64,000 bases of DNA from Asticcacaulis sp. AND118 (GTDB lineage: Bacteria > Pseudomonadota > Alphaproteobacteria > Caulobacterales > Caulobacteraceae): NCBI RefSeq assembly GCF_020535245.1, contig NZ_CP084910.1, positions 596,501 to 660,500 on the forward strand, read 5' to 3'. This document shows positions 1-64,000 of this stretch, in pieces. Under the pieces are notes generated by a model. The model was not told the DNA's origin. It did not search any database and saw nothing but the letters and a program-made list of their open reading frames with translations. The number at the start of each line of letters is the position of its first letter. Within the stretch, counting starts at the first letter, position 1. The position numbers and the translations under genes were made by a program.

Positions 1-207
1 CTTGGTCAGCGTGTCGAGAGACACGGTTTCAGCGGCGGCACCGGTGGCGGTCAGCATCAGCGCGAGAGCGGTACCCAGCACACATCCCAATCTTTTCAGA
101 TTGGAATGCTTTTCTGGGGTTTTGTCTGGTCGCGCATTTGAGTCCGAAAAGTGCGTCCCACTTTTCGGCATGCGCTTGGAAATTTTAAAGCGATACACGT
201 TCGACAT
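1..207 (-). CDS. Exported protein, N-terminal part only
   Basis: The open frame runs off the left edge, so only about 69 residues are visible. It has a long polar N-terminal stretch, then an LGCVLGTALALMLTA-like hydrophobic core and an Ala-rich AAA|E site, which is a signal peptide. The mature part starts ETVSLDTLTK. The start is uncertain: ATG at 207 has GGG directly in front of it, ATG at 171 would give a shorter but still long n-region. The function cannot be read from this fragment. It is transcribed divergently from the DUF1491 gene. Confidence 0.5.
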   Translation of the reverse strand, partial: MSNVYRFKISKRMPKSGTHFSDSNARPDKTPEKHSNLKRLGCVLGTALALMLTATGAAAETVSLDTLTK

Positions 208-270
208 CCCTTGATAGGGCGACTATAGACGAACGGGTTTAAGTCCCTGTGAGCAAACAGAGTAAACCGG

Positions 271-600
271 ATGTTACTGTCGACCGATCTCTGGGTATCG
301 GCCCTCATCCGCCGCGCCGAACAGGGCGGGGCCTTTGCCTATGTGCTGAAAAAGGGCGATGCGCGGGCCGGTGCCGTGATCCTGAAAATCACCCATTTGC
401 GCGAGCGCGAGACCTATATATTGCGTCAGGTGACCGCCGGCGACGAGGTAAAATGGATGAAGCCCATCGCTTCGCACGACCCGGAAGCCATCGAAACCTA
501 TATCGAGCGCGAGCGCCGCTTCGACTCCGACCTGTGGGTGGTGGAGATCGAAGACACCGAAGGACGGCATTTCCTCACTGAATCCATTCAGCTTTTGTAA
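271..600 (+). CDS. DUF1491 family protein
   Basis: A 109-residue protein that matches the DUF1491 family, small cytoplasmic proteins found almost only in alphaproteobacteria. The hallmarks I recognise are an N-terminal segment beginning LLSTDLWVSALIRRAE, a GDARAGAVILK strand, and a DSDLWVVEIED segment close to the C-terminus. The length is normal for the family. No biochemical role is established. There is no strong ribosome binding site before the ATG, but the family start fits this position. It stands alone, with short gaps on both sides. Confidence 0.85.
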   Translation: MLLSTDLWVSALIRRAEQGGAFAYVLKKGDARAGAVILKITHLRERETYILRQVTAGDEVKWMKPIASHDPEAIETYIERERRFDSDLWVVEIEDTEGRHFLTESIQLL

Positions 601-664
601 ACCCTGTTCCTAAACCGGATTTCAAACCCTCTGTGTCAGGATGATCCCTCAGTAAGCACAGAAG

Positions 665-1054
665 GTGACCGCTTTGCACTTCCTCCTCAACGATGTTGTC
701 TTCGATCTCGACCCCTCGCGCATGATGCATCCGCTCGATGCCCAGCGCTTCGAGGCGTTGTCGCTCGACTACATCGCCCAACTGGGCAAGGAGATGTTCG
801 CCGAGAATCCGCAGGCGCACCGCTTCAATCCGGAGCGCGCCCGCCGTCTGTGCTACCTGCTGCATCTCAAGATGCCGCGCGTCAACGCCGCCCAGTTCAT
901 GGACACCGGCGGTCGCGGTCAGCCGAACGACGTCGCCGCCGATTTCAAGGCGCTCAACGAAATGGCTCTGGGCATGATGTATCAGCAACAGGCCGCCGGT
1001 CAGCTCGACGCAGCCAAGGTGGATGGGGCCGTCTGGCACCGCAACGCGGCTTAA
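665..1054 (+). CDS. Hypothetical protein
   Basis: A 129-residue soluble protein without signal peptide or membrane segments. I do not recognise a family. It is rich in charged helices (FEALSLDYIAQLGKEMF, ERARRLCYLLHLKM) and ends in AVWHRNAA. The reading frame starts with GTG overlapped by a GAAGG motif. An ATG 58 bases further in (MMHPLD) is the alternative, but would remove a well-formed N-terminal segment. Codon use matches the neighbours, which supports a real gene. It ends about 90 bases before the convergent MFS gene. Confidence 0.6.
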   Translation: MTALHFLLNDVVFDLDPSRMMHPLDAQRFEALSLDYIAQLGKEMFAENPQAHRFNPERARRLCYLLHLKMPRVNAAQFMDTGGRGQPNDVAADFKALNEMALGMMYQQQAAGQLDAAKVDGAVWHRNAA

Positions 1055-1144
1055 AAGCCTGCCTTTTGGCGATCTGCGGCGTCGCCGTCGCTTGGCTGTA
1101 TTCATATACAGCCGGCGCTAGGCTTCTGGCATCTCATCCAAAAT

Positions 1145-2353
1145 TCAGGCTTTTAGGTCCGGAGTAGGTGATGCCGAGGCCATCCGTTCGCCTGTCAGGT
1201 AAATCGCTAAACCGGTCAGCGGGGCCAGCGTGCCGGCAATCGCAATGGCCGTCCAGCCGCCCACGCCATAGAGCGGGCTGGCCAGAGCCGAGCCGATCGC
1301 CCCGCCCACGAAGATCGACGCCATATAGAGCCCGTTCAGACGCCCCCGGCTGTGCGGGTCGAGGCTGTAGATGGCGCGTTGCCCCTGGATCATCGTCAAC
1401 TGCACGCAGGCATCGAGCACGATCCCGGCGATCATCAGCGACGCGATGCTGACCAGCGCCGGAACCGCGCCGCTGACCATGGCCACTGCCCCGCCGATCA
1501 GACCTGCCAGAGTCACCGTCGCGCCGTGCCCGGCATCGCCCAGCCGCCCGCTCAACGGCGCGGCCAGAGCGCCGGCGGCTCCGGCCAGAGCGAACAGGGC
1601 GATCTGCGACTGACTGAGGTGAAAGGCACGGAACAGCTCCAGCGGCACGGCGGTCCAGAAGAGGCTGAACGTGCCGAACATGGTCGCCTGCAGCAGCGAA
1701 CGCCGCCGCAGCACCGGTTGGGTCAGCCACAGCGAGGCCATCGACCCCAGCAGCGTGCTGTAACGCGCCTTATGCGACGGGCTGTGCTTCGGCAGGGTCA
1801 GGGCCAGCACAAGACCGATGACGATCATCAATCCGGCGGCGATGAAGAACACGGCGCGCCAGCCCAGATGATCGGCGACGAAGCTCGACAAAGGCCGCGA
1901 CAACAATATGCCGGTCAGCAGGCCGCCCATGATATTGCCGACCGTCCGCCCGCGCGTCTCTTCGGGGCTGAGGTGCGCCGCCAGCGGAATCAGCATCTGC
2001 ACCGACACGGCCCCCAGACCGGTCAGAAAGGCTACGAACAGGAACAGCCCGCCGTTCTGCGCCGTGGCGCTGAGGATCAGGCTGAGAAAGGCCAATCCCA
2101 ATGTGCTGAGGATCAGGCGCTTGTTCTCGAACAGGTCCAGCAGCGGCGTGATGAACAGCATCCCCGCCACATAGCCGATCTGGGTCAGGGACACGATCAG
2201 GCTGGCCGTCGCCTGCGACAGGCCGATATCGGGCGCGATCAGTTCGATGATCGGCTGAGCGTAATAAAGATTGCCGACGATCGCCCCGCAGGCAAAGGCG
2301 AAGAGAACGACGAGAGCGGGAGACAGGGGGCGGGGGGCGGTCATGGGCTCCAT
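1145..2353 (-). CDS. MFS transporter, probable drug/metabolite exporter
   Basis: A 402-residue inner-membrane protein with about twelve hydrophobic helices, the usual size of the major facilitator superfamily. The N-terminal GNLYYAQPIIELIA motif and LIVSLTQIGYVAGMLFITPLLD are typical of the YnfM/AraJ-like efflux branch, and the loop between helices 2 and 3 is LLDLFENKR rather than the perfect GxxxDRxGR motif. The second half contains SGRLGDAGHGATV. The substrate cannot be told. A second in-frame ATG nine bases downstream (MTAPRP) is also possible as the start. It is transcribed towards the gene at 665, and divergently from the hemolysin III gene, so the two probably share the 130-base region between them. 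Confidence 0.88.
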   Translation of the reverse strand: MEPMTAPRPLSPALVVLFAFACGAIVGNLYYAQPIIELIAPDIGLSQATASLIVSLTQIGYVAGMLFITPLLDLFENKRLILSTLGLAFLSLILSATAQNGGLFLFVAFLTGLGAVSVQMLIPLAAHLSPEETRGRTVGNIMGGLLTGILLSRPLSSFVADHLGWRAVFFIAAGLMIVIGLVLALTLPKHSPSHKARYSTLLGSMASLWLTQPVLRRRSLLQATMFGTFSLFWTAVPLELFRAFHLSQSQIALFALAGAAGALAAPLSGRLGDAGHGATVTLAGLIGGAVAMVSGAVPALVSIASLMIAGIVLDACVQLTMIQGQRAIYSLDPHSRGRLNGLYMASIFVGGAIGSALASPLYGVGGWTAIAIAGTLAPLTGLAIYLTGERMASASPTPDLKA

Positions 2354-2484
2354 ATAGGCCGTCGTTTCGCAGGTGCAAACGGTTGAACGCGAAAAGGCTT
2401 GCCTTTCCGTTGCGGCAGTCGGCTAAAACGCAATGCAACACGGTTTGAATTGACCCAAGCCCTCTATCGCGCGATCCTCCGCCC

Positions 2485-3147
2485 ATGAACCTGTCCCTGC
2501 CCCCTCTGCCGCACTATCCGACCCAATGGGCGCGCCATGCCGATCTGATCGTGCACGTGACCGGGCTGGCCTTCGCCCTGTTCGGCGGCGGCGTTGTGCT
2601 GGGGCTGGCGGTGACGCAGGGCCTGCTGGGCATGGTCGCCGCCGTGATCATCTATGCCCTCGGCATGATCGCCATGCTGGCCTTTTCCACCGCCTATAAT
2701 TTCGCCAGCCCGCGCTTTCAGCCCTTCCTGCGCCGTCTCGACCATGCCGGCATCTTCCTGATGATCGCCGCCAGCTATACGCCCTTCACCACTCAGGCGC
2801 TGGACGGCGCGTGGGCCTGGGGCATGACGGCCGGGGTATGGACGCTCGCCGGACTGGGCATTCTGGGCAAGCTGTTCCTGCCCGGCGTGGGCAAGGGGGT
2901 ATGGGTGGCGCTCTATCTCATTCTCGGCTGGCTGGTCGTTATTGCGCTCAAGCCGATGATCGCCGATGTGCCCCCGGCCGCCATGATTCTGCTGGCCATC
3001 GGCGGTGTGGTCTATAGCGTCGGGGCCATCTTCTACATGATGAAGCGCCTGAAATTCCGCCGCGCCATCTGGCATGGTCATGTGATTACCGGGGCCGTTC
3101 TGCACTGGTGCGCGGTGCTGGTCGGCGTGGTGCTGGTCGGTCATTGA
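2485..3147 (+). CDS. trhA: Hemolysin III family membrane protein (TrhA-like)
   Basis: A 220-residue protein with seven hydrophobic segments, the fold shared by bacterial hemolysin III proteins and eukaryotic PAQR receptors. Family residues are visible: ADLIVHVTGLAF near the N-terminus, AFSTAYNF followed by RRLDHAGIFLMIAASYTPF in the middle (Ser, His and Asp of the presumed metal site), and WHGHVITGAVLHW at the end with the paired His residues. Bacterial members have been linked to membrane-energetics and lipid homeostasis rather than true haemolysis. It is a single gene between the MFS gene and prfC, followed by a palindromic repeat. Confidence 0.93.
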   Translation: MNLSLPPLPHYPTQWARHADLIVHVTGLAFALFGGGVVLGLAVTQGLLGMVAAVIIYALGMIAMLAFSTAYNFASPRFQPFLRRLDHAGIFLMIAASYTPFTTQALDGAWAWGMTAGVWTLAGLGILGKLFLPGVGKGVWVALYLILGWLVVIALKPMIADVPPAAMILLAIGGVVYSVGAIFYMMKRLKFRRAIWHGHVITGAVLHWCAVLVGVVLVGH

Positions 3148-3215
3148 TCCCTTTTGTTGGTGCTGCCGGCTCGCGTCGGCATGTGATGCGGTTGGCGCTA
3201 TAATCGCCTCCCTGT

Positions 3216-3396
3216 GCCACCGGCATGGGGAGGTAGCATTTGAACGCAGTGAAAATGACGGAGGGGGATGGCTCCGCTATTTCAAGGGGCGGAGCAGCAT
3301 TGAGGTTTGGCGCTACCCCCCTCCGTCACGCCCTCGCTAAGCTTTGGCGTGCCACCTCCCCATTGCTGCGCAACAGGGAGGAGGAAGTGGGCGCGC
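3216..3396. repeat. Palindromic intergenic repeat between trhA and prfC
   Basis: The segment opens with GGCATGGGGAGGTAGC and closes with GCCACCTCCCCATTGC, an outer inverted repeat, and has an inner GACGGAGGGGG ... CCCCCTCCGTC pair. Any RNA would fold into a long hairpin. It resembles in style, not base for base, the elements at 5041 and 16080. No open frame of interest lies in it. Confidence 0.55.
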
Positions 3397-3433
3397 TCTT
3401 TACTTTTTAACGCTCGCGATATAACGCCACGCC

Positions 3434-5038
3434 ATGTCCAATACCCCTCAGACCGAAGCGCCGCGCCGGCGCACCTTCGCCATCATCTCGCACCCGGACG
3501 CCGGTAAGACGACCCTGACCGAACATCTGCTGCTGGCCGGCGGGTCGATCCGCGCCGCGGGTCAGGTGCGGGCGCGCGGCGAAAACCGCCGCACGCGCTC
3601 GGACTGGATGAAGATCGAAAAGGAACGCGGCATCTCGGTCTCGTCCTCGGTCATGACCTTCGAGCACTCTGGCCTCGTGTTCAACCTGCTCGATACGCCC
3701 GGCCACGAAGACTTCTCGGAAGACACCTACCGCACTCTGACGGCCGCCGACGCCGCCATCATGGTGCTCGACGCCGCCAAGGGCATCGAGCCGCAGACGC
3801 TTAAACTGTTCGAAGTGTGCCGCCTGCGCGACATCCCCATCATCACCTTCATCAACAAGATGGACCGTGAGGCCGAGGATTCGCTGGCCCTGCTGGACGA
3901 GGTGGCGTCGAAGCTGCAACTCGATCCGTCGCCGCTCTACTGGCCCGCCGGCTCCGGCAACCGTTTCCGCGGCATGATCGAGTTGAAGACGGGTCTCTTC
4001 TATCCCTTCACCCGCCGCGACTCCGGCGCCGAATACGATCAGGGCCACGAAGACCCCGCGCCGGTCGATGAGGCTGTGGCCAGGGGCTGGCTCGATCAGG
4101 CGGAACTGGACGAACTGAAGGACAATGCCGAACTGCTCGAAGGCGGGTTCAAGGCGTTCGAGGTCGACAGTTTCCTCGAAGGCCATATGACGCCGGTCAT
4201 CTTCGGCTCGGCGCTCCGCCATTACGGCGTCAATCAACTGCTCGAAGCCATCGGCAACTTCGCCCCCGCGCCCAAGACGGTGGCGGCCTCGAAGGCCGGG
4301 ACCGATGCCGAGGTCGATCCGACGGACAAGGAAGTCACCGGCTTCGTGTTCAAGGTTCAGGCGAACATGGACCCGAACCACCGCGACCGCATCGCCATGC
4401 TCAAGCTGACTTCCGGCCGATTCCAGCGCGGCATGAAGCTCAAGGTGCAGAACACCGGCAAGCAGTTGTCGGTCAATGCGCCGATCATGTTCTTCGCGTC
4501 CGACCGTGAACTGGCTGAGGACGCCTATGGCGGCGACGTTATCGGCATCCCCAACCACGGCGTGCTGCGCGTCGGGGACTCGCTGTCGGAAAGCGGCACG
4601 GTGCGTTTTCAGGGCCTGCCGAACTTCGCGCCGGAAATCCTCCAGCGCGTGCGCGTCAAGGACCCGCTGAAGGCCAAGCACCTGAAGAAGGCGCTGGAGT
4701 CTCTGGCCGAGGAGGGGGTGACGCAATTGTTCCGCCCCGCGATCGGTTCGGACTTTATCGTCGGCGCCGTGGGTCAGCTTCAGTTCGAAGTCATGGCCGA
4801 CCGTCTGGCCAACGAATACGGGCTGGATTGCGTGTTCGAGCCGTCGCCCTATGCCGAAGCCCGCTGGCTGGGGGGGGATGCGGCCAAGATCGAGGACTTC
4901 GCAGGCAAGCACCGCTCGGCGATGGGCACCGATATTGACGAGTTTCCGGTGTTTCTGGGCAAATCGGCCTGGGAGATCGGTTATGTCGCCGAACGCTATC
5001 CGGACGTGCAGTTCCTGCGCACCAAGGAACGCGGGTAA
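3434..5038 (+). CDS. prfC: Peptide chain release factor 3
   Basis: A 534-residue translational GTPase, the normal RF3 length. RF3 recycles RF1 and RF2 from the ribosome after peptide release. Visible G motifs are HPDAGKTT (residues 20-27, P-loop), the switch region KIEKERGISVSSSVM, DTPGHEDFSEDTYR and NKMDRE. The SDWM segment after RTR and the C-terminal LQFEVMADRL with VQFLRTKERG ending are RF3-specific and separate it from EF-G and LepA. It sits as a single gene between two palindromic repeat regions. Confidence 0.97.
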   Translation: MSNTPQTEAPRRRTFAIISHPDAGKTTLTEHLLLAGGSIRAAGQVRARGENRRTRSDWMKIEKERGISVSSSVMTFEHSGLVFNLLDTPGHEDFSEDTYRTLTAADAAIMVLDAAKGIEPQTLKLFEVCRLRDIPIITFINKMDREAEDSLALLDEVASKLQLDPSPLYWPAGSGNRFRGMIELKTGLFYPFTRRDSGAEYDQGHEDPAPVDEAVARGWLDQAELDELKDNAELLEGGFKAFEVDSFLEGHMTPVIFGSALRHYGVNQLLEAIGNFAPAPKTVAASKAGTDAEVDPTDKEVTGFVFKVQANMDPNHRDRIAMLKLTSGRFQRGMKLKVQNTGKQLSVNAPIMFFASDRELAEDAYGGDVIGIPNHGVLRVGDSLSESGTVRFQGLPNFAPEILQRVRVKDPLKAKHLKKALESLAEEGVTQLFRPAIGSDFIVGAVGQLQFEVMADRLANEYGLDCVFEPSPYAEARWLGGDAAKIEDFAGKHRSAMGTDIDEFPVFLGKSAWEIGYVAERYPDVQFLRTKERG

Positions 5039-5040
5039 CC

Positions 5041-5222
5041 ACCTACACCTCCCTGCCTTTGGCGGGGAGGGGGACCACGCCCGCTAGGGCGCGGGGGTGG
5101 GGTTCTTACTTACATTCAACAGAATGGGCGGGTGGATATATCGCAAGATACCCCACCACCACATCTCAACGGCTCCGCCGTTTCGTGCGGTCCCCCTCCC
5201 CAACAAGTTGGGGAGGTGTAAG
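5041..5222. repeat. Long imperfect palindrome 3' of prfC
   Basis: It begins ACCTCCCTGCC...GGGGAGGGGGACCACGCCC and ends with GGTCCCCCTCCCCAACAAG..TTGGGGAGGT, with an internal GGGGTGGGG / ACCCCACCACCAC pair. It belongs to the same family as the element at 16080-16242 (shared GGTCCCCTCCCC and ACCCCACCACCAC blocks). It lies between two convergent genes, where it could end transcription from both sides. Confidence 0.6.
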
Positions 5223-5227
5223 AGGCT

Positions 5228-5647
5228 TTAAGCCAGCACCACGCTGCCCAGCAGCACCTTCACACCCTTTTGCTTGAGGACGGTGTCGGTGGCGGTTTGC
5301 AGTTCGCGGGTCACGTAATCGAGATCGACCAGCGACGAGGCCGTGAGCCCCATCGCATAGGCCTGAAGCCGCGCGACGAAGGCGTCGCGCAGGCGCGGGA
5401 TCGATTTGCTGATCGCTTCGGCCAGCTTGGCGTTTTTGTTGGTGTCGAGCCCGATCTCGACGGTCAGGGTGCCGTGACGGCGGTCGCGCGTCTTGGTGAA
5501 GACCGTCAAAAGCGGCATCTGCACGAAATCCGCGCCGCCGCCCTTTTTCTTGGGCGCGGAGGCCTGCGCAGGAGACAGGATCAGCCCGCCGGATACCGCT
5601 GCGGTCAGGCCGGACAATTGCCATCGGAGAAGTTCGCGTCTGTTCAT
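5228..5647 (-). CDS. Tat-exported small protein, FliL-like C-terminus
   Basis: From the chosen ATG the product is about 139 residues and begins MNRRELLRWQLSG, a twin-arginine motif followed by a hydrophobic stretch and an AQA cleavage region. I chose this ATG over the longer frame starting at 5680 because it places the twin arginine at residues 3-4. The mature part has the pattern of FliL-type periplasmic domains: a strand with LTVEIGL, a helix with AISKSIPRLRDAFVARL and a terminal KVLLGSVVLA strand. The relation to FliL is inferred from pattern only. The function is unknown. It converges with prfC across a palindromic repeat. Confidence 0.65.
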   Translation of the reverse strand: MNRRELLRWQLSGLTAAVSGGLILSPAQASAPKKKGGGADFVQMPLLTVFTKTRDRRHGTLTVEIGLDTNKNAKLAEAISKSIPRLRDAFVARLQAYAMGLTASSLVDLDYVTRELQTATDTVLKQKGVKVLLGSVVLA

Positions 5648-5800
5648 GCCTGTACTCTTCATGCCCGCACTCTGGCACAACAGGGTTTACAGGCGGTTTC
5701 CGGGTAAGCTTAATTTCGGTTAACTATAGTGTATTCAATAGGTTCAATCTTGAATTAAGACTTTGTGCCTATGCTTTGCGCAACTGAGTTGCGGTAGAGT

Positions 5801-6709
5801 ATGTCAACCGAAGCGTTCGCACTTCTGAGCAAGATCAATGTCGCTTCGATGACGGTGATGGTCGTCGAGGACAATGACGGCTTGCGTCGTATGGTCACCG
5901 AAGTGTTGCGCTCCGCGGGTTTCCTGCAGATCGTGCCGGCGCGCGACGCCGAAGAAGCCATCGACCTTTTGAAGGCGCATAATCCCGACATCATGGTGCT
6001 CGACTGGAACATGCCGGGCCTGTCGGGTCTGGAACTGACGCAACTCCTGCGCCGTGCGGCGGTCAGCGAAGATCCGCGCTTCCCCAATCCGCGCATCCCC
6101 ATACTGATGCTGACCAGCCGCCACCGTTCGCGTGACGTGACCGAAGCGCGCAATGCCGGGGTCAACGAGTTCATCATCAAGCCGTTTTCGACGCGCAGTC
6201 TGATCCGCGGTCTGGCCTCGGCGCTATGCCGTCCGCGCCCGTTTATCGTTTCGGCGAACTATGTCGGCCCGTGCCGCCGCCGGCACAAGGATGCCGGCTA
6301 TCAGGGCCTGCTGCGCCGCGCCGACGATGTCGAAGCCGCGGCTGACCGCCATTTCAAGACCTTGTTTCAGGAGACGCTTTCGGTCGAGCTTGAGGGCCTG
6401 CGTGCCCTGATGTCCTCGCGCAACGGCCTGCACAGGGAGACGCTCGACTATATGGTCGAGCGCGTCACCCAGAGCGAAACGGCGGCGGTAAAATACCGCC
6501 AGAAGCTGCTGACCGAGGCTACACGTTCTTTAAAGGAATATGTGGCATATTTCGGCGAAGATACCGAACCGGAGGTGCTGGACGTACATCTGGATTCGAT
6601 CCGCCGGCTCAACGACCTCCGCAACGAGGAACTGCCGGAGGCCATGGCCATCATCCGCCAGCTTGAAGCGCTGGTGAGCAAGCGAAAGAGGAAGAGACTG
6701 TCGGCATGA
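5801..6709 (+). CDS. CheY-like response regulator with helical C-terminal extension
   Basis: 302 residues. Residues about 17-140 form a receiver domain: VMVVEDNDG supplies the acidic pair, VLDWNMPG carries the phosphoacceptor Asp, LMLTSR the conserved Thr/Ser, and IIKPFS the Lys. The remaining 160 residues are charged and mostly helical, with no DNA-binding or enzymatic motif I recognise, and end in a basic KRKRKR stretch. The stop codon overlaps the start of the next gene by ATGA, so the two are translationally coupled. That context suggests it works with the paralogous unknown proteins downstream. Confidence 0.85.
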   Translation: MSTEAFALLSKINVASMTVMVVEDNDGLRRMVTEVLRSAGFLQIVPARDAEEAIDLLKAHNPDIMVLDWNMPGLSGLELTQLLRRAAVSEDPRFPNPRIPILMLTSRHRSRDVTEARNAGVNEFIIKPFSTRSLIRGLASALCRPRPFIVSANYVGPCRRRHKDAGYQGLLRRADDVEAAADRHFKTLFQETLSVELEGLRALMSSRNGLHRETLDYMVERVTQSETAAVKYRQKLLTEATRSLKEYVAYFGEDTEPEVLDVHLDSIRRLNDLRNEELPEAMAIIRQLEALVSKRKRKRLSA

Positions 6710-7893
6710 GCGCGGTGGCGACTTACGAACGGGCGAGGGGGGCGTTTCAGGCGCGTTCGGACAAGGACAAGGGCAAGGCCACCACGCGCGACGTGCGCAA
6801 CCTCGCCAATCTGGGCGACAGCGCCTCGACCAGCCGGGTACTCAACCTGGCGGCCATCGCGCTGGTCTCGTCGCACGAAAAAGACTATATCGCCCGGCCC
6901 TTCTTCCGCGACAAGCAACTCAACCGCGCCATACTGATCAAGCATACGCTGCGGGCCAACGAGCGCGACCTGTTCACGCGCACCCGCCGCACGGCGACCA
7001 AGATCGTCATGCCGTTCGACCCGAACGACCTGCGACTGGGCGGTCGTTCGGTGCTGGTCAGTCAGGTGGGCTTCGAAGCCTTTTGCCGCACACAGTTCGG
7101 GATCGGCGACGTCAATTCGCACATCGACGTGCAGGTGCTGCGCCTGCTAGATCAGTTGCCGTCGCTCGACCCGTTTCTGGTGCGTGAGCACCTGTCGCGG
7201 CATGGCTTCAAACCCGGCACCTGCTATCTCAACATCTCCGCCAACGACATCCAGCGCATGATCGGTTTCGCCAATTCCGAAATCGAGCAACTGGTGCGCA
7301 CGGCCTTCGGCAGCGTGATGGTCGGCGGGGCCAGCATCAAGCTGGCCGGCAAGATACTGTCCAACGAACTGGATCAGGAACTGTGGCCGCTGCGTCAGAC
7401 CCTGCGTATGACCGACGAGGAATTCTCCGAAGGCATCTTCTCGTGGCGCGGCTTCCTCTATTTCAAATGGCGTCTGACCGAGCTTCAGGACGAGATGCGC
7501 CGCGTCCTGCAGGGGCTGGGTGGTTATCAGCCCATGGGTCAGATGGACGACGCGGTGCGCGACTATCTGAAAGAGGTCAAGCCGCGTCTGGGGCGGCGCA
7601 TCGCCAAGGCCATCAACGAGGTCGGCCGCACGCTGGGCGTCTATGACCGCGCCTATCACGCCCTGATCCACGGCCAGAACCCCGGCCCCTTCCGTCAGTT
7701 CCTGCTCGACGGGCCGAAGCTGTTCTTTGAGTTGGGCGAGACCATCGGCATTCTGGGGCACATCTCGTCCTTCTGGGCCTATCGCATGACGGGCGCCGCC
7801 GCCAGTCAGCGCCTTATGCCGGTCGAATATGCCGACGTGCTGATGGATTTCGACGACAGCCTGATGATTCTGGGCCCGGATGAAGAGGATTAA
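6706..7893 (+). CDS. Conserved protein of unknown function, tandem paralogue A
   Basis: 395 residues, soluble, no signal peptide. It starts inside the stop codon of the response regulator gene. It is clearly related over its full length to the next gene: both share a NLANLG..AxTxRVLNL-type N-terminal motif, LDQLPSLDPFLVRE, ELWPL, a WRGFLYFKWR-type block and a VEYADVLMDF C-terminal block. I know no family with an assigned activity for these motifs. The coupling to a receiver-domain protein suggests a signalling or structural role, which is inference. Confidence 0.83.
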   Translation: MSAVATYERARGAFQARSDKDKGKATTRDVRNLANLGDSASTSRVLNLAAIALVSSHEKDYIARPFFRDKQLNRAILIKHTLRANERDLFTRTRRTATKIVMPFDPNDLRLGGRSVLVSQVGFEAFCRTQFGIGDVNSHIDVQVLRLLDQLPSLDPFLVREHLSRHGFKPGTCYLNISANDIQRMIGFANSEIEQLVRTAFGSVMVGGASIKLAGKILSNELDQELWPLRQTLRMTDEEFSEGIFSWRGFLYFKWRLTELQDEMRRVLQGLGGYQPMGQMDDAVRDYLKEVKPRLGRRIAKAINEVGRTLGVYDRAYHALIHGQNPGPFRQFLLDGPKLFFELGETIGILGHISSFWAYRMTGAAASQRLMPVEYADVLMDFDDSLMILGPDEED

Positions 7894-7975
7894 CCGTCTT
7901 CATTCACGGCCTGTTTGAACCTGTCTTCTAGGGTTTGGGGAATAGTCAGCCTTTCCTGCCCAGGTCTCGGATAAC

Positions 7976-9196
7976 ATGGTTTCTACGGCCCGCCGCAATT
8001 ACAAGATGACCCGTGGACCGGAGCAGCCGAACCGGGTCATCCGCGAGTATCGCAACCTGGCCAATCTGGGTCAGACGGCGGCGTCCACGCGCGTGCTCAA
8101 CCTGTCGCGCGTCTACCGTCTGCACCACAAGGACGACGACTACGGCGACAACCCGTTCTTTCAGTCGTCGCTGCTCAACCGCGCCATCATTCTCAAACAC
8201 ACCCTGCGCCTGAACGAGCGCCATTTCTATCATGGCAGCCGGCGCACGGTGACCAAGATCATCCTGCCCTACGACCATTTCGACCTGCGTCTGGGGGCGT
8301 CGAGCATCTTCATCAACCAGATCGGTTTCGAGCAGCTCGCGCGCGAATATCTGTCGATCTCGGACTACGACAAGAACCCGGACATCAAGATCCTGCGTCG
8401 TCTGGATCAGTTGCCGTCGCTCGATCCGTTTCTGGTGCGCGAGACGCTGGCGCGGCAGGGCCATCGTCCGGGGGGCATCTATCTGCGCCTGTCGCCGGCG
8501 GACCTGTCGCGCATGATGCGCTTTACCTCGAATGAAATCGAGCGGCTGGTGAACACGGCGCTGGGCGACCACTATGCCGGGGCGTCGATGAAGCTCGGCA
8601 ACAAGATTCTGTCCGATCAGCTCGACCGCGAACTGTGGCCGCTGAAGGACACCTTCCGCATGACGGATCAGGAGTTTGCCGAGGGTATCTTTGCCTGGCG
8701 CGGCTTCCTTTATTACAAGTGGCGCTATCTCGATCTTCAGGATCAGTTGCGCGAAGTCCTGGCCGGCATCGGCACCTATCAGCCCTTCGGCGTCAGCGAC
8801 GACCGCGTGAAGGACTACATCCTCAATGCGCGGATGCGTCTGGCGCGCGGCATGGCGCGGGCGCTCAACCATGCCTATGACGTGTTGAAGGTCTACGACA
8901 CGGCCTATGCCGATCTGGTCAGCCATAACAAGCCGGGACCGTTCAAGCGCTTCCTGCTCAACGGGTCGAGCCTGTTCAGCGAACTGGGCGAGATCATCGG
9001 CACGCTGGACCACGTGGCGTCGTTCTGGAGCTTCCGCATGAACCGCGCCATCCAGACCGGCAAGCCGATGAAGCCGGTCGAATATGCCGATGTGCTGATG
9101 GATTTTGAAAGCGGCCTCAACTACCTGTTCGAGGACCGCCCCAGCTTCAGCGTCACGACATCGGGCTTCCTCAAGGCCAGCGTCCCGGCGGGTTGA
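7976..9196 (+). CDS. Conserved protein of unknown function, tandem paralogue B
   Basis: 406 residues, the second member of a tandem pair; it follows the first after 82 bases. All the blocks of paralogue A recur, including LDQLPSLDPFLVRE, RMTDQEFAEGIF, WRGFLYYKWR and PVEYADVLMDF. It lacks the extended N-terminus of A and has a longer C-terminal tail ending in FLKASVPAG. No catalytic motif is obvious. The pair most likely arose by duplication and may form a heteromer. The start ATG at 7976 follows a CGGATAAC stretch without a strong ribosome binding site. Confidence 0.83.
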   Translation: MVSTARRNYKMTRGPEQPNRVIREYRNLANLGQTAASTRVLNLSRVYRLHHKDDDYGDNPFFQSSLLNRAIILKHTLRLNERHFYHGSRRTVTKIILPYDHFDLRLGASSIFINQIGFEQLAREYLSISDYDKNPDIKILRRLDQLPSLDPFLVRETLARQGHRPGGIYLRLSPADLSRMMRFTSNEIERLVNTALGDHYAGASMKLGNKILSDQLDRELWPLKDTFRMTDQEFAEGIFAWRGFLYYKWRYLDLQDQLREVLAGIGTYQPFGVSDDRVKDYILNARMRLARGMARALNHAYDVLKVYDTAYADLVSHNKPGPFKRFLLNGSSLFSELGEIIGTLDHVASFWSFRMNRAIQTGKPMKPVEYADVLMDFESGLNYLFEDRPSFSVTTSGFLKASVPAG

Positions 9197-9224
9197 TTCC
9201 CGCTTACTTATCAAGACAGATCGA

Positions 9225-9246
9225 AGGCGCCCGTCAGAGGGCGCCT
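9225..9246. terminator. Hairpin between convergent genes
   Basis: AGGCGCCC and GGGCGCCT form a perfect 8-bp stem around a six-base loop. It lies between paralogue B and the convergent permease gene and overlaps the permease stop codon. There is no T tract on either side, so intrinsic termination is only a possibility. Confidence 0.4.
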
Positions 9247-10990
9247 ACCCGAACAGGGCGCTCAGCACGACGGCGGTGGTGGCCACGACCAGCACCGCCA
9301 GCAGGGCCCCGGCGCGGGCGTAGTCCGTAAAGCGATAGCCGCCGGGCGCCATGACCAGCAGATTGTTCTGGTGCCCGATCGGCGTCAGAAAGTCCGACGA
9401 GGTGCCGACCAGCACGGCCAGCAGCAGGGCGTCGGGCGGCGCGTCGAGTATCTGCGCCAGTTGGATGGCCAGCGGCCCCATGATCAGCGCCGTGGCGACA
9501 TTGTTGAGCAGGATGGTCAGGAACAGGGTCAGGCCGCACACGGCGGCGATGCAGACGATCAACGGCGCGCCCTGCAGCCAGCCGGCCATGGTATCGGCGA
9601 CCACCCTGGCCGCGCCCGAACTTTCGAAGCTCTGGCCGACCGGGATCATCGCCGCCAGCAGGACGATGACGCTCCAGTCGATGGATTTATAGATTTCCGG
9701 CGCGGGGATGAGCCTCAGCCCCGCCATGGCCGCGGCGGCGGCGAGGAAGGTCAGGGCGGGAGAGACGTCGAAAATGACCGTCACGGCGATGGCCAGCACA
9801 AAGATGCCGACGGTCTGAATGGCCGCGCGGATATTGACCGGAGCCGTATCGGCGCGATCGATTTCCAGCAGGCGTTGTTGCGTGGCGAAGCGCGCGATAT
9901 CGGCGGCCTGACCGCGGATGAACAACTGGTCACCGCCCTGAATGGAAATGGCCGACAGGGGCGTTTTCAGCTTGGCGGCGCGCGGTCCGCCCGCTGTCAC
10001 ATTGAGCGCGCCGCCGGTGCGGTGGGCGATGGCGTCGTAGCGCTCGCCGATGATGGGCGAGCCGTGTGCGACGACCATGTGCGCTGTCACCTCCTGTTCG
10101 GCGGGCAGGGGGGCGGCCGTCTTCATCTCCAGACTGTCGGACACGTCGCCGGGCATATAGCGCGACAGGAGCAGCAGCCGGTCGCCGCGCTTGAGGCGGT
10201 TGTCTTCGGGCCAAGGGAGGATCTTGTCGCGGCGGATCAGGCGCAGCAGGCGCGTGCGGCTGGTGTGCAGTTGTTTCGATACGGCTTGGCGGCTGAGTTG
10301 AACAGCCTGCGTCAGGGTCAGTTCAAACACCTTCCACGGCGAAACCGCGCCTTCCATCGTGCCCCGGCGTGGCGGCAGGAGGCGCCAGCCGATGACGGCC
10401 AGATAGATGATGCCGATAACGGCCACGGCGCTGCCGACCGGCGACATGGCGAAAAAGCCGAAGCCCTGCCCCAGCCGTTCCTCACGGACGGAGGACAGGA
10501 TCATATTGGCCGGCGTCCCGATGAGGGTGATCATGCCGCCCATGATGGTGGCGAAGGCCAGCGGCATCAGGATGGTGCCTACGGCGCGCTTGTTCTGGCG
10601 TGCGATCTCGGCCCCCAGCGGCATAACGATGACCAGCGCCGCGATATTGTTCATGAAGGCCGACAGAAGCGCCCCCACCACCATCAGCATAGCCATCTGC
10701 ATACTGTAGGTCGTGCGCCCGAAGAGGATGTAGCGGGCAAGCCGCGCCGCTACGCCGCTCAGTTCCAGCGTCCGCCCGACGATCAGCACCGCCGCCACGG
10801 CGACGATGGCCGGGTCACCGAAACCGCTCAGGGCGTTTTCCGGCTTGACCACGCCGGTGACAAGCCCGGCCAGCAGGGCCAGCACGGCGATCAGGTCGTG
10901 GCGTACGCGCTCGGTAACGAAAAGCACAAGCGCCCCGGCCAGTATCAGGGAACTGAGCAGGGCGGGAGAAGCGTACGCGGTCAGGTTCAT
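9245..10990 (-). CDS. SLC13/CitT-type permease with RCK_C domains
   Basis: 581 residues. Hydrophobic helices fill residues 1-180 and 375-581. Between them lie two soluble TrkA-C (RCK_C) domains, whose ends show LKRGDRLLLLSR and IQGGDQLFIRG. This arrangement defines the SLC13 (divalent anion:Na+ symporter) proteins of the YbiR/Slt group. Typical helices include FMNNIAALVIVMPLG and, near the end, a LNNVATALIMGPLA repeat. The substrate could be sulfate, dicarboxylates or another anion. It is separated by 28 bases from the potassium channel gene, and both are on the minus strand, so they may be co-transcribed. Confidence 0.88.
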   Translation of the reverse strand: MNLTAYASPALLSSLILAGALVLFVTERVRHDLIAVLALLAGLVTGVVKPENALSGFGDPAIVAVAAVLIVGRTLELSGVAARLARYILFGRTTYSMQMAMLMVVGALLSAFMNNIAALVIVMPLGAEIARQNKRAVGTILMPLAFATIMGGMITLIGTPANMILSSVREERLGQGFGFFAMSPVGSAVAVIGIIYLAVIGWRLLPPRRGTMEGAVSPWKVFELTLTQAVQLSRQAVSKQLHTSRTRLLRLIRRDKILPWPEDNRLKRGDRLLLLSRYMPGDVSDSLEMKTAAPLPAEQEVTAHMVVAHGSPIIGERYDAIAHRTGGALNVTAGGPRAAKLKTPLSAISIQGGDQLFIRGQAADIARFATQQRLLEIDRADTAPVNIRAAIQTVGIFVLAIAVTVIFDVSPALTFLAAAAAMAGLRLIPAPEIYKSIDWSVIVLLAAMIPVGQSFESSGAARVVADTMAGWLQGAPLIVCIAAVCGLTLFLTILLNNVATALIMGPLAIQLAQILDAPPDALLLAVLVGTSSDFLTPIGHQNNLLVMAPGGYRFTDYARAGALLAVLVVATTAVVLSALFG

Positions 10991-11018
10991 TCAGCGGTGG
11001 TCCGGTCGAATGGGTGAT

Positions 11019-12113
11019 TTAGACGAACGAGGTGAGCGTATCCGTGCGTATGATTTCAATGAGGATGTCGCCTTTGCGCAGGCTGCGCGCGCCGTCTTCC
11101 CAATAGCCGATGACGTGGTTGTCGCGGCAGATGCGCACGCCCATGCCGGTGCGGATGGCGTCGAGCGGTTGGCCGATCTCGTCCGCCGTCACCTCGCGCT
11201 GACGCATCACCACCTTGCCGTCGGCGGAGGCGAGGTCGCTGATATAGTCCACGACGTGACGGCCTTCGGCGGCGCGCGCCAGCAGGTGCCCGCCGAAGGA
11301 GACGGGATTGATGACGTGATCCGCCCCGGCCTGACGGATCAGGTCTTCGTTTTCGACCGCGCGCACCGTAGCGCTGATCGAGACGTGCGGGTTCATGGCC
11401 CGCGCGGACAGCACGACCAGCGCCGTGGTGTCGTCGCGTCCCATGGAGACGATGACGGCATGGGCGGCATCGATGCCGGCGGCGGCCTGCGTCGAATTGT
11501 GCGTGGCGTCGCATTCGATGACGATGACGCCGCGTTCCATGGCGGCGGTGATGCGGTCGGCATCCTTGTCCACCACCACGATCCTGCCCGGATCGACCTT
11601 CTGACGCAGCAGTTCGTTGACCGCCGCCTCGCCGCCCGCGCCGTAGCCGTAGACGATGATGTGCTGAGTGAGCCCCTTGCGGATCATGTGCGTGCGTATC
11701 CTTTCCCAGGTGCTTTTGACGACGAAGCTGTAGGCCGTGCCGAGGAAGATGACCCAGATGAACAGACGGATCGGCGTGACGACGAAGGTGTCGAACATGC
11801 GTGCGCGGTCGGTGACGGGCACGATGTCGCCATAGCCGACGGTCGAGACGGTGACGGCGGTGAAGTAGAGCACGTCCACCGTGGACACATGCCCGTCCGT
11901 ATTGTCTCTCAGTCCGCCGCGATCGAGCCAGTGTCCGGCCAGCGCCACCAGGATCAGCGCCAGCACCAGCGCGCCGCGCATGGCCAGAGACTGAGACAGG
12001 CTGAGCCGGCCTTTGCGGTTGAGGGTGATATAGGGGAAGACCTCGCCCGGCACATCGATAGGGCCGCGTCGCTGTCGGGATGAGGAACGAAGAGGAGGGG
12101 CGCGGTCCGGCAC
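11019..12113 (-). CDS. Two-TM potassium channel with RCK (TrkA-N) domain
   Basis: 364 residues. After a basic N-terminus there is TM1 (about residues 47-60), a pore loop with the selectivity filter TVGYGD at residues 91-96, and TM2 (about 108-130). A Rossmann RCK domain follows (IIVYGYGAGGEAAV, VVVDKD, VIECDAT), then a TrkA-C domain ending in LRKGDILIEII. The design matches ligand-gated prokaryotic K+ channels such as MthK and VKG-type proteins. Assembly as a tetramer in the inner membrane is known for the family. The region just upstream holds a 14-base tandem repeat. Confidence 0.93.
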   Translation of the reverse strand: MPDRAPPLRSSSRQRRGPIDVPGEVFPYITLNRKGRLSLSQSLAMRGALVLALILVALAGHWLDRGGLRDNTDGHVSTVDVLYFTAVTVSTVGYGDIVPVTDRARMFDTFVVTPIRLFIWVIFLGTAYSFVVKSTWERIRTHMIRKGLTQHIIVYGYGAGGEAAVNELLRQKVDPGRIVVVDKDADRITAAMERGVIVIECDATHNSTQAAAGIDAAHAVIVSMGRDDTTALVVLSARAMNPHVSISATVRAVENEDLIRQAGADHVINPVSFGGHLLARAAEGRHVVDYISDLASADGKVVMRQREVTADEIGQPLDAIRTGMGVRICRDNHVIGYWEDGARSLRKGDILIEIIRTDTLTSFV

Positions 12114-12140
12114 GGGTGATCGTCTTTGGTCTGTACTCGG

Positions 12141-12175
12141 GTCGTAAGATTGGGGTCGTAAGATTGGGTCGTAAG
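12141..12175. repeat. 14-bp tandem repeat, 2.5 copies
   Basis: GTCGTAAGATTGGG occurs twice without a gap, followed by TCGTAAG. It lies in the 100-base gap between mobA and the potassium channel gene, upstream of the channel start. It could be a regulator binding array or simple slippage; nothing else in the gap is recognisable. Confidence 0.8.
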
Positions 12176-12213
12176 TGCCTGAAACGCCGATAAAGGCGCG
12201 ATAAGGAAAGCGA

Positions 12214-12753
12214 TCAGGATTTGAGCGTCGCGGCGTCTTCGGGCGTGTTGAGATTGCGCAGGATCAGGCCGGGCGGCGCCGGGACTTCGACGCAGCCGAG
12301 ATGAATGAGCAGGCCCCATACCGAAGGGCTGCGCGCGGCGGTGGTGACGAAGGCCTGAGCGGCCTCGATAACCGTGGGGCTGAGGCGCAGGGCGAAGGGC
12401 AGGGGATCGCCGTGGAAAAAGGCGCCGGCTCCGGGCTGGGCGGCCAGAAAGGTCAGGGCTTCGGGCGGCAGTTCGGGCATGTCCACGGGGACGAACAGCG
12501 CCTGATCGCAGCGGTCGCCCAGATGGCGCAGGGCGGCGACTATGCCGCCTGCCGGGCCGGCGTCGGGCGCGGGATCGGCGACGCCGCCGGGCAGGTCGGG
12601 CCGCCCGCTGTAGATGAGGGTTTCCGCACCCGCCGCCGTCAGCGTCTGTGCGGCGATGTCCAGCCAGGTCCGACCGTTGAACCTCAGCCCGGCCTTGTCC
12701 AGGCCCATGCGGCGCGATTTGCCGCCGCACAGTATGACGCCTGCGATGGTCAT
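12214..12753 (-). CDS. mobA: Molybdenum cofactor guanylyltransferase
   Basis: 179 residues. MobA transfers GMP from GTP to molybdopterin to give the guanine dinucleotide form used by nitrate reductases of the DMSO-reductase family. The N-terminal nucleotide-binding motif LCGGKSRRMGLDKA is present, followed by the PAGGIVAAL loop, the metal-binding PVDMPELP, and the C-terminal LRNLNTPED motif. It lies 74 bases behind narK on the same strand, so it is probably in a narK-mobA operon. That places cofactor maturation next to the NasA reductase that needs it. Confidence 0.94.
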   Translation of the reverse strand: MTIAGVILCGGKSRRMGLDKAGLRFNGRTWLDIAAQTLTAAGAETLIYSGRPDLPGGVADPAPDAGPAGGIVAALRHLGDRCDQALFVPVDMPELPPEALTFLAAQPGAGAFFHGDPLPFALRLSPTVIEAAQAFVTTAARSPSVWGLLIHLGCVEVPAPPGLILRNLNTPEDAATLKS

Positions 12754-12827
12754 GACGGGAGAGGCCTCAAAAGGAAACGGACCGCCGGGGCACGCGATCC
12801 GTCTGACGTTAGATCATGAAGGCGGTT

Positions 12828-14039
12828 TTAGATACGAACATTCTCTAAGGCTCCTCCCCAAGTCGTGCGCCAGCGGCGCTTGATCAGGGTCAGACCGCCG
12901 AAGGCCACCAAAGCCAGCGCCGCGAAGCCGATCAGGCCCGGCTGATAGGTGCCGAGCGCCTGTTTCGACAGGCCGAGGCTGGTGGCCAGATAGAAGCCGC
13001 CGATACCGCCGAACATGCCGACCAGCCCGGTCATGACACCGATTTCCGCACGGAAGCGCTGCGGCACCAGTTGGAACACCGCGCCGTTGGCCATGCCCAG
13101 CGCGCCCATGCCGATGATGAGGAACAGCAGGGCCGTATAGGCGGTCGGCAGGCCGAAGCTGATGATGATCAGCGCGATGGCGGCGACCACGTACATGATC
13201 GACAGGGTGCGGATGCCGCCGATCCTGTCCGCCACGCTGCCGCCGACGGGGCGGAACAGCGAGCCGGCAAAGACGCAGGCGGCGGTGAAGAAGCCGGCCT
13301 TGACCGGGTCGAGGCCGTATTCCGAGTTGAAGTAGATGTTGAGCGACGAACTCAGGCCGACAAAGCCGCCGAAGGAGACGCCGTAGAAGAGCAGGAACCA
13401 CCAGGCGTCCTGCTGCTTGAGGACATCGAAATACTGATCGATGCGCTTGGGCGCGGGCGGGTTCGGGGCGTCTCTGGCGAAGATCAGGTAGAAGATGAAG
13501 GCGGCGATCAGCGGCAGGGCGGCGAAGCCGAACACGGCGGTCCAGCCGAAGGCCTTGGCCAGAGACGGCGCGAACAGCGAGGCGAAGACCGTGCCCGAAT
13601 TACCGGCGCCGGCAATGCCCAGCGCCACGCCCTGATACTGCGGCGGATACCAGCGCGAGGCCAGCGGCAGGGCCACGGCGAACGACGCGCCGGCGACGCC
13701 CAGCACCCCGGCCAGCATCAGGATGCCGGCATAGGAATCGATTTTCAGCACGAAGGCCAGCAACAGGCCGGTGATGACGATGGCCTGACCGATGGCTCCG
13801 GTCTTTTTCGGACCGATGCGATCGACCAGCACGCCTGCCACCAGGCGCAGCAACGCGCCGGTCAGGATGGGGACAGCGACCATGAAGCCTTTTTGCGCCG
13901 GGGTGAGGCCGAGGTCGGCGGCGATCTGAACGCCCAGCGCGCCCAGAAGCACCCATACCATGAAGCTCATATCGAAATAGAGGAAGGCCGAAAACAGGGT
14001 GGGGGAGTGCCCAGCCTTGAGGAAGTCCTTGGAAATCAT
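12828..14039 (-). CDS. narK: Nitrate/nitrite MFS transporter (NarK/NasA type)
   Basis: About 403 residues with twelve predicted helices. The start MISKDFLKAGHSPTLFSAFL is the usual NNP-family N-terminus, so I place it at the ATG at 14039 and not at the GTG at 14084. The two Gly-rich nitrate signature motifs are visible as GIAGAGNSGTVFASLFAP and GMANGAVFQLVPQRF/GGIGGFYL. Members of the family move nitrate or nitrite across the inner membrane. It is divergent from nasT. Its leader contains a candidate ANTAR-binding element (14120-14155) behind a good promoter. Confidence 0.93.
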   Translation of the reverse strand: MISKDFLKAGHSPTLFSAFLYFDMSFMVWVLLGALGVQIAADLGLTPAQKGFMVAVPILTGALLRLVAGVLVDRIGPKKTGAIGQAIVITGLLLAFVLKIDSYAGILMLAGVLGVAGASFAVALPLASRWYPPQYQGVALGIAGAGNSGTVFASLFAPSLAKAFGWTAVFGFAALPLIAAFIFYLIFARDAPNPPAPKRIDQYFDVLKQQDAWWFLLFYGVSFGGFVGLSSSLNIYFNSEYGLDPVKAGFFTAACVFAGSLFRPVGGSVADRIGGIRTLSIMYVVAAIALIIISFGLPTAYTALLFLIIGMGALGMANGAVFQLVPQRFRAEIGVMTGLVGMFGGIGGFYLATSLGLSKQALGTYQPGLIGFAALALVAFGGLTLIKRRWRTTWGGALENVRI

Positions 14040-14119
14040 ACGGAAACCTGCGACGTCGTGCCGGGCGACCAAAGGGGGCGCCACGGCGTTGGGGAGACAT
14101 TTTGGGGTGAAGACGACTG

Positions 14120-14155
14120 TCCGGTTCGTTCCGGAGGCTGACCGCCGTTGGCCAG
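14120..14155 (-). promoter_or_regulatory. Candidate ANTAR (NasT) RNA element in narK leader
   Basis: Read on the minus strand, P1 is CTGGCC-AACGGC-GGTCAG (14155-14138; six pairs, one G-U) and P2, two bases later, is TCCGG-AACGAA-CCGGA (14135-14120). Both six-base loops have A at position 1 and G at position 4, the known recognition pattern of ANTAR-domain antiterminators. Unlike the nirB and nrt leaders I find no T-tract terminator between P2 and the start codon. The structures are seen; binding by the adjacent NasT is inferred. Confidence 0.7.
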
Positions 14156-14175
14156 TTCCCCAATCGCTGCGAAAA

Positions 14176-14204
14176 ACCTAAGTCAGGGAACGCCGCACTG
14201 TCAA
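14176..14204 (-). promoter_or_regulatory. Promoter of narK-mobA
   Basis: On the minus strand there is a TTGACA -35 box (14204-14199), a 17-base spacer and a TTAGGT -10 box (14181-14176). The predicted start falls about a dozen bases before hairpin P1 of the leader element, which is the arrangement expected for ANTAR leaders. The -10 box is a moderate match. Confidence 0.55.
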
Positions 14205-14320
14205 GCGGCGATTTTTGCGCGGGATTTTGCCATGCGGGACGGGTGAAATTTTTCTTGCGCACTGCGGCATAATGGGCGTAGCCGTAGCAAAAGAATCGAC
14301 GTCCCGGCCTGTTTACCGGG

Positions 14321-14932
14321 ATGCCTGCACCGGATAACTCCCCCGTGAATGTGCTGATCATCGACCCCGACGACGCGCGTGCGGCCCTTGTGGCCGAAGG
14401 CCTGCGGCTGGACGAAAGCCTGACCGGGGCGCAGATTCACCACTGGCCGCGCTTCGAACTGGCCCGCCTCAGCGACATCAATCCGGACATGGTCATCATC
14501 GCCTGCGAAAGCCCGGACCGCGATACGCTGGACGCGCTGCAGATCGCCCACGAGCAGGCCCCGCGCCCGGTGGCCATGTTCGTCGACCGCTCGGACGCCA
14601 ATACGACGGCGCAGGCGCTGGAGGCGGGGGTTGCGGCCTACGTCGTGGACGGCTATTCACCCAACCGCGTGGCCTCGATCCTTGCGGTGGCGGCGCACCG
14701 GTTCAACCTGATGCAGACCCTGCGCCACGACCTGACCAAGGCCAAGGCCGATCTGGCGGCGCGCAAGACCATCGACCGCGCCAAGGGCGTGCTGATGACC
14801 TCGCGCGGGATCAGCGAGGAGGAGGCCTATCGTCTGATGCGCAAGCACGCCATGGATTCGGGCCGTCCCATCGCGGCGATCGCCGAGGATATTCTGTCCA
14901 TTTCCGACCTGCTGAAGAAGAGGGACGACTGA
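14321..14932 (+). CDS. nasT: ANTAR-domain antiterminator, nitrate response regulator
   Basis: 203 residues. Residues about 9-125 form a receiver-like domain (VNVLIIDPDDAR, then DMVIIACESPDRDTLDAL); residues about 140-200 form the ANTAR RNA-binding domain (KTIDRAKGVLMTSRGISEEEAYRLMRKHAM). NasT proteins bind two-hairpin leaders and prevent termination of nitrate-assimilation operons; NasS holds NasT inactive without nitrate or nitrite. The stop overlaps the nasS start by one base. At the usual phosphoacceptor position I see Ala rather than Asp (IIACESP), in keeping with control by NasS instead of phosphorylation. Three candidate target leaders lie nearby. A GTG at 14345 is an alternative start. 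Confidence 0.92.
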   Translation: MPAPDNSPVNVLIIDPDDARAALVAEGLRLDESLTGAQIHHWPRFELARLSDINPDMVIIACESPDRDTLDALQIAHEQAPRPVAMFVDRSDANTTAQALEAGVAAYVVDGYSPNRVASILAVAAHRFNLMQTLRHDLTKAKADLAARKTIDRAKGVLMTSRGISEEEAYRLMRKHAMDSGRPIAAIAEDILSISDLLKKRDD

Positions 14933-16077
14933 TGCTGAGTGTACGTATCGGTTTCAGCCCGCTCAACGATGCCGCCCTGGTCGTGCTGGCCGAGGTGCTG
15001 GGATGCTACGCCGCCGAAGGGCTGGACGTCTCCCTGAGCCGCGAGGCCAACTGGTCGAACATCCGCGACAAGCTGTCCTATGGCCTGCTTGATGCCGCGC
15101 ACGTGCTCGCCACCCTGCCGCTGGCCCGCGGGTTGGGCCTGGGCCCGACCATCGGTCAGATCATCGCGCCCATGGCGTTGGGGGCCAACGGCAATTCGGT
15201 GGTCATCTCCTCGAAGCTGAAAGAGGTGTTCGAAGGGATGGGCGCCTCGACCCTGCTCGAATCGGCGCGCGCCCTGCGTCTGGTCATCCAGCACCGCCGC
15301 GCCGTCAGCGAAGGCAAGGTGACGCTGGCCATCCCGTTCAACTATTCGCCGCATCACTTCGTCCTGCGTCACTGGCTGGCGGCGGGCGGCGTCGATCCCG
15401 ACCGTCAGGTGCAGTGGGTGGTTCTGCCGCCCTCGCGCATGGCCGACCATCTGCGCGACGGGGTGATCGACGGCTTCTGCTCCGGCTCGCCCTGGCCGCA
15501 GATGGCCGAACTGAACGGCGACGGCGTGGTGCTGTTTTCCGATCCGGCCTTCTGGACGCTCAAGCCGGAAAAGGTGCTGGCCCTGCGCGGCACCTGGGCC
15601 GACGAACACCCGGAAGAAGCCGTGGCCCTGACCCGCGCCGTGCTGCGCGCCGGGCAGTGGGCGGCGGATCCGGCCAATGCCAACGCCATGGCCGAGGTGC
15701 TGAGCCAGAAAATCTATGTCGGCGCGCCGCTGGAGGCCGTTCAGAAGGCGCTGGCCCCCGGCGGTGCGGGCCTGATCCTCGATCCGCAGACGACGACCTT
15801 CCCGTGGATCAGCCACGCCAAATGGTTCATCGGGCAGTTCGTGCGCTGGGGCCTGACCGAAGGCGACCACGATTTCGACGCCATCGCGCGCCGGGTTTAC
15901 CGGCCCGATCTGTGGCGTCAGGCGGCGGAACCCCTGGGCCTGTCGCTGCCGCTCGACGACGAAAAGGACGAAGGCGGGGCGGCCGAGGCGTGGACGCTGC
16001 CGGCCGAGCCGAACGACATCCTCATGCCGCCGAACACCCTGTTCGACGGCGGTGTGTTCCGGGTGAGCCGGGCTTGA
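14932..16077 (+). CDS. nasS: Nitrate/nitrite sensor, NrtA/CmpA-like binding protein
   Basis: 381 residues, related to the nitrate-binding protein NrtA (compare the gene at 24184) but with no signal peptide, which is what defines cytoplasmic NasS. Visible family segments are IGFSPLNDAALVVLAEVLG, the ligand-loop WSNIRDKLSYGLLDAAHVLA, FNYSPHHFVLRHWLAAGG and DGFCSGSPWP. NasS binds NasT when nitrate is absent and releases it on ligand binding. Start and nasT stop overlap (TGATG), so the sensor and antiterminator are translated together. A palindromic repeat follows and separates it from the nirB leader. Confidence 0.93.
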   Translation: MLSVRIGFSPLNDAALVVLAEVLGCYAAEGLDVSLSREANWSNIRDKLSYGLLDAAHVLATLPLARGLGLGPTIGQIIAPMALGANGNSVVISSKLKEVFEGMGASTLLESARALRLVIQHRRAVSEGKVTLAIPFNYSPHHFVLRHWLAAGGVDPDRQVQWVVLPPSRMADHLRDGVIDGFCSGSPWPQMAELNGDGVVLFSDPAFWTLKPEKVLALRGTWADEHPEEAVALTRAVLRAGQWAADPANANAMAEVLSQKIYVGAPLEAVQKALAPGGAGLILDPQTTTFPWISHAKWFIGQFVRWGLTEGDHDFDAIARRVYRPDLWRQAAEPLGLSLPLDDEKDEGGAAEAWTLPAEPNDILMPPNTLFDGGVFRVSRA

Positions 16078-16079
16078 AT

Positions 16080-16242
16080 CATACCTTCCCGGCTATGCCG
16101 GGAGGGGACCATTTGCGGAGCAAATGGTGGTGGGGTGGTCTCACCGAATTTCAACTGGCGCGTATTTGGATGGCTTAGCCAGATACCCCACCACCACGCC
16201 CTGACGGGCGCGGTCCCCTCCCCATCAAAGATGGGGAGGTAT
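16080..16242. repeat. Long imperfect palindrome between nasS and the nirB leader
   Basis: It starts with TACCTTCCCGGC..GCCGGGAGGGGACC and ends with GGTCCCCTCCCCATC..GATGGGGAGGTA, with an inner GGTGGTGGGGTGGTC / ACCCCACCACCAC pair. It is the same family as the copy at 5041-5222. The position, directly after the nasS stop, would allow it to end nasTS transcription before the separately regulated nirB leader. Confidence 0.65.
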
Positions 16243-16315
16243 GAAAATCGTTCGCCTCGCAGACGCAAAAAACGCGGATTGACACAAGGCTGATCCTGTG
16301 GCCCAATAAGTCCAC

Positions 16316-16364
16316 GGATCAAAGGCGATCCACAGACATTCGCTCCGGCGCGCCAATGGCGGCG
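16316..16364 (+). promoter_or_regulatory. ANTAR (NasT) RNA element in nirB leader
   Basis: P1 is GGATC-AAAGGC-GATCC (16316-16331) and P2 is CGCC-AATGGC-GGCG (16351-16364), with a 19-base linker. Both loops are six bases with A1 and G4. The P1 loop AAAGGC is identical to that of the porin-nrt leader on the other strand. An ATTGACA box (16278-16284) lies 32 bases before P1 and may be the -35 element; the -10 is weak. An intrinsic terminator follows at 16392. This is the layout of NasT/NasR-controlled leaders. Confidence 0.8.
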
Positions 16365-16391
16365 AGACGGGGCCTCCACCGGACAAAGACG

Positions 16392-16441
16392 TCCCGCACT
16401 CCTGAAACGCTCACGCGTCAAGGGAGTGCGGGATTTTTTTT
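16392..16441 (+). terminator. Intrinsic terminator in nirB leader (regulated)
   Basis: TCCCGCACTCC pairs perfectly with GGAGTGCGGGA (11 bp), and the stem is followed at once by eight T. The loop contains a small inner ACGC/GCGT stem. It lies between the ANTAR element and the nirB start 37 bases on, so without antitermination nirBD would not be transcribed. Confidence 0.92.
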
Positions 16442-16477
16442 GGCCAAAGTTCCACGCTCTCCCACAAGGGCACCCTC

Positions 16478-18994
16478 ATGGCCTTCAATCTCGATACCCC
16501 CCCTAAGCCCCGGATTGTCGTCATCGGCGCGGGCATGGCCGGCGGCCGCATCGTCGAGGAAATACTAAAACGCGCGAATCCTAGCGAAGGTGGGCGCATG
16601 TTCGACATTTCGATCATCGGCGCCGAAGCCTGCGCCACCTACGACCGCATCCAGTTGTCGCCAGTGCTGGCCGGGGAAAAGACCTTCGAGCAGATCGTCA
16701 CCCATTCGCAGGACTGGTACGACCTCAACGGCGTAAAGACGCATTTCGGCTGCTGGGTGCAGGGCATCGACCGCGAGGCCAAACAGGTCATGCTGCACGA
16801 CGGTCAGACGATCGGCTACGACTATCTGATCCTCGCTACCGGGTCCGACCCGATCCGCCTGCCGCTGCCCGGTGCCGACCTGTCGGGCGTGGTTGCTTTC
16901 CGCGATCTGCACGATGTCGACCTGATGCAGAAGGCGGCTGCCCATGCTTCTAAAAAGGGTGGCGGGGAAGCGGTGGTGATCGGCGGCGGCCTGCTGGGCC
17001 TTGAGGCCGCCTACGGTCTGGCCAGGCGCGGCATGAAGGCCACGGTCGTCCACCTCGTCGATGTGCTGATGGAGCGTCAGCTCGATGAGGCCGCCGGGCG
17101 TCTGCTGGAAAAGGCGCTGGCCGAACGCGGCGTCTCGGCGGTGCTCAATGCGCAGTCCGAGGCTATTGTCGGCGAAACCCATGTCGAGGGCCTGAAGCTG
17201 AAGGACGGGCGCGTCATCCCGGCCTCGCTGCTGGTCATGGCGGTGGGCATCCGTCCACACGTCGAACCGGCGAAGTCGGCGGGCCTGACGGTCGAGCGCG
17301 GCATCGTCGTCGACGATCAGATGCGCACCGACGATCCCTTCATCTTCGCGGTCGGCGAATGCGTGCAGCACCGCGGTCAGTGCTACGGCCTGGTTGCGCC
17401 GATCTGGGACATGTGCCGGACGCTGGCCGACGTGCTGACGGGCAGGAATCCCGACGCGGCCTATCTCGGTTCGGAACTGGCGACGCGCCTGAAAGTGTCG
17501 GGCGTCGATCTTTACTCGGCGGGGCAGTTCAACGGCGGCGAGGGCTGCGAGGACATCGTCTTCCGCGACCCGGCGCGCGGCGTTTACAAGCGCATCGTCA
17601 TCAAGGACAACCAGTTGGTCGGGGCCGTGCTGTTCGGCGAGGCGGCGGACGGCGGCTGGTATTTCGACCTGATCAAAAAGGGTGAAAGTATCGGCGATAT
17701 CCGCGACACCCTGATCTTCGGTCAGGCGGTGACGGAGGCGCTGGCCGGCGTGGACCCTAACGCCGCCGTTGCGGCATGGCCCGACGACACGGAAGTGTGC
17801 GGCTGCAACGGCGTAAGCAAGGGTACGGTGGTCGAGGCGATCTGCGGCGGCGCGGACAATCTGGACAAGGTGCGCGGCTGCACCAAGGCCAGCGCGTCGT
17901 GCGGTTCGTGCACCGGCATTGTCGAACAATTGCTGAAGGTGACGCTGGGCGACGCCTTCAAGGCGCAGACCGGCCCCAAGCCGATGTGCAAGTGCACCGA
18001 GCATGGTCACGCCGTGGTGCGCAAGACGATTGTCGAGCAGGAATTGAAGACCATTCCCGACGTCATGCAGGCGATGAAGTGGACCACGCCCGACGGCTGT
18101 TCCTCGTGCCGTCCGGCGTTGAACTATTACCTGCTGTGCGCCTGGCCGCGCGAATATCAGGACGATCCGCGCTCGCGCTTCGTCAATGAGCGCAACCACG
18201 CCAACATCCAGAAAGACGGCACCTATTCCGTCGTGCCGCGCATGTGGGGCGGCGTGACGACGGCCAAGGAACTGCGCGCCATCGCCGATGTCTGCGACAA
18301 GTACGAGGTGCCGATGGTCAAGGTGACCGGCGGTCAGCGTCTCGACCTGTTCGGCATCAAGAAGCAGGACCTGCCCGCCGTCTGGGCCGACCTCAATGCC
18401 GCCGGCATGGTGTCGGGCCACGCCTACGCCAAGGCCCTGCGCACGGTGAAGACCTGCGTTGGTTCGGAATGGTGCCGCTTCGGCACGCAGGATTCGACCG
18501 GGCTGGGGATCAAGCTGGAGCAGGACACCTGGGGCTCTTGGATGCCGCACAAGTTCAAGATGGCCGTGTCGGGCTGCCCGCGCAACTGCGCGGAAGCTAC
18601 CATCAAGGACTTCGGCGTCATCTGCGTGGACTCCGGCTATGAACTGCACGTCGGCGGCAATGCCGGCATCCATCTGCGCGGCACGGACCTGTTGTGCAAG
18701 GTGGCGACCGAGGCCGAGGCCCGCGAATATTCGATGGCCTTCGTCCAGTTCTATCGCGAGGACGCCTGGTATCTGGAGCGCACCGCGCCGTGGATCGAGC
18801 GTGTCGGGCTTGAGGCCATCAAGGCGAAGATGTTCGACGCCGACGAACGCAAGGCGCTGTCGGGGCGGTTCCTCGAATCGCAGGCGGTGTTTCAGGTTGA
18901 TCCGTGGGCGGAACATGCGCCCAAATCCGAGCCGGCGCAGGTGTTTTCGCCGCTGGCCGACCTGCGCAGCGAGAAGAAGGAGATCGCCCGATGA
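16478..18994 (+). CDS. nirB: Assimilatory nitrite reductase [NAD(P)H], large subunit
   Basis: 838 residues, the usual length. It reduces nitrite to ammonium with NAD(P)H in the cytoplasm. Domains in order: an FAD/NAD(P)H pyridine-nucleotide reductase part (residues 1-420; VVIGAGMAGGR, then VVIGGGLLGLEAA), a BFD-type [2Fe-2S] domain around 440-490 (VCGCNG ... GCTKASASCGSC), and the sirohaem/[4Fe-4S] part, with Cys ligands in VGSEWCRFG (about 660) and SGCPRNCAE (about 700). The BFD-like CSSC motif is also present near 540. All cofactor ligands I can place are intact. It overlaps nirD by ATGA and is preceded by a terminator-containing leader with an ANTAR element. Confidence 0.97.
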   Translation: MAFNLDTPPKPRIVVIGAGMAGGRIVEEILKRANPSEGGRMFDISIIGAEACATYDRIQLSPVLAGEKTFEQIVTHSQDWYDLNGVKTHFGCWVQGIDREAKQVMLHDGQTIGYDYLILATGSDPIRLPLPGADLSGVVAFRDLHDVDLMQKAAAHASKKGGGEAVVIGGGLLGLEAAYGLARRGMKATVVHLVDVLMERQLDEAAGRLLEKALAERGVSAVLNAQSEAIVGETHVEGLKLKDGRVIPASLLVMAVGIRPHVEPAKSAGLTVERGIVVDDQMRTDDPFIFAVGECVQHRGQCYGLVAPIWDMCRTLADVLTGRNPDAAYLGSELATRLKVSGVDLYSAGQFNGGEGCEDIVFRDPARGVYKRIVIKDNQLVGAVLFGEAADGGWYFDLIKKGESIGDIRDTLIFGQAVTEALAGVDPNAAVAAWPDDTEVCGCNGVSKGTVVEAICGGADNLDKVRGCTKASASCGSCTGIVEQLLKVTLGDAFKAQTGPKPMCKCTEHGHAVVRKTIVEQELKTIPDVMQAMKWTTPDGCSSCRPALNYYLLCAWPREYQDDPRSRFVNERNHANIQKDGTYSVVPRMWGGVTTAKELRAIADVCDKYEVPMVKVTGGQRLDLFGIKKQDLPAVWADLNAAGMVSGHAYAKALRTVKTCVGSEWCRFGTQDSTGLGIKLEQDTWGSWMPHKFKMAVSGCPRNCAEATIKDFGVICVDSGYELHVGGNAGIHLRGTDLLCKVATEAEAREYSMAFVQFYREDAWYLERTAPWIERVGLEAIKAKMFDADERKALSGRFLESQAVFQVDPWAEHAPKSEPAQVFSPLADLRSEKKEIAR

Positions 18995-19323
18995 ACGCCA
19001 GTCTGGCTTTAAAATGGGTTGATGTGGGCGCGGCGGTTGATGTGCCTTATCAGGGCGCGCGCCGGGTCGATACGGACCTTGGGGCCATCGCCGTTTTCCG
19101 CACGGTGGACAACGAATATTACGCCGTGATGGACAAATGTCCGCACAAGGGCGGGCCCTTGTCCGAAGGCATCGTCCATGGTCGTCACATCGCCTGCCCC
19201 CTGCATAACTGGTCGTTTTCGTTGCAGACCGGTGAAGCCGTCGGTGCCGATGCGGGCAAGGGCTGCACCCCGACCGTGCCGCTCAGGATCGAGAACGCCC
19301 GGATTTTGCTGGGTTTGCGTTGA
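18991..19323 (+). CDS. nirD: Nitrite reductase small subunit, Rieske type
   Basis: 110 residues. It begins inside the nirB stop codon (ATGA). The two Rieske ligand motifs CPHKGG and CPLHNW are complete, so this subunit should hold a [2Fe-2S] cluster, unlike the enterobacterial NirD in which the cluster is lost. It pairs with NirB to form the assimilatory enzyme. I chose the ATG at 18991 because of the overlap and because it gives the normal family length; the longer frame from 18904 would lie inside nirB. A palindromic repeat starts right after the stop. Confidence 0.95.
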   Translation: MNASLALKWVDVGAAVDVPYQGARRVDTDLGAIAVFRTVDNEYYAVMDKCPHKGGPLSEGIVHGRHIACPLHNWSFSLQTGEAVGADAGKGCTPTVPLRIENARILLGLR

Positions 19324-19324
19324 A

Positions 19325-19432
19325 CCCCCTCTCCCTTGAGGGAGAGGGTTGGGGTGAGGGGGGGTGAACTCCGACCTTCCCCCTCACCCCGCGCTGATGC
19401 GCCACCCTCTCCCTCAAGGGAGAGGGGGAGTT
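19325..19432. repeat. REP-like palindrome between nirD and nasA
   Basis: It opens with CCCCTCTCCCTTGAGGGAGAGG and GGGGTGAGGGGG and ends with CCCCTCACCCC..CCCTCTCCCTCAAGGGAGAGGGG. The same unit, with small differences, lies at 23011 and 24064. The final GAGAGGGGGAG doubles as the ribosome binding site of nasA. Confidence 0.8.
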
Positions 19433-19437
19433 GTTGA

Positions 19438-22098
19438 ATGACCACCACCCATAACACCACCTGTCCCTATTGCGGCGTCGGCTGCGGCGTCGAAGCGACG
19501 CTCGACGGCCGCCGTATGACCGTCAAGGGCGATGCGGCGCATCCGGCCAATCAGGGGCGGCTCTGCTCCAAGGGGACAGCGCTGGGCAAGACCTTCGGAC
19601 TGGAAGGACGTCTGCTGACTCCGCGCCGGCGCACGGCGGACGGGTTTGTGGAAACAAGTTGGGATGCGGCGCTGGACGAGGTGGCGGGCCGCTTCCGCGA
19701 CATCGTCGCCGAGCACGGCCCGGACGCCGTGGCCTTCTACGTGTCGGGACAGTTGCTGACTGAAGACTATTACGCGGTCAACAAGCTGGCCAAGGGTTAT
19801 ATCGGCACGGCCAATATCGACACCAATTCGCGCCTGTGCATGAGTTCAGCAGTCGCGGCGCACAAGCAGGCCTTCGGGGCCGACCTCGTGCCCGGCACCT
19901 ATGACGATCTGACCGAGGCCGACATGCTGGTTTTCAGCGGCCACAACGCCGCCTGGACGCATCCGGTTCTCTATCGGCGCATCGAAACCCGGCAGGACCA
20001 GTTTCGCGTCTGCATCGACCCGCGCCGCACCGATACGGCGAGGTCCGCCAACCTGCATCTGATGATTCGTCCGCAAACGGACATTCGCCTGTGGAACGGG
20101 CTTTGCGCCCAACTGATCGCGCGTGATGCCCTCGATCATGACTTTGTAGATCAACACACTCAGGGCTTTTCGCGTCTGATGGCGGCGCTGAGTTCCGACG
20201 ACCAGAGTGTGGAGGCCGTGGCCGCCGATTGCGACATTTCGCCGGTCGATCTCAAGGCCTTTTACGACGCTTATCTGTATACGGACAAAGTGGTCAGTTT
20301 GTTCTCCATGGGCTCGAATCAATCGGCTCAGGGGGTACACAAGGGCTTGAGCCTGATAAATGCGCACCTGCTGTCGGGTAAGATCGGCAAGCCGGGCGCC
20401 GCGCCCTTTTCCATCACCGGCCAGCCCAACGCCATGGGCGGGCGCGAGGTCGGCGGGCTGGCCAATATGCTGGCCGCGCATATGGATTTTGACGAGGCTT
20501 CCAAGGCGCTGGTGCAGCGCTACTGGGGGTCGCCGACCATCGCGCCGAAAGCGGGCCTGAAGGCCGTCGATATGTTCGAGGCGGTGCGGAAAGGCAGGAT
20601 CAAGGCCATCTGGATCATGGCGACCAATCCGATGGTTTCCATGCCCGACGCCAACCGCATCCACGAAGCCTTATCGAACTGCGAACTGGTGGTGGTGTCT
20701 GACGTCATCGCCCGCACCGACACTATGGACATGGCGCATATCCAGTTGCCCGCCGCCGCCTGGGGCGAGAAGGACGGCACGGTGACCAATTCCGAGCGCG
20801 TCATTTCGCGCCAGCGCAACCTCACCGATCTGCCGGGGCAGGTGCGTCCCGACTGGGCCATTATCGCCGAAGTGGCGCGGCGCATGAATCCGGACTGGGC
20901 CAATGCCTTCGACTGGAGCGGACCGGACGCGGTGTTTGCCGAGCACGCCGGGCTGACGGCGTTCGAGAACAATGGCAAGCGCTTCCTCGATCTTGGCGGG
21001 CTGACCGGCCTGTCGAAGGCGCAGTACGACGCGCTTCAGCCGGTGCGCTGGCCGTTTCGCGCCGATGGGCAGCCGTCCACGCGCCTGTTCGCGGATGGGA
21101 AGTTCAACACGCCGAACGGTCGGGCGCGGCTGGTGCCGCCGATCGTGCGCGGCCCGGCCAATCAACCGACGCCGGACTTCCCGTTCAGCCTCAATTCGGC
21201 GCGCGTGCGCGACCACTGGCACACCCTGACGCGCACGGCGCTGGCGCCGGAACTGAACCGCCATATCTCCGAGCCGACGCTGGACATACACCCCAAGGAC
21301 GCGCGGCGGCTGGGCATCAGGGACGGGCGTCTGGCGGTGGTGCGCACCGCGCACGGCGAGGCCATCCTCAAGGCCCGCATCACCGACGATGTGCGCGTCG
21401 GCAATCTGCACGCGCCGATGCACTGGACGAAGCAATTCGCGCCGTTCGGCCGTTCCAATCCGCTGATCAATCCGGCGGTCGATCCGATGTCGGGCCAGCC
21501 GGAATTCAAGCATACGCCGGCGCAGGTGACGCCCTTCCATGAGACCTGGCACGGCTTCCTTATGACGCCGCGCGACTTCGATGGCGAGTTTCCGGACTTT
21601 AAACCCGACACCATCTGGCGGCGCACGGCCCACGCCCACGCCGATTGTTATGAGATCGCCGGGCTGGAGATGCCGCAAGGCGCGGACTTCACCGCCACGG
21701 CGACGCTCGACGATCCGGCCACCGGCATCCGCCGTCAGGTGCGCGTCGAGGACGGCCGCCTGACGCGCGTGCTGTTCCTCGCGCCGATCCATAAGAAGCT
21801 GCCGCCGCGCGACTGGCTGCTGGACGGCTTCGGCGAGGCGCAACTGAGCGCCGCACAGCGCGCGGCGCTGCTGATCGGGCGGATGCCGGGCGTGTCGGAT
21901 AAGGGCCGCCTCATCTGCGCCTGCAACAGCGTCGGTGAAAACGCCGTCAATGCCTGCATCGACGACGGCGCGACGACGGTCGAAGCGATCGGCGAAGTCA
22001 CGCGGGCCGGCACGGCCTGCGGTTCGTGCAAGGGCGAACTGAAGCAGTGTTTGCTGCGCCATGCGGCGGCCGCGAAAAAGGAAAAGGTTCAGGCCTGA
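19438..22098 (+). CDS. nasA: Assimilatory nitrate reductase, catalytic subunit
   Basis: 886 residues. It reduces nitrate to nitrite in the cytoplasm with Mo-bis-MGD. The N-terminus binds [4Fe-4S] (CPYCGVGCG at residues 8-16, then RLCSKG), the centre carries the molybdopterin domains (TNSRLCMSSAV with the probable Mo-ligand Cys, NQSAQGVHKG, ATNPMVSMPD), residues about 570-690 the dinucleotide-binding C-domain, and residues about 825-870 a BFD-like [2Fe-2S] domain (CACNSVGENAV ... TACGSCKGE). The extra C-terminal cluster is typical of NasA enzymes. No Tat signal, as expected. The ribosome binding site is supplied by the tail of the repeat upstream. It follows nirBD and is probably in the same NasT-controlled operon. 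Confidence 0.96.
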   Translation: MTTTHNTTCPYCGVGCGVEATLDGRRMTVKGDAAHPANQGRLCSKGTALGKTFGLEGRLLTPRRRTADGFVETSWDAALDEVAGRFRDIVAEHGPDAVAFYVSGQLLTEDYYAVNKLAKGYIGTANIDTNSRLCMSSAVAAHKQAFGADLVPGTYDDLTEADMLVFSGHNAAWTHPVLYRRIETRQDQFRVCIDPRRTDTARSANLHLMIRPQTDIRLWNGLCAQLIARDALDHDFVDQHTQGFSRLMAALSSDDQSVEAVAADCDISPVDLKAFYDAYLYTDKVVSLFSMGSNQSAQGVHKGLSLINAHLLSGKIGKPGAAPFSITGQPNAMGGREVGGLANMLAAHMDFDEASKALVQRYWGSPTIAPKAGLKAVDMFEAVRKGRIKAIWIMATNPMVSMPDANRIHEALSNCELVVVSDVIARTDTMDMAHIQLPAAAWGEKDGTVTNSERVISRQRNLTDLPGQVRPDWAIIAEVARRMNPDWANAFDWSGPDAVFAEHAGLTAFENNGKRFLDLGGLTGLSKAQYDALQPVRWPFRADGQPSTRLFADGKFNTPNGRARLVPPIVRGPANQPTPDFPFSLNSARVRDHWHTLTRTALAPELNRHISEPTLDIHPKDARRLGIRDGRLAVVRTAHGEAILKARITDDVRVGNLHAPMHWTKQFAPFGRSNPLINPAVDPMSGQPEFKHTPAQVTPFHETWHGFLMTPRDFDGEFPDFKPDTIWRRTAHAHADCYEIAGLEMPQGADFTATATLDDPATGIRRQVRVEDGRLTRVLFLAPIHKKLPPRDWLLDGFGEAQLSAAQRAALLIGRMPGVSDKGRLICACNSVGENAVNACIDDGATTVEAIGEVTRAGTACGSCKGELKQCLLRHAAAAKKEKVQA

Positions 22099-22117
22099 TC
22101 CCATTTGCGAACGCCAA

Positions 22118-22148
22118 AACGCCGCCCGGACGATCCGGGCGGCGTTTT
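22118..22148. terminator. Bidirectional terminator after nasA
   Basis: AACGCCGCCCGGA and TCCGGGCGGCGTT form a perfect 13-bp stem with a three-base loop, flanked by AAAA on the left and TTTT on the right. It can therefore end transcription of both nasA and the convergent nrtD. Confidence 0.9.
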
Positions 22149-22151
22149 CCG

Positions 22152-22195
22152 TTCAGGCGACGCTTCAGGCGACGCTTCAGGCGGTGATTCAGGCC
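22152..22195. repeat. 12-bp tandem repeat at the nrtD stop
   Basis: TTCAGGCGACGC occurs twice, followed by the variant TTCAGGCGGTGA and a partial TTCAGGCC. On the minus strand each unit supplies an in-frame TGA, so nrtD ends in four successive stop codons. It looks like local duplication of the stop region. Confidence 0.8.
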
Positions 22196-22998
22196 GGTTC
22201 GGCCAGCGGCGCCGGCGCATGATCGTGGGCTTCGAGGAAGCTGACGATGCGGCGGCGGCAATCGACAAAATGCGCGTCCTGCATCACGGCCTTGCGGTCG
22301 CGCGGGCGCGGCGTCTTCACCTCGACGATGTCGCCGATGCGCGCCTTGGGGCCGTTGGTCATCATCACCACGCGGTCGGCCAGCAGCACGGCCTCATCGA
22401 CATCGTGGGTGATCATCAGCACGGTTGCGCAGATGCGCTCGTGCAGTTCCATCACCGTGTCCTGGAGGTGCGCGCGGGTCAGGGCGTCGAGCGCGCCGAA
22501 GGGCTCATCCAGCAGCAGCACCTTGGGCTCCATGCTCAGCGCGCGGGCGATGCCGACGCGTTGTTTCATGCCGCCGGAGATTTCGCCCGGACGCTTGTCC
22601 CTGGCGTGGGTCATCTTGACCAGTTCCAGATTGTTCATCGTCCGGTCGTGGAGCTGTTTCAGGTTCTCCTTCGCGCCGTAGAGCTTGGCGACGGCGAGGC
22701 GGACATTCTCGTAGACCGTCATCCACGGCAGAAGCGAATGGTTCTGGAACACTACGGCGCGCTCCGGGCCGGGGCCGGTGATCGCCTTGTTGTCGAGCAA
22801 AGCCGCGCCCAGCGTTACCGGCACGAGGCCCGCGACGACGTTGAGAAGCGTGGACTTGCCGCAACCGGAATGGCCGATGATCGACAGGAATTCGCCCTTG
22901 TGGACGCTGAGCGAGACATTATCGAGGACCTGAGAGATGACGCAGTCGCGCTCGAAATCGACATAGATGTTTTCAAGGGAAAGGATGGGTTTGGACAT
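22189..22998 (-). CDS. nrtD: Nitrate ABC transporter, ATP-binding protein
   Basis: 269 residues from the ATG at 22998, which has a GGAGG site seven bases before it. The longer frame back to 23178 merely translates the repeat element. ABC motifs are complete: Walker A GHSGCGKST, Q-loop FQNHSLLPW, signature EISGGMKQR, Walker B VLLLDEPFGALD, and a switch His in MITHDVDEA. It energises uptake through NrtB. It lacks the C-terminal NrtA-like domain of cyanobacterial NrtC. It is the last gene of the porin-nrtA-nrtB-nrtD operon. Confidence 0.94.
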   Translation of the reverse strand: MSKPILSLENIYVDFERDCVISQVLDNVSLSVHKGEFLSIIGHSGCGKSTLLNVVAGLVPVTLGAALLDNKAITGPGPERAVVFQNHSLLPWMTVYENVRLAVAKLYGAKENLKQLHDRTMNNLELVKMTHARDKRPGEISGGMKQRVGIARALSMEPKVLLLDEPFGALDALTRAHLQDTVMELHERICATVLMITHDVDEAVLLADRVVMMTNGPKARIGDIVEVKTPRPRDRKAVMQDAHFVDCRRRIVSFLEAHDHAPAPLAEPA

Positions 22999-23010
22999 GT
23001 TTTGCCTCCA

Positions 23011-23132
23011 GGCCCCCTCTCCCTGAGGGAGAGGGTTGGGGTGAGGGGGGAATAGCGAGCACAGGCGGATAAAGGTGTCCCCCCTCATCCGACCCGCCAG
23101 CGGGTCACCTTCTCCCTCAAGGGAGAAGGGAA
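23011..23132. repeat. REP-like palindrome between nrtB and nrtD
   Basis: It has the same ends as the copy at 19325 (CCCCTCTCCCTGAGGGAGAGG; TTCTCCCTCAAGGGAGAAGG) around a variable centre. It lies between two genes that must be transcribed together, so it probably does not terminate; it may stabilise the upstream part of the message. Confidence 0.8.
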
Positions 23133-23137
23133 ATTGA

Positions 23138-24046
23138 TCAATCCGCGGTGGTGCCGCGCGAGACGTACTGACCGACAAGGGCCACCAGACGATCCAGCAC
23201 GAAGCCGACCATGCCGACCCAGAGCAGGGCGACGATGATGTCGGACATGCGCGACGAATTGTACTGGTCCCAGATGAAGAAGCCGATGCCGACGCCGCCC
23301 AGCAGCATTTCGGAGGCGACGATGGCCAGCCAGCTCATGCCGACGCCGATGCGCAGACCCGTGAAGATGTGCGGCGTGGCGGCGGGCAGCATGATCTTGA
23401 AGAAATACTCGGCCGGAGTCAGGCGCAGCACCTTGGCGACATTGACGTAATCCTGCGGGATGTTGCGCACGCCGACCATGGTGTTGATGACGATGGGCCA
23501 GATGGAGGTGATGAAGATGACGAAGAGGGCCGAAGGCTGGGCTTCGCGCAGCGCCGCCAGCGAGATCGGCAGCCAGGCCAGAGGCGGCACGGTGCGCAGG
23601 ACCTGAATGATCGGGTCCGTGCCCTTGCGCGCCCAGTCGACCGTGCCGAGGAAGGCCCCCAGCAGCACGCCGCACACGGCGGCCAGACCGAAGCCGACGC
23701 CGACGCGCGAGAGGGATGTCAGGACGTGCCAGAACAGGCCCTTGTCGACCCCGCCGCGATCGTAGAACGGATCGAAGATCAGCTCCTGCGCCTCCATCAG
23801 CACCATCGACGGCGAGGGCAGTCCGCCGGGAAAGGCGTTGCCCAGCGCTTCCCATATCAGCAGCAGCGCGCCGACGGTGAGCAGCGGCATGAGGTAGTTG
23901 CCGGCCTTATCGGCCAGCTTGCGGCGTCTGGAGGCGGCGATCTGTTTCGCCTGCGCCGCCGCCAGAAGGGTCTGGGGTTGATGGGCGACGGGGACGGCAG
24001 GCGCGGCAGGGCGGGGGGCGGTCATTTTTTGAACTTCGAATGGCAT
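23138..24046 (-). CDS. nrtB: Nitrate ABC transporter, permease
   Basis: 302 residues from the ATG at 24046 with AAGGA in front; the longer frame from 24610 runs through a repeat and part of nrtA in another frame. Five to six transmembrane helices follow a polar N-terminus of about 50 residues. The EAA loop that contacts NrtD is seen in the ALREAQPSALFVIF and NVAKVLRLTPAEYFFKIMLPAA segment. It is the membrane channel of the NrtABD system. Repeats lie on both sides of it. Confidence 0.93.
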   Translation of the reverse strand: MPFEVQKMTAPRPAAPAVPVAHQPQTLLAAAQAKQIAASRRRKLADKAGNYLMPLLTVGALLLIWEALGNAFPGGLPSPSMVLMEAQELIFDPFYDRGGVDKGLFWHVLTSLSRVGVGFGLAAVCGVLLGAFLGTVDWARKGTDPIIQVLRTVPPLAWLPISLAALREAQPSALFVIFITSIWPIVINTMVGVRNIPQDYVNVAKVLRLTPAEYFFKIMLPAATPHIFTGLRIGVGMSWLAIVASEMLLGGVGIGFFIWDQYNSSRMSDIIVALLWVGMVGFVLDRLVALVGQYVSRGTTAD

Positions 24047-24063
24047 GGGAGTTCCTTGCTTCA

Positions 24064-24177
24064 AACCCCCTCTCCCTAAAGGGAGAGGGTTGGGGTGAGG
24101 GGGATGTCGAGATCGTGGTTGCCCCCTCATCCGGTCTCGCGGTGCTCGACCACCTTCTCCCTCGAGGGAGAAGGGAA
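24064..24177. repeat. REP-like palindrome between nrtA and nrtB
   Basis: This is the third copy of the family at 19325 and 23011, with CCCCTCTCCCTAAAGGGAGAGG on the left and CTTCTCCCTCGAGGGAGAAGG on the right. The centre differs between copies while the ends are nearly constant. Confidence 0.8.
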
Positions 24178-24183
24178 GAGTGA

Positions 24184-25440
24184 TCAGGCCAGTTTCTTGA
24201 TCGGCTGGCTGGCGAGGTAGGCGTTGGGATTGGCCCAGTCGAAGGTCTTGCCGTCGAAGAACCGCTCGACGCCGCGCGAATCCGCCGGGGCCGGGATGCC
24301 GTACTGCTTGGCCACTTCGCGCCACAGGTCGGAGCGGTTGACCGTGTTGACCAGCGCCTTGGTGTCCACATCGTTGTCGATAATGCCCCAGCGTTTGTTC
24401 TCGGTGACGAACCAGGCATCGTGCGACTTGAACGGGAAGTTGGCGTTGTCGGCCCAGAACTTCATCAGGTGCGGCGATCCGGCGACATTGCGCCCGTCGC
24501 CGTAATTGATCTTGCCCTGCAGGCGCGGCAGGATGTCGTTGATCGGCACGTTGATGTACTGACGGCCCGCCGTAATGGCGCACATGGCCGGGCGGTTCTT
24601 GTCGCACCATTGGGCCGCTTCCATCACCGCGGCGATCAGGGCCTTGGCGGCGTTCGGATATTTATCGACCCAGTCGGCGCGCATCCCCAGCGCCTTTTCC
24701 GGGTGGTTCATCCAGATTTCCGAGGTCGTCGCGGCGGTGTAGCCGATCTTCTGATTGACCAGTTGACCGTTCCACGGCTCGCCGACGCAGAAGACGTCCT
24801 GCGTCCCGGCCTTCATGTTCGCCACCATCTGCGGCGGCGGGATGACGATGGTCGAGACGTCGGTGTCCGGATTGATCCCGGCGGCCGCCAGCCAGTAACG
24901 CACCCACAGGTCGTGCGTGCCGCCGCGATAGGTCATGGCCACCTTGGCCAGGTTTCCGGCGGCCTTGAGCTGCGCGAATTTCGCCTTCGCGCCGGCGGCG
25001 TTGAGCCCGACCTGCACGTTTTTCAGATCGTTGCCGACGCTGATGGCCTGACCGTTGGTGTTGAGGCGGGCAAGGATGTACATCGGCGTCTTGCGAGCGC
25101 CGACGCCGAGGGTGAACTGATAAGGCATGGGGCTGAGGATGTGCGCCCCGTCTATGCCGCCGCCTTGCGCGCCCAGCACGATATTGTCGCGCGTCGCCCC
25201 CCACGAGGCCTGCTTCAGCACCTCGACATTGGGCAGGCCGTACTTGGCGAACAGGCCCTTTTCCTTGGCGATGATCAGGGGCGAAGAGTCGGTCAGCGCG
25301 ATGAAGCCCAGCTTGGCGCCGGAAACCTCCGGGCCCTTGCCGGCGGCGAAGGCGCCTGACGGGAAGAGGGTTCTGGCGGCGGCGACAGTGGCGGCAGCGC
25401 CGATGAGCGCCTGACGTCGGGAGAGGGAGATGTCGGTCAT
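24184..25440 (-). CDS. nrtA: Nitrate ABC transporter, substrate-binding protein
   Basis: 418 residues. The N-terminus MTDISLSRRQALIGAAATVAA holds a twin-arginine (Tat) signal with cleavage near AFAAGK, so the protein is exported folded to the periplasm. The mature part is NrtA/CmpA-like: GFIALTDSSPLIIAKEKGLFAKYG, WGATRDNI, THDLWVRYWLAAAGINPD, FCVGEPWN. Trp, Gln, Gly, Lys and Thr residues around these blocks bind nitrate in known structures. It is the exported relative of NasS at 14932. AAGGGA stands ten bases before the ATG, and the gene follows the porin by 12 bases. Confidence 0.95.
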   Translation of the reverse strand: MTDISLSRRQALIGAAATVAAARTLFPSGAFAAGKGPEVSGAKLGFIALTDSSPLIIAKEKGLFAKYGLPNVEVLKQASWGATRDNIVLGAQGGGIDGAHILSPMPYQFTLGVGARKTPMYILARLNTNGQAISVGNDLKNVQVGLNAAGAKAKFAQLKAAGNLAKVAMTYRGGTHDLWVRYWLAAAGINPDTDVSTIVIPPPQMVANMKAGTQDVFCVGEPWNGQLVNQKIGYTAATTSEIWMNHPEKALGMRADWVDKYPNAAKALIAAVMEAAQWCDKNRPAMCAITAGRQYINVPINDILPRLQGKINYGDGRNVAGSPHLMKFWADNANFPFKSHDAWFVTENKRWGIIDNDVDTKALVNTVNRSDLWREVAKQYGIPAPADSRGVERFFDGKTFDWANPNAYLASQPIKKLA

Positions 25441-25452
25441 ATCGATAGTCCC

Positions 25453-26706
25453 TTAAAGCTTGTATTCGAAGCCGACCCACACCTTGGTGCGGGAGGCGGG
25501 CATGAGGGTGTTGGCGCGGTCGAAGTCGGCGTATTTCAGCAGCAGCGACAGGTTCCTGGTCAGGCCGGCGGCGAACTGCGCGTCGAATTCCGTGCCGATC
25601 GACTGGCTGAGGCGATCCGTCTCGAAGTCGTGATAGGCCAGCGTCAGGGTCGGGTTCTTGATCAGCGGGAAGGACGGGTGGGTGTAGCCCGCCACAGTCA
25701 GGCTGTAGCTGAGGTTTTTGAACCCGTTGGCCATGGTCTTGTTGCCGGAGAAGGCCAGCGCGTCGGACCAGCCGTTGAAGGCGTGCGTGGTGGCCAGCGG
25801 CGTGATAAAGCCGCGCGTGCCGTCGCCCTCGAACGTCTCGTAGCCGAGCTTGAGGGTGTACATGTCCCAGGTCACCGCGGCGTCGATATTATAGGCCGAA
25901 AGCTCGAAGTCGGCGGGGTTGTAGCCATAGTCGGTCTGTTGGGCGTAATAGCCCGAATAGGCCAGTTTGAACGACGACAGCCAGGCCGAGCCGGAGGCCT
26001 TGAGCCCGATGGTGTTGGTCGAATTGGCCTTGGCGTTTTCGAAATCGAGCGCGTAGTCGAAGGCCTGAAGCTTAAGCGCTTCATTGACCGGCAGGGTGAC
26101 GCTGAGCAGGTGGCTGTCGGAATCCCAGTCCGCCGTTTCGGCGAGGACGCGGTTGACCTGAAACACGTAGGCGTAGGTGACGGCCAGCTTGCCCACCGTG
26201 GTGTCGACGCGCAAGGCATCGAAGGTCTGTTCGTCCTGACGCCAGCCGACATTGCCGACGAAGCGCGCATCGTCGAGCACCAGACGCTGACGTCCGGCGG
26301 TGACGGTGGTGAAGCTCGACGGCGACCACACCACCTGCGCGCGGTTCAGTTCGGTCACGGTCGGGTCGTTCACCGCCGGATACTGGGTCTTGCCGTTGGT
26401 GGTTGAATTGTAGTCGTCGTCCAGCGCGCGGACGTCCTCGAATTCGACGAGGAATTTCAGGTTCTTCCAGTCGGCGGACTGAAACCCGATGCGGTTGCGC
26501 AGCGTCAGGGCCGAGCCCTTCTGCAGTCCCGCCTGATCGACGCCTTCGTAGCGCAGGCGGCTTTCCAGCAGCGGCTTGCCCGCCGCGAGGGCTTCGCCAA
26601 ACGTCTCCTGAGCGAAAGCCGGAACGCTCAGTCCGGCTAAAAATGTTGCGCCGCACAAAATTAAGGGCGCACTTTTCCGACGCAGCTTTGGATGGGCCAC
26701 GGTCAT
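25453..26706 (-). CDS. Outer-membrane porin, alginate_exp-like, of the nitrate operon
   Basis: 417 residues from the ATG at 26706 (CAGGGG before it). A Sec signal peptide ends at VPAFAQ|E. The rest shows the alternating pattern of a large beta-barrel and ends in the aromatic VWVGFEYKL, typical of outer-membrane insertion. Segments such as ESRLRYEGVDQAG and RQRLVLDDARFVGNVGWRQDEQTFDALR match the alginate-export porin family. Being first in the operon with nrtABD and under the nitrate leader, it is probably the route for nitrate through the outer membrane (inference). The longer frame from 26868 runs through the leader hairpins and is rejected. Confidence 0.85.
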   Translation of the reverse strand: MTVAHPKLRRKSAPLILCGATFLAGLSVPAFAQETFGEALAAGKPLLESRLRYEGVDQAGLQKGSALTLRNRIGFQSADWKNLKFLVEFEDVRALDDDYNSTTNGKTQYPAVNDPTVTELNRAQVVWSPSSFTTVTAGRQRLVLDDARFVGNVGWRQDEQTFDALRVDTTVGKLAVTYAYVFQVNRVLAETADWDSDSHLLSVTLPVNEALKLQAFDYALDFENAKANSTNTIGLKASGSAWLSSFKLAYSGYYAQQTDYGYNPADFELSAYNIDAAVTWDMYTLKLGYETFEGDGTRGFITPLATTHAFNGWSDALAFSGNKTMANGFKNLSYSLTVAGYTHPSFPLIKNPTLTLAYHDFETDRLSQSIGTEFDAQFAAGLTRNLSLLLKYADFDRANTLMPASRTKVWVGFEYKL

Positions 26707-26722
26707 ATCCCCTGAAAAGAGC

Positions 26723-26783
26723 AAAAAAAAAACGCCCCAGACTACACCGCCGGTTCCCCTTGCGCGGTAATGGTCTGAGACGT
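26723..26783 (-). terminator. Intrinsic terminator in porin-nrt leader (regulated)
   Basis: On the minus strand ACGTCTCAGAC pairs with GTCTGGGGCGT (11 pairs, two G-U), an inner ACCGC/GCGGT stem extends it, and ten T follow. It lies 17 bases before the porin start and after the ANTAR element, so the operon depends on antitermination. Confidence 0.88.
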
Positions 26784-26802
26784 CATTGTCCGATGGTGAG
26801 CG

Positions 26803-26849
26803 GGGCCGTCGGTGGCCCGCGCCGCGTGTCATCCGCCTTTGGATAACAC
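26803..26849 (-). promoter_or_regulatory. ANTAR (NasT) RNA element in porin-nrt leader
   Basis: On the minus strand P1 is GTGTTATCC-AAAGGC-GGATGACAC (26849-26826, nine pairs with one wobble) and P2 is GGGCC-ACCGAC-GGCCC (26818-26803). Both loops have six bases with A1 and G4. The loop of P1 equals that of the nirB leader. An ATTGAC box precedes P1 by about the same distance as in the nirB leader (26883-26878). It is the clearest of the three elements. Confidence 0.88.
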
Positions 26850-26956
26850 CGTGAGCGTCATATAACATTCACGGGGCGTCAATCGCTTTTTTCGCATGTG
26901 CGTACGATTTTCACCAAGCGATAACCTTGTGATGTATTTTCGCAACGAAAAGCGGG

Positions 26957-29101
26957 TCAGGGTACGGGAATTTCCTCCCACATCAGCACGGTGCCGTTCT
27001 TGCGGTCCGGGTCGGCGCCGGGCCAGTCGGCGGCATAGGGTTCCCCCGTGCGACCGTCGAGCCCCAGATAGCGGTGGGTGCGCAGCGACATCAGCATGAA
27101 CTGATGGCGCAGCATGTCCTGCCACTGGAACAGGCTGTCGGGCGTTTCGCTCTTCATCAGCCGCACATCCGAGGACAGGCCCAGACCGACCACGGTGAGG
27201 AAACCGCTGCCGTCCATGGCCTCCAGCGCCACGCGGCCCTGACCGCGATCGTGGACGCGGAAGCGCGCGCCCGGCCCGGCGGCGTCTTTGGAACCCTGCG
27301 CCGCAAAGTGCAGCATGCCGTGCGGATTGGCCCACATGGGCAGGTCGTTGGCGAGGTTGCGGATGGTCACGATCTTGCCCGCCGGGATGTTCTTCGAGCG
27401 GTCGGCCAGGGGCTCATCGACGCGGAAATCGTCGAAGTCGGCCTTGCCGCCCTCGACGCCCTTTTCATTGTAAGCGAACAGGGCGTAGCGCACGCCCTGA
27501 AAGGTGCGCAACTGATAGGCGGTGCGCAGTTCGCCGCCGATCGGCGTGAAGGTCTTGCCATCGGTCGAATAGCTGAACTGCGCCAGTTCGGTGTCGTAAT
27601 TGCCGGAGACGCGCAACTGCACGCGCGGGCCGTTCAGGGCGGTCTCGACCGTGGTGTCGGCGAGTTGATCGTACAGACGCAGGCGATAGCCCTTGCCGTC
27701 GCGCACCACGCCCAGCCAGTAGTAGGGGATGTTGAGCAGGGCGAGGCCGGCCACGTCGCCGGCCTTCAACCCCCTGGCGTCCAGTGTCGTGGTTGCCGTC
27801 GATTCCGGTCCGATGGCGCGCTGGGTCAGGCTGTTGCGCGCCAGCAGGAAATGCGGGGCGGGCAGGCTGTGCAGCCGCAGATAGCCGCGCCGCTCGGACA
27901 GCGACCATTTCCGGTCGTCCGGCACGTGGTTCCATTGCCAGATCGCCTGAGGCTTCGGACCTGAGAAGTCGTCATTACGCTGATAAGTCGGGGTGGGCGT
28001 GGCTGCGACGCCGGTAGCGGGTTTCAGCCAGGTGCGCGGGCTTCGCCCGAAATTTCCGGAAAGGCCGAAATACGGCCAGCCATCCTGCCATGTTACCGGC
28101 GACAGGAAGGTGGTGCGGCCCATCGATTTGACATCCATCATCGAAAAGCCCCACCAGTCCCCATTTGGCAATTCGACAATGCCGCCCTGATGCAGCGGAT
28201 CGGCCCCGAAGGCGTTGCCGCCCGGCGGGGGCGGCGAAACGCCGATCTTGTCGCCGGGCGCCGGCAGGTTGCGCCCGATGCCGGTGGTGCGCCAGCCGAA
28301 GGGCGTGCCCATGGTTTCGCGCGCGCTGATCGTCACCGTCTCATAGGGGCCGTAGGGTGTGTCGGCGCGGGCGGCCTGCATCCGCCCGACGGGGGCGTAG
28401 TTGGCGCTGATAATGTAGTACTTGCCGTTGATCTTATAGAAGTGGTGGCCTTCGCCCATGGCGTTGCCGGCCGGAATGATCACCTTGTCGCTGCCTTCGA
28501 CATAGCCGCTGAGATCGGGCTTAAGCTCGATCATGCGGACCTCGTCATAGCCGTGTACGGCGTAGATTTTGCCGTCGTCGTCAAACAGGACAGAGAGGTC
28601 GTAGATCTTGCCGCCCAGCTTTTTATGCGTCCACGGCCCGGCGGGATCGGTCGCCGTGAAGACCTGCATGCCGTAGCCGTTGATATTGGAGAAGATGTAG
28701 AAGGTCCCGTTGTGATAGCGCAGCGCCGGGGCCCAGATACCCGCCCCATAGGCGCTCTTGCCGTCTTCGAGCCTGTATTCCGGGCCCATCTCCAGACGGT
28801 CGAAGGCATAGCCCAGCAGCTTCCAGTTCACCAGGTCCTTCGAATGCAGCACGGGCAGGCCGGGCATGGTGTGCATGGTGGTGCCGGTCATGTAGTAGTC
28901 GTCGCCGACGCGGATCAGGTCGGGGTCGGAAAACTCGTCGTTGAACAGCGGATTGGTGAAGGTGCCGTTGCCGTTGTCCGGCGTCCAGGTCGTCGCGGCG
29001 GTGGTCCTGGGGAGCGGTTGCGCCGGCGCCTGCGCGACGGCGGGCAGGGCGAACAGGGCAAGCGCGGCGATCAGCGCGTTCGGTGCGAAGCGGGCGGGCA
29101 T
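26957..29101 (-). CDS. Secreted glycoside hydrolase, GH43 family
   Basis: 714 residues from the ATG at 29101, which has AGGAAACC before it and gives a clean signal peptide (MPARFAPNALIAALALFAL ... VAQA). The first 330 mature residues form a five-bladed beta-propeller: FSDPDLIRVGDDYYMTG holds the catalytic base Asp, YDLSVLFDDDG the pKa-modulating Asp, MGEGHHFYKINGKYY the acid Glu. A concanavalin-like domain follows (about 380-580), then a beta-trefoil-like C-terminus (KIVTIRNLANDLPMWAN, YLGLDGRTGE). Likely activity is on xylan or arabinan side chains, as for the operon 2.5 kb away. A promoter lies just upstream. Confidence 0.88.
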   Translation of the reverse strand: MPARFAPNALIAALALFALPAVAQAPAQPLPRTTAATTWTPDNGNGTFTNPLFNDEFSDPDLIRVGDDYYMTGTTMHTMPGLPVLHSKDLVNWKLLGYAFDRLEMGPEYRLEDGKSAYGAGIWAPALRYHNGTFYIFSNINGYGMQVFTATDPAGPWTHKKLGGKIYDLSVLFDDDGKIYAVHGYDEVRMIELKPDLSGYVEGSDKVIIPAGNAMGEGHHFYKINGKYYIISANYAPVGRMQAARADTPYGPYETVTISARETMGTPFGWRTTGIGRNLPAPGDKIGVSPPPPGGNAFGADPLHQGGIVELPNGDWWGFSMMDVKSMGRTTFLSPVTWQDGWPYFGLSGNFGRSPRTWLKPATGVAATPTPTYQRNDDFSGPKPQAIWQWNHVPDDRKWSLSERRGYLRLHSLPAPHFLLARNSLTQRAIGPESTATTTLDARGLKAGDVAGLALLNIPYYWLGVVRDGKGYRLRLYDQLADTTVETALNGPRVQLRVSGNYDTELAQFSYSTDGKTFTPIGGELRTAYQLRTFQGVRYALFAYNEKGVEGGKADFDDFRVDEPLADRSKNIPAGKIVTIRNLANDLPMWANPHGMLHFAAQGSKDAAGPGARFRVHDRGQGRVALEAMDGSGFLTVVGLGLSSDVRLMKSETPDSLFQWQDMLRHQFMLMSLRTHRYLGLDGRTGEPYAADWPGADPDRKNGTVLMWEEIPVP

Positions 29102-29161
29102 GGGCGGTTTCCTGACTGAAGCGCTTTGCGAAGCGTGCGCCATTTCGTAATTTTGACCGCC

Positions 29162-29189
29162 ACTATAATAGTCTGAGTTAATCGGTCAA
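29162..29189 (-). promoter_or_regulatory. Promoter of the GH43 gene
   Basis: On the minus strand TTGACC (29189-29184), a 16-base spacer and TATAGT (29167-29162) form a good sigma-70 promoter. The -35 box touches the stop codon of the gene upstream. No xylose-type palindrome is seen here. Confidence 0.6.
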
Positions 29190-29876
29190 TCAGCCTTTGG
29201 GCTTGGTCTTTGTGGTCTTTACGGGCGTTTTGGCTTTGGGCTTGGCCTTAACCGCGGCAGCCTTCTGCGGCACGAACCACGCCGGGGCCGCCGGCGGGGC
29301 GCAGTTTCGGGCGATGCCGATGCCCTTGAGGTAGGCGCGACGCGACTGCCCCGCCTCCAGCGCCGCCTCGATGGCCTTCTGGTGCTTCTCGGCCCCGGTG
29401 AGCTTACGCACCACGCCGCGGAAAGGGATGATGCCGGTCGAGGCGTCGCGCACGGCGCTGACCGCGCCGCGATTGGCCATGGCCTCGCCCTTCTGCGTCA
29501 GGCTGCGCGTATCCTCGGCAATGAGGGCGTCGAGGTCGGGCCCCAGCACCTCGTCCAGCCGACCGATCTCCGCCGACAGCGCCGGGCAGGTCGTCAGGCC
29601 GGCGATGTCGTAGGGCTTCTCCGTCGCGGTGACAAGGATGGCGGGGATTTCCAGCTTGCGCAGATTGAGGTCGTCGAGCGGAGCCGTGGCCGCGCCGGTG
29701 AAGCTGTTATTCTTCTCCAGCCACTCTGGATTGCTTTGGCCCGGACTGGTCTGGGCAGGACCGGTCTGGGCGGGTTTGGCCACATCGCCCGGTGGCGTAG
29801 CGGGCGCGGGCGTTTGAGCCACCGCGGCGGCGGTCCAGAGGAAACCGGTGAAGAGGGCGATCGGTAAGGTTTTCAT
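29190..29876 (-). CDS. Exported protein of unknown function, Pro/Lys-rich ends
   Basis: 228 residues. A signal peptide (MKTLPIALFTGFLWTAAAVAQ) is followed by a Pro/Ala/Thr-rich linker, a central domain of about 130 residues (NLRKLEIPAILVTATEKPYDIAGLTTC..., with GAVSAVRDASTGIIPFRGVVRKLTG) and a Lys/Pro tail that may bind the cell wall or nucleic acid by charge. Two Cys (in TTCPALS and ARNCAPP) could form a disulfide. I recognise a style common in Caulobacterales but no family with a known role. Confidence 0.75.
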   Translation of the reverse strand: MKTLPIALFTGFLWTAAAVAQTPAPATPPGDVAKPAQTGPAQTSPGQSNPEWLEKNNSFTGAATAPLDDLNLRKLEIPAILVTATEKPYDIAGLTTCPALSAEIGRLDEVLGPDLDALIAEDTRSLTQKGEAMANRGAVSAVRDASTGIIPFRGVVRKLTGAEKHQKAIEAALEAGQSRRAYLKGIGIARNCAPPAAPAWFVPQKAAAVKAKPKAKTPVKTTKTKPKG

Positions 29877-30021
29877 GGCTCCCTTTTACGCCCGTTCATC
29901 GGCCCTGTCCCGTAACACTTAAGGCATATTTTAACCTCTTAAGGTTGAACATAGGTCTGACCATTCCGACAGTGCGCGTACCCGACCGTTTCACGACAGG
30001 TTTTCAGGTAAAAGGTAACGT

Positions 30022-31596
30022 ATGCGTCGCCGGATGATATTGGGGTTTGCCATCGGGCTTGCGATCTGCGCCGGCGTCCTGCCGCTGTTCGCCATCGGCT
30101 ATATTTCGCACCAGCGCGCGGTCGAAGCCGAACGCACGCACCTGACCGAATATGCCGGCTGGACGCTGAGGCGCGGCAACCTGACCCTGACCGAGGCGCA
30201 GGGCGCGCTGAAGAAGATGCGATCCGAAGCCTATGCGGGCTGCAGCCCGGCCCATATCGCGCGCATGCGGCAACTGGCGGTCGAAGAGCGCTTCGTTGAA
30301 GAGATCGGCTATTTTGAAAACGGACGTCTGGCCTGCACCGGCTGGGGCAGGGTGCGTGAGCGTCTGGACAAGGGCGCGGCGGATGTGCAGTTGCCGGGCG
30401 GCTTCGGCCTTTATCTCAATGTCGATCCCGTGGTCAGCAAGGCCGGACGCATGCTGGCAATCAGCTACGGCGACTATAACGCCCTGATCAAGCCGGAGCG
30501 CATGGTCGATGTGCTGACCAACAGTCAGATGGTGCTGGGGGTAGCGACGCGTCAGGGGCAACTGATCGCCATGTCGGGCGAAGCCGATCCGGTGCTGGTG
30601 CGTCATCTGACGCGCAATGACATCGCCGGCATGACCGATGCGCAGATAAATGCCTCCGCCGAGTCGCAGGACCTGCGCGCCTTCGCCATTTCGCCGCGCA
30701 CGGCGCTTCAGGGGCATCTTGATCGCGAGCGCTGGCTGCTGATCCCCCTGGCGCTTTGCGTCTCTCTGGTGCTGGTCGGCGTCATCGTCTGGGTGTCGCG
30801 CGAACGCCTGTCACCGCAGAAGGAACTGGCGGTCGCTATCCGCAAACGCCTCTTCGTCGTTCATTATCAGCCGATCATCGAACTGGCATCGGGCCTGTGC
30901 ATCGGGGCCGAAGCCCTGCTGCGCTGGCGAAGGCGCGACGGCACGTGGGTCGCGCCGGATGTTTTCATCCCGCTGGCCGAAGCGCACGATCTGATCGCGG
31001 ACCTGACCGACCTGATGATCGAGCGGGTGTGCCACGATCTGCCGCGCATCGGCGACGGCGATCTGCGGGTGACGCTGAACATCTCGGCCTGCGACATGGA
31101 AAGCGGCCGCTTCCTGCCGGTGCTGGGCCGGGCTATCGAGCGGGCGGGTCTCAGGCCGTCGCAGGTGTGGCTTGAGGCGACCGAGCGCGGCTTCATGAAC
31201 GCCGAGGCGGCGCGCCGGACCATCGACGCGGCGCGCGCCGCGGGGCATCGCGTGGCCATCGACGATTTCGGCACCGGCTATTCCAGCCTGTCGCTTCTGG
31301 AGACCCTGCCGCTGGATGCGCTCAAGATCGATAAATCGTTCGTGCAGGCCATCGGGCAGAACTCCGCCACCAGCGTCGTGCTGCCGCATATTGTCGACAT
31401 GGCGCACGGCCTGAAGCTGGGCATCGTGGCCGAGGGCGTCGAGACGGTGGCGCAGGAGGCCTATATCCGTTCAATGGGCATCGAATTCGCGCAGGGCTGG
31501 CTCTATTCGCGGGCCCTGCCGGCAGAAGGGTTCGATGCGTTCCGCCGGGCGCACGACGCCGGGCGTGTGGCGCCGCATTTGCGCGAAGTGGCGTGA
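30022..31596 (+). CDS. EAL-domain c-di-GMP phosphodiesterase with CSS-motif sensor
   Basis: 524 residues. TM1 (about 8-28), a periplasmic domain with the paired-Cys CSS-type motif (AGCSPAHIARMRQL ... GRLACTG), TM2 (about 240-260), then a cytoplasmic EAL domain. Catalytic residues are in place: EALLRW at 297-302, NISACD, DDFGTGYSS, KIDKSFV and the loop EGVET. The CSS/EAL type hydrolyses c-di-GMP, and in enterobacteria its periplasmic Cys pair responds to redox state. There is no GGDEF domain. It is a single gene just before the xylan operon. Confidence 0.93.
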   Translation: MRRRMILGFAIGLAICAGVLPLFAIGYISHQRAVEAERTHLTEYAGWTLRRGNLTLTEAQGALKKMRSEAYAGCSPAHIARMRQLAVEERFVEEIGYFENGRLACTGWGRVRERLDKGAADVQLPGGFGLYLNVDPVVSKAGRMLAISYGDYNALIKPERMVDVLTNSQMVLGVATRQGQLIAMSGEADPVLVRHLTRNDIAGMTDAQINASAESQDLRAFAISPRTALQGHLDRERWLLIPLALCVSLVLVGVIVWVSRERLSPQKELAVAIRKRLFVVHYQPIIELASGLCIGAEALLRWRRRDGTWVAPDVFIPLAEAHDLIADLTDLMIERVCHDLPRIGDGDLRVTLNISACDMESGRFLPVLGRAIERAGLRPSQVWLEATERGFMNAEAARRTIDAARAAGHRVAIDDFGTGYSSLSLLETLPLDALKIDKSFVQAIGQNSATSVVLPHIVDMAHGLKLGIVAEGVETVAQEAYIRSMGIEFAQGWLYSRALPAEGFDAFRRAHDAGRVAPHLREVA

Positions 31597-31636
31597 CGGA
31601 TCGGCCTGGTAAAGGCAATGTGAGCGCTCAGGCGCA

Positions 31637-31676
31637 TTGACAGGTTCGGCGGAACCGTGATTTGTTATCGCTAACA
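31637..31676 (+). promoter_or_regulatory. Promoter and LacI-type operator of the xylan operon
   Basis: TTGACA (31637-31642) is a perfect -35 box. The palindrome TGTTATCGCTAACA (31663-31676) covers the expected -10 region, so a bound repressor would block the polymerase. It resembles the XylR/LacI-type operators known from Caulobacter xylose genes. The operator is seen, the identity of the repressor is inferred. Confidence 0.65.
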
Positions 31677-31704
31677 TAACAATCTAAAAGCCCACAGGGA
31701 CGCC

Positions 31705-32814
31705 ATGTTCACCCACATACCGACGCGCCGCCATATACTGGCGGGCCTGACCGCTGCCGCCTTGCCGCCCGTTACAGCCGGCGCCGCGCACGCCGATGCC
31801 GGACCTTCGCTCAAGGCCCTGGCGGCGGAGAAAGGCATTCTCTTCGGCTCCGCCCTCAGCGCGGGCACCATGGAGGCGGCCTATCTCGATATTCTAAAGA
31901 CCGAATGCGGCGTGATCGTCCCTGAAAACGAGTTCAAGGTCTATGTCATCGCGGCGCAGGCGGATCGCTATAACTTTGCGCCGGGCGACGCCATTGCCGG
32001 ATTCGCGCGCGACAACGGCATGAAGCTGCGCGGGCACACCCTGTTGTGGAACAAGGTCGAGTTCATGCCGAAATGGCTGCTGAATATCGACTTCGGACGC
32101 AAACCGGCCCTGGGGGCCGAGCGCTATCTGCGCGACTATATCAAACGGGTCTGCACCCATTATGGCGATCAGGTCTTTTCGTGGGACGTGGTCAACGAAA
32201 CGATCGACCCGAAGACGGGCGAAATCCGCGATACGCCTTTCACCAAAGCGCTGGGCTTCGACTGCATCCGCATCGCCTTCGAGGCGGCGCGCGAATACGC
32301 CCCTCGGGCGCAACTGGTCTATAACGACTACATGTCGTGGGAGGCCGGCAACGAAACGCACCGCAAGGGCGTGCAGAAGCTGCTGGAAATGCTGCGCAAC
32401 AAGAACGTCCCCATCGACGGGTTCGGCATCCAGAGCCATATCGGCAATGACGGCCATATCAAGGAAGCCCAGCACAGTGAATGGCGGGCCTTCGTCGATG
32501 CCGCGGTCGACATGAAGTACAGGCTGCTGATCACCGAATTCGACGTCAACGACAAGGATCTGCCGACCGACATCGCCGCGCGCGACGCCGGGGTGGCCGC
32601 GGCGGCTAAGGACTATCTCGATCTGATGTTCTCGTACAAGGAACTGGATCAGTTCCTGTGCTGGGGCATGACCGACAATCATAGCTGGCTGCAGGGCTGG
32701 ACGCCGCGCGCCGACAAGACGCCGCAGCGCCCCACGCCCTACGGCGCCGACTATCGCCCCAAGCCGCTGCGCGAGGCCATCGCCGCCGCGCTCAGGGCCG
32801 CCCCGAAGCGATAG
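31705..32814 (+). CDS. Endo-1,4-beta-xylanase, GH10
   Basis: 369 residues. A Tat-like signal (TRRHILAGLTAAAL, cleavage near AHA|D) leads to a complete GH10 barrel. The acid/base Glu is in WDVVNE (E165) and the nucleophile Glu in ITEFD (E278). Other family blocks are RGHTLLWN, FGIQSHIG and WGMTDNHSWL. It cuts the xylan backbone to oligosaccharides. It starts an operon with two GH43 enzymes and an MFS transporter, the next gene being only ten bases away. The operator at 31663 lies upstream. Confidence 0.95.
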   Translation: MFTHIPTRRHILAGLTAAALPPVTAGAAHADAGPSLKALAAEKGILFGSALSAGTMEAAYLDILKTECGVIVPENEFKVYVIAAQADRYNFAPGDAIAGFARDNGMKLRGHTLLWNKVEFMPKWLLNIDFGRKPALGAERYLRDYIKRVCTHYGDQVFSWDVVNETIDPKTGEIRDTPFTKALGFDCIRIAFEAAREYAPRAQLVYNDYMSWEAGNETHRKGVQKLLEMLRNKNVPIDGFGIQSHIGNDGHIKEAQHSEWRAFVDAAVDMKYRLLITEFDVNDKDLPTDIAARDAGVAAAAKDYLDLMFSYKELDQFLCWGMTDNHSWLQGWTPRADKTPQRPTPYGADYRPKPLREAIAAALRAAPKR

Positions 32815-32824
32815 GAGATAGACG

Positions 32825-34489
32825 ATGCGATATCTGACGGCCCTGTCCGCCGCCCTGTCCGCCGCCGCCCTGTCTTTGGGGTTGTCCTTGCCCGCCCTGG
32901 CTGAACCGGCAAGGTTCGAGCGCTTCTCCTACGAGGGCCGTTCTCAGGAGCAGGCCAAGGCGGGGCCGGATGAATATCTCAATCCCATCCTGTCGGGCTA
33001 TTATCCTGATCCGTCGGTGACGCGCGTGGGCGATGACTATTATCTGGTCAACTCGTCCTTCACGCACTTTCCCGGCCTGCCGGTCTTCCATTCGCGCGAC
33101 CTTGTGAACTGGACGCAGATCGCCAACGCCCTCAACCGGCCGGAACAGTTGAATTTCGACGGACTGAGGGTGTCGCGCGGCGTCTTTGCGCCGGACATCT
33201 CCTATCATGACGGCCTGTTCTACATCATCAACACCTGCGTCGACTGCAAAGGCAATTTCGTCATCACGGCGAAGGACCCGGCGGGGCCGTGGTCGGACCC
33301 GGTGTGGTTCGATTTCGAAGGGATCGATCCGTCGATCTTCTGGGACGACGACGGCAAGGCCTATATCGTCAACAACGGCGCGCCCAACGAGACGCCGCGC
33401 TATGACGGCCATCGCGCCATCTGGGTGCAGGAATTCGATTATAAGGCGCTGAAGCTGGTCGGCGAGCGCACGCAGATCGTCAATGGCGGCGTCGACATCT
33501 CGAAGAAGCCTATCTGGATCGAAGGCCCGCACATTCTGCGCAAGGACGGCTTTTACTATCTGACGGCGGCCGAAGGCGGCACGGGGGACCAACATTCGCA
33601 GGTCGTGCTGCGTTCCAAAAGCGTGCGCGGGCCGTTTATTCCCTATGCGCATAATCCGATCCTCAGCCAACGCACGCTGGACCCGGCGCGCCAGAACCCC
33701 GTCACCTCCGCCGGTCACGCCAAGCTGGTTCAGACGCAAAACGGCGAGTGGTGGGCGACCTTTCTGGCGACGCGGCCCTATGGTCCGGACCTGTACAATA
33801 TCGGGCGCGAAACCTTCCTCCTTCCGGTGACGTGGAAGGACGGCTGGCCGGTCATTCTCGAAGACGGCAAGCCTATTCCGTTCGTCGCGAAGAAGCCGAA
33901 CCTGCCGCCGCAACCCGCACCCGCGCAACCGCTCAGCGGCGATTTCCGTTACAGCGAAGAGTTCGACGCGAAGGCCTTGCCGCTGTCGTGGATCGGGGTG
34001 CGCACGCCGCACGCGCCGGTCTACCGGCTGGATGGCGGTGCGTTGATCCTCAATCCCGGCGCGGCGCTGGGCGACCTTGGCGGCACGCCCGCCTTTATCG
34101 CGCGGCGTCAGCAGCACCATGTGGCCAGCGTCTCCACCACCCTGACCTACCGCCCGCAAAAGGACGGCGAGCGGGCGGGGCTGGCGGCCCTGCAGAACGA
34201 CGACGCCTGGCTGTTCTTCGGCGTGACGCGCATCGACGGAAAGCCGCATGTCGCCCTTTACGCCCGCGAAAATACCAAGACCGAGCGTTTGATCGCCTCG
34301 GCCCCCGTCGATTCCGCTGAGGTGACCCTGAGCCTGCGTCTCGATGGCGGAAAGCTTGCCGCCGACTACGCAACCGGCGGGCAAACGCGCACCCTGAGCC
34401 GGGACGTCGACATCACCTTCCTGTCGACGCGCCAGGCGGGCGGCTTCGTCGGCACCCTGATCGGACCCTACGCCTTCGGGACCAGATAA
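32825..34489 (+). CDS. Secreted GH43 beta-xylosidase/arabinofuranosidase
   Basis: 554 residues with a Sec signal ending in ALA|E. The catalytic propeller covers about residues 50-350: YYPDPSVTRVGDDYYL holds the base Asp (D62), GIDPSIFWDDDG the second Asp (about 168), and WIEGPHILRKDG the acid Glu (about 233). A C-terminal beta-sandwich with the FIARRQQHH signature of XynB-type enzymes follows. It should take xylose or arabinose from oligosaccharides in the periplasm. It lies between the xylanase and transporter genes with gaps of 10 and 1 bases. Confidence 0.92.
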   Translation: MRYLTALSAALSAAALSLGLSLPALAEPARFERFSYEGRSQEQAKAGPDEYLNPILSGYYPDPSVTRVGDDYYLVNSSFTHFPGLPVFHSRDLVNWTQIANALNRPEQLNFDGLRVSRGVFAPDISYHDGLFYIINTCVDCKGNFVITAKDPAGPWSDPVWFDFEGIDPSIFWDDDGKAYIVNNGAPNETPRYDGHRAIWVQEFDYKALKLVGERTQIVNGGVDISKKPIWIEGPHILRKDGFYYLTAAEGGTGDQHSQVVLRSKSVRGPFIPYAHNPILSQRTLDPARQNPVTSAGHAKLVQTQNGEWWATFLATRPYGPDLYNIGRETFLLPVTWKDGWPVILEDGKPIPFVAKKPNLPPQPAPAQPLSGDFRYSEEFDAKALPLSWIGVRTPHAPVYRLDGGALILNPGAALGDLGGTPAFIARRQQHHVASVSTTLTYRPQKDGERAGLAALQNDDAWLFFGVTRIDGKPHVALYARENTKTERLIASAPVDSAEVTLSLRLDGGKLAADYATGGQTRTLSRDVDITFLSTRQAGGFVGTLIGPYAFGTR

Positions 34490-34490
34490 G

Positions 34491-35756
34491 ATGCTGAAAC
34501 GGATCGGACATCTGCGCTGGTGGATCATTGCTCTGGTGATGCTCGGCACCATCATCAACTATCTGACGCGCAGCACATTGAGCGTCGCCGCGCCGACCCT
34601 GACCGAAGAATTGAGCCTCACGCCGCAGCAGTACAGCTACATCACCAGCGCCTTTCAGTTGGGCATCATGATGCAGCCGATCGCGGGCTATATCCTCGAC
34701 CTGATCCGGTTGCGCATCGGCTTCGCCATCTTCGCCACGGCGTGGGGCATTATCACCATCGCCCACAGCCTCGCCGGCAACTGGCAGGGGCTGGCCATGC
34801 TGCGCGGTCTGCTCGGTTTCGCCGAAGGGGTGGCGCATCCCGGCGGGCTGAAGGTCGTCGCCGAGTGGTTTCCGGCGAAGGAGCGCGGACTGGCCGGGGG
34901 CATCTACAATATCGGCGCGTCGCTGGGCTCGATGCTGGCGCCGCCGCTGGTGGTGTGGGCCATCCTCTATTACGACTGGCGCGCCGCCTTCGTCATCACC
35001 GGCATTATCGCGCTGGTGTGGGTGGTGTTGTGGCTGGTCTTCTATCAGTCGCCGGACAAGCACAAGGCGCTCAGCGACAGCGAACGCAGCTACATCATCG
35101 GCGGTCAGGAACGCCACCTCGAAGCCGGAACTTCGCGTCCGTCGCCGCTGAAACTCCTCGGTCAGCGCAATTTCTGGGGCATAGCCCTGCCGCGCTTTCT
35201 CGCCGACCCGACCTGGGGGACGCTGACCTTCTGGATGCCCTTGTATCTGGCCACGGCGCGGGGTTTCGAACTGAAAGATATCGCCCTGTTCGCGTGGCTG
35301 CCCTTCGTGGCCGCCGACATCGGCTGCCTGTTCGGGCCGGCGGTGGTGCTGTGGCTGCAGAAACGCGGCATAGGGTTGATCGACGCGCGGCGCTGGGTGT
35401 TCACGCTGGGGGCGGTGCTGATGACCGGCATCATGTTCGTCGGCTGGGTCAAGAGCCCCTTCGTCGCTATCGCGCTCTTATGTCTGGGGGCCTTCGCGCA
35501 CCAGACGCTTTCGGTGACGGTGATCACCCTGTCGTCGGACCTGTTCCGCAAGAACGAGGTCGGGACGGTGACCGGCATGGCGGGCACCTTCGCCAATCTG
35601 GGAGTTTTGCTGTTCTCGCTGGCCATCGGCGCGCTGGTCAGCACCATAGGCTATGAGCCGTTCTTCGTCATGCTGGGCCTGCTCGACCTGATCGCCGCGG
35701 CGGTGCTGTGGATGCTGGTGCGCGCGCCGAAAGTCGAAGCGGAGGCTGCGACGTGA
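34491..35756 (+). CDS. MFS transporter, ExuT-like (anion:cation symporter)
   Basis: 421 residues with about twelve helices. The start LRWWIIALVMLGTIINYLTRSTLSVAAPTL and the RGLLGFAEGVAHPGGLKVVAEWFP block are typical of the hexuronate/glucarate symporter family. In xylan operons such carriers are thought to import uronic acids or aldouronic/xylo-oligosaccharides; which one here is not visible. It starts one base after the GH43 stop, and its own stop overlaps the next start (GTGA), so it is fully within the operon. Confidence 0.92.
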   Translation: MLKRIGHLRWWIIALVMLGTIINYLTRSTLSVAAPTLTEELSLTPQQYSYITSAFQLGIMMQPIAGYILDLIRLRIGFAIFATAWGIITIAHSLAGNWQGLAMLRGLLGFAEGVAHPGGLKVVAEWFPAKERGLAGGIYNIGASLGSMLAPPLVVWAILYYDWRAAFVITGIIALVWVVLWLVFYQSPDKHKALSDSERSYIIGGQERHLEAGTSRPSPLKLLGQRNFWGIALPRFLADPTWGTLTFWMPLYLATARGFELKDIALFAWLPFVAADIGCLFGPAVVLWLQKRGIGLIDARRWVFTLGAVLMTGIMFVGWVKSPFVAIALLCLGAFAHQTLSVTVITLSSDLFRKNEVGTVTGMAGTFANLGVLLFSLAIGALVSTIGYEPFFVMLGLLDLIAAAVLWMLVRAPKVEAEAAT

Positions 35757-37372
35757 TCCGCAATCCCATCCTGCCGGGCTTCAATCCCGACCCGTCCATC
35801 GTGCGCGTAGGCGACGACTACTACATCGCCACCTCGACCTTTGAATGGTATCCGGGCGTGCAGATCCACCATTCGCGCGACCTGATTCACTGGCGGCTGA
35901 TCACCCGGCCTTTGCGGCGTCCGGCACAGCTCGACATGCGCGGCGCGCCCGATAGCTGCGGCGTGTGGGCCCCGTGCCTGACCCACGACAACGGCCTGTT
36001 CTACCTCATCTATACCGATGTCAAGCGCTATGGCCGCACCACGGTCGGCGGGGCCAGCGGCGCGTCCCTGCGCGACTTCCATAACTATCTGGTGACCTGC
36101 CCCGCCATCGACGGCGAGTGGTCCGACCCCATCTATCTCAACAGCAGCGGCTTCGATCCGTCGCTGTTCCACGATGACGATGGGCGCAAATATCTGCTCA
36201 ACATGCTGTGGGATCACCGGCCGGGCCGCGTGCGGTTCGCCGGCATTGTGCTGCAAGAGTATGACCCGGTAGGGCAGGGTCTGACCGGCGAACGCAAAGT
36301 CATTTTCGAGAGCACGTCTCTGGGTATGGCCGAGGGGCCGCACCTCTATAAACGCGATGGCTGGCACTACCTGATTACGGCCGAAGGCGGCACAGGCTGG
36401 AACCACGCGGTGACCATGGCGCGGTCGCGGCACATTACCGGGCCTTACGAACTGCATCCTGAAAAACATATCCTCTCCAGCCGTCTGCGTCCGGACAGCC
36501 CGCTGCAGCGCGCCGGTCATGGCGATCTGGTCGAGGCGCGCGACGGCACGCCGATGCTGGTCTATCTGTGCGGCCGACCTCTGCCCAATCGCGGGCGCTG
36601 CGTGCTGGGGCGCGAGACGGCGATCCAGCCGATGCGCTGGGCCGACGACGGCTGGCTGCGCACGCTGGACGGGCAGGGGTTGCCGATGCTGGTTGCCGAA
36701 AGCCCGGAGCCTTTAGGTGAGCCGCCCGAACCTGAGCGCGCGGATTTCAACGGTCCGGACCTGCCCATAGAGTTTCAGTGGCTGCGCTCGCCGCACCCCG
36801 AAACCCTGTTCAGCCTGAGCGACCGGCCCGGCCATCTGCGGCTCCATGGGCGCGAAACGCTGGGCAGCCTGTTCGAGCAGGCGCTGGTGGCGCGGCGTCA
36901 GCAGGCCTTCTGCTATTCGGCGGAAACCGTGCTCGATTATCAGCCGCGCCATTATCAGCAGGCGGCGGGGTTGGTCTGTTACTATAATGGCAGCAAGTAC
37001 CATTATCTGCACGTCACGCACGATGAGCAGGCGGGGCGGCACGTGCGGGTGATGTCGGCCCTGCCGGATTCGACCACCAGCGATGCCTTCAGCGCCCTCT
37101 ATCCCGTCGCCGACGGGCCGATCCATCTGCGCGTCGAGGTCGATTACGAACGTCTGCGCTTCGCCTTCCGGCTGAAGACGGAGGCCGAATGGACGTGGAT
37201 CGACGGCCATTTCGACGCCAGCATCCTGTCAGACGAGGCAACGGTGCCGGGCGCCCCCAACTTTACGGGGGCCTTTGTCGGCATGGCCTGCCAGGATACG
37301 TCGGGTGAGCGGCTGCCCGCCGACTTCGCTTCGTTCGACTACCGCGAGCGCGAGTTTCAGCCGGAGATTTAA
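35753..37372 (+). CDS. xynB: Intracellular GH43 beta-xylosidase
   Basis: 539 residues, no signal peptide. I chose the GTG at 35753: it overlaps the transporter stop and places the catalytic base Asp at residue 13 (LPGFNPDPSIVRVGDDYY), as in other XynB proteins. The second Asp is in SGFDPSLFHDDDG and the acid Glu in MAEGPHLYKRDGWHYL. The C-terminal sandwich carries VARRQQAFCYSAETVL and YYNGSKYHYLHVTHDE, all standard for GH43_11 enzymes. It would cleave xylo-oligosaccharides brought in by the transporter. It is the last gene before the dusA remnant and the island. Confidence 0.94.
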   Translation: MIRNPILPGFNPDPSIVRVGDDYYIATSTFEWYPGVQIHHSRDLIHWRLITRPLRRPAQLDMRGAPDSCGVWAPCLTHDNGLFYLIYTDVKRYGRTTVGGASGASLRDFHNYLVTCPAIDGEWSDPIYLNSSGFDPSLFHDDDGRKYLLNMLWDHRPGRVRFAGIVLQEYDPVGQGLTGERKVIFESTSLGMAEGPHLYKRDGWHYLITAEGGTGWNHAVTMARSRHITGPYELHPEKHILSSRLRPDSPLQRAGHGDLVEARDGTPMLVYLCGRPLPNRGRCVLGRETAIQPMRWADDGWLRTLDGQGLPMLVAESPEPLGEPPEPERADFNGPDLPIEFQWLRSPHPETLFSLSDRPGHLRLHGRETLGSLFEQALVARRQQAFCYSAETVLDYQPRHYQQAAGLVCYYNGSKYHYLHVTHDEQAGRHVRVMSALPDSTTSDAFSALYPVADGPIHLRVEVDYERLRFAFRLKTEAEWTWIDGHFDASILSDEATVPGAPNFTGAFVGMACQDTSGERLPADFASFDYREREFQPEI

Positions 37373-37419
37373 GACGATAGAGCGAGGCAAAAGGGTTGCA
37401 TTGCGGGCGCGACTGGATC

Positions 37420-37497
37420 ATGACCCTCGCCATGCAATATCCACAAGGCACCTATCCGAAATTCTCCGTCGCGCCCATGATGGACTGGGACGACTGA
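37420..37497 (+). pseudogene. dusA: 5' fragment of dusA, left end of an integrated island
   Basis: The frame starting at the ATG at 37420 (or 37432) gives 25 residues that end KFSVAPMMDWDD and a stop. KFSVAPMMDWTD is the conserved start of tRNA-dihydrouridine synthase A. The similarity stops within the MMDW block, and the DNA to the right is unrelated and less GC-rich. Genomic islands and prophages are known to integrate at this place in dusA. The rest of the gene is not in the window and should lie on the + strand at the right end of the island. Confidence 0.82.
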
Positions 37498-37666
37498 TCC
37501 GATTTCGCTATATTTTTCAGATTATTGGATGACGTTCAGTCATCCATGATGTGCGAAATGATGTGCTTGAAAGTAATTGTGGATTGTTGCGTGGCCGCGT
37601 CACATCACAGCACATCTCTGGAAATCGAATGATGTGCTGCCGCAGCTTTCGGTCTACCGGAAAACC

Positions 37667-38968
37667 ATGCGAGTATTTGCAGTACCGGATGTGCGCTCAG
37701 CGCTCATTGCAACATGTACGAGACTCAGACAAACTTCAAGCATGCTTGACCTGGCGATCCTCCAACCGCCTCTTGTGCGCGGCCGCTACGACATCGGTAG
37801 GATTCTTGAGACCCTGTTGTACTATGACCGCGTACACCTAGTGGTCAGCGGCGCTGCGTTCGCCGGTCTTTGGGATAGCTTGGGACCGGATGACCTTAGA
37901 GCTCTCTTTGCCTACCCTTCAGTTACTGCAACTGTGATGGCGGATCATCAGGCCGTATTCACCAACAATGAAAATGGTGTGGTTTCCCACAAGCCGACGG
38001 CGATCCGAATGATGGGGCGCGACGGGAAGAGTCTCGCTCAGAAGGATTATGAAGGCTCTCTTTTGCAGTGGGTTTCAAACAATCCGAACCGTAAAGGCCG
38101 CGATCGGAAAGAGGTTGCGCGCGTCATGAAGGCGGCGAAACTCTCAACGCATGGTCGAACCTTCGGCAGCTATCTGGAAAGTGAGCGGCGAACGAAGGCA
38201 CTGGCAGGTGATCCCGAGACGCTAAAATTGTTTATTCGCGGCACTGCACAGAGCATGGGGCGGGCATTGAATGAACGGGCTCTTTCCGCGAGCCAAATTC
38301 GTACGTTCGATCTTGGCGAGCCGGGACTGGTCATAGATTCAGCCGTGCCTCTGGCAGACATCGTTGAGACCGTTGATAATGACATAAATTGGGGGACTGT
38401 CGTAAATCACGCGCATAGTTATGCTAGCGACCTCTACCTGTCGCAGGCCTATGGCGGGGACATCGTTACTGTGCCTGAAGCAGCTGAAATCGCATCGCAA
38501 CGCCTTGATCTCAGCCTTCAGCGTACGGTCAAGATGGGACAGCAAGTCTCTGCCTTTGAGGAGATGGTTTTCGACACCGCGCATCCCCTGTCCGAGGCAT
38601 TCAACGAGGGATGGATCACGTTCTCCGAAACACTGAAGATTATCGATCAATCGAAGAAGTTTCGAACCTGGACCCGCGGTCTGCCACCAGACGGCAATCT
38701 GTTGGCCGAGTATCATGCGGCGATCAGCAAAGAGACGAGTTTGAAGTCGCTTCCCTTCAGTGTCGCTCGCTTTGCGTTTTTCAACGCTGGGGGGATGGCT
38801 TTGGACACGGCACTAGCACCGGGCACCGGTATCGGCTTGTCCGCTATCGATACCTTTATCGTTGAGCGGCTTATAGGTGGGTGGCGTCCCAACGTTTTCG
38901 TTAAGAACCTTCGAAGGAAACTCGAAACCGCACAAGCAAAGGCGGTCGCAAAGAGTGACCGCGGGTAG
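37667..38968 (+). CDS. Unknown protein, first gene of the island
   Basis: 433 residues from the ATG at 37667 (GGAAAACC before it); the ATG at 37742 (MLDLAILQPPLV) is another candidate, and the open frame reaches back to 37577. I recognise no family. The protein is soluble with a moderately hydrophobic Ala/Gly-rich segment near the C-terminus (FFNAGGMALDTALAPGTGIG) and a GGWRPNVFVKNLRRKL ending. Base composition is lower in GC than in the xylan operon, a sign of transfer. It is followed after 29 bases by a small membrane protein, with which it probably forms an operon. A role in defence is a guess from position. Confidence 0.75.
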   Translation: MRVFAVPDVRSALIATCTRLRQTSSMLDLAILQPPLVRGRYDIGRILETLLYYDRVHLVVSGAAFAGLWDSLGPDDLRALFAYPSVTATVMADHQAVFTNNENGVVSHKPTAIRMMGRDGKSLAQKDYEGSLLQWVSNNPNRKGRDRKEVARVMKAAKLSTHGRTFGSYLESERRTKALAGDPETLKLFIRGTAQSMGRALNERALSASQIRTFDLGEPGLVIDSAVPLADIVETVDNDINWGTVVNHAHSYASDLYLSQAYGGDIVTVPEAAEIASQRLDLSLQRTVKMGQQVSAFEEMVFDTAHPLSEAFNEGWITFSETLKIIDQSKKFRTWTRGLPPDGNLLAEYHAAISKETSLKSLPFSVARFAFFNAGGMALDTALAPGTGIGLSAIDTFIVERLIGGWRPNVFVKNLRRKLETAQAKAVAKSDRG

Positions 38969-38997
38969 GCTTAGACTATCAATTTAGGAGAACGCGA

Positions 38998-39291
38998 ATG
39001 GGGGTCTTGGTAGCGACACTTACCTTGGCATCACTGCTCACCGGGCTTATGGCTGCTCATCTTTGGTATCGTGCGAGCAAGGTCAACATCCAGCCTTTCT
39101 ATGTGGAAAATGGACAGATGGAACCGGTAGATCCTCTTCGGAGCCAATCGGAATGGATCGTGTCCCTTTTGCGAACGGGGCAGGAAGCCGGACGTCTGAA
39201 CCGGCTGGCAGCAATATGGACTGCGGTCTCTGTCTTTTCAGCAGCCCTGGCCGCCAACCTCCCGACAATCGTAGGATGGTTCGGTAGTTAG
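38998..39291 (+). CDS. Small two-TM membrane protein
   Basis: 97 residues with a helix at about 2-22 and another at about 75-95, and a polar stretch between them (KVNIQPFYVENGQMEPVDPLRSQ). AGGAG stands eight bases before the ATG. No family is known to me. A small membrane protein next to a soluble unknown gene and a HEPN-like gene is a layout found in several abortive-infection systems, but nothing in the sequence proves such a job. Confidence 0.7.
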   Translation: MGVLVATLTLASLLTGLMAAHLWYRASKVNIQPFYVENGQMEPVDPLRSQSEWIVSLLRTGQEAGRLNRLAAIWTAVSVFSAALAANLPTIVGWFGS

Positions 39292-39420
39292 AGACGTCTC
39301 GTGTCGATGGGGGCGAGGTAGAGCATATCGACCGATTCGGATTTCGCCGCCGGGTGTAGTTGGTTTATTTTTTAAGCTCGTGATCGATTCGGTCGTACGG
39401 CTTCAATAGGGGGGGGAGAC

Positions 39421-40074
39421 ATGACTGTGACTCATGGGCAGATCATAGGGCAGAAGAAATTCGCGGATTTGACGTTGGACGAGGTTATCTACTGTCATTT
39501 GTCCAACAGTCGTCGCGAGTTCACCGCAGACATGGTGGTGACAAGTTGTCTCGACGGTATCGAAAACGAGATGCGTCAGTCCAGAGGCACGGACAAGACG
39601 TCAAACTATGCGCCGTTTCTAGCTGCATTCGCCATCCTCGATCAGATCGGCTCGTGCTATAAGGACACGACCGTTTCCTCTACGAGCACTCGGACAAACA
39701 TCAAAAAGGCGTTGCATTATTTCGGAGGCATGGACGCCAGCAGCGCTGAGGTGCAATCATTATACGCGTTGCGCAATGGATTGGTGCATGATGCGTCCCT
39801 GACTTGTCAGGAAACCAGTGGGAAGTGGCATATTTTCCGTTACGACGAGGCGGTCACCGGATTTGTGCGACTCCCAACTGTGGAATGGGATGGGAGCTTT
39901 GATTCTCTTAAATACGATATGGTCACGTGGGTGAACATGAGAGCGTTCACGGACCATGTCTCGACGGTGATCTCGAAACTTCGCAAGTGCTATTTCGAGC
40001 GTCGCGCCGATCTGGTGGCGCTGCAATCCCGAGACGACATCATGACGAAATTTTTGTTCTGGCACGGCCGATAA
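39421..40074 (+). CDS. Unknown protein with HEPN-like R-x4-H motif
   Basis: 217 residues, soluble, mostly helical. The segment YALRNGLVHDASL (R118, N119, H123) fits the R-x4-6-H motif of HEPN domains, with a helix-rich N-terminal part (FLAAFAILDQIGSCY) as expected before it. HEPN proteins are often RNases in toxin or antiphage systems, but other HEPN-like proteins are not catalytic. A run of G followed by GAGAC gives the ribosome binding site. It is 129 bases behind the small membrane protein and on the same strand. Composition is again below the host average. Confidence 0.72.
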   Translation: MTVTHGQIIGQKKFADLTLDEVIYCHLSNSRREFTADMVVTSCLDGIENEMRQSRGTDKTSNYAPFLAAFAILDQIGSCYKDTTVSSTSTRTNIKKALHYFGGMDASSAEVQSLYALRNGLVHDASLTCQETSGKWHIFRYDEAVTGFVRLPTVEWDGSFDSLKYDMVTWVNMRAFTDHVSTVISKLRKCYFERRADLVALQSRDDIMTKFLFWHGR

Positions 40075-40339
40075 GGCGCGTTGCTCGGGTCGAAAGCGTG
40101 TGATGCTCACCGAAATCGGTGAATAAAGGCGCGCTTCAGCGACAAAAAGTCACACTCAAGTCGACTGCGGGGCGTGTCGCAAAAGCTTCAAGTATAGCGG
40201 AATCCGTTGTTCAGTAAGCGGGACGCTGGGTGAGATGTTATATAGTAATGCTTCGACATTCTTCGAGCGTATAAGATAACGTCTTCACAAGGCGAGCGTC
40301 TTCATTATATGTTTACGCAATCACTCGAATATCACTGGT

Positions 40340-40750
40340 ATGACGCAAACACCGCGCACATTGATGTCTCGCCTTTCGGCTTTCAGCACCATGCTCTGCA
40401 TGGTGGCTGTTATGCTGTCCGGCTTTGCGTCGGCGCATGCGAGCGTTCAAGTGCTGGAACACCAGGTGGCCGGTGATCAGCAAACGGTCGATGGCGGCTG
40501 GGTCGCTTCGTGCGTCAATGAAGTCGGGAAATGCCCCGGCCATGTTCGCTCGGACGGGACTATTTTTGCCGATATGATCGCCACGCATCACCATCATCAC
40601 AGCGCCGGTGAGGTTTCTCAAGGCCTGGCGGTGGATGCGCTAGAGATGGGGACGCGCCTTTCGCTCTCCGACGCGGGCCTCACCGTTGGCGAATCTTTGC
40701 CGTTGGCTGGCCGTTCGCCCGCTATGCCCTTCCAGCCTCCTCGCGCGTAA
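40340..40750 (+). CDS. Small exported His-containing protein before czcCBA
   Basis: 136 residues. A signal peptide (about 1-34, ending ASAHA) precedes a short mature chain with two Cys (ASCVNEVGKCPGH) and a run of five His (THHHHHS) that could bind Zn, Co or Cd. It ends in a Pro-rich tail. Proteins of this kind often precede czc operons. The 265-base stretch before it, between the HEPN-like gene and this start, shows no gene and probably holds the operon promoter. The gap to czcC is 66 bases. Confidence 0.7.
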   Translation: MTQTPRTLMSRLSAFSTMLCMVAVMLSGFASAHASVQVLEHQVAGDQQTVDGGWVASCVNEVGKCPGHVRSDGTIFADMIATHHHHHSAGEVSQGLAVDALEMGTRLSLSDAGLTVGESLPLAGRSPAMPFQPPRA

Positions 40751-40816
40751 TCGGACTCTACTGACGCCTGAACGGCCCTGGCTGCCGTCTGTCTTAGACC
40801 TTTTACGAGCATTCCA

Positions 40817-42127
40817 ATGAAATCCCCCCATATGCGCGGTCACCGCGCAAAGCGACAACTTGCATACGCGGGTCTGATCGCGGCCAGCCTGATGGTGGCC
40901 ACCCCGTTTTGGGCCTCGGCCCAAACGACCCCTACGACTCAATCCGTACCCTTGTCGCTGGCTGAGGCCATGACGCGCGCCGGCAAAGCAGACCCAACCG
41001 TCACCGCGACCAATCGTCGTCTGGCGGCGGCTGACGCCAATATCCGCCAAGCCGGTGTACGTCCAAACCCTACGGTCGGTATCGACGCCGAGAACTTCCT
41101 GGGCTCCAACCCCTATAATGGCCTGAATTCCGCGGAATTCACGCTGACCTATCAGCAGGAGATGGAACGCAAGTCGAAGCGCCAGGCCCGTGTCGGCGCG
41201 GCGGCGGCGGAGAAGGAACTGGTTCGCGCCGAAGGCCGGGCCCGTACCTGGGAAGCGATGAATACGGCGCAGTCCCTCTGGATTGAAGCCGTCGCCGCCG
41301 AAGCCGAAATCGGTGTGGCGCGCGAACGTCTGAGGCTGGCGGAGCAATCGCATGCGGAAATCAGCCGTCGCGTGAGCGCCGCCCGTGATCCGCTGTTTGC
41401 CGGTTCGCTGTCGGATACGGAAGTCGCGAACGCAAAGATCGCGGTCGATCAGGCCGAAGCCAAGGCCCGTCAGTTGAAACTGCAACTGGCCGCCCTCTGG
41501 GGAGGCGGGGCCGACTTCACGCTCGATGCGGCCTCTCTGGAAAACACCAGTGCGCTGAATGCCGAGCCGAACCTGATGGAAACGCCCGACATCGAAGCTC
41601 TGCGTGCCCGTCAACGGGCGTCTACAGCGCAGATCCGCGTTGAAACCACCCGCCGCGTTCAGGACCCGACCTTCTCGGCAGGTATCCGATACTTCCGCGA
41701 GGACGGGTCGGCGGCGTTTCTCGTCGGTGGGTCGATCCCGCTGAACCGCTTCAATAACAATCAGGGCAACATCGATCGCACCCGCGCCGAAGCTGAAGCC
41801 GCGTCCGCCGATATCGAAGTGGCGGAGCGTTTTCGCGAGCGCGATATCGCAGCCTCCACCATCCGGATGAACAATCTGGCGCAAGAGGCGAAGCGAATCG
41901 AGGCCGAGGTGATCCCGCAGGCTGAGAAGGCCGTGTCTCAGGTACGTGAGGGCTTCGCGCGCGGCGGCTTCACCTACCGCGATGTCATCGGTGCGCAACA
42001 GACCCTCATTGAGGCCAAAGCCCGGCGTGTCGAGGTGCTGAAATCGTTCCAGGTCGAGAAGGCCGGACGCGATCGCTTGGCCGGCCAGTGGGTCCCTCTG
42101 ATTCCGACGGATAGCACCAACCCGTAA
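40817..42127 (+). CDS. czcC: Outer-membrane factor of metal efflux system, CzcC
   Basis: 436 residues, TolC-type. A signal peptide ends at WASAQ|T. Long amphipathic helices with two repeats (LSLAEAMTRAGKADPTVTATNRRLAAADANIRQAG..., then SADIEVAERFRERDIAASTIRM) and IRQAGVRPNPTV are the mark of the CzcC family. It forms the exit duct for the CzcBA pump. The genes for a small lipoprotein, CzcB and CzcA follow in the same direction. Confidence 0.93.
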   Translation: MKSPHMRGHRAKRQLAYAGLIAASLMVATPFWASAQTTPTTQSVPLSLAEAMTRAGKADPTVTATNRRLAAADANIRQAGVRPNPTVGIDAENFLGSNPYNGLNSAEFTLTYQQEMERKSKRQARVGAAAAEKELVRAEGRARTWEAMNTAQSLWIEAVAAEAEIGVARERLRLAEQSHAEISRRVSAARDPLFAGSLSDTEVANAKIAVDQAEAKARQLKLQLAALWGGGADFTLDAASLENTSALNAEPNLMETPDIEALRARQRASTAQIRVETTRRVQDPTFSAGIRYFREDGSAAFLVGGSIPLNRFNNNQGNIDRTRAEAEAASADIEVAERFRERDIAASTIRMNNLAQEAKRIEAEVIPQAEKAVSQVREGFARGGFTYRDVIGAQQTLIEAKARRVEVLKSFQVEKAGRDRLAGQWVPLIPTDSTNP

Positions 42128-42216
42128 GCGTCTGCGTACGCCCGAAGTCTCAAACAATCTCGCGCCTTCTCGTTGCCGCTGTGTCGGCCGAGGGCGTGCT
42201 CAAAAGGACTGTATCC

Positions 42217-42426
42217 ATGATCTCCAAAACCCAGACCGTTTCCCGCTTGATCGTCGCTGCCACCGCGGTCGGTTTCCTGTCGCTCGCCGCGTGCGGTGAG
42301 AAGCCGAGCGATCCGCCGGCCAAGGACGAACAGGCCGCAGCCGCCGAAGTCAATGAAGCCGGCGCTTCGCACACCGAGGCCGAAGACGGCCATGCTCACG
42401 CCTCAGGCGAGAAGGACGCACACTAA
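42217..42426 (+). CDS. Small His-rich lipoprotein
   Basis: 69 residues from the ATG at 42217, with AAAGGA nine bases before it. The lipobox is LSLAAC, so Cys becomes the first residue of the mature protein. The mature chain is acidic and ends in a His-rich tail (HTEAEDGHAHASGEKDAH). It may buffer metal in the periplasm for the pump (inference). Its stop codon overlaps the czcB start (TAATG). Confidence 0.75.
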   Translation: MISKTQTVSRLIVAATAVGFLSLAACGEKPSDPPAKDEQAAAAEVNEAGASHTEAEDGHAHASGEKDAH

Positions 42427-43448
42427 TGACGTCGTTGAATACGTATATTTCGCGCTCACTGCTACTGGCCGGCGTTGCCGGTCTGGTCATGCTGTCAGCC
42501 TGCGGGAAAAAGCCGGAAGCCCCAGCGGCGGAGAAGCCCGCGGCTGAAGCCCCTAAGGCCGAAGGCGAGGGTGACGGCCATGGTCACGGCGCCGAAGGCG
42601 GTGAAGAAGGTCACGGTGAAGAAGCCGGTGGCGAAAAGACGACCATGACCGATGAAGCCGCCAAGGCCGGTGGGGTTGAAATCGGTGTTGCTGGTCCCGG
42701 GAATATCGACGAAACCGTCACCATTGCGGGCCGTGTCGAAATCGCACCGGAAGGTCGCGGCGAGGTGCGTGCCTGGTATCCGGGCCGCATCATGTCGATG
42801 ACCGCGCAACTGGGTCAGAAGGTCAGCAAGGGCCAGACCCTGGCGCGTGTCGAATCGAGCGAGAGCCTGCAGACCTATTCGGTTCCGGCCGGTATCTCGG
42901 GCACAATCATCGAGAAGAACGCCAATGTCGGCGACATTACCGCCGGCGAACGCGCCATGTACGTGATCGCCAGTTCGAACGCTATTCAGGCGTCGTTCTA
43001 CCTGTTCCCGCGTGACGCCGAATCGGTGCGATCGGGCCAGACCGTCACCATCAAGACCTTGGGCGGCAAGGTGATCACCGCCACCGTCTCGTCCATGCTG
43101 CCCTCGGTCGATCCGCGCACCCAAACCCTGACGGCGATTGTCAAGCTGCCGGCGTCGGCTGCGGAAGATCTGCGTCCGGGCATGGCGATTGAAGGTCAGT
43201 TCGTCACGACTCAGACACCCGCAAACATCGCGGTTCCGGTCGACGCGCTCCAGACCCTGGAGGAAAAGCAAGTGATCTTCGTCAAAAACGGCACCACCTA
43301 TACGGCGGTCCCGGTCCAGGTCGGTCGCCAGTCGGCCCGCATGGTCGAAATCACCGGCGGACTTCAAGGCGGCGAGACCATCGTCACCAAAGGCGCGTTT
43401 CTCATCCGTGCCGATATCGCCAAGTCCGGCGCCGAGCATGAGCACTAG
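42426..43448 (+). CDS. czcB: Periplasmic adaptor of metal efflux RND pump, CzcB
   Basis: 340 residues. A lipobox LVMLSAC at residues 15-21 is followed by a Glu/His-rich linker (GDGHGHGAEGGEEGHGEEAGGE) that may bind metal, then the barrel-sandwich domain (VEIAPEGRGEVRAWYPGRIM, QTLARVESSE) and the beta-barrel/membrane-proximal parts (GMAIEGQFVTTQTPANIAVPVDALQ). It links CzcA to CzcC. The gap to czcA is 11 bases. Confidence 0.92.
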   Translation: MTSLNTYISRSLLLAGVAGLVMLSACGKKPEAPAAEKPAAEAPKAEGEGDGHGHGAEGGEEGHGEEAGGEKTTMTDEAAKAGGVEIGVAGPGNIDETVTIAGRVEIAPEGRGEVRAWYPGRIMSMTAQLGQKVSKGQTLARVESSESLQTYSVPAGISGTIIEKNANVGDITAGERAMYVIASSNAIQASFYLFPRDAESVRSGQTVTIKTLGGKVITATVSSMLPSVDPRTQTLTAIVKLPASAAEDLRPGMAIEGQFVTTQTPANIAVPVDALQTLEEKQVIFVKNGTTYTAVPVQVGRQSARMVEITGGLQGGETIVTKGAFLIRADIAKSGAEHEH

Positions 43449-43453
43449 GGTGA

Positions 43454-46651
<3,198 letters not shown>

Positions 46652-46716
46652 CTCTGAGAGGGGCGCGGCCTCATACGTCGCGCCCCTCTTTTTTCCCCAA
46701 TTGAAAGGAGGCGCTT

Positions 46717-47658
46717 ATGGCGCACGATCATAGTAAGGGGGGCGCATCTGCCGGGAGGGCCGGGGATGCACATTCGGGACGCCAGGCCAACGAGAAGCGA
46801 TTGCTGATCGCGATCGGTCTGACCGGAACGTTCATGATTGCCGAAATTATCGGTGGTTTCGTTTTCAATAGTCTGGCGCTGTTGTCGGACGCCGCGCACA
46901 TGATGACCGATGTCATGGCGCTGATCATCGCCTTCATCGCTATTCAAATTGGCAAGAAGGCCGCCGACTCTAAGCGTACGTTTGGCTACCGCCGGTTCGA
47001 AGTGCTGGCAGCGGTCTTCAACGCTATTATTCTCTTCGCCGTCGCCATCTACATCCTCTACGAGGCCTACGAGCGCTTTAGCCAGCCGCCCGAGGTCCAA
47101 ACGGGGGGCATGCTGATCGTCGCCGTCCTCGGTCTGATCGTGAATCTGGTCAGCATGCGGGTGCTGCAGGGCGGATCGGACGAAAGCCTGAACATGAAGG
47201 GCGCCTATCTCGAAGTTCTGGCCGATATGCTGGGCTCGCTGGGCGTTATCATTGCCGCCATCCTGATCTACGTGACGAAGATACCGCAGATCGATCCGAT
47301 CCTGGCGGTACTGATCGGGTTCTGGGTGCTGCCGCGAACCTGGAAGCTTCTCAAAGAGAGCTTTCACGTTTTGCTGGAAGGCGTGCCTGCCGGTGTGGAC
47401 CTGCAGAAGGTCGAATCCGAACTGGCGGCGGTCGCCGGGGTCAAGGACGTCCACGACCTTCACATCTGGAGCGTGACGACGGGCGAAAACAGCCTGACGG
47501 CGCATCTTCTGGTCAATCCGGGCGCAGACGAGGCGCTCATTCTCGCTCGCGCGCATGAGATCGCCGCGACGTTTGGGATTGCGCACGCCACCGTTCAGGT
47601 CGAGCGCACCCACGTCGGCATTGAAAAACCGACATGGTCGAAGGACACCGACACATGA
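46717..47658 (+). CDS. czcD: Cation diffusion facilitator, CzcD-type
   Basis: 313 residues. A short His-containing N-terminus leads to six helices; helix 2 shows the metal site LLSDAAHMMTDV (HxxxD), while helix 5 reads GAYLEVLADMLGS, with Glu at the first position of the second site where many CDF members have His. The C-terminal ferredoxin-like domain ends the protein (VHDLHIWSVTTGENSLTAHL). It exports Zn, Co or Cd from the cytoplasm to the periplasm. AAAGGAGG stands before the ATG. The stop overlaps the next start by ATGA. Confidence 0.94.
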   Translation: MAHDHSKGGASAGRAGDAHSGRQANEKRLLIAIGLTGTFMIAEIIGGFVFNSLALLSDAAHMMTDVMALIIAFIAIQIGKKAADSKRTFGYRRFEVLAAVFNAIILFAVAIYILYEAYERFSQPPEVQTGGMLIVAVLGLIVNLVSMRVLQGGSDESLNMKGAYLEVLADMLGSLGVIIAAILIYVTKIPQIDPILAVLIGFWVLPRTWKLLKESFHVLLEGVPAGVDLQKVESELAAVAGVKDVHDLHIWSVTTGENSLTAHLLVNPGADEALILARAHEIAATFGIAHATVQVERTHVGIEKPTWSKDTDT

Positions 47659-48098
47659 AACGCAAACTACCCATAGCGGGGGCCATCGGCGCGATACTGA
47701 TGGCGTCCCTGACAACGACCCCGGTGTTTGCACGCGCCGCAACCCAGGCCGTCTCACCCGAAAACGATGCCCGTAAAGCCCAGATGAAGTGCATCTGGGA
47801 GGCCAAATGGCCACTGCGCCATTCGACGGCATATAGGGTCGGCGATGTGCGCACCAAAAACCAGATCCGCAATTCATCGACCCCCGAGGTTCGGAAGATG
47901 CAGAGTGTGTGCCGAGCTTTGACCAGCACGTCCGAAGCCGAAAAGCGCAAAGCCCGCCTGACCTGCCATGACCTGCTTTTGGTCAAACGTCTGCGCGATG
48001 GCGACGACGCGCGCATGCACGCCGACCGCGTCGAGAAGGTCTGCAAAACGCTCGACGAACCGTTCGTCACACCGATCCTGGAAGGAAACGCCCGATGA
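47655..48098 (+). CDS. Exported protein of unknown function in metal operon
   Basis: 147 residues. A signal peptide ends near VFARAA. The mature chain is basic and has four Cys (KCIW, SVCRAL, TCHDL, KVCKTL), enough for two disulfides or a metal site. It is embedded between czcD and a lipoprotein gene with ATGA overlaps on both sides, so it is made together with the metal proteins. I do not know the family. Confidence 0.75.
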   Translation: MKRKLPIAGAIGAILMASLTTTPVFARAATQAVSPENDARKAQMKCIWEAKWPLRHSTAYRVGDVRTKNQIRNSSTPEVRKMQSVCRALTSTSEAEKRKARLTCHDLLLVKRLRDGDDARMHADRVEKVCKTLDEPFVTPILEGNAR

Positions 48099-48325
48099 AA
48101 GCCATGAAACCCGTGAGCCTGCTGGCCTTCGCCCTCGCTCTGACGACGCTCGGCGCTTGCGCGAGCACCCCAGAGGCCGACAAGGGATACACCGTGAAGG
48201 TGGTGAAGATGTCCCCGGCGCCTCGCGACAAATTCTACAAGATCGTCAAGGTGCCGAACGCGCCGGCGAACCCCTCCTCAGACCCGAAAGCCGAAGCGCC
48301 GCAAAGCGGCGGCACGGACAAATAG
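48095..48325 (+). CDS. Small lipoprotein of unknown function in metal operon
   Basis: 76 residues. Lipobox TLGAC near residue 22. The short mature part (VKVVKMSPAPRDKFYKIVKV) has no His or Cys cluster. It starts in the stop codon of the gene before and is followed after 61 bases by the P-type ATPase gene. Role unknown. Confidence 0.7.
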   Translation: MKAMKPVSLLAFALALTTLGACASTPEADKGYTVKVVKMSPAPRDKFYKIVKVPNAPANPSSDPKAEAPQSGGTDK

Positions 48326-48386
48326 CTCGGACACATCCGCGGAAGGGAGCGGCTGAGTTCCCCCTTCCGCGCGCAAAGGACATCAA

Positions 48387-50390
48387 ATGGCCCACGATTC
48401 CCACCCGCCCTCGAACGCCGAGGGCAAGATCGGCGGCAAGGCCGCCAATGACGACGACCATAAGCACGGGGATGATCTGGAAGGTCTCCACGGGCACGAC
48501 CACGGTCCGACAGATGGACCCTGGTGGAAAAGCCCCAAGGCCCGCCTGACGCTCCTGTGCGCCGCCGCCTTCGGTGCTGCCTTCCTCCTGGCGAAGCTCG
48601 TCCCGCAAAGTGCACCTTGGGGCTATGTCGCTGCCATGATGGTGGGGCTTATCCCCATCGTTCGGCGGGCGGCGAAGGGCGTGGCGCGCGGTTATCCCTT
48701 CTCGATCGAGACGCTTATGACCATCGCGGCCATTGGCGCTATAGTCATCGATGCGGCCGAGGAGGCCGCCGTGGTTATCGTCCTGTTCCTCGTGGGCGAG
48801 TTGCTTGAGGGCATTGCGGCTGATCGCGCCCGGGCCAGTATCCGGGAACTGGCGACGCTCGTTCCCAAAGATGCGCTTCTGGATGAGGGTGACGGCAAGA
48901 CGCGCAAGGTGCCCGCTGAAGAATTGGCGGTAGATGCCATAGTGGTCGTGCGCCCAGGCGACCGTGTGCCGGCCGATGGTGTGATTGTCGAAGGCGAAAG
49001 TGCGATCGATGAGGCACCGGTAACTGGCGAGTCCGTGCCCAAGCGCAAGACGGTAGACGATCAGGTGTTTGCCGGGACGATCAATCAGGAAGGCGTGTTG
49101 CGGGTGAAAGTGACCGCCGCGGCCGAGAACAATACGATCTCCCGGGTTATCAAACTCGTTGAAGATGCGCAGGAGGCCAAGGCGCCGACGGAGCGTTTCA
49201 TCGACGGCTTCTCCAAATATTACACGCCTGGGGTCATTGTTTTTGCCTTCCTTGTCACCGTCATTCCGCCCCTGGCCTTTGGCGGCGAATGGTCGGAGTG
49301 GCTCTACAAGGGCTTGGCTGTGCTGTTGATCGGCTGTCCCTGCGCGTTGGTCATCTCGACCCCGGCCGCGATCGCGGCAGCGCTTTCGGCTGGGGCCAAA
49401 CGTGGCCTTCTCATGAAGGGCGGCGCGGTTCTTGAGACTTTCCGCAAGGTGACCTATGTCGCCATGGATAAGACCGGGACGCTGACCGAAGGCAAGCCCA
49501 AGCTGACCGACATCCATGGCAATGGGATGGACGAGGGCGAGGTGTTGCGCATCGCCGCCACGCTTGAGGCGGGTTCGAGCCATCCGCTCGCAACCGCTAT
49601 CCTTAATGAAGCCAAGGCACGCAATATCGACCACGGCACGGCGGAAAGCTCGAAGGCAGTCGCCGGCAAGGGCGTTGCGGGCACGGTCGAGGGCAAGTCC
49701 GTGCGCCTTTATTCCCCCAAGGCGACCGAGGACTATCTGCCACTGGGCGGCAATCTGCGCCAAAGCATCCTGCGGCTGAATGACGAAGGGAAGACGGTCT
49801 CCGTTTTGATCGTCAATGACGAGGTTGCCGGCTTCATCGCCATGCGCGACGAGCCGCGCGAAGACGCGAAGGCCGGGGTGTGGGCGCTCCAGCGTCAGGG
49901 TATCACCACGCTCATGCTGACCGGTGATAACAAGCGGACCGGCGAGGCCATCGCTTCCCAACTCGGCATGCAGGCCCGAACCGAATTGATGCCTGAAGAG
50001 AAGCAAACCATCGTCAAGGATCTGCAGGATCAGGGCGAGGTCGTCGCCAAGGTCGGTGACGGTATCAACGATGCGCCAGCCCTTGCGGCCGCGGACGTCG
50101 GCATTGCTATGGGCGGTGGTACGGACGTGGCGCTGGAGACGGCCGACGCCGCCGTGCTGCATGGGCGCGTTATGGACATTGCCGACATGATCGGTCTGTC
50201 GAAGCTGACCATGACCAATATCTACCAGAACATTACGATCGCTCTGGGGCTGAAGGCGGTCTTTCTCGTCACAACGGTCCTGGGCATTACGGGGCTATGG
50301 CCGGCCATTTTGGCGGACACGGGGGCGACTGTCTTTGTGACGGCAAATGCCATGCGGCTTCTGGGCTGGAAAGGAGGTCGCGATGCTTAG
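48387..50390 (+). CDS. Heavy-metal P-type ATPase without HMA domain
   Basis: 667 residues. The P1B core is complete: CPCAL in the transport helix (about 318-322), DKTGT (about 361), the SHPL motif of the nucleotide domain and GDGINDAPAL. The N-terminus has no GMxCxxC domain but a His/Asp-rich stretch (DDDHKHGDDLEGLHGHDHG) that may take its place in metal sensing. ZntA/CadA-like Zn, Cd or Pb export is likely. It is distinct from the second ATPase at 55395. The next start lies within its last codons. Confidence 0.93.
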   Translation: MAHDSHPPSNAEGKIGGKAANDDDHKHGDDLEGLHGHDHGPTDGPWWKSPKARLTLLCAAAFGAAFLLAKLVPQSAPWGYVAAMMVGLIPIVRRAAKGVARGYPFSIETLMTIAAIGAIVIDAAEEAAVVIVLFLVGELLEGIAADRARASIRELATLVPKDALLDEGDGKTRKVPAEELAVDAIVVVRPGDRVPADGVIVEGESAIDEAPVTGESVPKRKTVDDQVFAGTINQEGVLRVKVTAAAENNTISRVIKLVEDAQEAKAPTERFIDGFSKYYTPGVIVFAFLVTVIPPLAFGGEWSEWLYKGLAVLLIGCPCALVISTPAAIAAALSAGAKRGLLMKGGAVLETFRKVTYVAMDKTGTLTEGKPKLTDIHGNGMDEGEVLRIAATLEAGSSHPLATAILNEAKARNIDHGTAESSKAVAGKGVAGTVEGKSVRLYSPKATEDYLPLGGNLRQSILRLNDEGKTVSVLIVNDEVAGFIAMRDEPREDAKAGVWALQRQGITTLMLTGDNKRTGEAIASQLGMQARTELMPEEKQTIVKDLQDQGEVVAKVGDGINDAPALAAADVGIAMGGGTDVALETADAAVLHGRVMDIADMIGLSKLTMTNIYQNITIALGLKAVFLVTTVLGITGLWPAILADTGATVFVTANAMRLLGWKGGRDA

Positions 50391-51498
50391 GCGGCAGAAG
50401 GGGCCTCTCAAGACTTCGAAACCGGCAGTGCCTGCGGTCAGGGATGTGATCGTTCTGGGCGCCGGGCAGTCAGGACTATCGGCGGGTTACTATCTTCAAC
50501 AGGCGGGGCTGGATTTCATCATTCTCGATCGCAGTCGGCGTATCGGCGATGCTTGGCGGTTTCGCTATGAAAGCCTGACCCTGTTCACGCCGCGGGCCTT
50601 TAACGGCCTGCCCGGATTGGCTATGCCCGGTGATCCCGACGGGCGGCCAGACCGGCTGGAATTTGCCGACTTTCTCGAAGACTACGCCACGCACTTCGCC
50701 CTGCCTGTGCAGTTGGGCGTCCGGGTGGACAAGATCCAGCGCGACGCCGAGGGGCATTTCGAGCTGACCTTGTCGAACCAGTCCACGATGCGGGCGCGCT
50801 CGGTCATCCTGGCTTACGGGACCTACCCCGCTGCCTCGGTTCCGGCCATGCGCAAGGATTTCGCGCCGAAGGTCACGCAACTGAATATGATGTCCTACAG
50901 CCGTCCGGCGCAGGTGACCGAAGGCCCGGTGCTGGTTGTCGGGGACGGCGCCAGCGGACGCGATATTGCGGCGGAACTGGCACCGGGCCATCAGGTGTTT
51001 CTTGCGACGGGGCGAAAACCCTTCATTTTGCCCGCCCGCTGGTTCGGGAAGAGCCTGTGGTACTGGCTCAACGAATGGGGTTTCTTCAAGCCGAAGACGC
51101 ATAGTCGCAAATTCGGCCTCAAGCAGCCCTTGCCGAGTACGGTCAAGAGCCTTCGCGAGTTGAAGGCTCGCGGTGTGGTGATCAAGCCCAGACTGATGTC
51201 CGCCAACGGCACCGCCGTTACGTTTCAGGACGGCACCACTCAGACCGTGAAGACGGTTATTTGGGCTGTCGGCTATGTCATGGACACGCGTTGGATCGAC
51301 GTGCCGGAGGCCAAGGATGAGAAGGGTTACCTCCTGCATGAGCGCGGTGTGTCCAAGGCCTCGGGGCTCTATCTTGCCGGACGCCGGTGGCAGTCGGGTA
51401 TGGCCTCCGGCCTGATCGTCGGTGCGGGGCCGGACGCTGAGTATGTCGTGAATGACCTGATCGAGGACCGGACGGAGTGCACCAGCCATGCCGATTGA
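50383..51498 (+). CDS. FAD-dependent oxidoreductase, CzcO-like
   Basis: 371 residues from the ATG at 50383, which has a perfect AAAGGAGG. The FAD motif VIVLGAGQSGLSAGYYL lies near the N-terminus and the NADPH motif VLVVGDGASGRDIAAEL in the middle, as in flavin monooxygenases and the CzcO proteins found in metal-resistance clusters. The closing ATW-like motif is IWAVGY. The substrate is not known. It overlaps the ATPase stop by eight bases and the next gene by 11 bases. Confidence 0.9.
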   Translation: MLRRQKGPLKTSKPAVPAVRDVIVLGAGQSGLSAGYYLQQAGLDFIILDRSRRIGDAWRFRYESLTLFTPRAFNGLPGLAMPGDPDGRPDRLEFADFLEDYATHFALPVQLGVRVDKIQRDAEGHFELTLSNQSTMRARSVILAYGTYPAASVPAMRKDFAPKVTQLNMMSYSRPAQVTEGPVLVVGDGASGRDIAAELAPGHQVFLATGRKPFILPARWFGKSLWYWLNEWGFFKPKTHSRKFGLKQPLPSTVKSLRELKARGVVIKPRLMSANGTAVTFQDGTTQTVKTVIWAVGYVMDTRWIDVPEAKDEKGYLLHERGVSKASGLYLAGRRWQSGMASGLIVGAGPDAEYVVNDLIEDRTECTSHAD

Positions 51499-51910
51499 CA
51501 AGGTTCCAAGTGACGCCGCGGTCGGTGCCGCCGCGGTCAGTGGTCTGAGGGCTCAGCAGGCCCGCATGCGGATCATTGCGGAAAACATCGCCAATTCGGC
51601 CTCGACCGGCTCGACGCCGGGCGCCGACCCCTACCGCCGGCAGATGCCCGTCTTCCAGGCCACTTTGATCGACGGGGCGCTGGGTGTGGAACTGGCACAG
51701 GTGAAAGCCGATCCGAAGGAATTTCCCAAGGATTACGATCCGAGCCACCCCGCCGCCGATGCGGATGGCTACGTTAAGCGTCCGAATGTTCAGGGTCTTA
51801 TCGAGTCCATGGATATGCGCGACGCGCAACGTGCCTACGAGGCCAATCTCAACGTCATCGAAACGTCGCATGCGATGGAAAACGCCGCGATGCAGATGCT
51901 GAAGAAATAG
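51488..51910 (+). CDS. flgC: Flagellar basal-body rod protein FlgC, island paralogue
   Basis: 140 residues. Both ends show the flagellar rod signature: AVSGLRAQQARMRIIAENIANSAST at the start, MDMRDAQRAYEANLNVIETS at the end, and PYRRQMPVFQA plus DPSHPAADADGYV between them. The length equals normal FlgC. It lies in an operon with metal-resistance genes, with its start inside the oxidoreductase gene, far from any other flagellar gene in the window. It may be a stray copy, or part of the metal operon by chance of recombination. A ribosome binding site is weak, so translation is probably coupled. Confidence 0.9.
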   Translation: MPIDKVPSDAAVGAAAVSGLRAQQARMRIIAENIANSASTGSTPGADPYRRQMPVFQATLIDGALGVELAQVKADPKEFPKDYDPSHPAADADGYVKRPNVQGLIESMDMRDAQRAYEANLNVIETSHAMENAAMQMLKK

Positions 51911-51919
51911 GGGCCTGAG

Positions 51920-52327
51920 ATGACTGCCACCGTTACCGCCGATGTTCGTATGCCGCATGTCGTCGACGTTCATGTCGGTCGTCGCGTTCGTGTCCGCCGC
52001 AAGCTTGTGGGCCTGACCCAGGCGGGGCTTGGTGCACGTTTGGGCCTGACGTTTCAGCAGGTGCAAAAGTACGAACGGGGCACGAACCGGGTCAGTGCCT
52101 CGAAACTTTACGAGACGGCCACGGCGCTCGATGTGTCGATCGGCTTCTTTTTCGATGACCTCGAAGCCAACGCGGACGCGCTGGAAACGATCTCCAGCGA
52201 AAGGGCGGTTTGGACCTTTTTGGCCAGCTCTGAAGGCATGGAACTGGCCTACCTTTTCCCCAGGATCAGGTCCGCTCGCCATCGCCGGAAAATACTCGAA
52301 CTTGTGGTGTCGCTCGCTGACGACTGA
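51920..52327 (+). CDS. XRE-family transcriptional regulator
   Basis: 135 residues. The helix-turn-helix is at about 20-75: RVRVRRKLVGLTQAGLGARLGLTFQQVQKYERGTNRVS. The C-terminal half is helical (SIGFFFDDLEANADALETI) and may dimerise. This type is common in alphaproteobacteria. It sits ten bases behind flgC and could control the operon. An inner ATG (residue 11) is a possible alternative start. Confidence 0.88.
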   Translation: MTATVTADVRMPHVVDVHVGRRVRVRRKLVGLTQAGLGARLGLTFQQVQKYERGTNRVSASKLYETATALDVSIGFFFDDLEANADALETISSERAVWTFLASSEGMELAYLFPRIRSARHRRKILELVVSLADD

Positions 52328-52355
52328 CACGCCTCCAGTAACGAAAGGACGCTTT

Positions 52356-52769
52356 ATGTCTAAACTCAATTGCCCGGTTTGCCGCAATGACATGCAGGAG
52401 GTCTTGCGTGAAGGCGTGCTGATCGATGTCTGCACGCTTTGCCGTGGTGTCTGGCTCGATCGAGGCGAACTCGACAAGCTCATCTCCATCGCTGTTGGTG
52501 CAGACAATGCATCCAGCGCGGTGGCGCCTACGCCAATGCCTGAGCCGCCCCCGGTCTCGGACAGCCGATATTCCGACCGGTCACATACCGATGGCTATAG
52601 AGGCAATGCCTACGACCGCGAAGGCGGACACGGCGGACGCTCCGAGCATCGCGGCCATGGCGGTGGTCATGGTGGCGGACACGGTGGTGGTCATGGCGGC
52701 GGTCACGGCGGGAGCCATGGCGGTCATAACGGGAAGCGACGCTTTAACCTGCGTGACTTCTTCGACTGA
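52356..52769 (+). CDS. Zinc-ribbon (zf-TFIIB) protein with Gly-His repeats
   Basis: 137 residues. The N-terminus has two CxxC pairs (CPVC and CTLC, followed by RGVWLDRGELDKL), the known zf-TFIIB domain. The C-terminal half is a low-complexity HGGG repeat (about residues 95-128) with more than a dozen His that should bind metal. It may store or sense zinc. The ATG at 52356 has AAAGGA before it; the longer frame from 52095 covers the XRE gene in another frame and is rejected. Confidence 0.88.
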   Translation: MSKLNCPVCRNDMQEVLREGVLIDVCTLCRGVWLDRGELDKLISIAVGADNASSAVAPTPMPEPPPVSDSRYSDRSHTDGYRGNAYDREGGHGGRSEHRGHGGGHGGGHGGGHGGGHGGSHGGHNGKRRFNLRDFFD

Positions 52770-52839
52770 GTTGCGACAGGCCAATGTGTTTAGGGAGTGC
52801 GTTGGCCTGTCGCTCCTTTCCGCCGGTTACTGCCCCCCA

Positions 52840-52898
52840 TTAAGCCGGCGGAAACCAGCGGATGCCCTCGCGGGGAGGGCGTCCGCTGGATCTTATTC
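52840..52898. repeat. Island palindromic element, copy A
   Basis: AAGCCGGCGGAAA precedes a 13-bp stem (CCAGCGGATGCCC / GGGCGTCCGCTGG, 52855-52889) and a T-rich end. Related copies lie at 53883 and 60880. It follows the zinc-ribbon gene and can act as its terminator. Confidence 0.75.
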
Positions 52899-52935
52899 AA
52901 TGCCCTAGTGGCCAGTGCTATTCGAGAGGTAATTC

Positions 52936-53517
52936 ATGCCGACACGCCAGCCCTTGTGGGCGATCATGGCTGCGGTTGCGTTTTCCACCGTGGTCGTGAA
53001 ACTGAGCTATGTCCTTCTGGGCTGGATGCCGGGGTTCCTAATCGCTTCCGGCTATATTGGTGGTCTGATCCTGTGGCTGACGGTGCCGGCTGTACCGAGC
53101 TACAAGCGTATCCGCGTGCCATTTCTCGTGACTATGGTGTTCTTCGTGCTGCACAAGCTTGAGGAACGACACCTCGGCTTTTTCCCGGCCTTGGCGAAAC
53201 TCACAGGCGTGGCGATGCCTGATACCTCATCGCCACTTGCATATTTCCTGTACGGCCTCGCTTCCGCCTGGCTTTTGGTGCCATTTCTATTCGGCAAGGG
53301 GTCACGGGTTGGGGAATATTTGGCGTGGAGTTTCTTCGCGGCAATGGGCGTAACTGAAGTCGCCCATTTCGTCTTTCCGTTCTTCGACGACCAGGCGGGA
53401 TACAGTTACTTCCCGGGCATGGCCAGCGCGCTCGGTCTTGTGCCTTTGGCATGGTGGGGGCTTTGGCAACTCGGCAACTGGCCTGAGTTCCGCCGACGTC
53501 GTATCGGTCGGCTCTAA
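52936..53517 (+). CDS. HXXEE-domain membrane protein
   Basis: 193 residues with about six hydrophobic segments. The HKLEER motif after helix 3 fits the HxxEE pattern that names the family. GVTEVAHFVFPFF and YFPGMASALGLVPLAWWGL match the later His and Pro-Gly elements. The family is thought to be membrane enzymes or metal proteins, with no proven function. AGAGGTAATTC stands before the ATG. Confidence 0.75.
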   Translation: MPTRQPLWAIMAAVAFSTVVVKLSYVLLGWMPGFLIASGYIGGLILWLTVPAVPSYKRIRVPFLVTMVFFVLHKLEERHLGFFPALAKLTGVAMPDTSSPLAYFLYGLASAWLLVPFLFGKGSRVGEYLAWSFFAAMGVTEVAHFVFPFFDDQAGYSYFPGMASALGLVPLAWWGLWQLGNWPEFRRRRIGRL

Positions 53518-53965
53518 CCCCTGCCGCTCATTTAATCGGGCATTGGCGATTGTGCCCATGTCGGGCCCAAATGGTGAGTGGTAGCGCTGCACTGTCGCAG
53601 CAGGGTTCGACCTTCGAGCGCGGATGCGAGCGCATGCGGCTGGCTCAGAGCAGGCGATCCGCTCCACTCCCCGAAGCGGCTCCTGTTTGATCTCATCGTT
53701 ATGTCACCCGTACCTTGGCATGACGCGCCTTACGAATGAGAACATGTCTACACCGCTTTGAGCGGATCAATCACTGACAGAGTCTTCATGAGGTTTTCGA
53801 TTGAGTTGCAACACAGCCTACCGGGATTGCCCTAAGGCCGGCTGACGATCACTGAGTTTCGCCCGCTTCACCTCCCTTTGAAGCCGGTGGAAACCCGCGG
53901 ACGCCGGCGTCCGCTGTCCCTTTTCAAGGGGCGAAGTCAAACTTTTATTGAGAGGACCTCTGGAC
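53518..53965. other. Intergenic stretch with palindromic element, copy B
   Basis: No gene is seen in these 448 bases. The right part (53883-53935) repeats the island element: AAGCCGGTGGAAACC, the self-complementary GCGGACGCC/GGCGTCCGC (53897-53914) and a T-rich CCCTTTTCAAGGGG hairpin. The left 350 bases hold no motif I recognise. GAGAGGA at the right end is the ribosome binding site of the protease gene. Confidence 0.6.
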
Positions 53966-54748
53966 GTGAAACGCCTCATTGACGATCGCGAACTTGAAGC
54001 GGTTAATCTGGAAGCCGCGGAAATACTGGCGGATCTGGTTGATCGAGCGATCAAACCCTACCTTGTCGCGATCTACGCGCCCCGGATCGATCATCCGGAT
54101 GATATTTCTCAGGTGGGTACGGCCTTTGTGGTGCAGAATGGTGCCGAGGTGGTTCTGATCAGCGCCCGGCATGTTTTCTATGGTCATGCCGAGGACGAGG
54201 TGCCCGGTGAAAAGCTGTTTTTTGTGAAGGGTGTTCTCAAGTCGGTCGGCGATCTGACATTCGCTCAGATATACGGCGCAGATGGTTTTGACTTAGCGTG
54301 TGTGCGATTACCGGAACTGGCACTGGAAGACGGCATGCCGTGGGAGTGGCTGCAACTTTTTGATAAACCGAAATACATAAGCGTAGTCGGTTATCTGGCG
54401 AGAGATTTTAAGCGCTCCCGACATGCCCGTACGCTTCGGCCGAAGCCGTACCTCTACTCGAATAAATGCCGAAAGCTGACCAGCCTGAGTGTTGTGATGG
54501 AATATCCCAAAAGCAAAAACCGGATCGCGGTCACGCGGAAACGCGCCATGGCACCAGTTCCGCGGGGTGTTTCCGGTGGTCCTATGCTTCGGGCGGAAAA
54601 AATGCTCACCGGGAGAGTAGAAGTGGTGGGGGTATTCACCGACTATGTCGATGGCACCGGGATCGGGGTCCCGACTGCGATCGTCCGGAGGGTTCTTCAG
54701 CGTATCCGCGACGCCGCGACGCTTCTCGCGGGCGACAGCGTTGCGTAG
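53966..54748 (+). CDS. Trypsin-like serine protease, cytoplasmic
   Basis: 260 residues from the GTG at 53966, nine bases after GAGAGGA. There is no signal peptide. A possible triad is H69 (ISARHVF), D109 (GFDLACVRL) and S203 in RGVSGGPML, with the order and spacing of chymotrypsin-like enzymes. The GVSGGP motif (for GDSGGP) is seen in stand-alone bacterial peptidases, several of which are effectors in defence operons. Nothing next to it looks like a partner, so it may work alone. Composition is below the host average. Confidence 0.75.
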   Translation: MKRLIDDRELEAVNLEAAEILADLVDRAIKPYLVAIYAPRIDHPDDISQVGTAFVVQNGAEVVLISARHVFYGHAEDEVPGEKLFFVKGVLKSVGDLTFAQIYGADGFDLACVRLPELALEDGMPWEWLQLFDKPKYISVVGYLARDFKRSRHARTLRPKPYLYSNKCRKLTSLSVVMEYPKSKNRIAVTRKRAMAPVPRGVSGGPMLRAEKMLTGRVEVVGVFTDYVDGTGIGVPTAIVRRVLQRIRDAATLLAGDSVA

Positions 54749-54843
54749 CGGAAGAGGCGTGTTGGCGTTTTAGACATTCTTAGTCCTGAACCCTGTCTAT
54801 GTTCATTGGCCGTTGGAAACGATCCGGGTTTGCCTAGAAACAG

Positions 54844-54957
54844 ATGGAGACGAAAGAGGGCATAAGCATAGAGCCGCTCAAGATTCTCAATCTGTGCGCC
54901 CGCGCGCACTCCGCGCTGAGTTGGTGGATTGCTGAACAGAATGGACTAGCCGCGTAT
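54844..54957 (+). pseudogene. 5' fragment of an RpoA-CTD-like gene
   Basis: The first 37 or so codons (IEPLKILNLCARAHSALS, then WWIAEQNGL) match the intact gene at 59705 almost base for base over the ARAHSALSWWIAEQNG part. After codon 37 the similarity stops and the frame runs on into sequence antisense to merC. It is therefore a broken copy, cut by a recombination event. Confidence 0.8.
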
Positions 54958-55309
54958 TGCGATAATGCCCGAAGGCTAACAGCCCAGCGCCGAGAATGCT
55001 CACCGGTGCCTCGAAAGCCTCGACAGGTTTGTAGAACGCGGCCAGCGCCAGTAAGGCGATCCCGAACGCCATAGGAATGCCAACCTGATATTGGCGCCAC
55101 AGACCTGAGCGCAGGATGGCCCACAGGCTCACCGGTGCAGCAAGGGCGATCAGGACTTGATGAATCCAGTGCGCCTGGAAAAAGACGCCGAGTGAGGGCA
55201 GCAAGAGGATGACGGCTGGGAGGGCCAGGCAATGCACAACGCATATAATCGACAGGAAGAGGCCTATCAGGTCAGCGAATTCAGAGGGGCGTTTGGGGCG
55301 AAAGATCAC
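54887..55309 (-). CDS. MerC-domain membrane protein with replaced C-terminus
   Basis: 140 residues with four hydrophobic segments. The N-terminal helix has the CVVHCLALP motif (CxxHC) of MerC proteins, which carry mercury or other metals through the inner membrane. The expected C-terminus is missing from about residue 117: the last 20 or so residues (HSVQQSTNSARSARG) are antisense reading of the RpoA-CTD-like fragment. It may still be functional. It stands upstream of and in the same direction as nothing else; cadA on the same strand ends upstream of its start. Confidence 0.8.
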   Translation of the reverse strand: MIFRPKRPSEFADLIGLFLSIICVVHCLALPAVILLLPSLGVFFQAHWIHQVLIALAAPVSLWAILRSGLWRQYQVGIPMAFGIALLALAAFYKPVEAFEAPVSILGAGLLAFGHYRNTRLVHSVQQSTNSARSARGRTD

Positions 55310-55394
55310 AGACGGTCCGCACTACGATTGAGATTTGATGGTGTTATGGTGTGTCGCAAAGTTGGGCGCGATCTTCTGTCTTTTCGAAGGTCTG

Positions 55395-57527
55395 TCATTT
55401 GCCCCGGCTTTTGAAGGCCAGCAATCTCAGCGCGTTGGCGGTGACGAGCACGGTCGCACCTGTGTCGGCCAGGATCGCCATCCACAGGGTCGTGGTGCCG
55501 GTCAGTGTCGTGACGAGGAAGATGGCCTTCAGGCCCAGGGCGAGGGCAATATTTTGCCAGATATTGCCAAGTGTCGCCTTGGAGAGGGCTATCAGTTCGG
55601 GGACGCCCGTCACCCGATCCCTCAGCAGGGCCGCGTCCGCCGTCTCAAGCGCCACGTCCGTCCCGCCTCCCATAGCGATGCCGACCGACGCGGCGGCCAG
55701 CGCCGGCGCGTCGTTGATGCCGTCGCCCACCATCGCGATAGGGGCCTGGGACGCGAGCGCGGAGATACGGGCAAGCTTGGCGTCCGGGAGCAGTTCCGCC
55801 TCGGCATCGACCCCGATCTGGCCAGCGATCGCTGAGGCGGTTCGCTGGTTATCGCCTGTGAGCATGAGCGTCGCGATGCCACGCGCCTGCAGGGCTTTGA
55901 CAGCGGCGGCCGCGTCCTCGCGCAATTCGTCCCGGATGGCGATGAGGCCCTCGGCACTCTTGCCGGCCATGACGACCACGACCGTTTTGCCCTCGCGTTC
56001 CATGGCCTGAATTTTGGCCGTTGCGCCCTCGGGTAGGGGCGCCTTCTCGGCGGCGAAGGCAGGCGAGCCGACCGAGACGAATCCGGCACGCAGGCGGGCG
56101 GTTACGGCCTTACCCGGCACGGCCGTCGATCCGCCGAAGGTGGCAGGTATATCGAGCGCGCGGGCGCGTGCCGCCTCGACGATCGCCTTGCCCAGGGGGT
56201 GGCTGGTATTGGCTTCGACGGCTGCCGCGCGCGCCAGCATCTCGGTTTCGTCAGCTGAAAAGGTGATGATGTCCGTGACTTGCGGTTTGCCGCGGGTGAG
56301 GGTGCCTGTCTTGTCGAAAGCAACGGTCTTGATCTTACCCAGGGTTTCGAGGGCGGCGCCGCCTTTGATCAGAAGCCCTTGCCGCGCGCCGGCGGCCAGT
56401 CCGGAGGCGATGGCGGTGGGGGTGGAGATGACAAGCGCACACGGACAGGCAATCAGGAGCGTGGCAAGGCCACGGTAGATCCAGGTCGTCCAGTCCTGCC
56501 CGAAGGCAAGGGGCGGAATGATGATGACGAGGGCGGCCGCGAGCATGGCGGCTGGGGTGTACCACTGACTGAAGCGGTCGATAAATCTGGCGGTGGGCGC
56601 TTTGCTCTCCTGCGCTTCCTCTACCAGGTGAATGATGCGGGCAATCGTGTTGTCGGCGGCCTTGTGGGTGATACGGACGCTCAGTTCGCTATGGGCGTTA
56701 ATGCTACCGGCATAGAGGTCGGCACCGATAGACTTGAAGACCGGCACGGACTCGCCGGTCACGGGCGATTCATCTACCTCCGATGCCCCGTCAACAACCG
56801 TGCCATCTGACGGCACCCGATCACCGGGGCGGACGATGGCGATATCGCCGATGTCGAGCGCTTCGGCCTCGACTTCGACAATCTGGCCGTCGCGAACGAC
56901 GCGGGCGGTGCGAGGCACCAGGCTTATGAGGGCTTCGATGCCAGCACGAGCGCGGCCCGCGGCGAGGGTCTCCAGAACTTCGCCGACGGCGAAGAGGAAA
57001 ATCACGGTCAAGGCTTCTTCGCCCTGACCGATGGCGACGGCGCCGATGGCGGCCACTGACATCAGGGTTTCGATGGTAAAGGGCGAGCCCGCCAGAGCGC
57101 CGGCCACCGCGCGTTTAGCGAAGGGCGCAACGCTGATCAGCGCTGCGACCGACGTAATGATGACCGCGTATGCGGGAAGGAGGCGCTCCAGCACTAACCC
57201 CGCTGCCAGGAGGAGCCCCGTCAGGAGCACCAGCCTTCCCTTACCGGTCTTCCACAAAGGTAGGCTCGGCTTTTTAACGGGCAGGCTCCGGGTCTCTTCC
57301 GTCACCAGAGACGAAGTGAACCCGAGACTGCGAATCTGCTCTTCTAATTTTGAGAGCGAAGTCTGGGTGTCGTCGAGTTGGAGGGACAAGGTCTCGTTTT
57401 GGTAGGATACCGCCACGTCGCTCGTGCCGGGTAACCGCTTGAGGGCCACCTCGATTTTGAGGGCACAGGCGCCGCAATCCATGCCTTCGATCTGTAGGCG
57501 GATGGGCGAAAGGGACGGAGCACTCAT
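55395..57527 (-). CDS. cadA: Zn/Cd/Pb-exporting P-type ATPase
   Basis: 710 residues. One HMA domain with GMDCGAC (Cys18 and Cys21), eight helices with CPCAL, DKTGT, the SHPL motif and GDGINDAPAL. The HMA domain with CxxC and an acidic C-terminal helix 8 place it in the ZntA/CadA group. It is divergent from a MerR regulator and shares with it a promoter with a MerR dyad. It is unlike the ATPase at 48387, which has no HMA domain. Confidence 0.95.
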   Translation of the reverse strand: MSAPSLSPIRLQIEGMDCGACALKIEVALKRLPGTSDVAVSYQNETLSLQLDDTQTSLSKLEEQIRSLGFTSSLVTEETRSLPVKKPSLPLWKTGKGRLVLLTGLLLAAGLVLERLLPAYAVIITSVAALISVAPFAKRAVAGALAGSPFTIETLMSVAAIGAVAIGQGEEALTVIFLFAVGEVLETLAAGRARAGIEALISLVPRTARVVRDGQIVEVEAEALDIGDIAIVRPGDRVPSDGTVVDGASEVDESPVTGESVPVFKSIGADLYAGSINAHSELSVRITHKAADNTIARIIHLVEEAQESKAPTARFIDRFSQWYTPAAMLAAALVIIIPPLAFGQDWTTWIYRGLATLLIACPCALVISTPTAIASGLAAGARQGLLIKGGAALETLGKIKTVAFDKTGTLTRGKPQVTDIITFSADETEMLARAAAVEANTSHPLGKAIVEAARARALDIPATFGGSTAVPGKAVTARLRAGFVSVGSPAFAAEKAPLPEGATAKIQAMEREGKTVVVVMAGKSAEGLIAIRDELREDAAAAVKALQARGIATLMLTGDNQRTASAIAGQIGVDAEAELLPDAKLARISALASQAPIAMVGDGINDAPALAAASVGIAMGGGTDVALETADAALLRDRVTGVPELIALSKATLGNIWQNIALALGLKAIFLVTTLTGTTTLWMAILADTGATVLVTANALRLLAFKSRGK

Positions 57528-57567
57528 GGGGGAAACCTCGACGGCGGACGCGGAATGCTGTATATGG

Positions 57568-57588
57568 ACCCTGTAGTAAGTACAGGGT
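57568..57588. promoter_or_regulatory. MerR-type operator between cadA and merR
   Basis: ACCCTGTA and TACAGGGT form a perfect 8-bp dyad around GTAAG. On the minus strand it lies between a TTGACC -35 box (57586-57591) and a CATATA-like -10, with a spacer of about 19-20 bases, the stretched spacing that MerR proteins correct on metal binding. Confidence 0.85.
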
Positions 57589-57594
57589 CAAGTC

Positions 57595-58017
57595 GTGGCA
57601 TCAGAACATTTTTCGATCGGCGATTTATCGCGCGCGACGACCACGAAGGTCGAAACCATCCGCTTTTATGAGAAGAGTGGGTTGTTGCCGATCCCGGCAC
57701 GCACGGGGGGAAACTATCGCATCTACGAGGTCACGCACTTGAACCGCCTGAGCTTTATTCGCCGGGCTCGCGATCTCGGATTTTCGCTGGATCAGGTCCG
57801 GGCCTTGCTTGCGCTATCCGACGATCGATCGCAGCCCTGTGAGGCGGTCGACGTGATTGCCCGCGGCCATCGTGATGAGGTCGAGCGCAAGATTAAGGAT
57901 CTCCAGGCGCTGAAGGTGGTACTTGACCAGGTGATTGAAAGCTGCCGGTGCAACACGATCGCAGATTGCGCCATTATCGAGTCGCTGGCCCCCGATGGCG
58001 CAGGGCGCGAGCCTTAA
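57595..58017 (+). CDS. MerR-family metal-responsive regulator (CadR/PbrR/ZntR-like)
   Basis: 140 residues starting at GTG. The winged helix is at the N-terminus (FSIGDLSRATTTKVETIRFYEKSGLLP), then a coiled coil and the metal loop. Cys residues are C82, C117, C119 and C125 (ESCRCNTIADC), a pattern of Cd/Pb/Zn sensors. It is divergent from the cadA gene and very likely activates it through the dyad at 57568. The start is set by the operator position and by homology to the usual N-terminus. Confidence 0.93.
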   Translation: MASEHFSIGDLSRATTTKVETIRFYEKSGLLPIPARTGGNYRIYEVTHLNRLSFIRRARDLGFSLDQVRALLALSDDRSQPCEAVDVIARGHRDEVERKIKDLQALKVVLDQVIESCRCNTIADCAIIESLAPDGAGREP

Positions 58018-58068
58018 TGCCGCAGGCCTCACGGACGTCAGTGGGGGCGGTCGCTTGGTGGTGTGATA

Positions 58069-58530
58069 TCACGGCGCGGTGGAGGCAAGCTGGGCGGTCG
58101 CGCCGCACAGGCGCAGGAGGCCGCCGACCTTGGTGCGGGGGCGCAGAGGCATGCGGCTGGCGGCGATCGCCCGCTCATAGCAATCAACGCGTTTGAGTTC
58201 ACGCAAGGATTTGTCGGCGGGCTTGGTGAGGGTCTGCATTTCCTGGGCGCTGAGTTCGGCAAGGAAGGCATTCGCCTCAGCGCAATTGGGCGCCTCGATC
58301 TTTACGTCACTCCCGACTGCGCGGGCCGATTCCAGATTGCGGTTGAGCAGAGCGAACTGGCCATGCTCAAGCTTGATTTCGGTTGCGGCGGAGCACTGAC
58401 CCGAGAGCACGGTAGCGCCCTGACCTGCCCACAGGGCGCCCGCACCGAGCGCCGAGAAGATAATTGCCCCAATGAGGCTGTGGATTTGAGGCCACACAAG
58501 CCTGTCTTTAAACCACCCGTTCCCGGCCAT
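58069..58530 (-). CDS. Membrane-anchored protein of unknown function
   Basis: 153 residues. One N-terminal transmembrane helix (about 17-38, LIGAIIFSALGAGALWAG), then a soluble part with three Cys (SGQCSAA, PNCAEANAF, DCYERAI). It looks like a periplasmic domain tied to the inner membrane. AAGGAGATCAGAG stands before the ATG. It converges with merR. I know no family. Confidence 0.65.
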   Translation of the reverse strand: MAGNGWFKDRLVWPQIHSLIGAIIFSALGAGALWAGQGATVLSGQCSAATEIKLEHGQFALLNRNLESARAVGSDVKIEAPNCAEANAFLAELSAQEMQTLTKPADKSLRELKRVDCYERAIAASRMPLRPRTKVGGLLRLCGATAQLASTAP

Positions 58531-58607
58531 CTCTGATCTCCTTTTTGACGATCCATTTCGTCGTCATCATGGGATCAAGCTATTGATTGTAAAGAAAATA
58601 TTTTCCC

Positions 58608-58806
58608 GTTACGTCGGGGTGCAGTCAATAATGGATGGGTAGCGTTTGGCTACGTTCCGTCTGGGGGGATTTGGTTTGACAAATCGAACACATAAAAAAC
58701 CAAGCCGAATCAATGATTGGCTCTTCAAAAACCGTTGTGTTACGTTATGTTAGGATCGGTTTGGGTCAGGTATGTTCACCCGCGGTACGTTAGGTTACGT
58801 TCCGTT
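58608..58806. repeat. TACGTT-type repeats in intergenic region
   Basis: In 371 bases without a gene (58531-58901), GTTACGTC, CTACGTTCCGT, TTACGTTATGTTAGG and TACGTTAGGTTACGTTCCGT occur, i.e. at least five TACGT(T) units, three of them with CCGT or AGG following. They lie upstream of the gene at 58902. Possible uses are an iteron-like array or repeated operator sites. Confidence 0.6.
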
Positions 58807-58901
58807 GTCCCTCAATGAGGGCGATATACCGTTTGTACCCCCTCTGTACCTCTGCGGAGGTTAACAGGGTGTAAAGAATTGGACTGTTGGGGGATTTTCC
58901 C

Positions 58902-59558
58902 GTGAGTGAGGCTCGCCGGTCAGTTTCAGCCAAGGCTCGGCTAGCTGACCTAATGATCGAGGTTATGCAGTTCTATCGCGAGGTTTGCCGCGAGGACCCG
59001 ATTTACGCGCGCCAACTCATCGAGTCGTTTCAAGGTGTCTTCGAGGTTAACGCCCGGTTCGATGACGATGTCGAAAGTGCGGACGAGATGGTGGGGGAGG
59101 CCGAAGCGGCGGCCCTGACTGCGGCGAACGATCCCGAGGTGCCGGCCGTGGAGCCAACACCTCAAGGTCTCACGGAGACGGCCTTGGTCAGCGGGGAAAA
59201 GAGCGAAGTCGAGCGGGGTGTGTTCGAACTGGTCATTCTGACCTTCCTGTCCCGGAAAGAAGGCAGCGGCGCCGACAAGCGCGATATCTTGAAGATTTTC
59301 CGTAAGCTCAATCTGGATGTAGGCGACATGGATCGCTTTACCGGGCGCCTGCACAAGCTCAGAAACCCCGGCAAAATCATCAAGTGGGGCAAGGGGCGGT
59401 TCTCTAAAATCCAGATCACGGAAGAGGGGCACACTTGGTATCGCACCTTGATCGAGTGCGCCGATAACAGCCCCCTGAAGCCCACAGACCGGGACGATGT
59501 TCTGGGACGCTATGAACAACTGATGCTTCAGGCAGGGGCCGGATCGGGTGGCTCTTAA
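58902..59558 (+). CDS. Unknown protein with winged-helix-like C-terminal half
   Basis: 218 residues from the GTG at 58902, which has GGGGGA seven bases upstream; the frame extends to a TTG at 58887. The N-terminal half is helical with an acidic linker (DDDVESADEMVGEAEAA). Residues about 105-190 (VERGVFELVILTFLSRKEG..., then RLHKLRNPGKIIKWGKGRFSKIQITEEG) have the pattern of a winged helix. It is probably a DNA-binding protein of the island. Family not recognised. It is preceded by the TACGTT repeats. Confidence 0.65.
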   Translation: MSEARRSVSAKARLADLMIEVMQFYREVCREDPIYARQLIESFQGVFEVNARFDDDVESADEMVGEAEAAALTAANDPEVPAVEPTPQGLTETALVSGEKSEVERGVFELVILTFLSRKEGSGADKRDILKIFRKLNLDVGDMDRFTGRLHKLRNPGKIIKWGKGRFSKIQITEEGHTWYRTLIECADNSPLKPTDRDDVLGRYEQLMLQAGAGSGGS

Positions 59559-59704
59559 GGGGGGGGGCCTCATTTGAGGCGGCCAAGCGCCCGCCGCCTG
59601 AGCGGGCGCGTTGAGGACATACCCAACGACTGTCGGCACGAAAGTGCATTGATAGCGAGAGTGCGTCGTGTTTTCCTACCTTGTGGTGTATCGAGGTGGG
59701 TGAG

Positions 59705-60094
59705 ATGAGCATGAAGAAAAAGCTGGATCAGCCGCTCAAGGTGCTCAATCTGAGCGCCCGCGCGCACTCCGCACTGAGTTGGTGGATCGCCGAACAGAAT
59801 GGACGCGCGCCTTTTCCCGCAAGCGACTGGGGCGTCACGATTGCGGATGTGGTGTCGCTTAGCGACGACGATCTCCGTCGCTGCCCGAACTTCGGGAAGG
59901 CTTCGGCGGCCGAGTTCCGGTTCAAGCTGGCAAATTATCTTGGCAACGCGAAGCCGCTGGCCGTTGGCGAGCGGGCGCAGAACCCGGGCGGACGCGCGGG
60001 GGTGGTCGTGTTTGTGAGCAATGGCAAGGCGTGTCTCATGTTCAACAATGGCGACATCGACGTGTTCGCATTCAGCCAACTGTCGCGACCGTAA
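59705..60094 (+). CDS. Small stand-alone protein resembling the RNA polymerase alpha C-terminal domain
   Basis: 129 residues from the ATG at 59705. Residues about 10-70 match the alphaCTD helix-hairpin-helix pattern: LKVLNLSARAHSAL, then TIADVVSLSDDDLRRCPNFGKASAAEFRFKLANYL, where the final NFGKAS..E piece stands for NFGKKSLxEI in RpoA. The rest is a basic/hydrophobic tail (VVVFVSNGKACLMFNNGDID). Such a protein could contact UP elements or regulators. A broken copy is at 54844. The job is inference; the similarity is seen. Confidence 0.75.
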   Translation: MSMKKKLDQPLKVLNLSARAHSALSWWIAEQNGRAPFPASDWGVTIADVVSLSDDDLRRCPNFGKASAAEFRFKLANYLGNAKPLAVGERAQNPGGRAGVVVFVSNGKACLMFNNGDIDVFAFSQLSRP

Positions 60095-60193
60095 TCGGAG
60101 GACGCGATGACCGTCTTTGGATATCTTTAAGGCGGCGTTTACCTTCATTAAGGAATCGGCGCATGCCTTCGGAATAGACTTCAGGAGGCGTAC

Positions 60194-60373
60194 ATGTCCG
60201 GTAACTCAACGACTATCGATCCCGCCTATACGCTGCGCTATCTGGTTCGAATGCAGGACCGCTTGGCCCATGCCCAGGAGGCTGAAGGCAAGGACGCTAG
60301 CGAGGTTCGCCGCCGCGCCTGGGAACTTCGGGTTCAGATCAGTCTGCTCAGCCAAGGCATCGGCGCAAGCTAA
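60194..60373 (+). CDS. Small protein of 59 residues
   Basis: A short gene with a perfect AGGAGG five bases before the ATG. The product starts MSGNSTTIDPAYTLRYLVRM and is a charged amphipathic helix in its second half (QDRLAHAQEAEGKDASEVRR), ending in SLLSQGIGAS. The strong ribosome binding site and host-like codon use make it likely to be translated. No family known. Confidence 0.65.
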   Translation: MSGNSTTIDPAYTLRYLVRMQDRLAHAQEAEGKDASEVRRRAWELRVQISLLSQGIGAS

Positions 60374-60486
60374 CCGCAGCCCCTCTGTCCGGTCAGTCGC
60401 CAGGGGGCATACGGACACGTAATGGTTGCTATCCGACCTGTGAAGTGCCTATCTTCGGTATCGGCACCGCGGTCGAGGAGGGACAC

Positions 60487-60759
60487 ATGGCTGAGGGTTC
60501 GAGTTTACCGACATCAGGCGAGCGTCACGCAATCGAGTACATGCTGAAGCAACTGTACGTCCTGACGCTAAGACAACTTCCTTCCCCTCAAATTTTCATT
60601 GCAGATAGCGCAAAGCTGGCGCCGGCGGCATTCGCCAAGGTCGAAGGTCTGAGCGAAACCGACAGGGCCGAAGCTGAGGCGATGGTCCGGCGGGTGATGC
60701 AGGCGACCTCCCATCACCTGGAGGCAATCGAGTGCGGGAAGGCGATTGAGCTTCGATAG
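60487..60759 (+). CDS. Small soluble protein of unknown function
   Basis: 90 residues from the ATG at 60487, which has GAGGAGG seven bases upstream; the longer frame from 60445 has no such site. It is helical with charged faces (AEAEAMVRRVMQATSHHLEAIE). It is the fourth gene of a row of small unknown genes (58902, 59705, 60194, 60487). The palindromic element at 60880 can act as its terminator. Confidence 0.65.
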   Translation: MAEGSSLPTSGERHAIEYMLKQLYVLTLRQLPSPQIFIADSAKLAPAAFAKVEGLSETDRAEAEAMVRRVMQATSHHLEAIECGKAIELR

Positions 60760-60879
60760 AGGCCCTGCGGCGATCGCCCTCTTTCGACATCCTCGCATCT
60801 GACACGATCGTGAAGAGAGGGGCCTGTTTTGGCCGCAAAGAATCATTAAATTGAAATCACCGCCGGGATCATCCCCCCC

Positions 60880-60940
60880 TCGAAACCGGCGAAGAACAGC
60901 GGACGCCTTCATCCCCCCCGAAGGCGTCCGTTTTGTTTTG
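60880..60940 (+). terminator. Island palindromic element, copy C (terminator-like)
   Basis: The AAACCGGCGAAGAACAG stretch corresponds to the left part of copies A and B. It is followed by a perfect 11-bp stem CGGACGCCTTC / GAAGGCGTCCG (60900-60930) and a T-rich end TTTTGTTTT. That structure fits an intrinsic terminator on the + strand. Confidence 0.75.
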
Positions 60941-61079
60941 GTAAAGCCCCCATGACAGTGCAAGAGCCGACTATGGCGCCTTGAGGCGACTGATGGTATG
61001 GCCTCGGCCTACTCTCGAAGGCTGGGTCAAGGGCCGCAATCGCCTGCTGATTGCTGGTCATGGAATATAGGTTGCACAT
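60909..61079 (-). pseudogene. 5' remnant of an SRAP (YedK/HMCES-like) gene
   Basis: From the ATG at 61079 the product begins MCNLYSMTSNQQAIAALD, the well-known N-terminus of SOS-associated peptidase proteins, in which Cys2 forms a bond with abasic sites in DNA. Homology ends after about 20 residues; the frame then runs through unrelated sequence to 60909. The gene is truncated, and the rest is not near. No other gene is seen between 60760 and 61187. Confidence 0.75.
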
Positions 61080-61187
61080 GCGCGGGTCCTCAAATCTCAC
61101 AGGATGAAAACTCAAACCCAGGGACTTGCCAAGGCTAATCGTTGTCTTGTCCGACCGGACCCACGCGCGTTTGCCGGCCCTTAGCGT

Positions 61188-63413
61188 CTATTGCGGCGCG
61201 TAGGCGCCTGAACCAAAGCTTTTCGTTAGTCCCACCAGTAGCACCGGACCCGGTGTGCGCCCGGTATTGACGCTGGCGGCGAAGAGGGTGTCGCGGGTAA
61301 ATTTCGTGCGTTGCGAATTGAACAGGTTGTTCAGGTTTATGGTCAGGTCGAGACCTTTTGCCAATTTATGCACGTAGGATGCGGAGGCAAACGTGTAGGC
61401 GGCGACGTAGCCGTCTCCCATGATGTCCTTGCCCTGATAATTGAGGTTTACCGACAATGAGTTCGACTTTTTCGTCATGTAGCTCACTGAGACCTGAGCC
61501 GATCCCGTGAAAACAGATGAGGGGCCTATAAGGTCGGGATTGTGGATGGATCGGGTGTAGGGCGTCAGGGTGTAGGTGAAGAAATATTTGTTTCGGATGT
61601 TTCCCATATGGGTGAACTGGAGGCCGGCCTGGGAGCCGCTTCCCGTATTCTTACGGGTGAGTTCGAGGATCTGATTTCCCGTGTTCTGTGGATCGTCGAT
61701 AAACCGGGACTGGGTGACGAGAGACCGGCGGTCCTGCAGATAAAAGGCGCGGAGCGAGTAGTTCGGACCTTCACCTGTCCGTTCGTAGATGGCTTCGTAG
61801 GCATGGGTGATCTGCGGCTTGAGCGCGGGCGCTCCGGCTCTGACGATTTCAGTCGTCACAAGCGTCGTCGAGGGATTCAGGTCCGAGGGCGAGGGCCTCT
61901 GCAGGCGCTTGGAAATGTTAAAGCGCAGTTTCTTGTTTTCCGAGATGACATAGGTGCTGAACAGGCTCGGATTTGTATTTTCCTGCGTAATCGCAATGGG
62001 ACGACGTGCGGCAAAATCAAAGCTCTGGAATTCAAAGCGTTCATGTCGGGCGCCGACGAGGACTACCCAATGCGATCCCACGGGCATTTGATAGGTTCCG
62101 TAAACGGCCTGCACGGATTGATCGTACGAGAAAGGCGTGGACAGTTCCGGATTAATGTTAGAGCCAGAAGCTCCATTCGCGTTGGGAAAGTAGACGAAGC
62201 TGATTTGGCGAGCGTCGTCATGAACTTCGGATACACCTATCGCGACCTGGCCCTCGCCTAAGTCTCTGTTGTAGTCTATGCCGAATGACTTTCGCGTGGT
62301 CCGGCTATCGTAGGCGGAGTTCGTAATCTCAGTCGCGGTGGCCGGGCTGAGTGCCGGGTCGAGGTCGCGAGACTGTAACGCCTCGCTGGATGACGTGTTT
62401 CCAGATTCCAATTTTGCCGACACGCGTAGTGCAGTTCCCACCAGCGTGCCGGCTCTTGTCCAGGTGACGGCTATAGCCCGGTTGCCGTTTTCGGAATTAC
62501 TCAGGCTGCGGATCTCGCGATCACTGTTCGCGTTCGGCAGCAGGCTGCGCACAGAGGTCTGTCCGCGGTTCCGGTATCGGCTGGACGCCTCCAAATAGCT
62601 AAGCTCGGCGGTGATCGAATCCTTAGCTGTCAAACCATAGTCGAAGGTTGCTGTGGCTATGCCGGATTTGCTGGGAGATGCCGTATCGAGATAGCCGTTG
62701 ATCGTCTGAAGGGACGCACCGGACTGATCGCGACTCAGGAATTGAAATCGGCTCTCGGAGTCATTGTCTTCGTCTGTCACACCGGCGGAAAACGTCGCGG
62801 CCAGTTTTCCTTTGTTGAAGCTTGCGAAAGTGTTGGCGGTGACCCCTCCCTTACTCATCAGCTGACCGCTCGCTGAGCCGAAGTAGCCGTCTGGCACAGA
62901 GGACCGGGTGACAATGTTGATCACGCCGGCAGCGCCATCGACCGAGATTTGTGCGCCAGGGTTCGACATGACTTCTATCGCTGACAGCATGTTCGAGGGC
63001 ATGGCTTTCAGGGCCGCAGAGCGGTTATCGCCCGACAACAGCAACGACTTGCGGCCATTGACGAGGAACTCCACCGGATTGCCGTTCAGCGTTACATTGC
63101 CCCGGCCATCCACCATCACGCCAGGGATTTTCTTGAGGGCATCTTCGACCGTACCAATGTCTCCGTTCGGCATGTCCGAGATATTGTAGGTTTGGCGATC
63201 AATCCGGTTCTTCGGCTTCTCGCCCTTCACCGTAACGGTGGGCATTTCGGTCTGCGCCTCGGAAGAGGCTGGGGTTTCATCCGATCTGCGCTCTTGCTCA
63301 TCGCGTTCAGGATGTGCCGGCAGGGACACGAGGGGTTCTTGGGCGGCCGCAGAACCGCACGAGATGGAGGCCAGGCACAGGGAGACGAGAAATCGTTTGG
63401 TAAAGGGTGCCAT
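61188..63413 (-). CDS. TonB-dependent outer-membrane receptor
   Basis: 741 residues. Signal peptide to about AAAQ (25). The plug domain covers about residues 60-180 (TVTVKGEKPKNRIDRQTYNISDMP, GTVEDALKKIPGVMVDGRGNVTLNG, IEVMSNPGAQISVDGAAGVINIVT) and the rest forms the barrel, ending in LVGLTKSFGSGAYAPQ. It belongs to the OMP_b-brl_3 type without a carboxypeptidase-like domain. The cargo cannot be told: a metal chelate is possible in this island. It stands alone in front of an SRAP remnant. Confidence 0.9.
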   Translation of the reverse strand: MAPFTKRFLVSLCLASISCGSAAAQEPLVSLPAHPERDEQERRSDETPASSEAQTEMPTVTVKGEKPKNRIDRQTYNISDMPNGDIGTVEDALKKIPGVMVDGRGNVTLNGNPVEFLVNGRKSLLLSGDNRSAALKAMPSNMLSAIEVMSNPGAQISVDGAAGVINIVTRSSVPDGYFGSASGQLMSKGGVTANTFASFNKGKLAATFSAGVTDEDNDSESRFQFLSRDQSGASLQTINGYLDTASPSKSGIATATFDYGLTAKDSITAELSYLEASSRYRNRGQTSVRSLLPNANSDREIRSLSNSENGNRAIAVTWTRAGTLVGTALRVSAKLESGNTSSSEALQSRDLDPALSPATATEITNSAYDSRTTRKSFGIDYNRDLGEGQVAIGVSEVHDDARQISFVYFPNANGASGSNINPELSTPFSYDQSVQAVYGTYQMPVGSHWVVLVGARHERFEFQSFDFAARRPIAITQENTNPSLFSTYVISENKKLRFNISKRLQRPSPSDLNPSTTLVTTEIVRAGAPALKPQITHAYEAIYERTGEGPNYSLRAFYLQDRRSLVTQSRFIDDPQNTGNQILELTRKNTGSGSQAGLQFTHMGNIRNKYFFTYTLTPYTRSIHNPDLIGPSSVFTGSAQVSVSYMTKKSNSLSVNLNYQGKDIMGDGYVAAYTFASASYVHKLAKGLDLTINLNNLFNSQRTKFTRDTLFAASVNTGRTPGPVLLVGLTKSFGSGAYAPQ

Positions 63414-63509
63414 GGCCTGGAGCTATATATCTGCCCTTCGGCAGTATTGAGGTTCGGGGCGGACATGTTTGATCGTGCCCACCCCTTGCCCGACAGTCTT
63501 AAACTAGAA

Positions 63510-63857
63510 TCAGTACGGGTAATAAGCCCGGAACTCAAAAATGAAGCCGCTCGGCGAGCTGGGACTTCTTTTCGGGTTGCTCATGCAAGCATTCGCGGCC
63601 GCCATACAGACGGCAGCGTTTGCCGAAATCTGAGCCATAGCTGTTTCTGTGTTAATCAGGCCTGCGGCGCGACGCAGGGTTGGGCCCTGTTCGCTCTGAC
63701 TTTTGCAAGCGTTATAATTGGTGCCGCAGGTGGCCGCGTAATAGCCCGTGGCGGTGTATGAGCCTGCATGCGCGGCACCGGCTGCCAGCGAAAAAAGCGC
63801 GAAAAATAGTGCGACGCCCGACTTACTAATCTTTGGTTTGTTTGCTTCTGCAACCAT
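63510..63857 (-). CDS. Small exported protein of unknown function
   Basis: 115 residues from the ATG at 63857 with GGAGAG seven bases before it; the frame from 63875 would start in the hairpin. The signal peptide ends near AAHAG. The mature chain has several Cys (ATCGTN, NACKSQ, AVCMAAANACMS) in spaced pairs and no known domain. Its ribosome binding site is in the stem of the hairpin at 63862. It is 97 bases upstream of the TonB-dependent receptor gene on the same strand. Confidence 0.65.
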   Translation of the reverse strand: MVAEANKPKISKSGVALFFALFSLAAGAAHAGSYTATGYYAATCGTNYNACKSQSEQGPTLRRAAGLINTETAMAQISANAAVCMAAANACMSNPKRSPSSPSGFIFEFRAYYPY

Positions 63858-63861
63858 GACT

Positions 63862-63893
63862 CTCTCCTTGGGCATCTGCGCCCAATGGGAGAG
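63862..63893 (-). promoter_or_regulatory. Hairpin sequestering the ribosome binding site
   Basis: On the minus strand CTCTCC (63893-63888) pairs with GGAGAG (63867-63862), the ribosome binding site of the small exported gene, and an inner TGGGC/GCCCA stem closes a six-base loop. The site is therefore hidden when folded. It could be a translational switch; no ligand class is recognised. Confidence 0.55.
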
Positions 63894-64000
63894 TGCATAA
63901 GGTATACCATTCCGGCAAGTGGCGTTTACAATCTGTTAACACTTTTTTGCGCGGCGGCTACTTGGGGTTGGTTTGGGCTTCTGGTGCGAAGTCGATGGCA

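Follow-up and report, generated by a model that had tools for sequence, protein, structure and literature searches.

Why does the gene of an outer-membrane porin, the first of an operon that continues with the nitrate transport genes nrtA, nrtB and nrtD, lie behind a run of hairpins and a terminator? The first-pass annotation of the 64,000-nucleotide stretch of Asticcacaulis sp. AND118 analysed here (the window) had taken these elements for a NasT-type antitermination leader that puts the porin and a nitrate ABC transporter under one RNA switch. Our analysis upholds the kind of element and revises its parts. Judged from its sequence and its relatives, the stretch is very probably the 5' leader of the porin-nrtABD mRNA and a transcription attenuator controlled by NasT. 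This best reading is favored by the presence of nasT and nasS in the same window, by a sister leader in front of nirB, by covariation in the distal hairpin and by the co-occurrence of such leaders with ANTAR genes.

Anatomy of the porin-nrtABD leader

The two hairpins described on the minus strand within 26849-26723, with the loops AAAGGC and ACCGAC, are present both in the sequence and in the fold (hp1 and hp2; Table 1). The terminator stem of 11 pairs (ACGTCTCAGAC / GTCTGGGGCGT) was borne out as well, with 12 pairs in the full fold, and the ten T that follow it (26732-26723) stop 17 bases short of the porin start codon (ATG, 26706). The hairpin inventory had to be changed: the antiterminator hairpin, hp3, sits in what had been regarded as a linker, and neither hp1 nor hp2 overlaps the terminator. 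From its loop position 5 onward, hp3 is part of the 5' arm of the terminator, ACGTCTCAGAC; in our alignment it occupies columns 99-112, of which 107-112 are common to the terminator arm. Because the 3' half of hp3 is shared in this way, the two structures cannot both form and are predicted to be mutually exclusive, as in the published ANTAR mechanism. On its own, hp3 has a folding energy of -2.3 kcal/mol, and the porin-leader terminator one of -26.8 kcal/mol. The leader as a whole folds at -61.2 kcal/mol, with a shuffle mean of -48.98 (z -3.26; 1/200 shuffles as good). A consensus scan of 26600-27000 for sigma-70 promoters and for terminators returned neither.

Table 1. Features of the nitrate cluster, numbered from the first letter of the window; loops are set off by hyphens
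Feature	Position	Strand	Evidence
-35-like box TTGACG of a probable promoter	26877..26882	-	by eye, upstream of hp1 in genus leaders
hp1, distal hexaloop hairpin, GTGTTATCC-AAAGGC-GGATGACAC	26826..26849	-	sequence, fold, 20-leader alignment
hp2, middle hexaloop hairpin, GCGGGCC-ACCGAC-GGCCCCGC	26800..26820	-	sequence, fold, alignment
hp3, antiterminator hairpin, GGAC-AATGAC-GTCT, overlaps terminator	26778..26791	-	alignment, nascent fold
Intrinsic terminator stem ACGTCTCAGAC...GTCTGGGGCGT	26732..26783	-	fold, 20-leader pairing
Ten-T tract	26723..26732	-	sequence
Porin, Alginate_exp family, first operon gene	25453..26706	-	Pfam PF13372 E 1.2e-8
NrtA-like nitrate-binding protein	24184..25440	-	PF13379 E 6.5e-97; start 12 nt past porin stop
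NrtB permease (open frame, start codon provisional)	23138..24610	-	TIGR01183 306.5 bits, over cut-off
NrtD-type ATPase (open frame)	22189..23178	-	TIGR01184 322.5 bits, over cut-off
NirB	16478..18994	+	TIGR02374 869 bits; nirD, nasA then to 22098
nirB-leader terminator and T tract	16391..16441	+	-31.4 kcal/mol
nirB-leader hp3, GGAC-AAAGAC-GTCC, overlaps its terminator	16381..16394	+	sequence, finder, fold
nirB-leader hp2, CGCC-AATGGC-GGCG	16351..16364	+	sequence, finder
nirB-leader hp1, GGATC-AAAGGC-GATCC	16316..16331	+	sequence, finder
NasS-like nitrate/nitrite sensor (NrtA-like)	14932..16077	+	best solved relatives nitrate transport proteins/domains, 3.4e-47
NasT, ANTAR protein	14321..14932	+	PF03861 E 5.1e-21
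narK element, first hexaloop, CTGGCC-AACGGC-GGTCAG	14138..14155	-	sequence, relatives
narK element, second hexaloop, TCCGG-AACGAA-CCGGA, no T tract after	14120..14135	-	sequence, relatives

A strict finder was set to report an A1/G4 hexaloop (A at loop position 1, G at position 4) that overlaps a terminator arm and has at least one further hexaloop 18-80 nt upstream. It returned exactly two arrays in the window, the porin and nirB leaders, each with three hexaloops, and none in 40 shuffled versions of the window with dinucleotide content preserved. The short pattern CGGACAAWGACGTC, itself read off these leaders, has two exact matches in the genome, and both are the leaders.

With the porin and nrtA 12 nt apart, the earlier proposal that one leader stands before both genes is reasonable. 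A search of the porin against solved structures gave no relative at E up to 1; among the family genomes, 73/199 have a match to it (E up to 1e-20). The order nasT-nasS-[leader]-porin-nrtA is found again in related clusters (26 loci), often with narK or nirB next, and in some clusters a further leader precedes one of these two genes. By our search criteria a leader is seen at 20 of the 40 porin loci screened, and ten genus porin paralogs with no nrtA in the fetched stretch have no leader by the same criteria. The genome also has a second porin (L048, G000:C2:32772-33995), 54-55% identical, on another contig, with neither a nearby nrtA nor a leader; porin paralogs resembling it were fetched from nine other genus genomes. 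REP-like palindromes (e.g. CTTCTCCCTCGAGGGAGAAG) were noticed by eye between genes of the nitrate cluster, namely nrtA-nrtB (24180-24150, minus strand), nirD-nasA (19325-19435, plus strand) and nasS-nirB (16078-16240, plus strand).

The probable regulator genes and the nirB leader

A PF03861 search of the genome gave a single match, NasT, encoded in the same window as the leader, and no second ANTAR protein was found. The nasT and nasS open reading frames overlap, and nasT thus adjoins a nitrate-binding-like protein gene, as expected of a NasS-NasT pair; NasS resembles NrtA and NrtC domains. NasT can be aligned to the solved chains of Rv1626, EutV, NasR and AmiR, two of these names following entry titles and papers. 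In the accessible part of the EutV structure report, G4 is held by Arg142, Lys149, Glu160 and Tyr164 (PMC8934654). With a presumed offset of 2 between EutV and chain numbering, the aligned NasT positions are R148, K155, E166 and Y170, which are invariant in 10/10 aligned NasT sequences. Available text on Caulobacter places NtrC peaks at nasT and narK (PMC10274813), which fits nitrogen control of the promoters.

The genome carries two leaders of this kind, in front of porin-nrtABD and of nirBD-nasA. The 5' arm of the nirB-leader terminator begins with the GTCC of its hp3, and in both window leaders an RNA ending at hp3 is predicted to fold into three hexaloop hairpins. Since the window contains no match at the gathering score of any Rfam family, the covariance-model check proposed in the first-pass annotation was restricted to models that we built ourselves. 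Our model R1, made from 20 genus leaders and untrained on the nirB leader, detects that leader at E 1.5e-6 in the window. Across the 4.05-Mb genome, R1 places first the porin leader, itself part of the training set (E 1.9e-22), then the nirB leader (9.7e-5), and the next match has an E-value of 6.8. We attribute that match, which lies within nrtA at 24854-24952 and has an E-value of 0.11 when the window alone is searched, to chance. A second model, R2, made from 28 leaders of other genera, puts the porin leader at the top in the window, but at E 9e-4 and beside a probable chance match at 5367-5440 (E 1.1e-3).

Conservation within the genus

Porin matches were found in 22 genomes of the genus, and we used the best locus of 20 (L018-L036, L068), one leader each; the unused genomes were G080 (38% identity) and G052 (a fragment). 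All three hairpins align in 20/20 leaders, with some mismatches, and the three-hairpin structure has 95.4% of its 280 cells paired, compared with 26-58% in slid versions of the structure. Doubly changed cells number 39, compared with 15.6 in shuffles (0/500 shuffles as high); two of the five measures, pairs with a double change (6, shuffled 5.7) and further pair types (12, shuffled 11.9), are not above shuffles. Changes on both sides occur in 6 of the 7 pairs of hp1, where 91.4% of cells are paired. The stems of hp2 and hp3 barely vary, so that covariation supports hp1 and, weakly, the terminator. The outer 8 pairs of the terminator are formed in 160/160 cells, and in two leaders an A to G change at hp3 loop position 5 turns a terminator A-U pair into G-C. 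In nascent minimum-energy folds of the 20 leaders, hp1 appears in 14, hp2 in 18 and hp3 in 13.

Conservation of the loops in related genomes, which the first-pass annotation had made a touchstone of its reading, is clear: G4 occurs in 60/60 loops of the 20 leaders, with the hp3 G4 fixed by selection because it belonged to the pattern by which rows were picked. Loop by loop, hp1 has A1 and G4 in 20/20 each, hp2 has A1 in 19/20, G4 in 20/20 and a closing C:G in 20/20, and hp3 has A1 in 20/20 and G4 in 20/20 (the latter by selection). A1 is missing from one loop, hp2 of L025, which begins with G. Where a dual-hexaloop motif calls for at least two C:G-closed six-base loops with A1 and G4, the 20 leaders have three each. 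Loops are spaced 26-36 nt apart from hp1 to hp2, 23-37 nt from hp2 to hp3 and 52-70 nt from hp1 to hp3.

Leaders and ANTAR genes across the family

An ANTAR gene is present in 73/199 family genomes. R1 (E up to 0.01) matched 22 genomes, all of the genus, and R2 matched 35 at E below 1e-5, a cut-off narrowed to this value after the list was seen. Among the 57 leader genomes, 54 have an ANTAR gene, as against 73/199 overall (Fisher 1.4e-28); the training leaders of both models sit in counted genomes and are found by construction, and the presence of an ANTAR gene is independent of this. Six genomes at R2 E 5e-4 to 0.01 were omitted (G012, G031, G035, G137, G141, G186), two of which are counted through R1; with R2 taken at E up to 0.01, four genomes are added and the count becomes 56/61. 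R2 at this wider cut-off detects 2/25 genus genomes, and the window's own genome is not among them. Within the genus, a leader is found in 21/21 ANTAR genomes and in 1/4 others (G099, 370 contigs). The three leader genomes in which no ANTAR gene was found (L096 of G099, L065 of G018, L271 of G053) could be explained by assembly gaps or by loss of nasT. At these models and cut-offs, 19/73 ANTAR genomes gave no leader match.

Layout in other genera

Run on 80 named NasT loci, the strict finder reported arrays at 42, 43 in all (30 with two hexaloops and 13 with three), and no arrays in one shuffle of each of these loci. Beyond the genus, some of the third hexaloops may stand beside the others by chance. 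In many rhizobial leaders the loops lie about 19-21 nt apart. Of the porin loci examined in other genera, 28/30 combine a distal A1/G4 hairpin with a hexaloop on the terminator side; these loop counts reflect selection, as the rows were chosen by the pattern of an A1/G4 hp1 and a G4 hp3 and the other 2 were dropped. Sixteen of the 28 rows fold, as nascent RNA, with a middle loop of six bases some 25 nt ahead of hp3, with G4 in 16/16 and A1 in none (15 G and 1 C at position 1); the remaining 12/28 have a tetraloop, another loop or none at the middle position. The middle loop lies nearer to the position wanted by the short-linker rule of EutV. Given the six-base middle loop in 16/28 nascent folds, we dropped our description of Caulobacter-type leaders as two-hexaloop arrays. 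The middle stem drawn earlier for these leaders is poorly kept (31% of cells), and a looser stem-only count (G4 in 21/24 middle loops) was discarded because it read tetraloop stems one pair too wide.

The Rfam narK RNA and the narK element of the window

The Rfam narK RNA (RF03032), curated as one hairpin, looks like the same kind of switch as the NasT antitermination leader. At E up to 0.001 its model matches 17 of the 349 genomes from the phylum, in 13 of which the family cut-off is exceeded, and all 17 have an ANTAR gene, compared with 130/349 overall (hypergeometric 2.5e-8); a NasT relative lies within the fetched flank at 11/28 loci. Among the 28 matches (L139-L166), our finder places a hexaloop at the curated hairpin in 25, another one within or next to the tail, which is unpaired in the Rfam model, in 19, both in 17, and a terminator starting at the tail in 22. 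The first 17 nt, GGCAC-N5-TTGCT, have what we take to be a resemblance to a -24/-12 sigma-54 promoter. The family would then seem to join a sigma-54-like promoter to a NasT-type antitermination leader. The window leader is not a member of RF03032 (16.6 bits, E 0.83, below the gathering score of 43.2). On the whole genome the model gives 20 matches, the best at E 0.64 and the two leaders at 1.95 and 4.62; weak matches also occur in 13/14 control genomes, and the model therefore cannot identify the window leader.

The window has a narK element of its own, with two hexaloops 19 nt apart, about 80-116 nt before the ATG (14039) of the divergent narK and flanked by TTGGGGA/TCCCCAA. It is present in the window and in 9/11 stretches fetched from relatives; among these 10 sequences, position 1 of the second loop is A in 5 and G in the other 5. 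Its overall fold is no better than that of shuffles. We had at one point set aside the narK-side hexaloop as chance, its core word not being conserved, and dropped this view given the second hexaloop and the relatives. The element is a candidate ANTAR target that may act without intrinsic termination. The accessible part of a study of a Bradyrhizobium nasT mutant reports that narK and bjgb, with predicted NasT hairpins, are up (PMC6759348), and so the narK element of the window may work differently from the leaders.

Proposed mechanism and alternatives

From these parts we infer NasT binding, a nitrate response, read-through, the use of all three hexaloops and the transcription start, and we propose the following sequence of events. 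As RNA polymerase leaves the promoter, three hairpins with six-base loops would form in order. When there is no nitrate, NasS would hold NasT, the weak hp3 would yield to the stronger terminator and transcription would stop before the porin gene. Nitrate or nitrite would make NasS release NasT, and free NasT would grip the hexaloops by the G4 of each and stabilize hp3, so that the terminator could not close. Read-through would then lead to production of the porin and the nitrate ABC transporter, and a second copy of the switch would control nirBD-nasA. If correct, this makes an outer-membrane porin a member of the nitrate-assimilation regulon.

Could the hairpins be nothing but inverted repeats that arise by chance in GC-rich DNA? 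Stray single A1/G4 hexaloop hairpins do occur in upstream regions; arrays, however, are absent from the 40 window shuffles and the 80 locus shuffles (with 43 arrays in 42/80 real loci), and conservation in 20/20 genus leaders refutes this explanation, to which we give practically no weight. The strength of the terminator alone (-26.8 kcal/mol) would agree with constitutive termination, or with an attenuator that responds to translation, another protein or a small molecule. We count against the NasT-controlled leader that, in the accessible part of the Bradyrhizobium study, only two of the genes lowered in the nasT mutant have a clear hairpin (PMC6759348). A constitutive terminator or another kind of attenuator is nevertheless very unlikely, since neither would lead one to expect the conserved A1/G4 loops, the overlap of the antiterminator with the terminator and the tight co-occurrence with ANTAR genes.

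A NasT-controlled attenuator might also use two of its three hexaloops, with hp2 recruiting NasT, hp3 acting as antiterminator and hp1 being an upstream stem with another job. According to the accessible part of PMC8934654, EutV requires a short linker and 20 extra nt abolish antitermination; hp2 and hp3 are 23-37 nt apart and the loops of many rhizobial leaders about 19-21, whereas hp1 and hp3 are separated by 52-70 nt. On the other hand, hp1 keeps A1 and G4 in 20/20 leaders despite compensatory changes in its stem, and in the selected rows of other genera it is the distal hairpin that is canonical A1/G4 (28/30 porin loci) and the middle one that is not A1. We regard this division of labor as possible and rather improbable. 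About equally tentative is a joint reading of all the elements: a three-hexaloop relay in Caulobacteraceae NasT leaders, in which hp1 captures NasT and passes it through the middle loop to hp3, RF03032 as the two-loop form fused to a sigma-54 promoter, and the narK element as a NasT target lacking a terminator, perhaps working in the opposite direction. If true, a middle loop about 25-30 nt before the antiterminator would let a capture site 50-70 nt away work, at a spacing fatal in the two-loop eut system.

Comparison with known systems

The kind of system is known; new to us, within the searched literature, are a layout with three hexaloops and a porin as target. A three-hexaloop ANTAR leader or a NasT leader of a porin-nrtABD operon was not found in the accessible portions of the sources, which did not cover most subscription journals. 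For nasA leader RNA, binding by NasT is described, and growth on nitrate requires hairpin HI, according to the available parts of PMC3795266, PMC5424462 and PMC6759348. The NasT leaders of Paracoccus denitrificans nasA and Bradyrhizobium diazoefficiens nosR/nirA, as far as these parts describe them, share with ours the NasS-NasT pair and the hairpins before nitrogen genes; the window leaders differ in having three hexaloops, and the first regulated gene is the porin of a nitrate ABC operon. Like the window leaders, RF03032 has a hexaloop hairpin and, after it, a hexaloop on the terminator side, and our analysis proposes a regulator for this family curated as a single hairpin.

NasR/nasF of Klebsiella and EutV/eut of Enterococcus have the same C:G-closed A1/G4 hexaloops and a second hairpin that excludes the terminator, as described in the accessible parts of PMC3369931, PMC7496416 and PMC8934654, and the closing C:G, A1 and G4 of the window leaders agree with the NasR SELEX consensus given there (PMC7496416). 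Whereas those systems have two hexaloops and a short linker, the leader of the window has a third hexaloop and a first-to-last loop distance of 52-70 nt. EutX / rli55, in the same portion of PMC8934654, combines a dual hexaloop motif with an extra single hexaloop that has G4, which provides a precedent for more than two hexaloops in one RNA, although EutX / rli55 is a protein-sequestering small RNA and ours is an operon leader. The available account of the EutV structure has G4 as a stacked base and A1 without a specific contact (PMC8934654). Genera differ at the middle loop, which is canonical A1/G4 or mostly G1/G4, and keep the outer two. The leaders described here offer a naturally occurring case in which to ask, as the EutV-RNA structure paper does, why antitermination requires more than one hexaloop if the dimer holds only one at a time.
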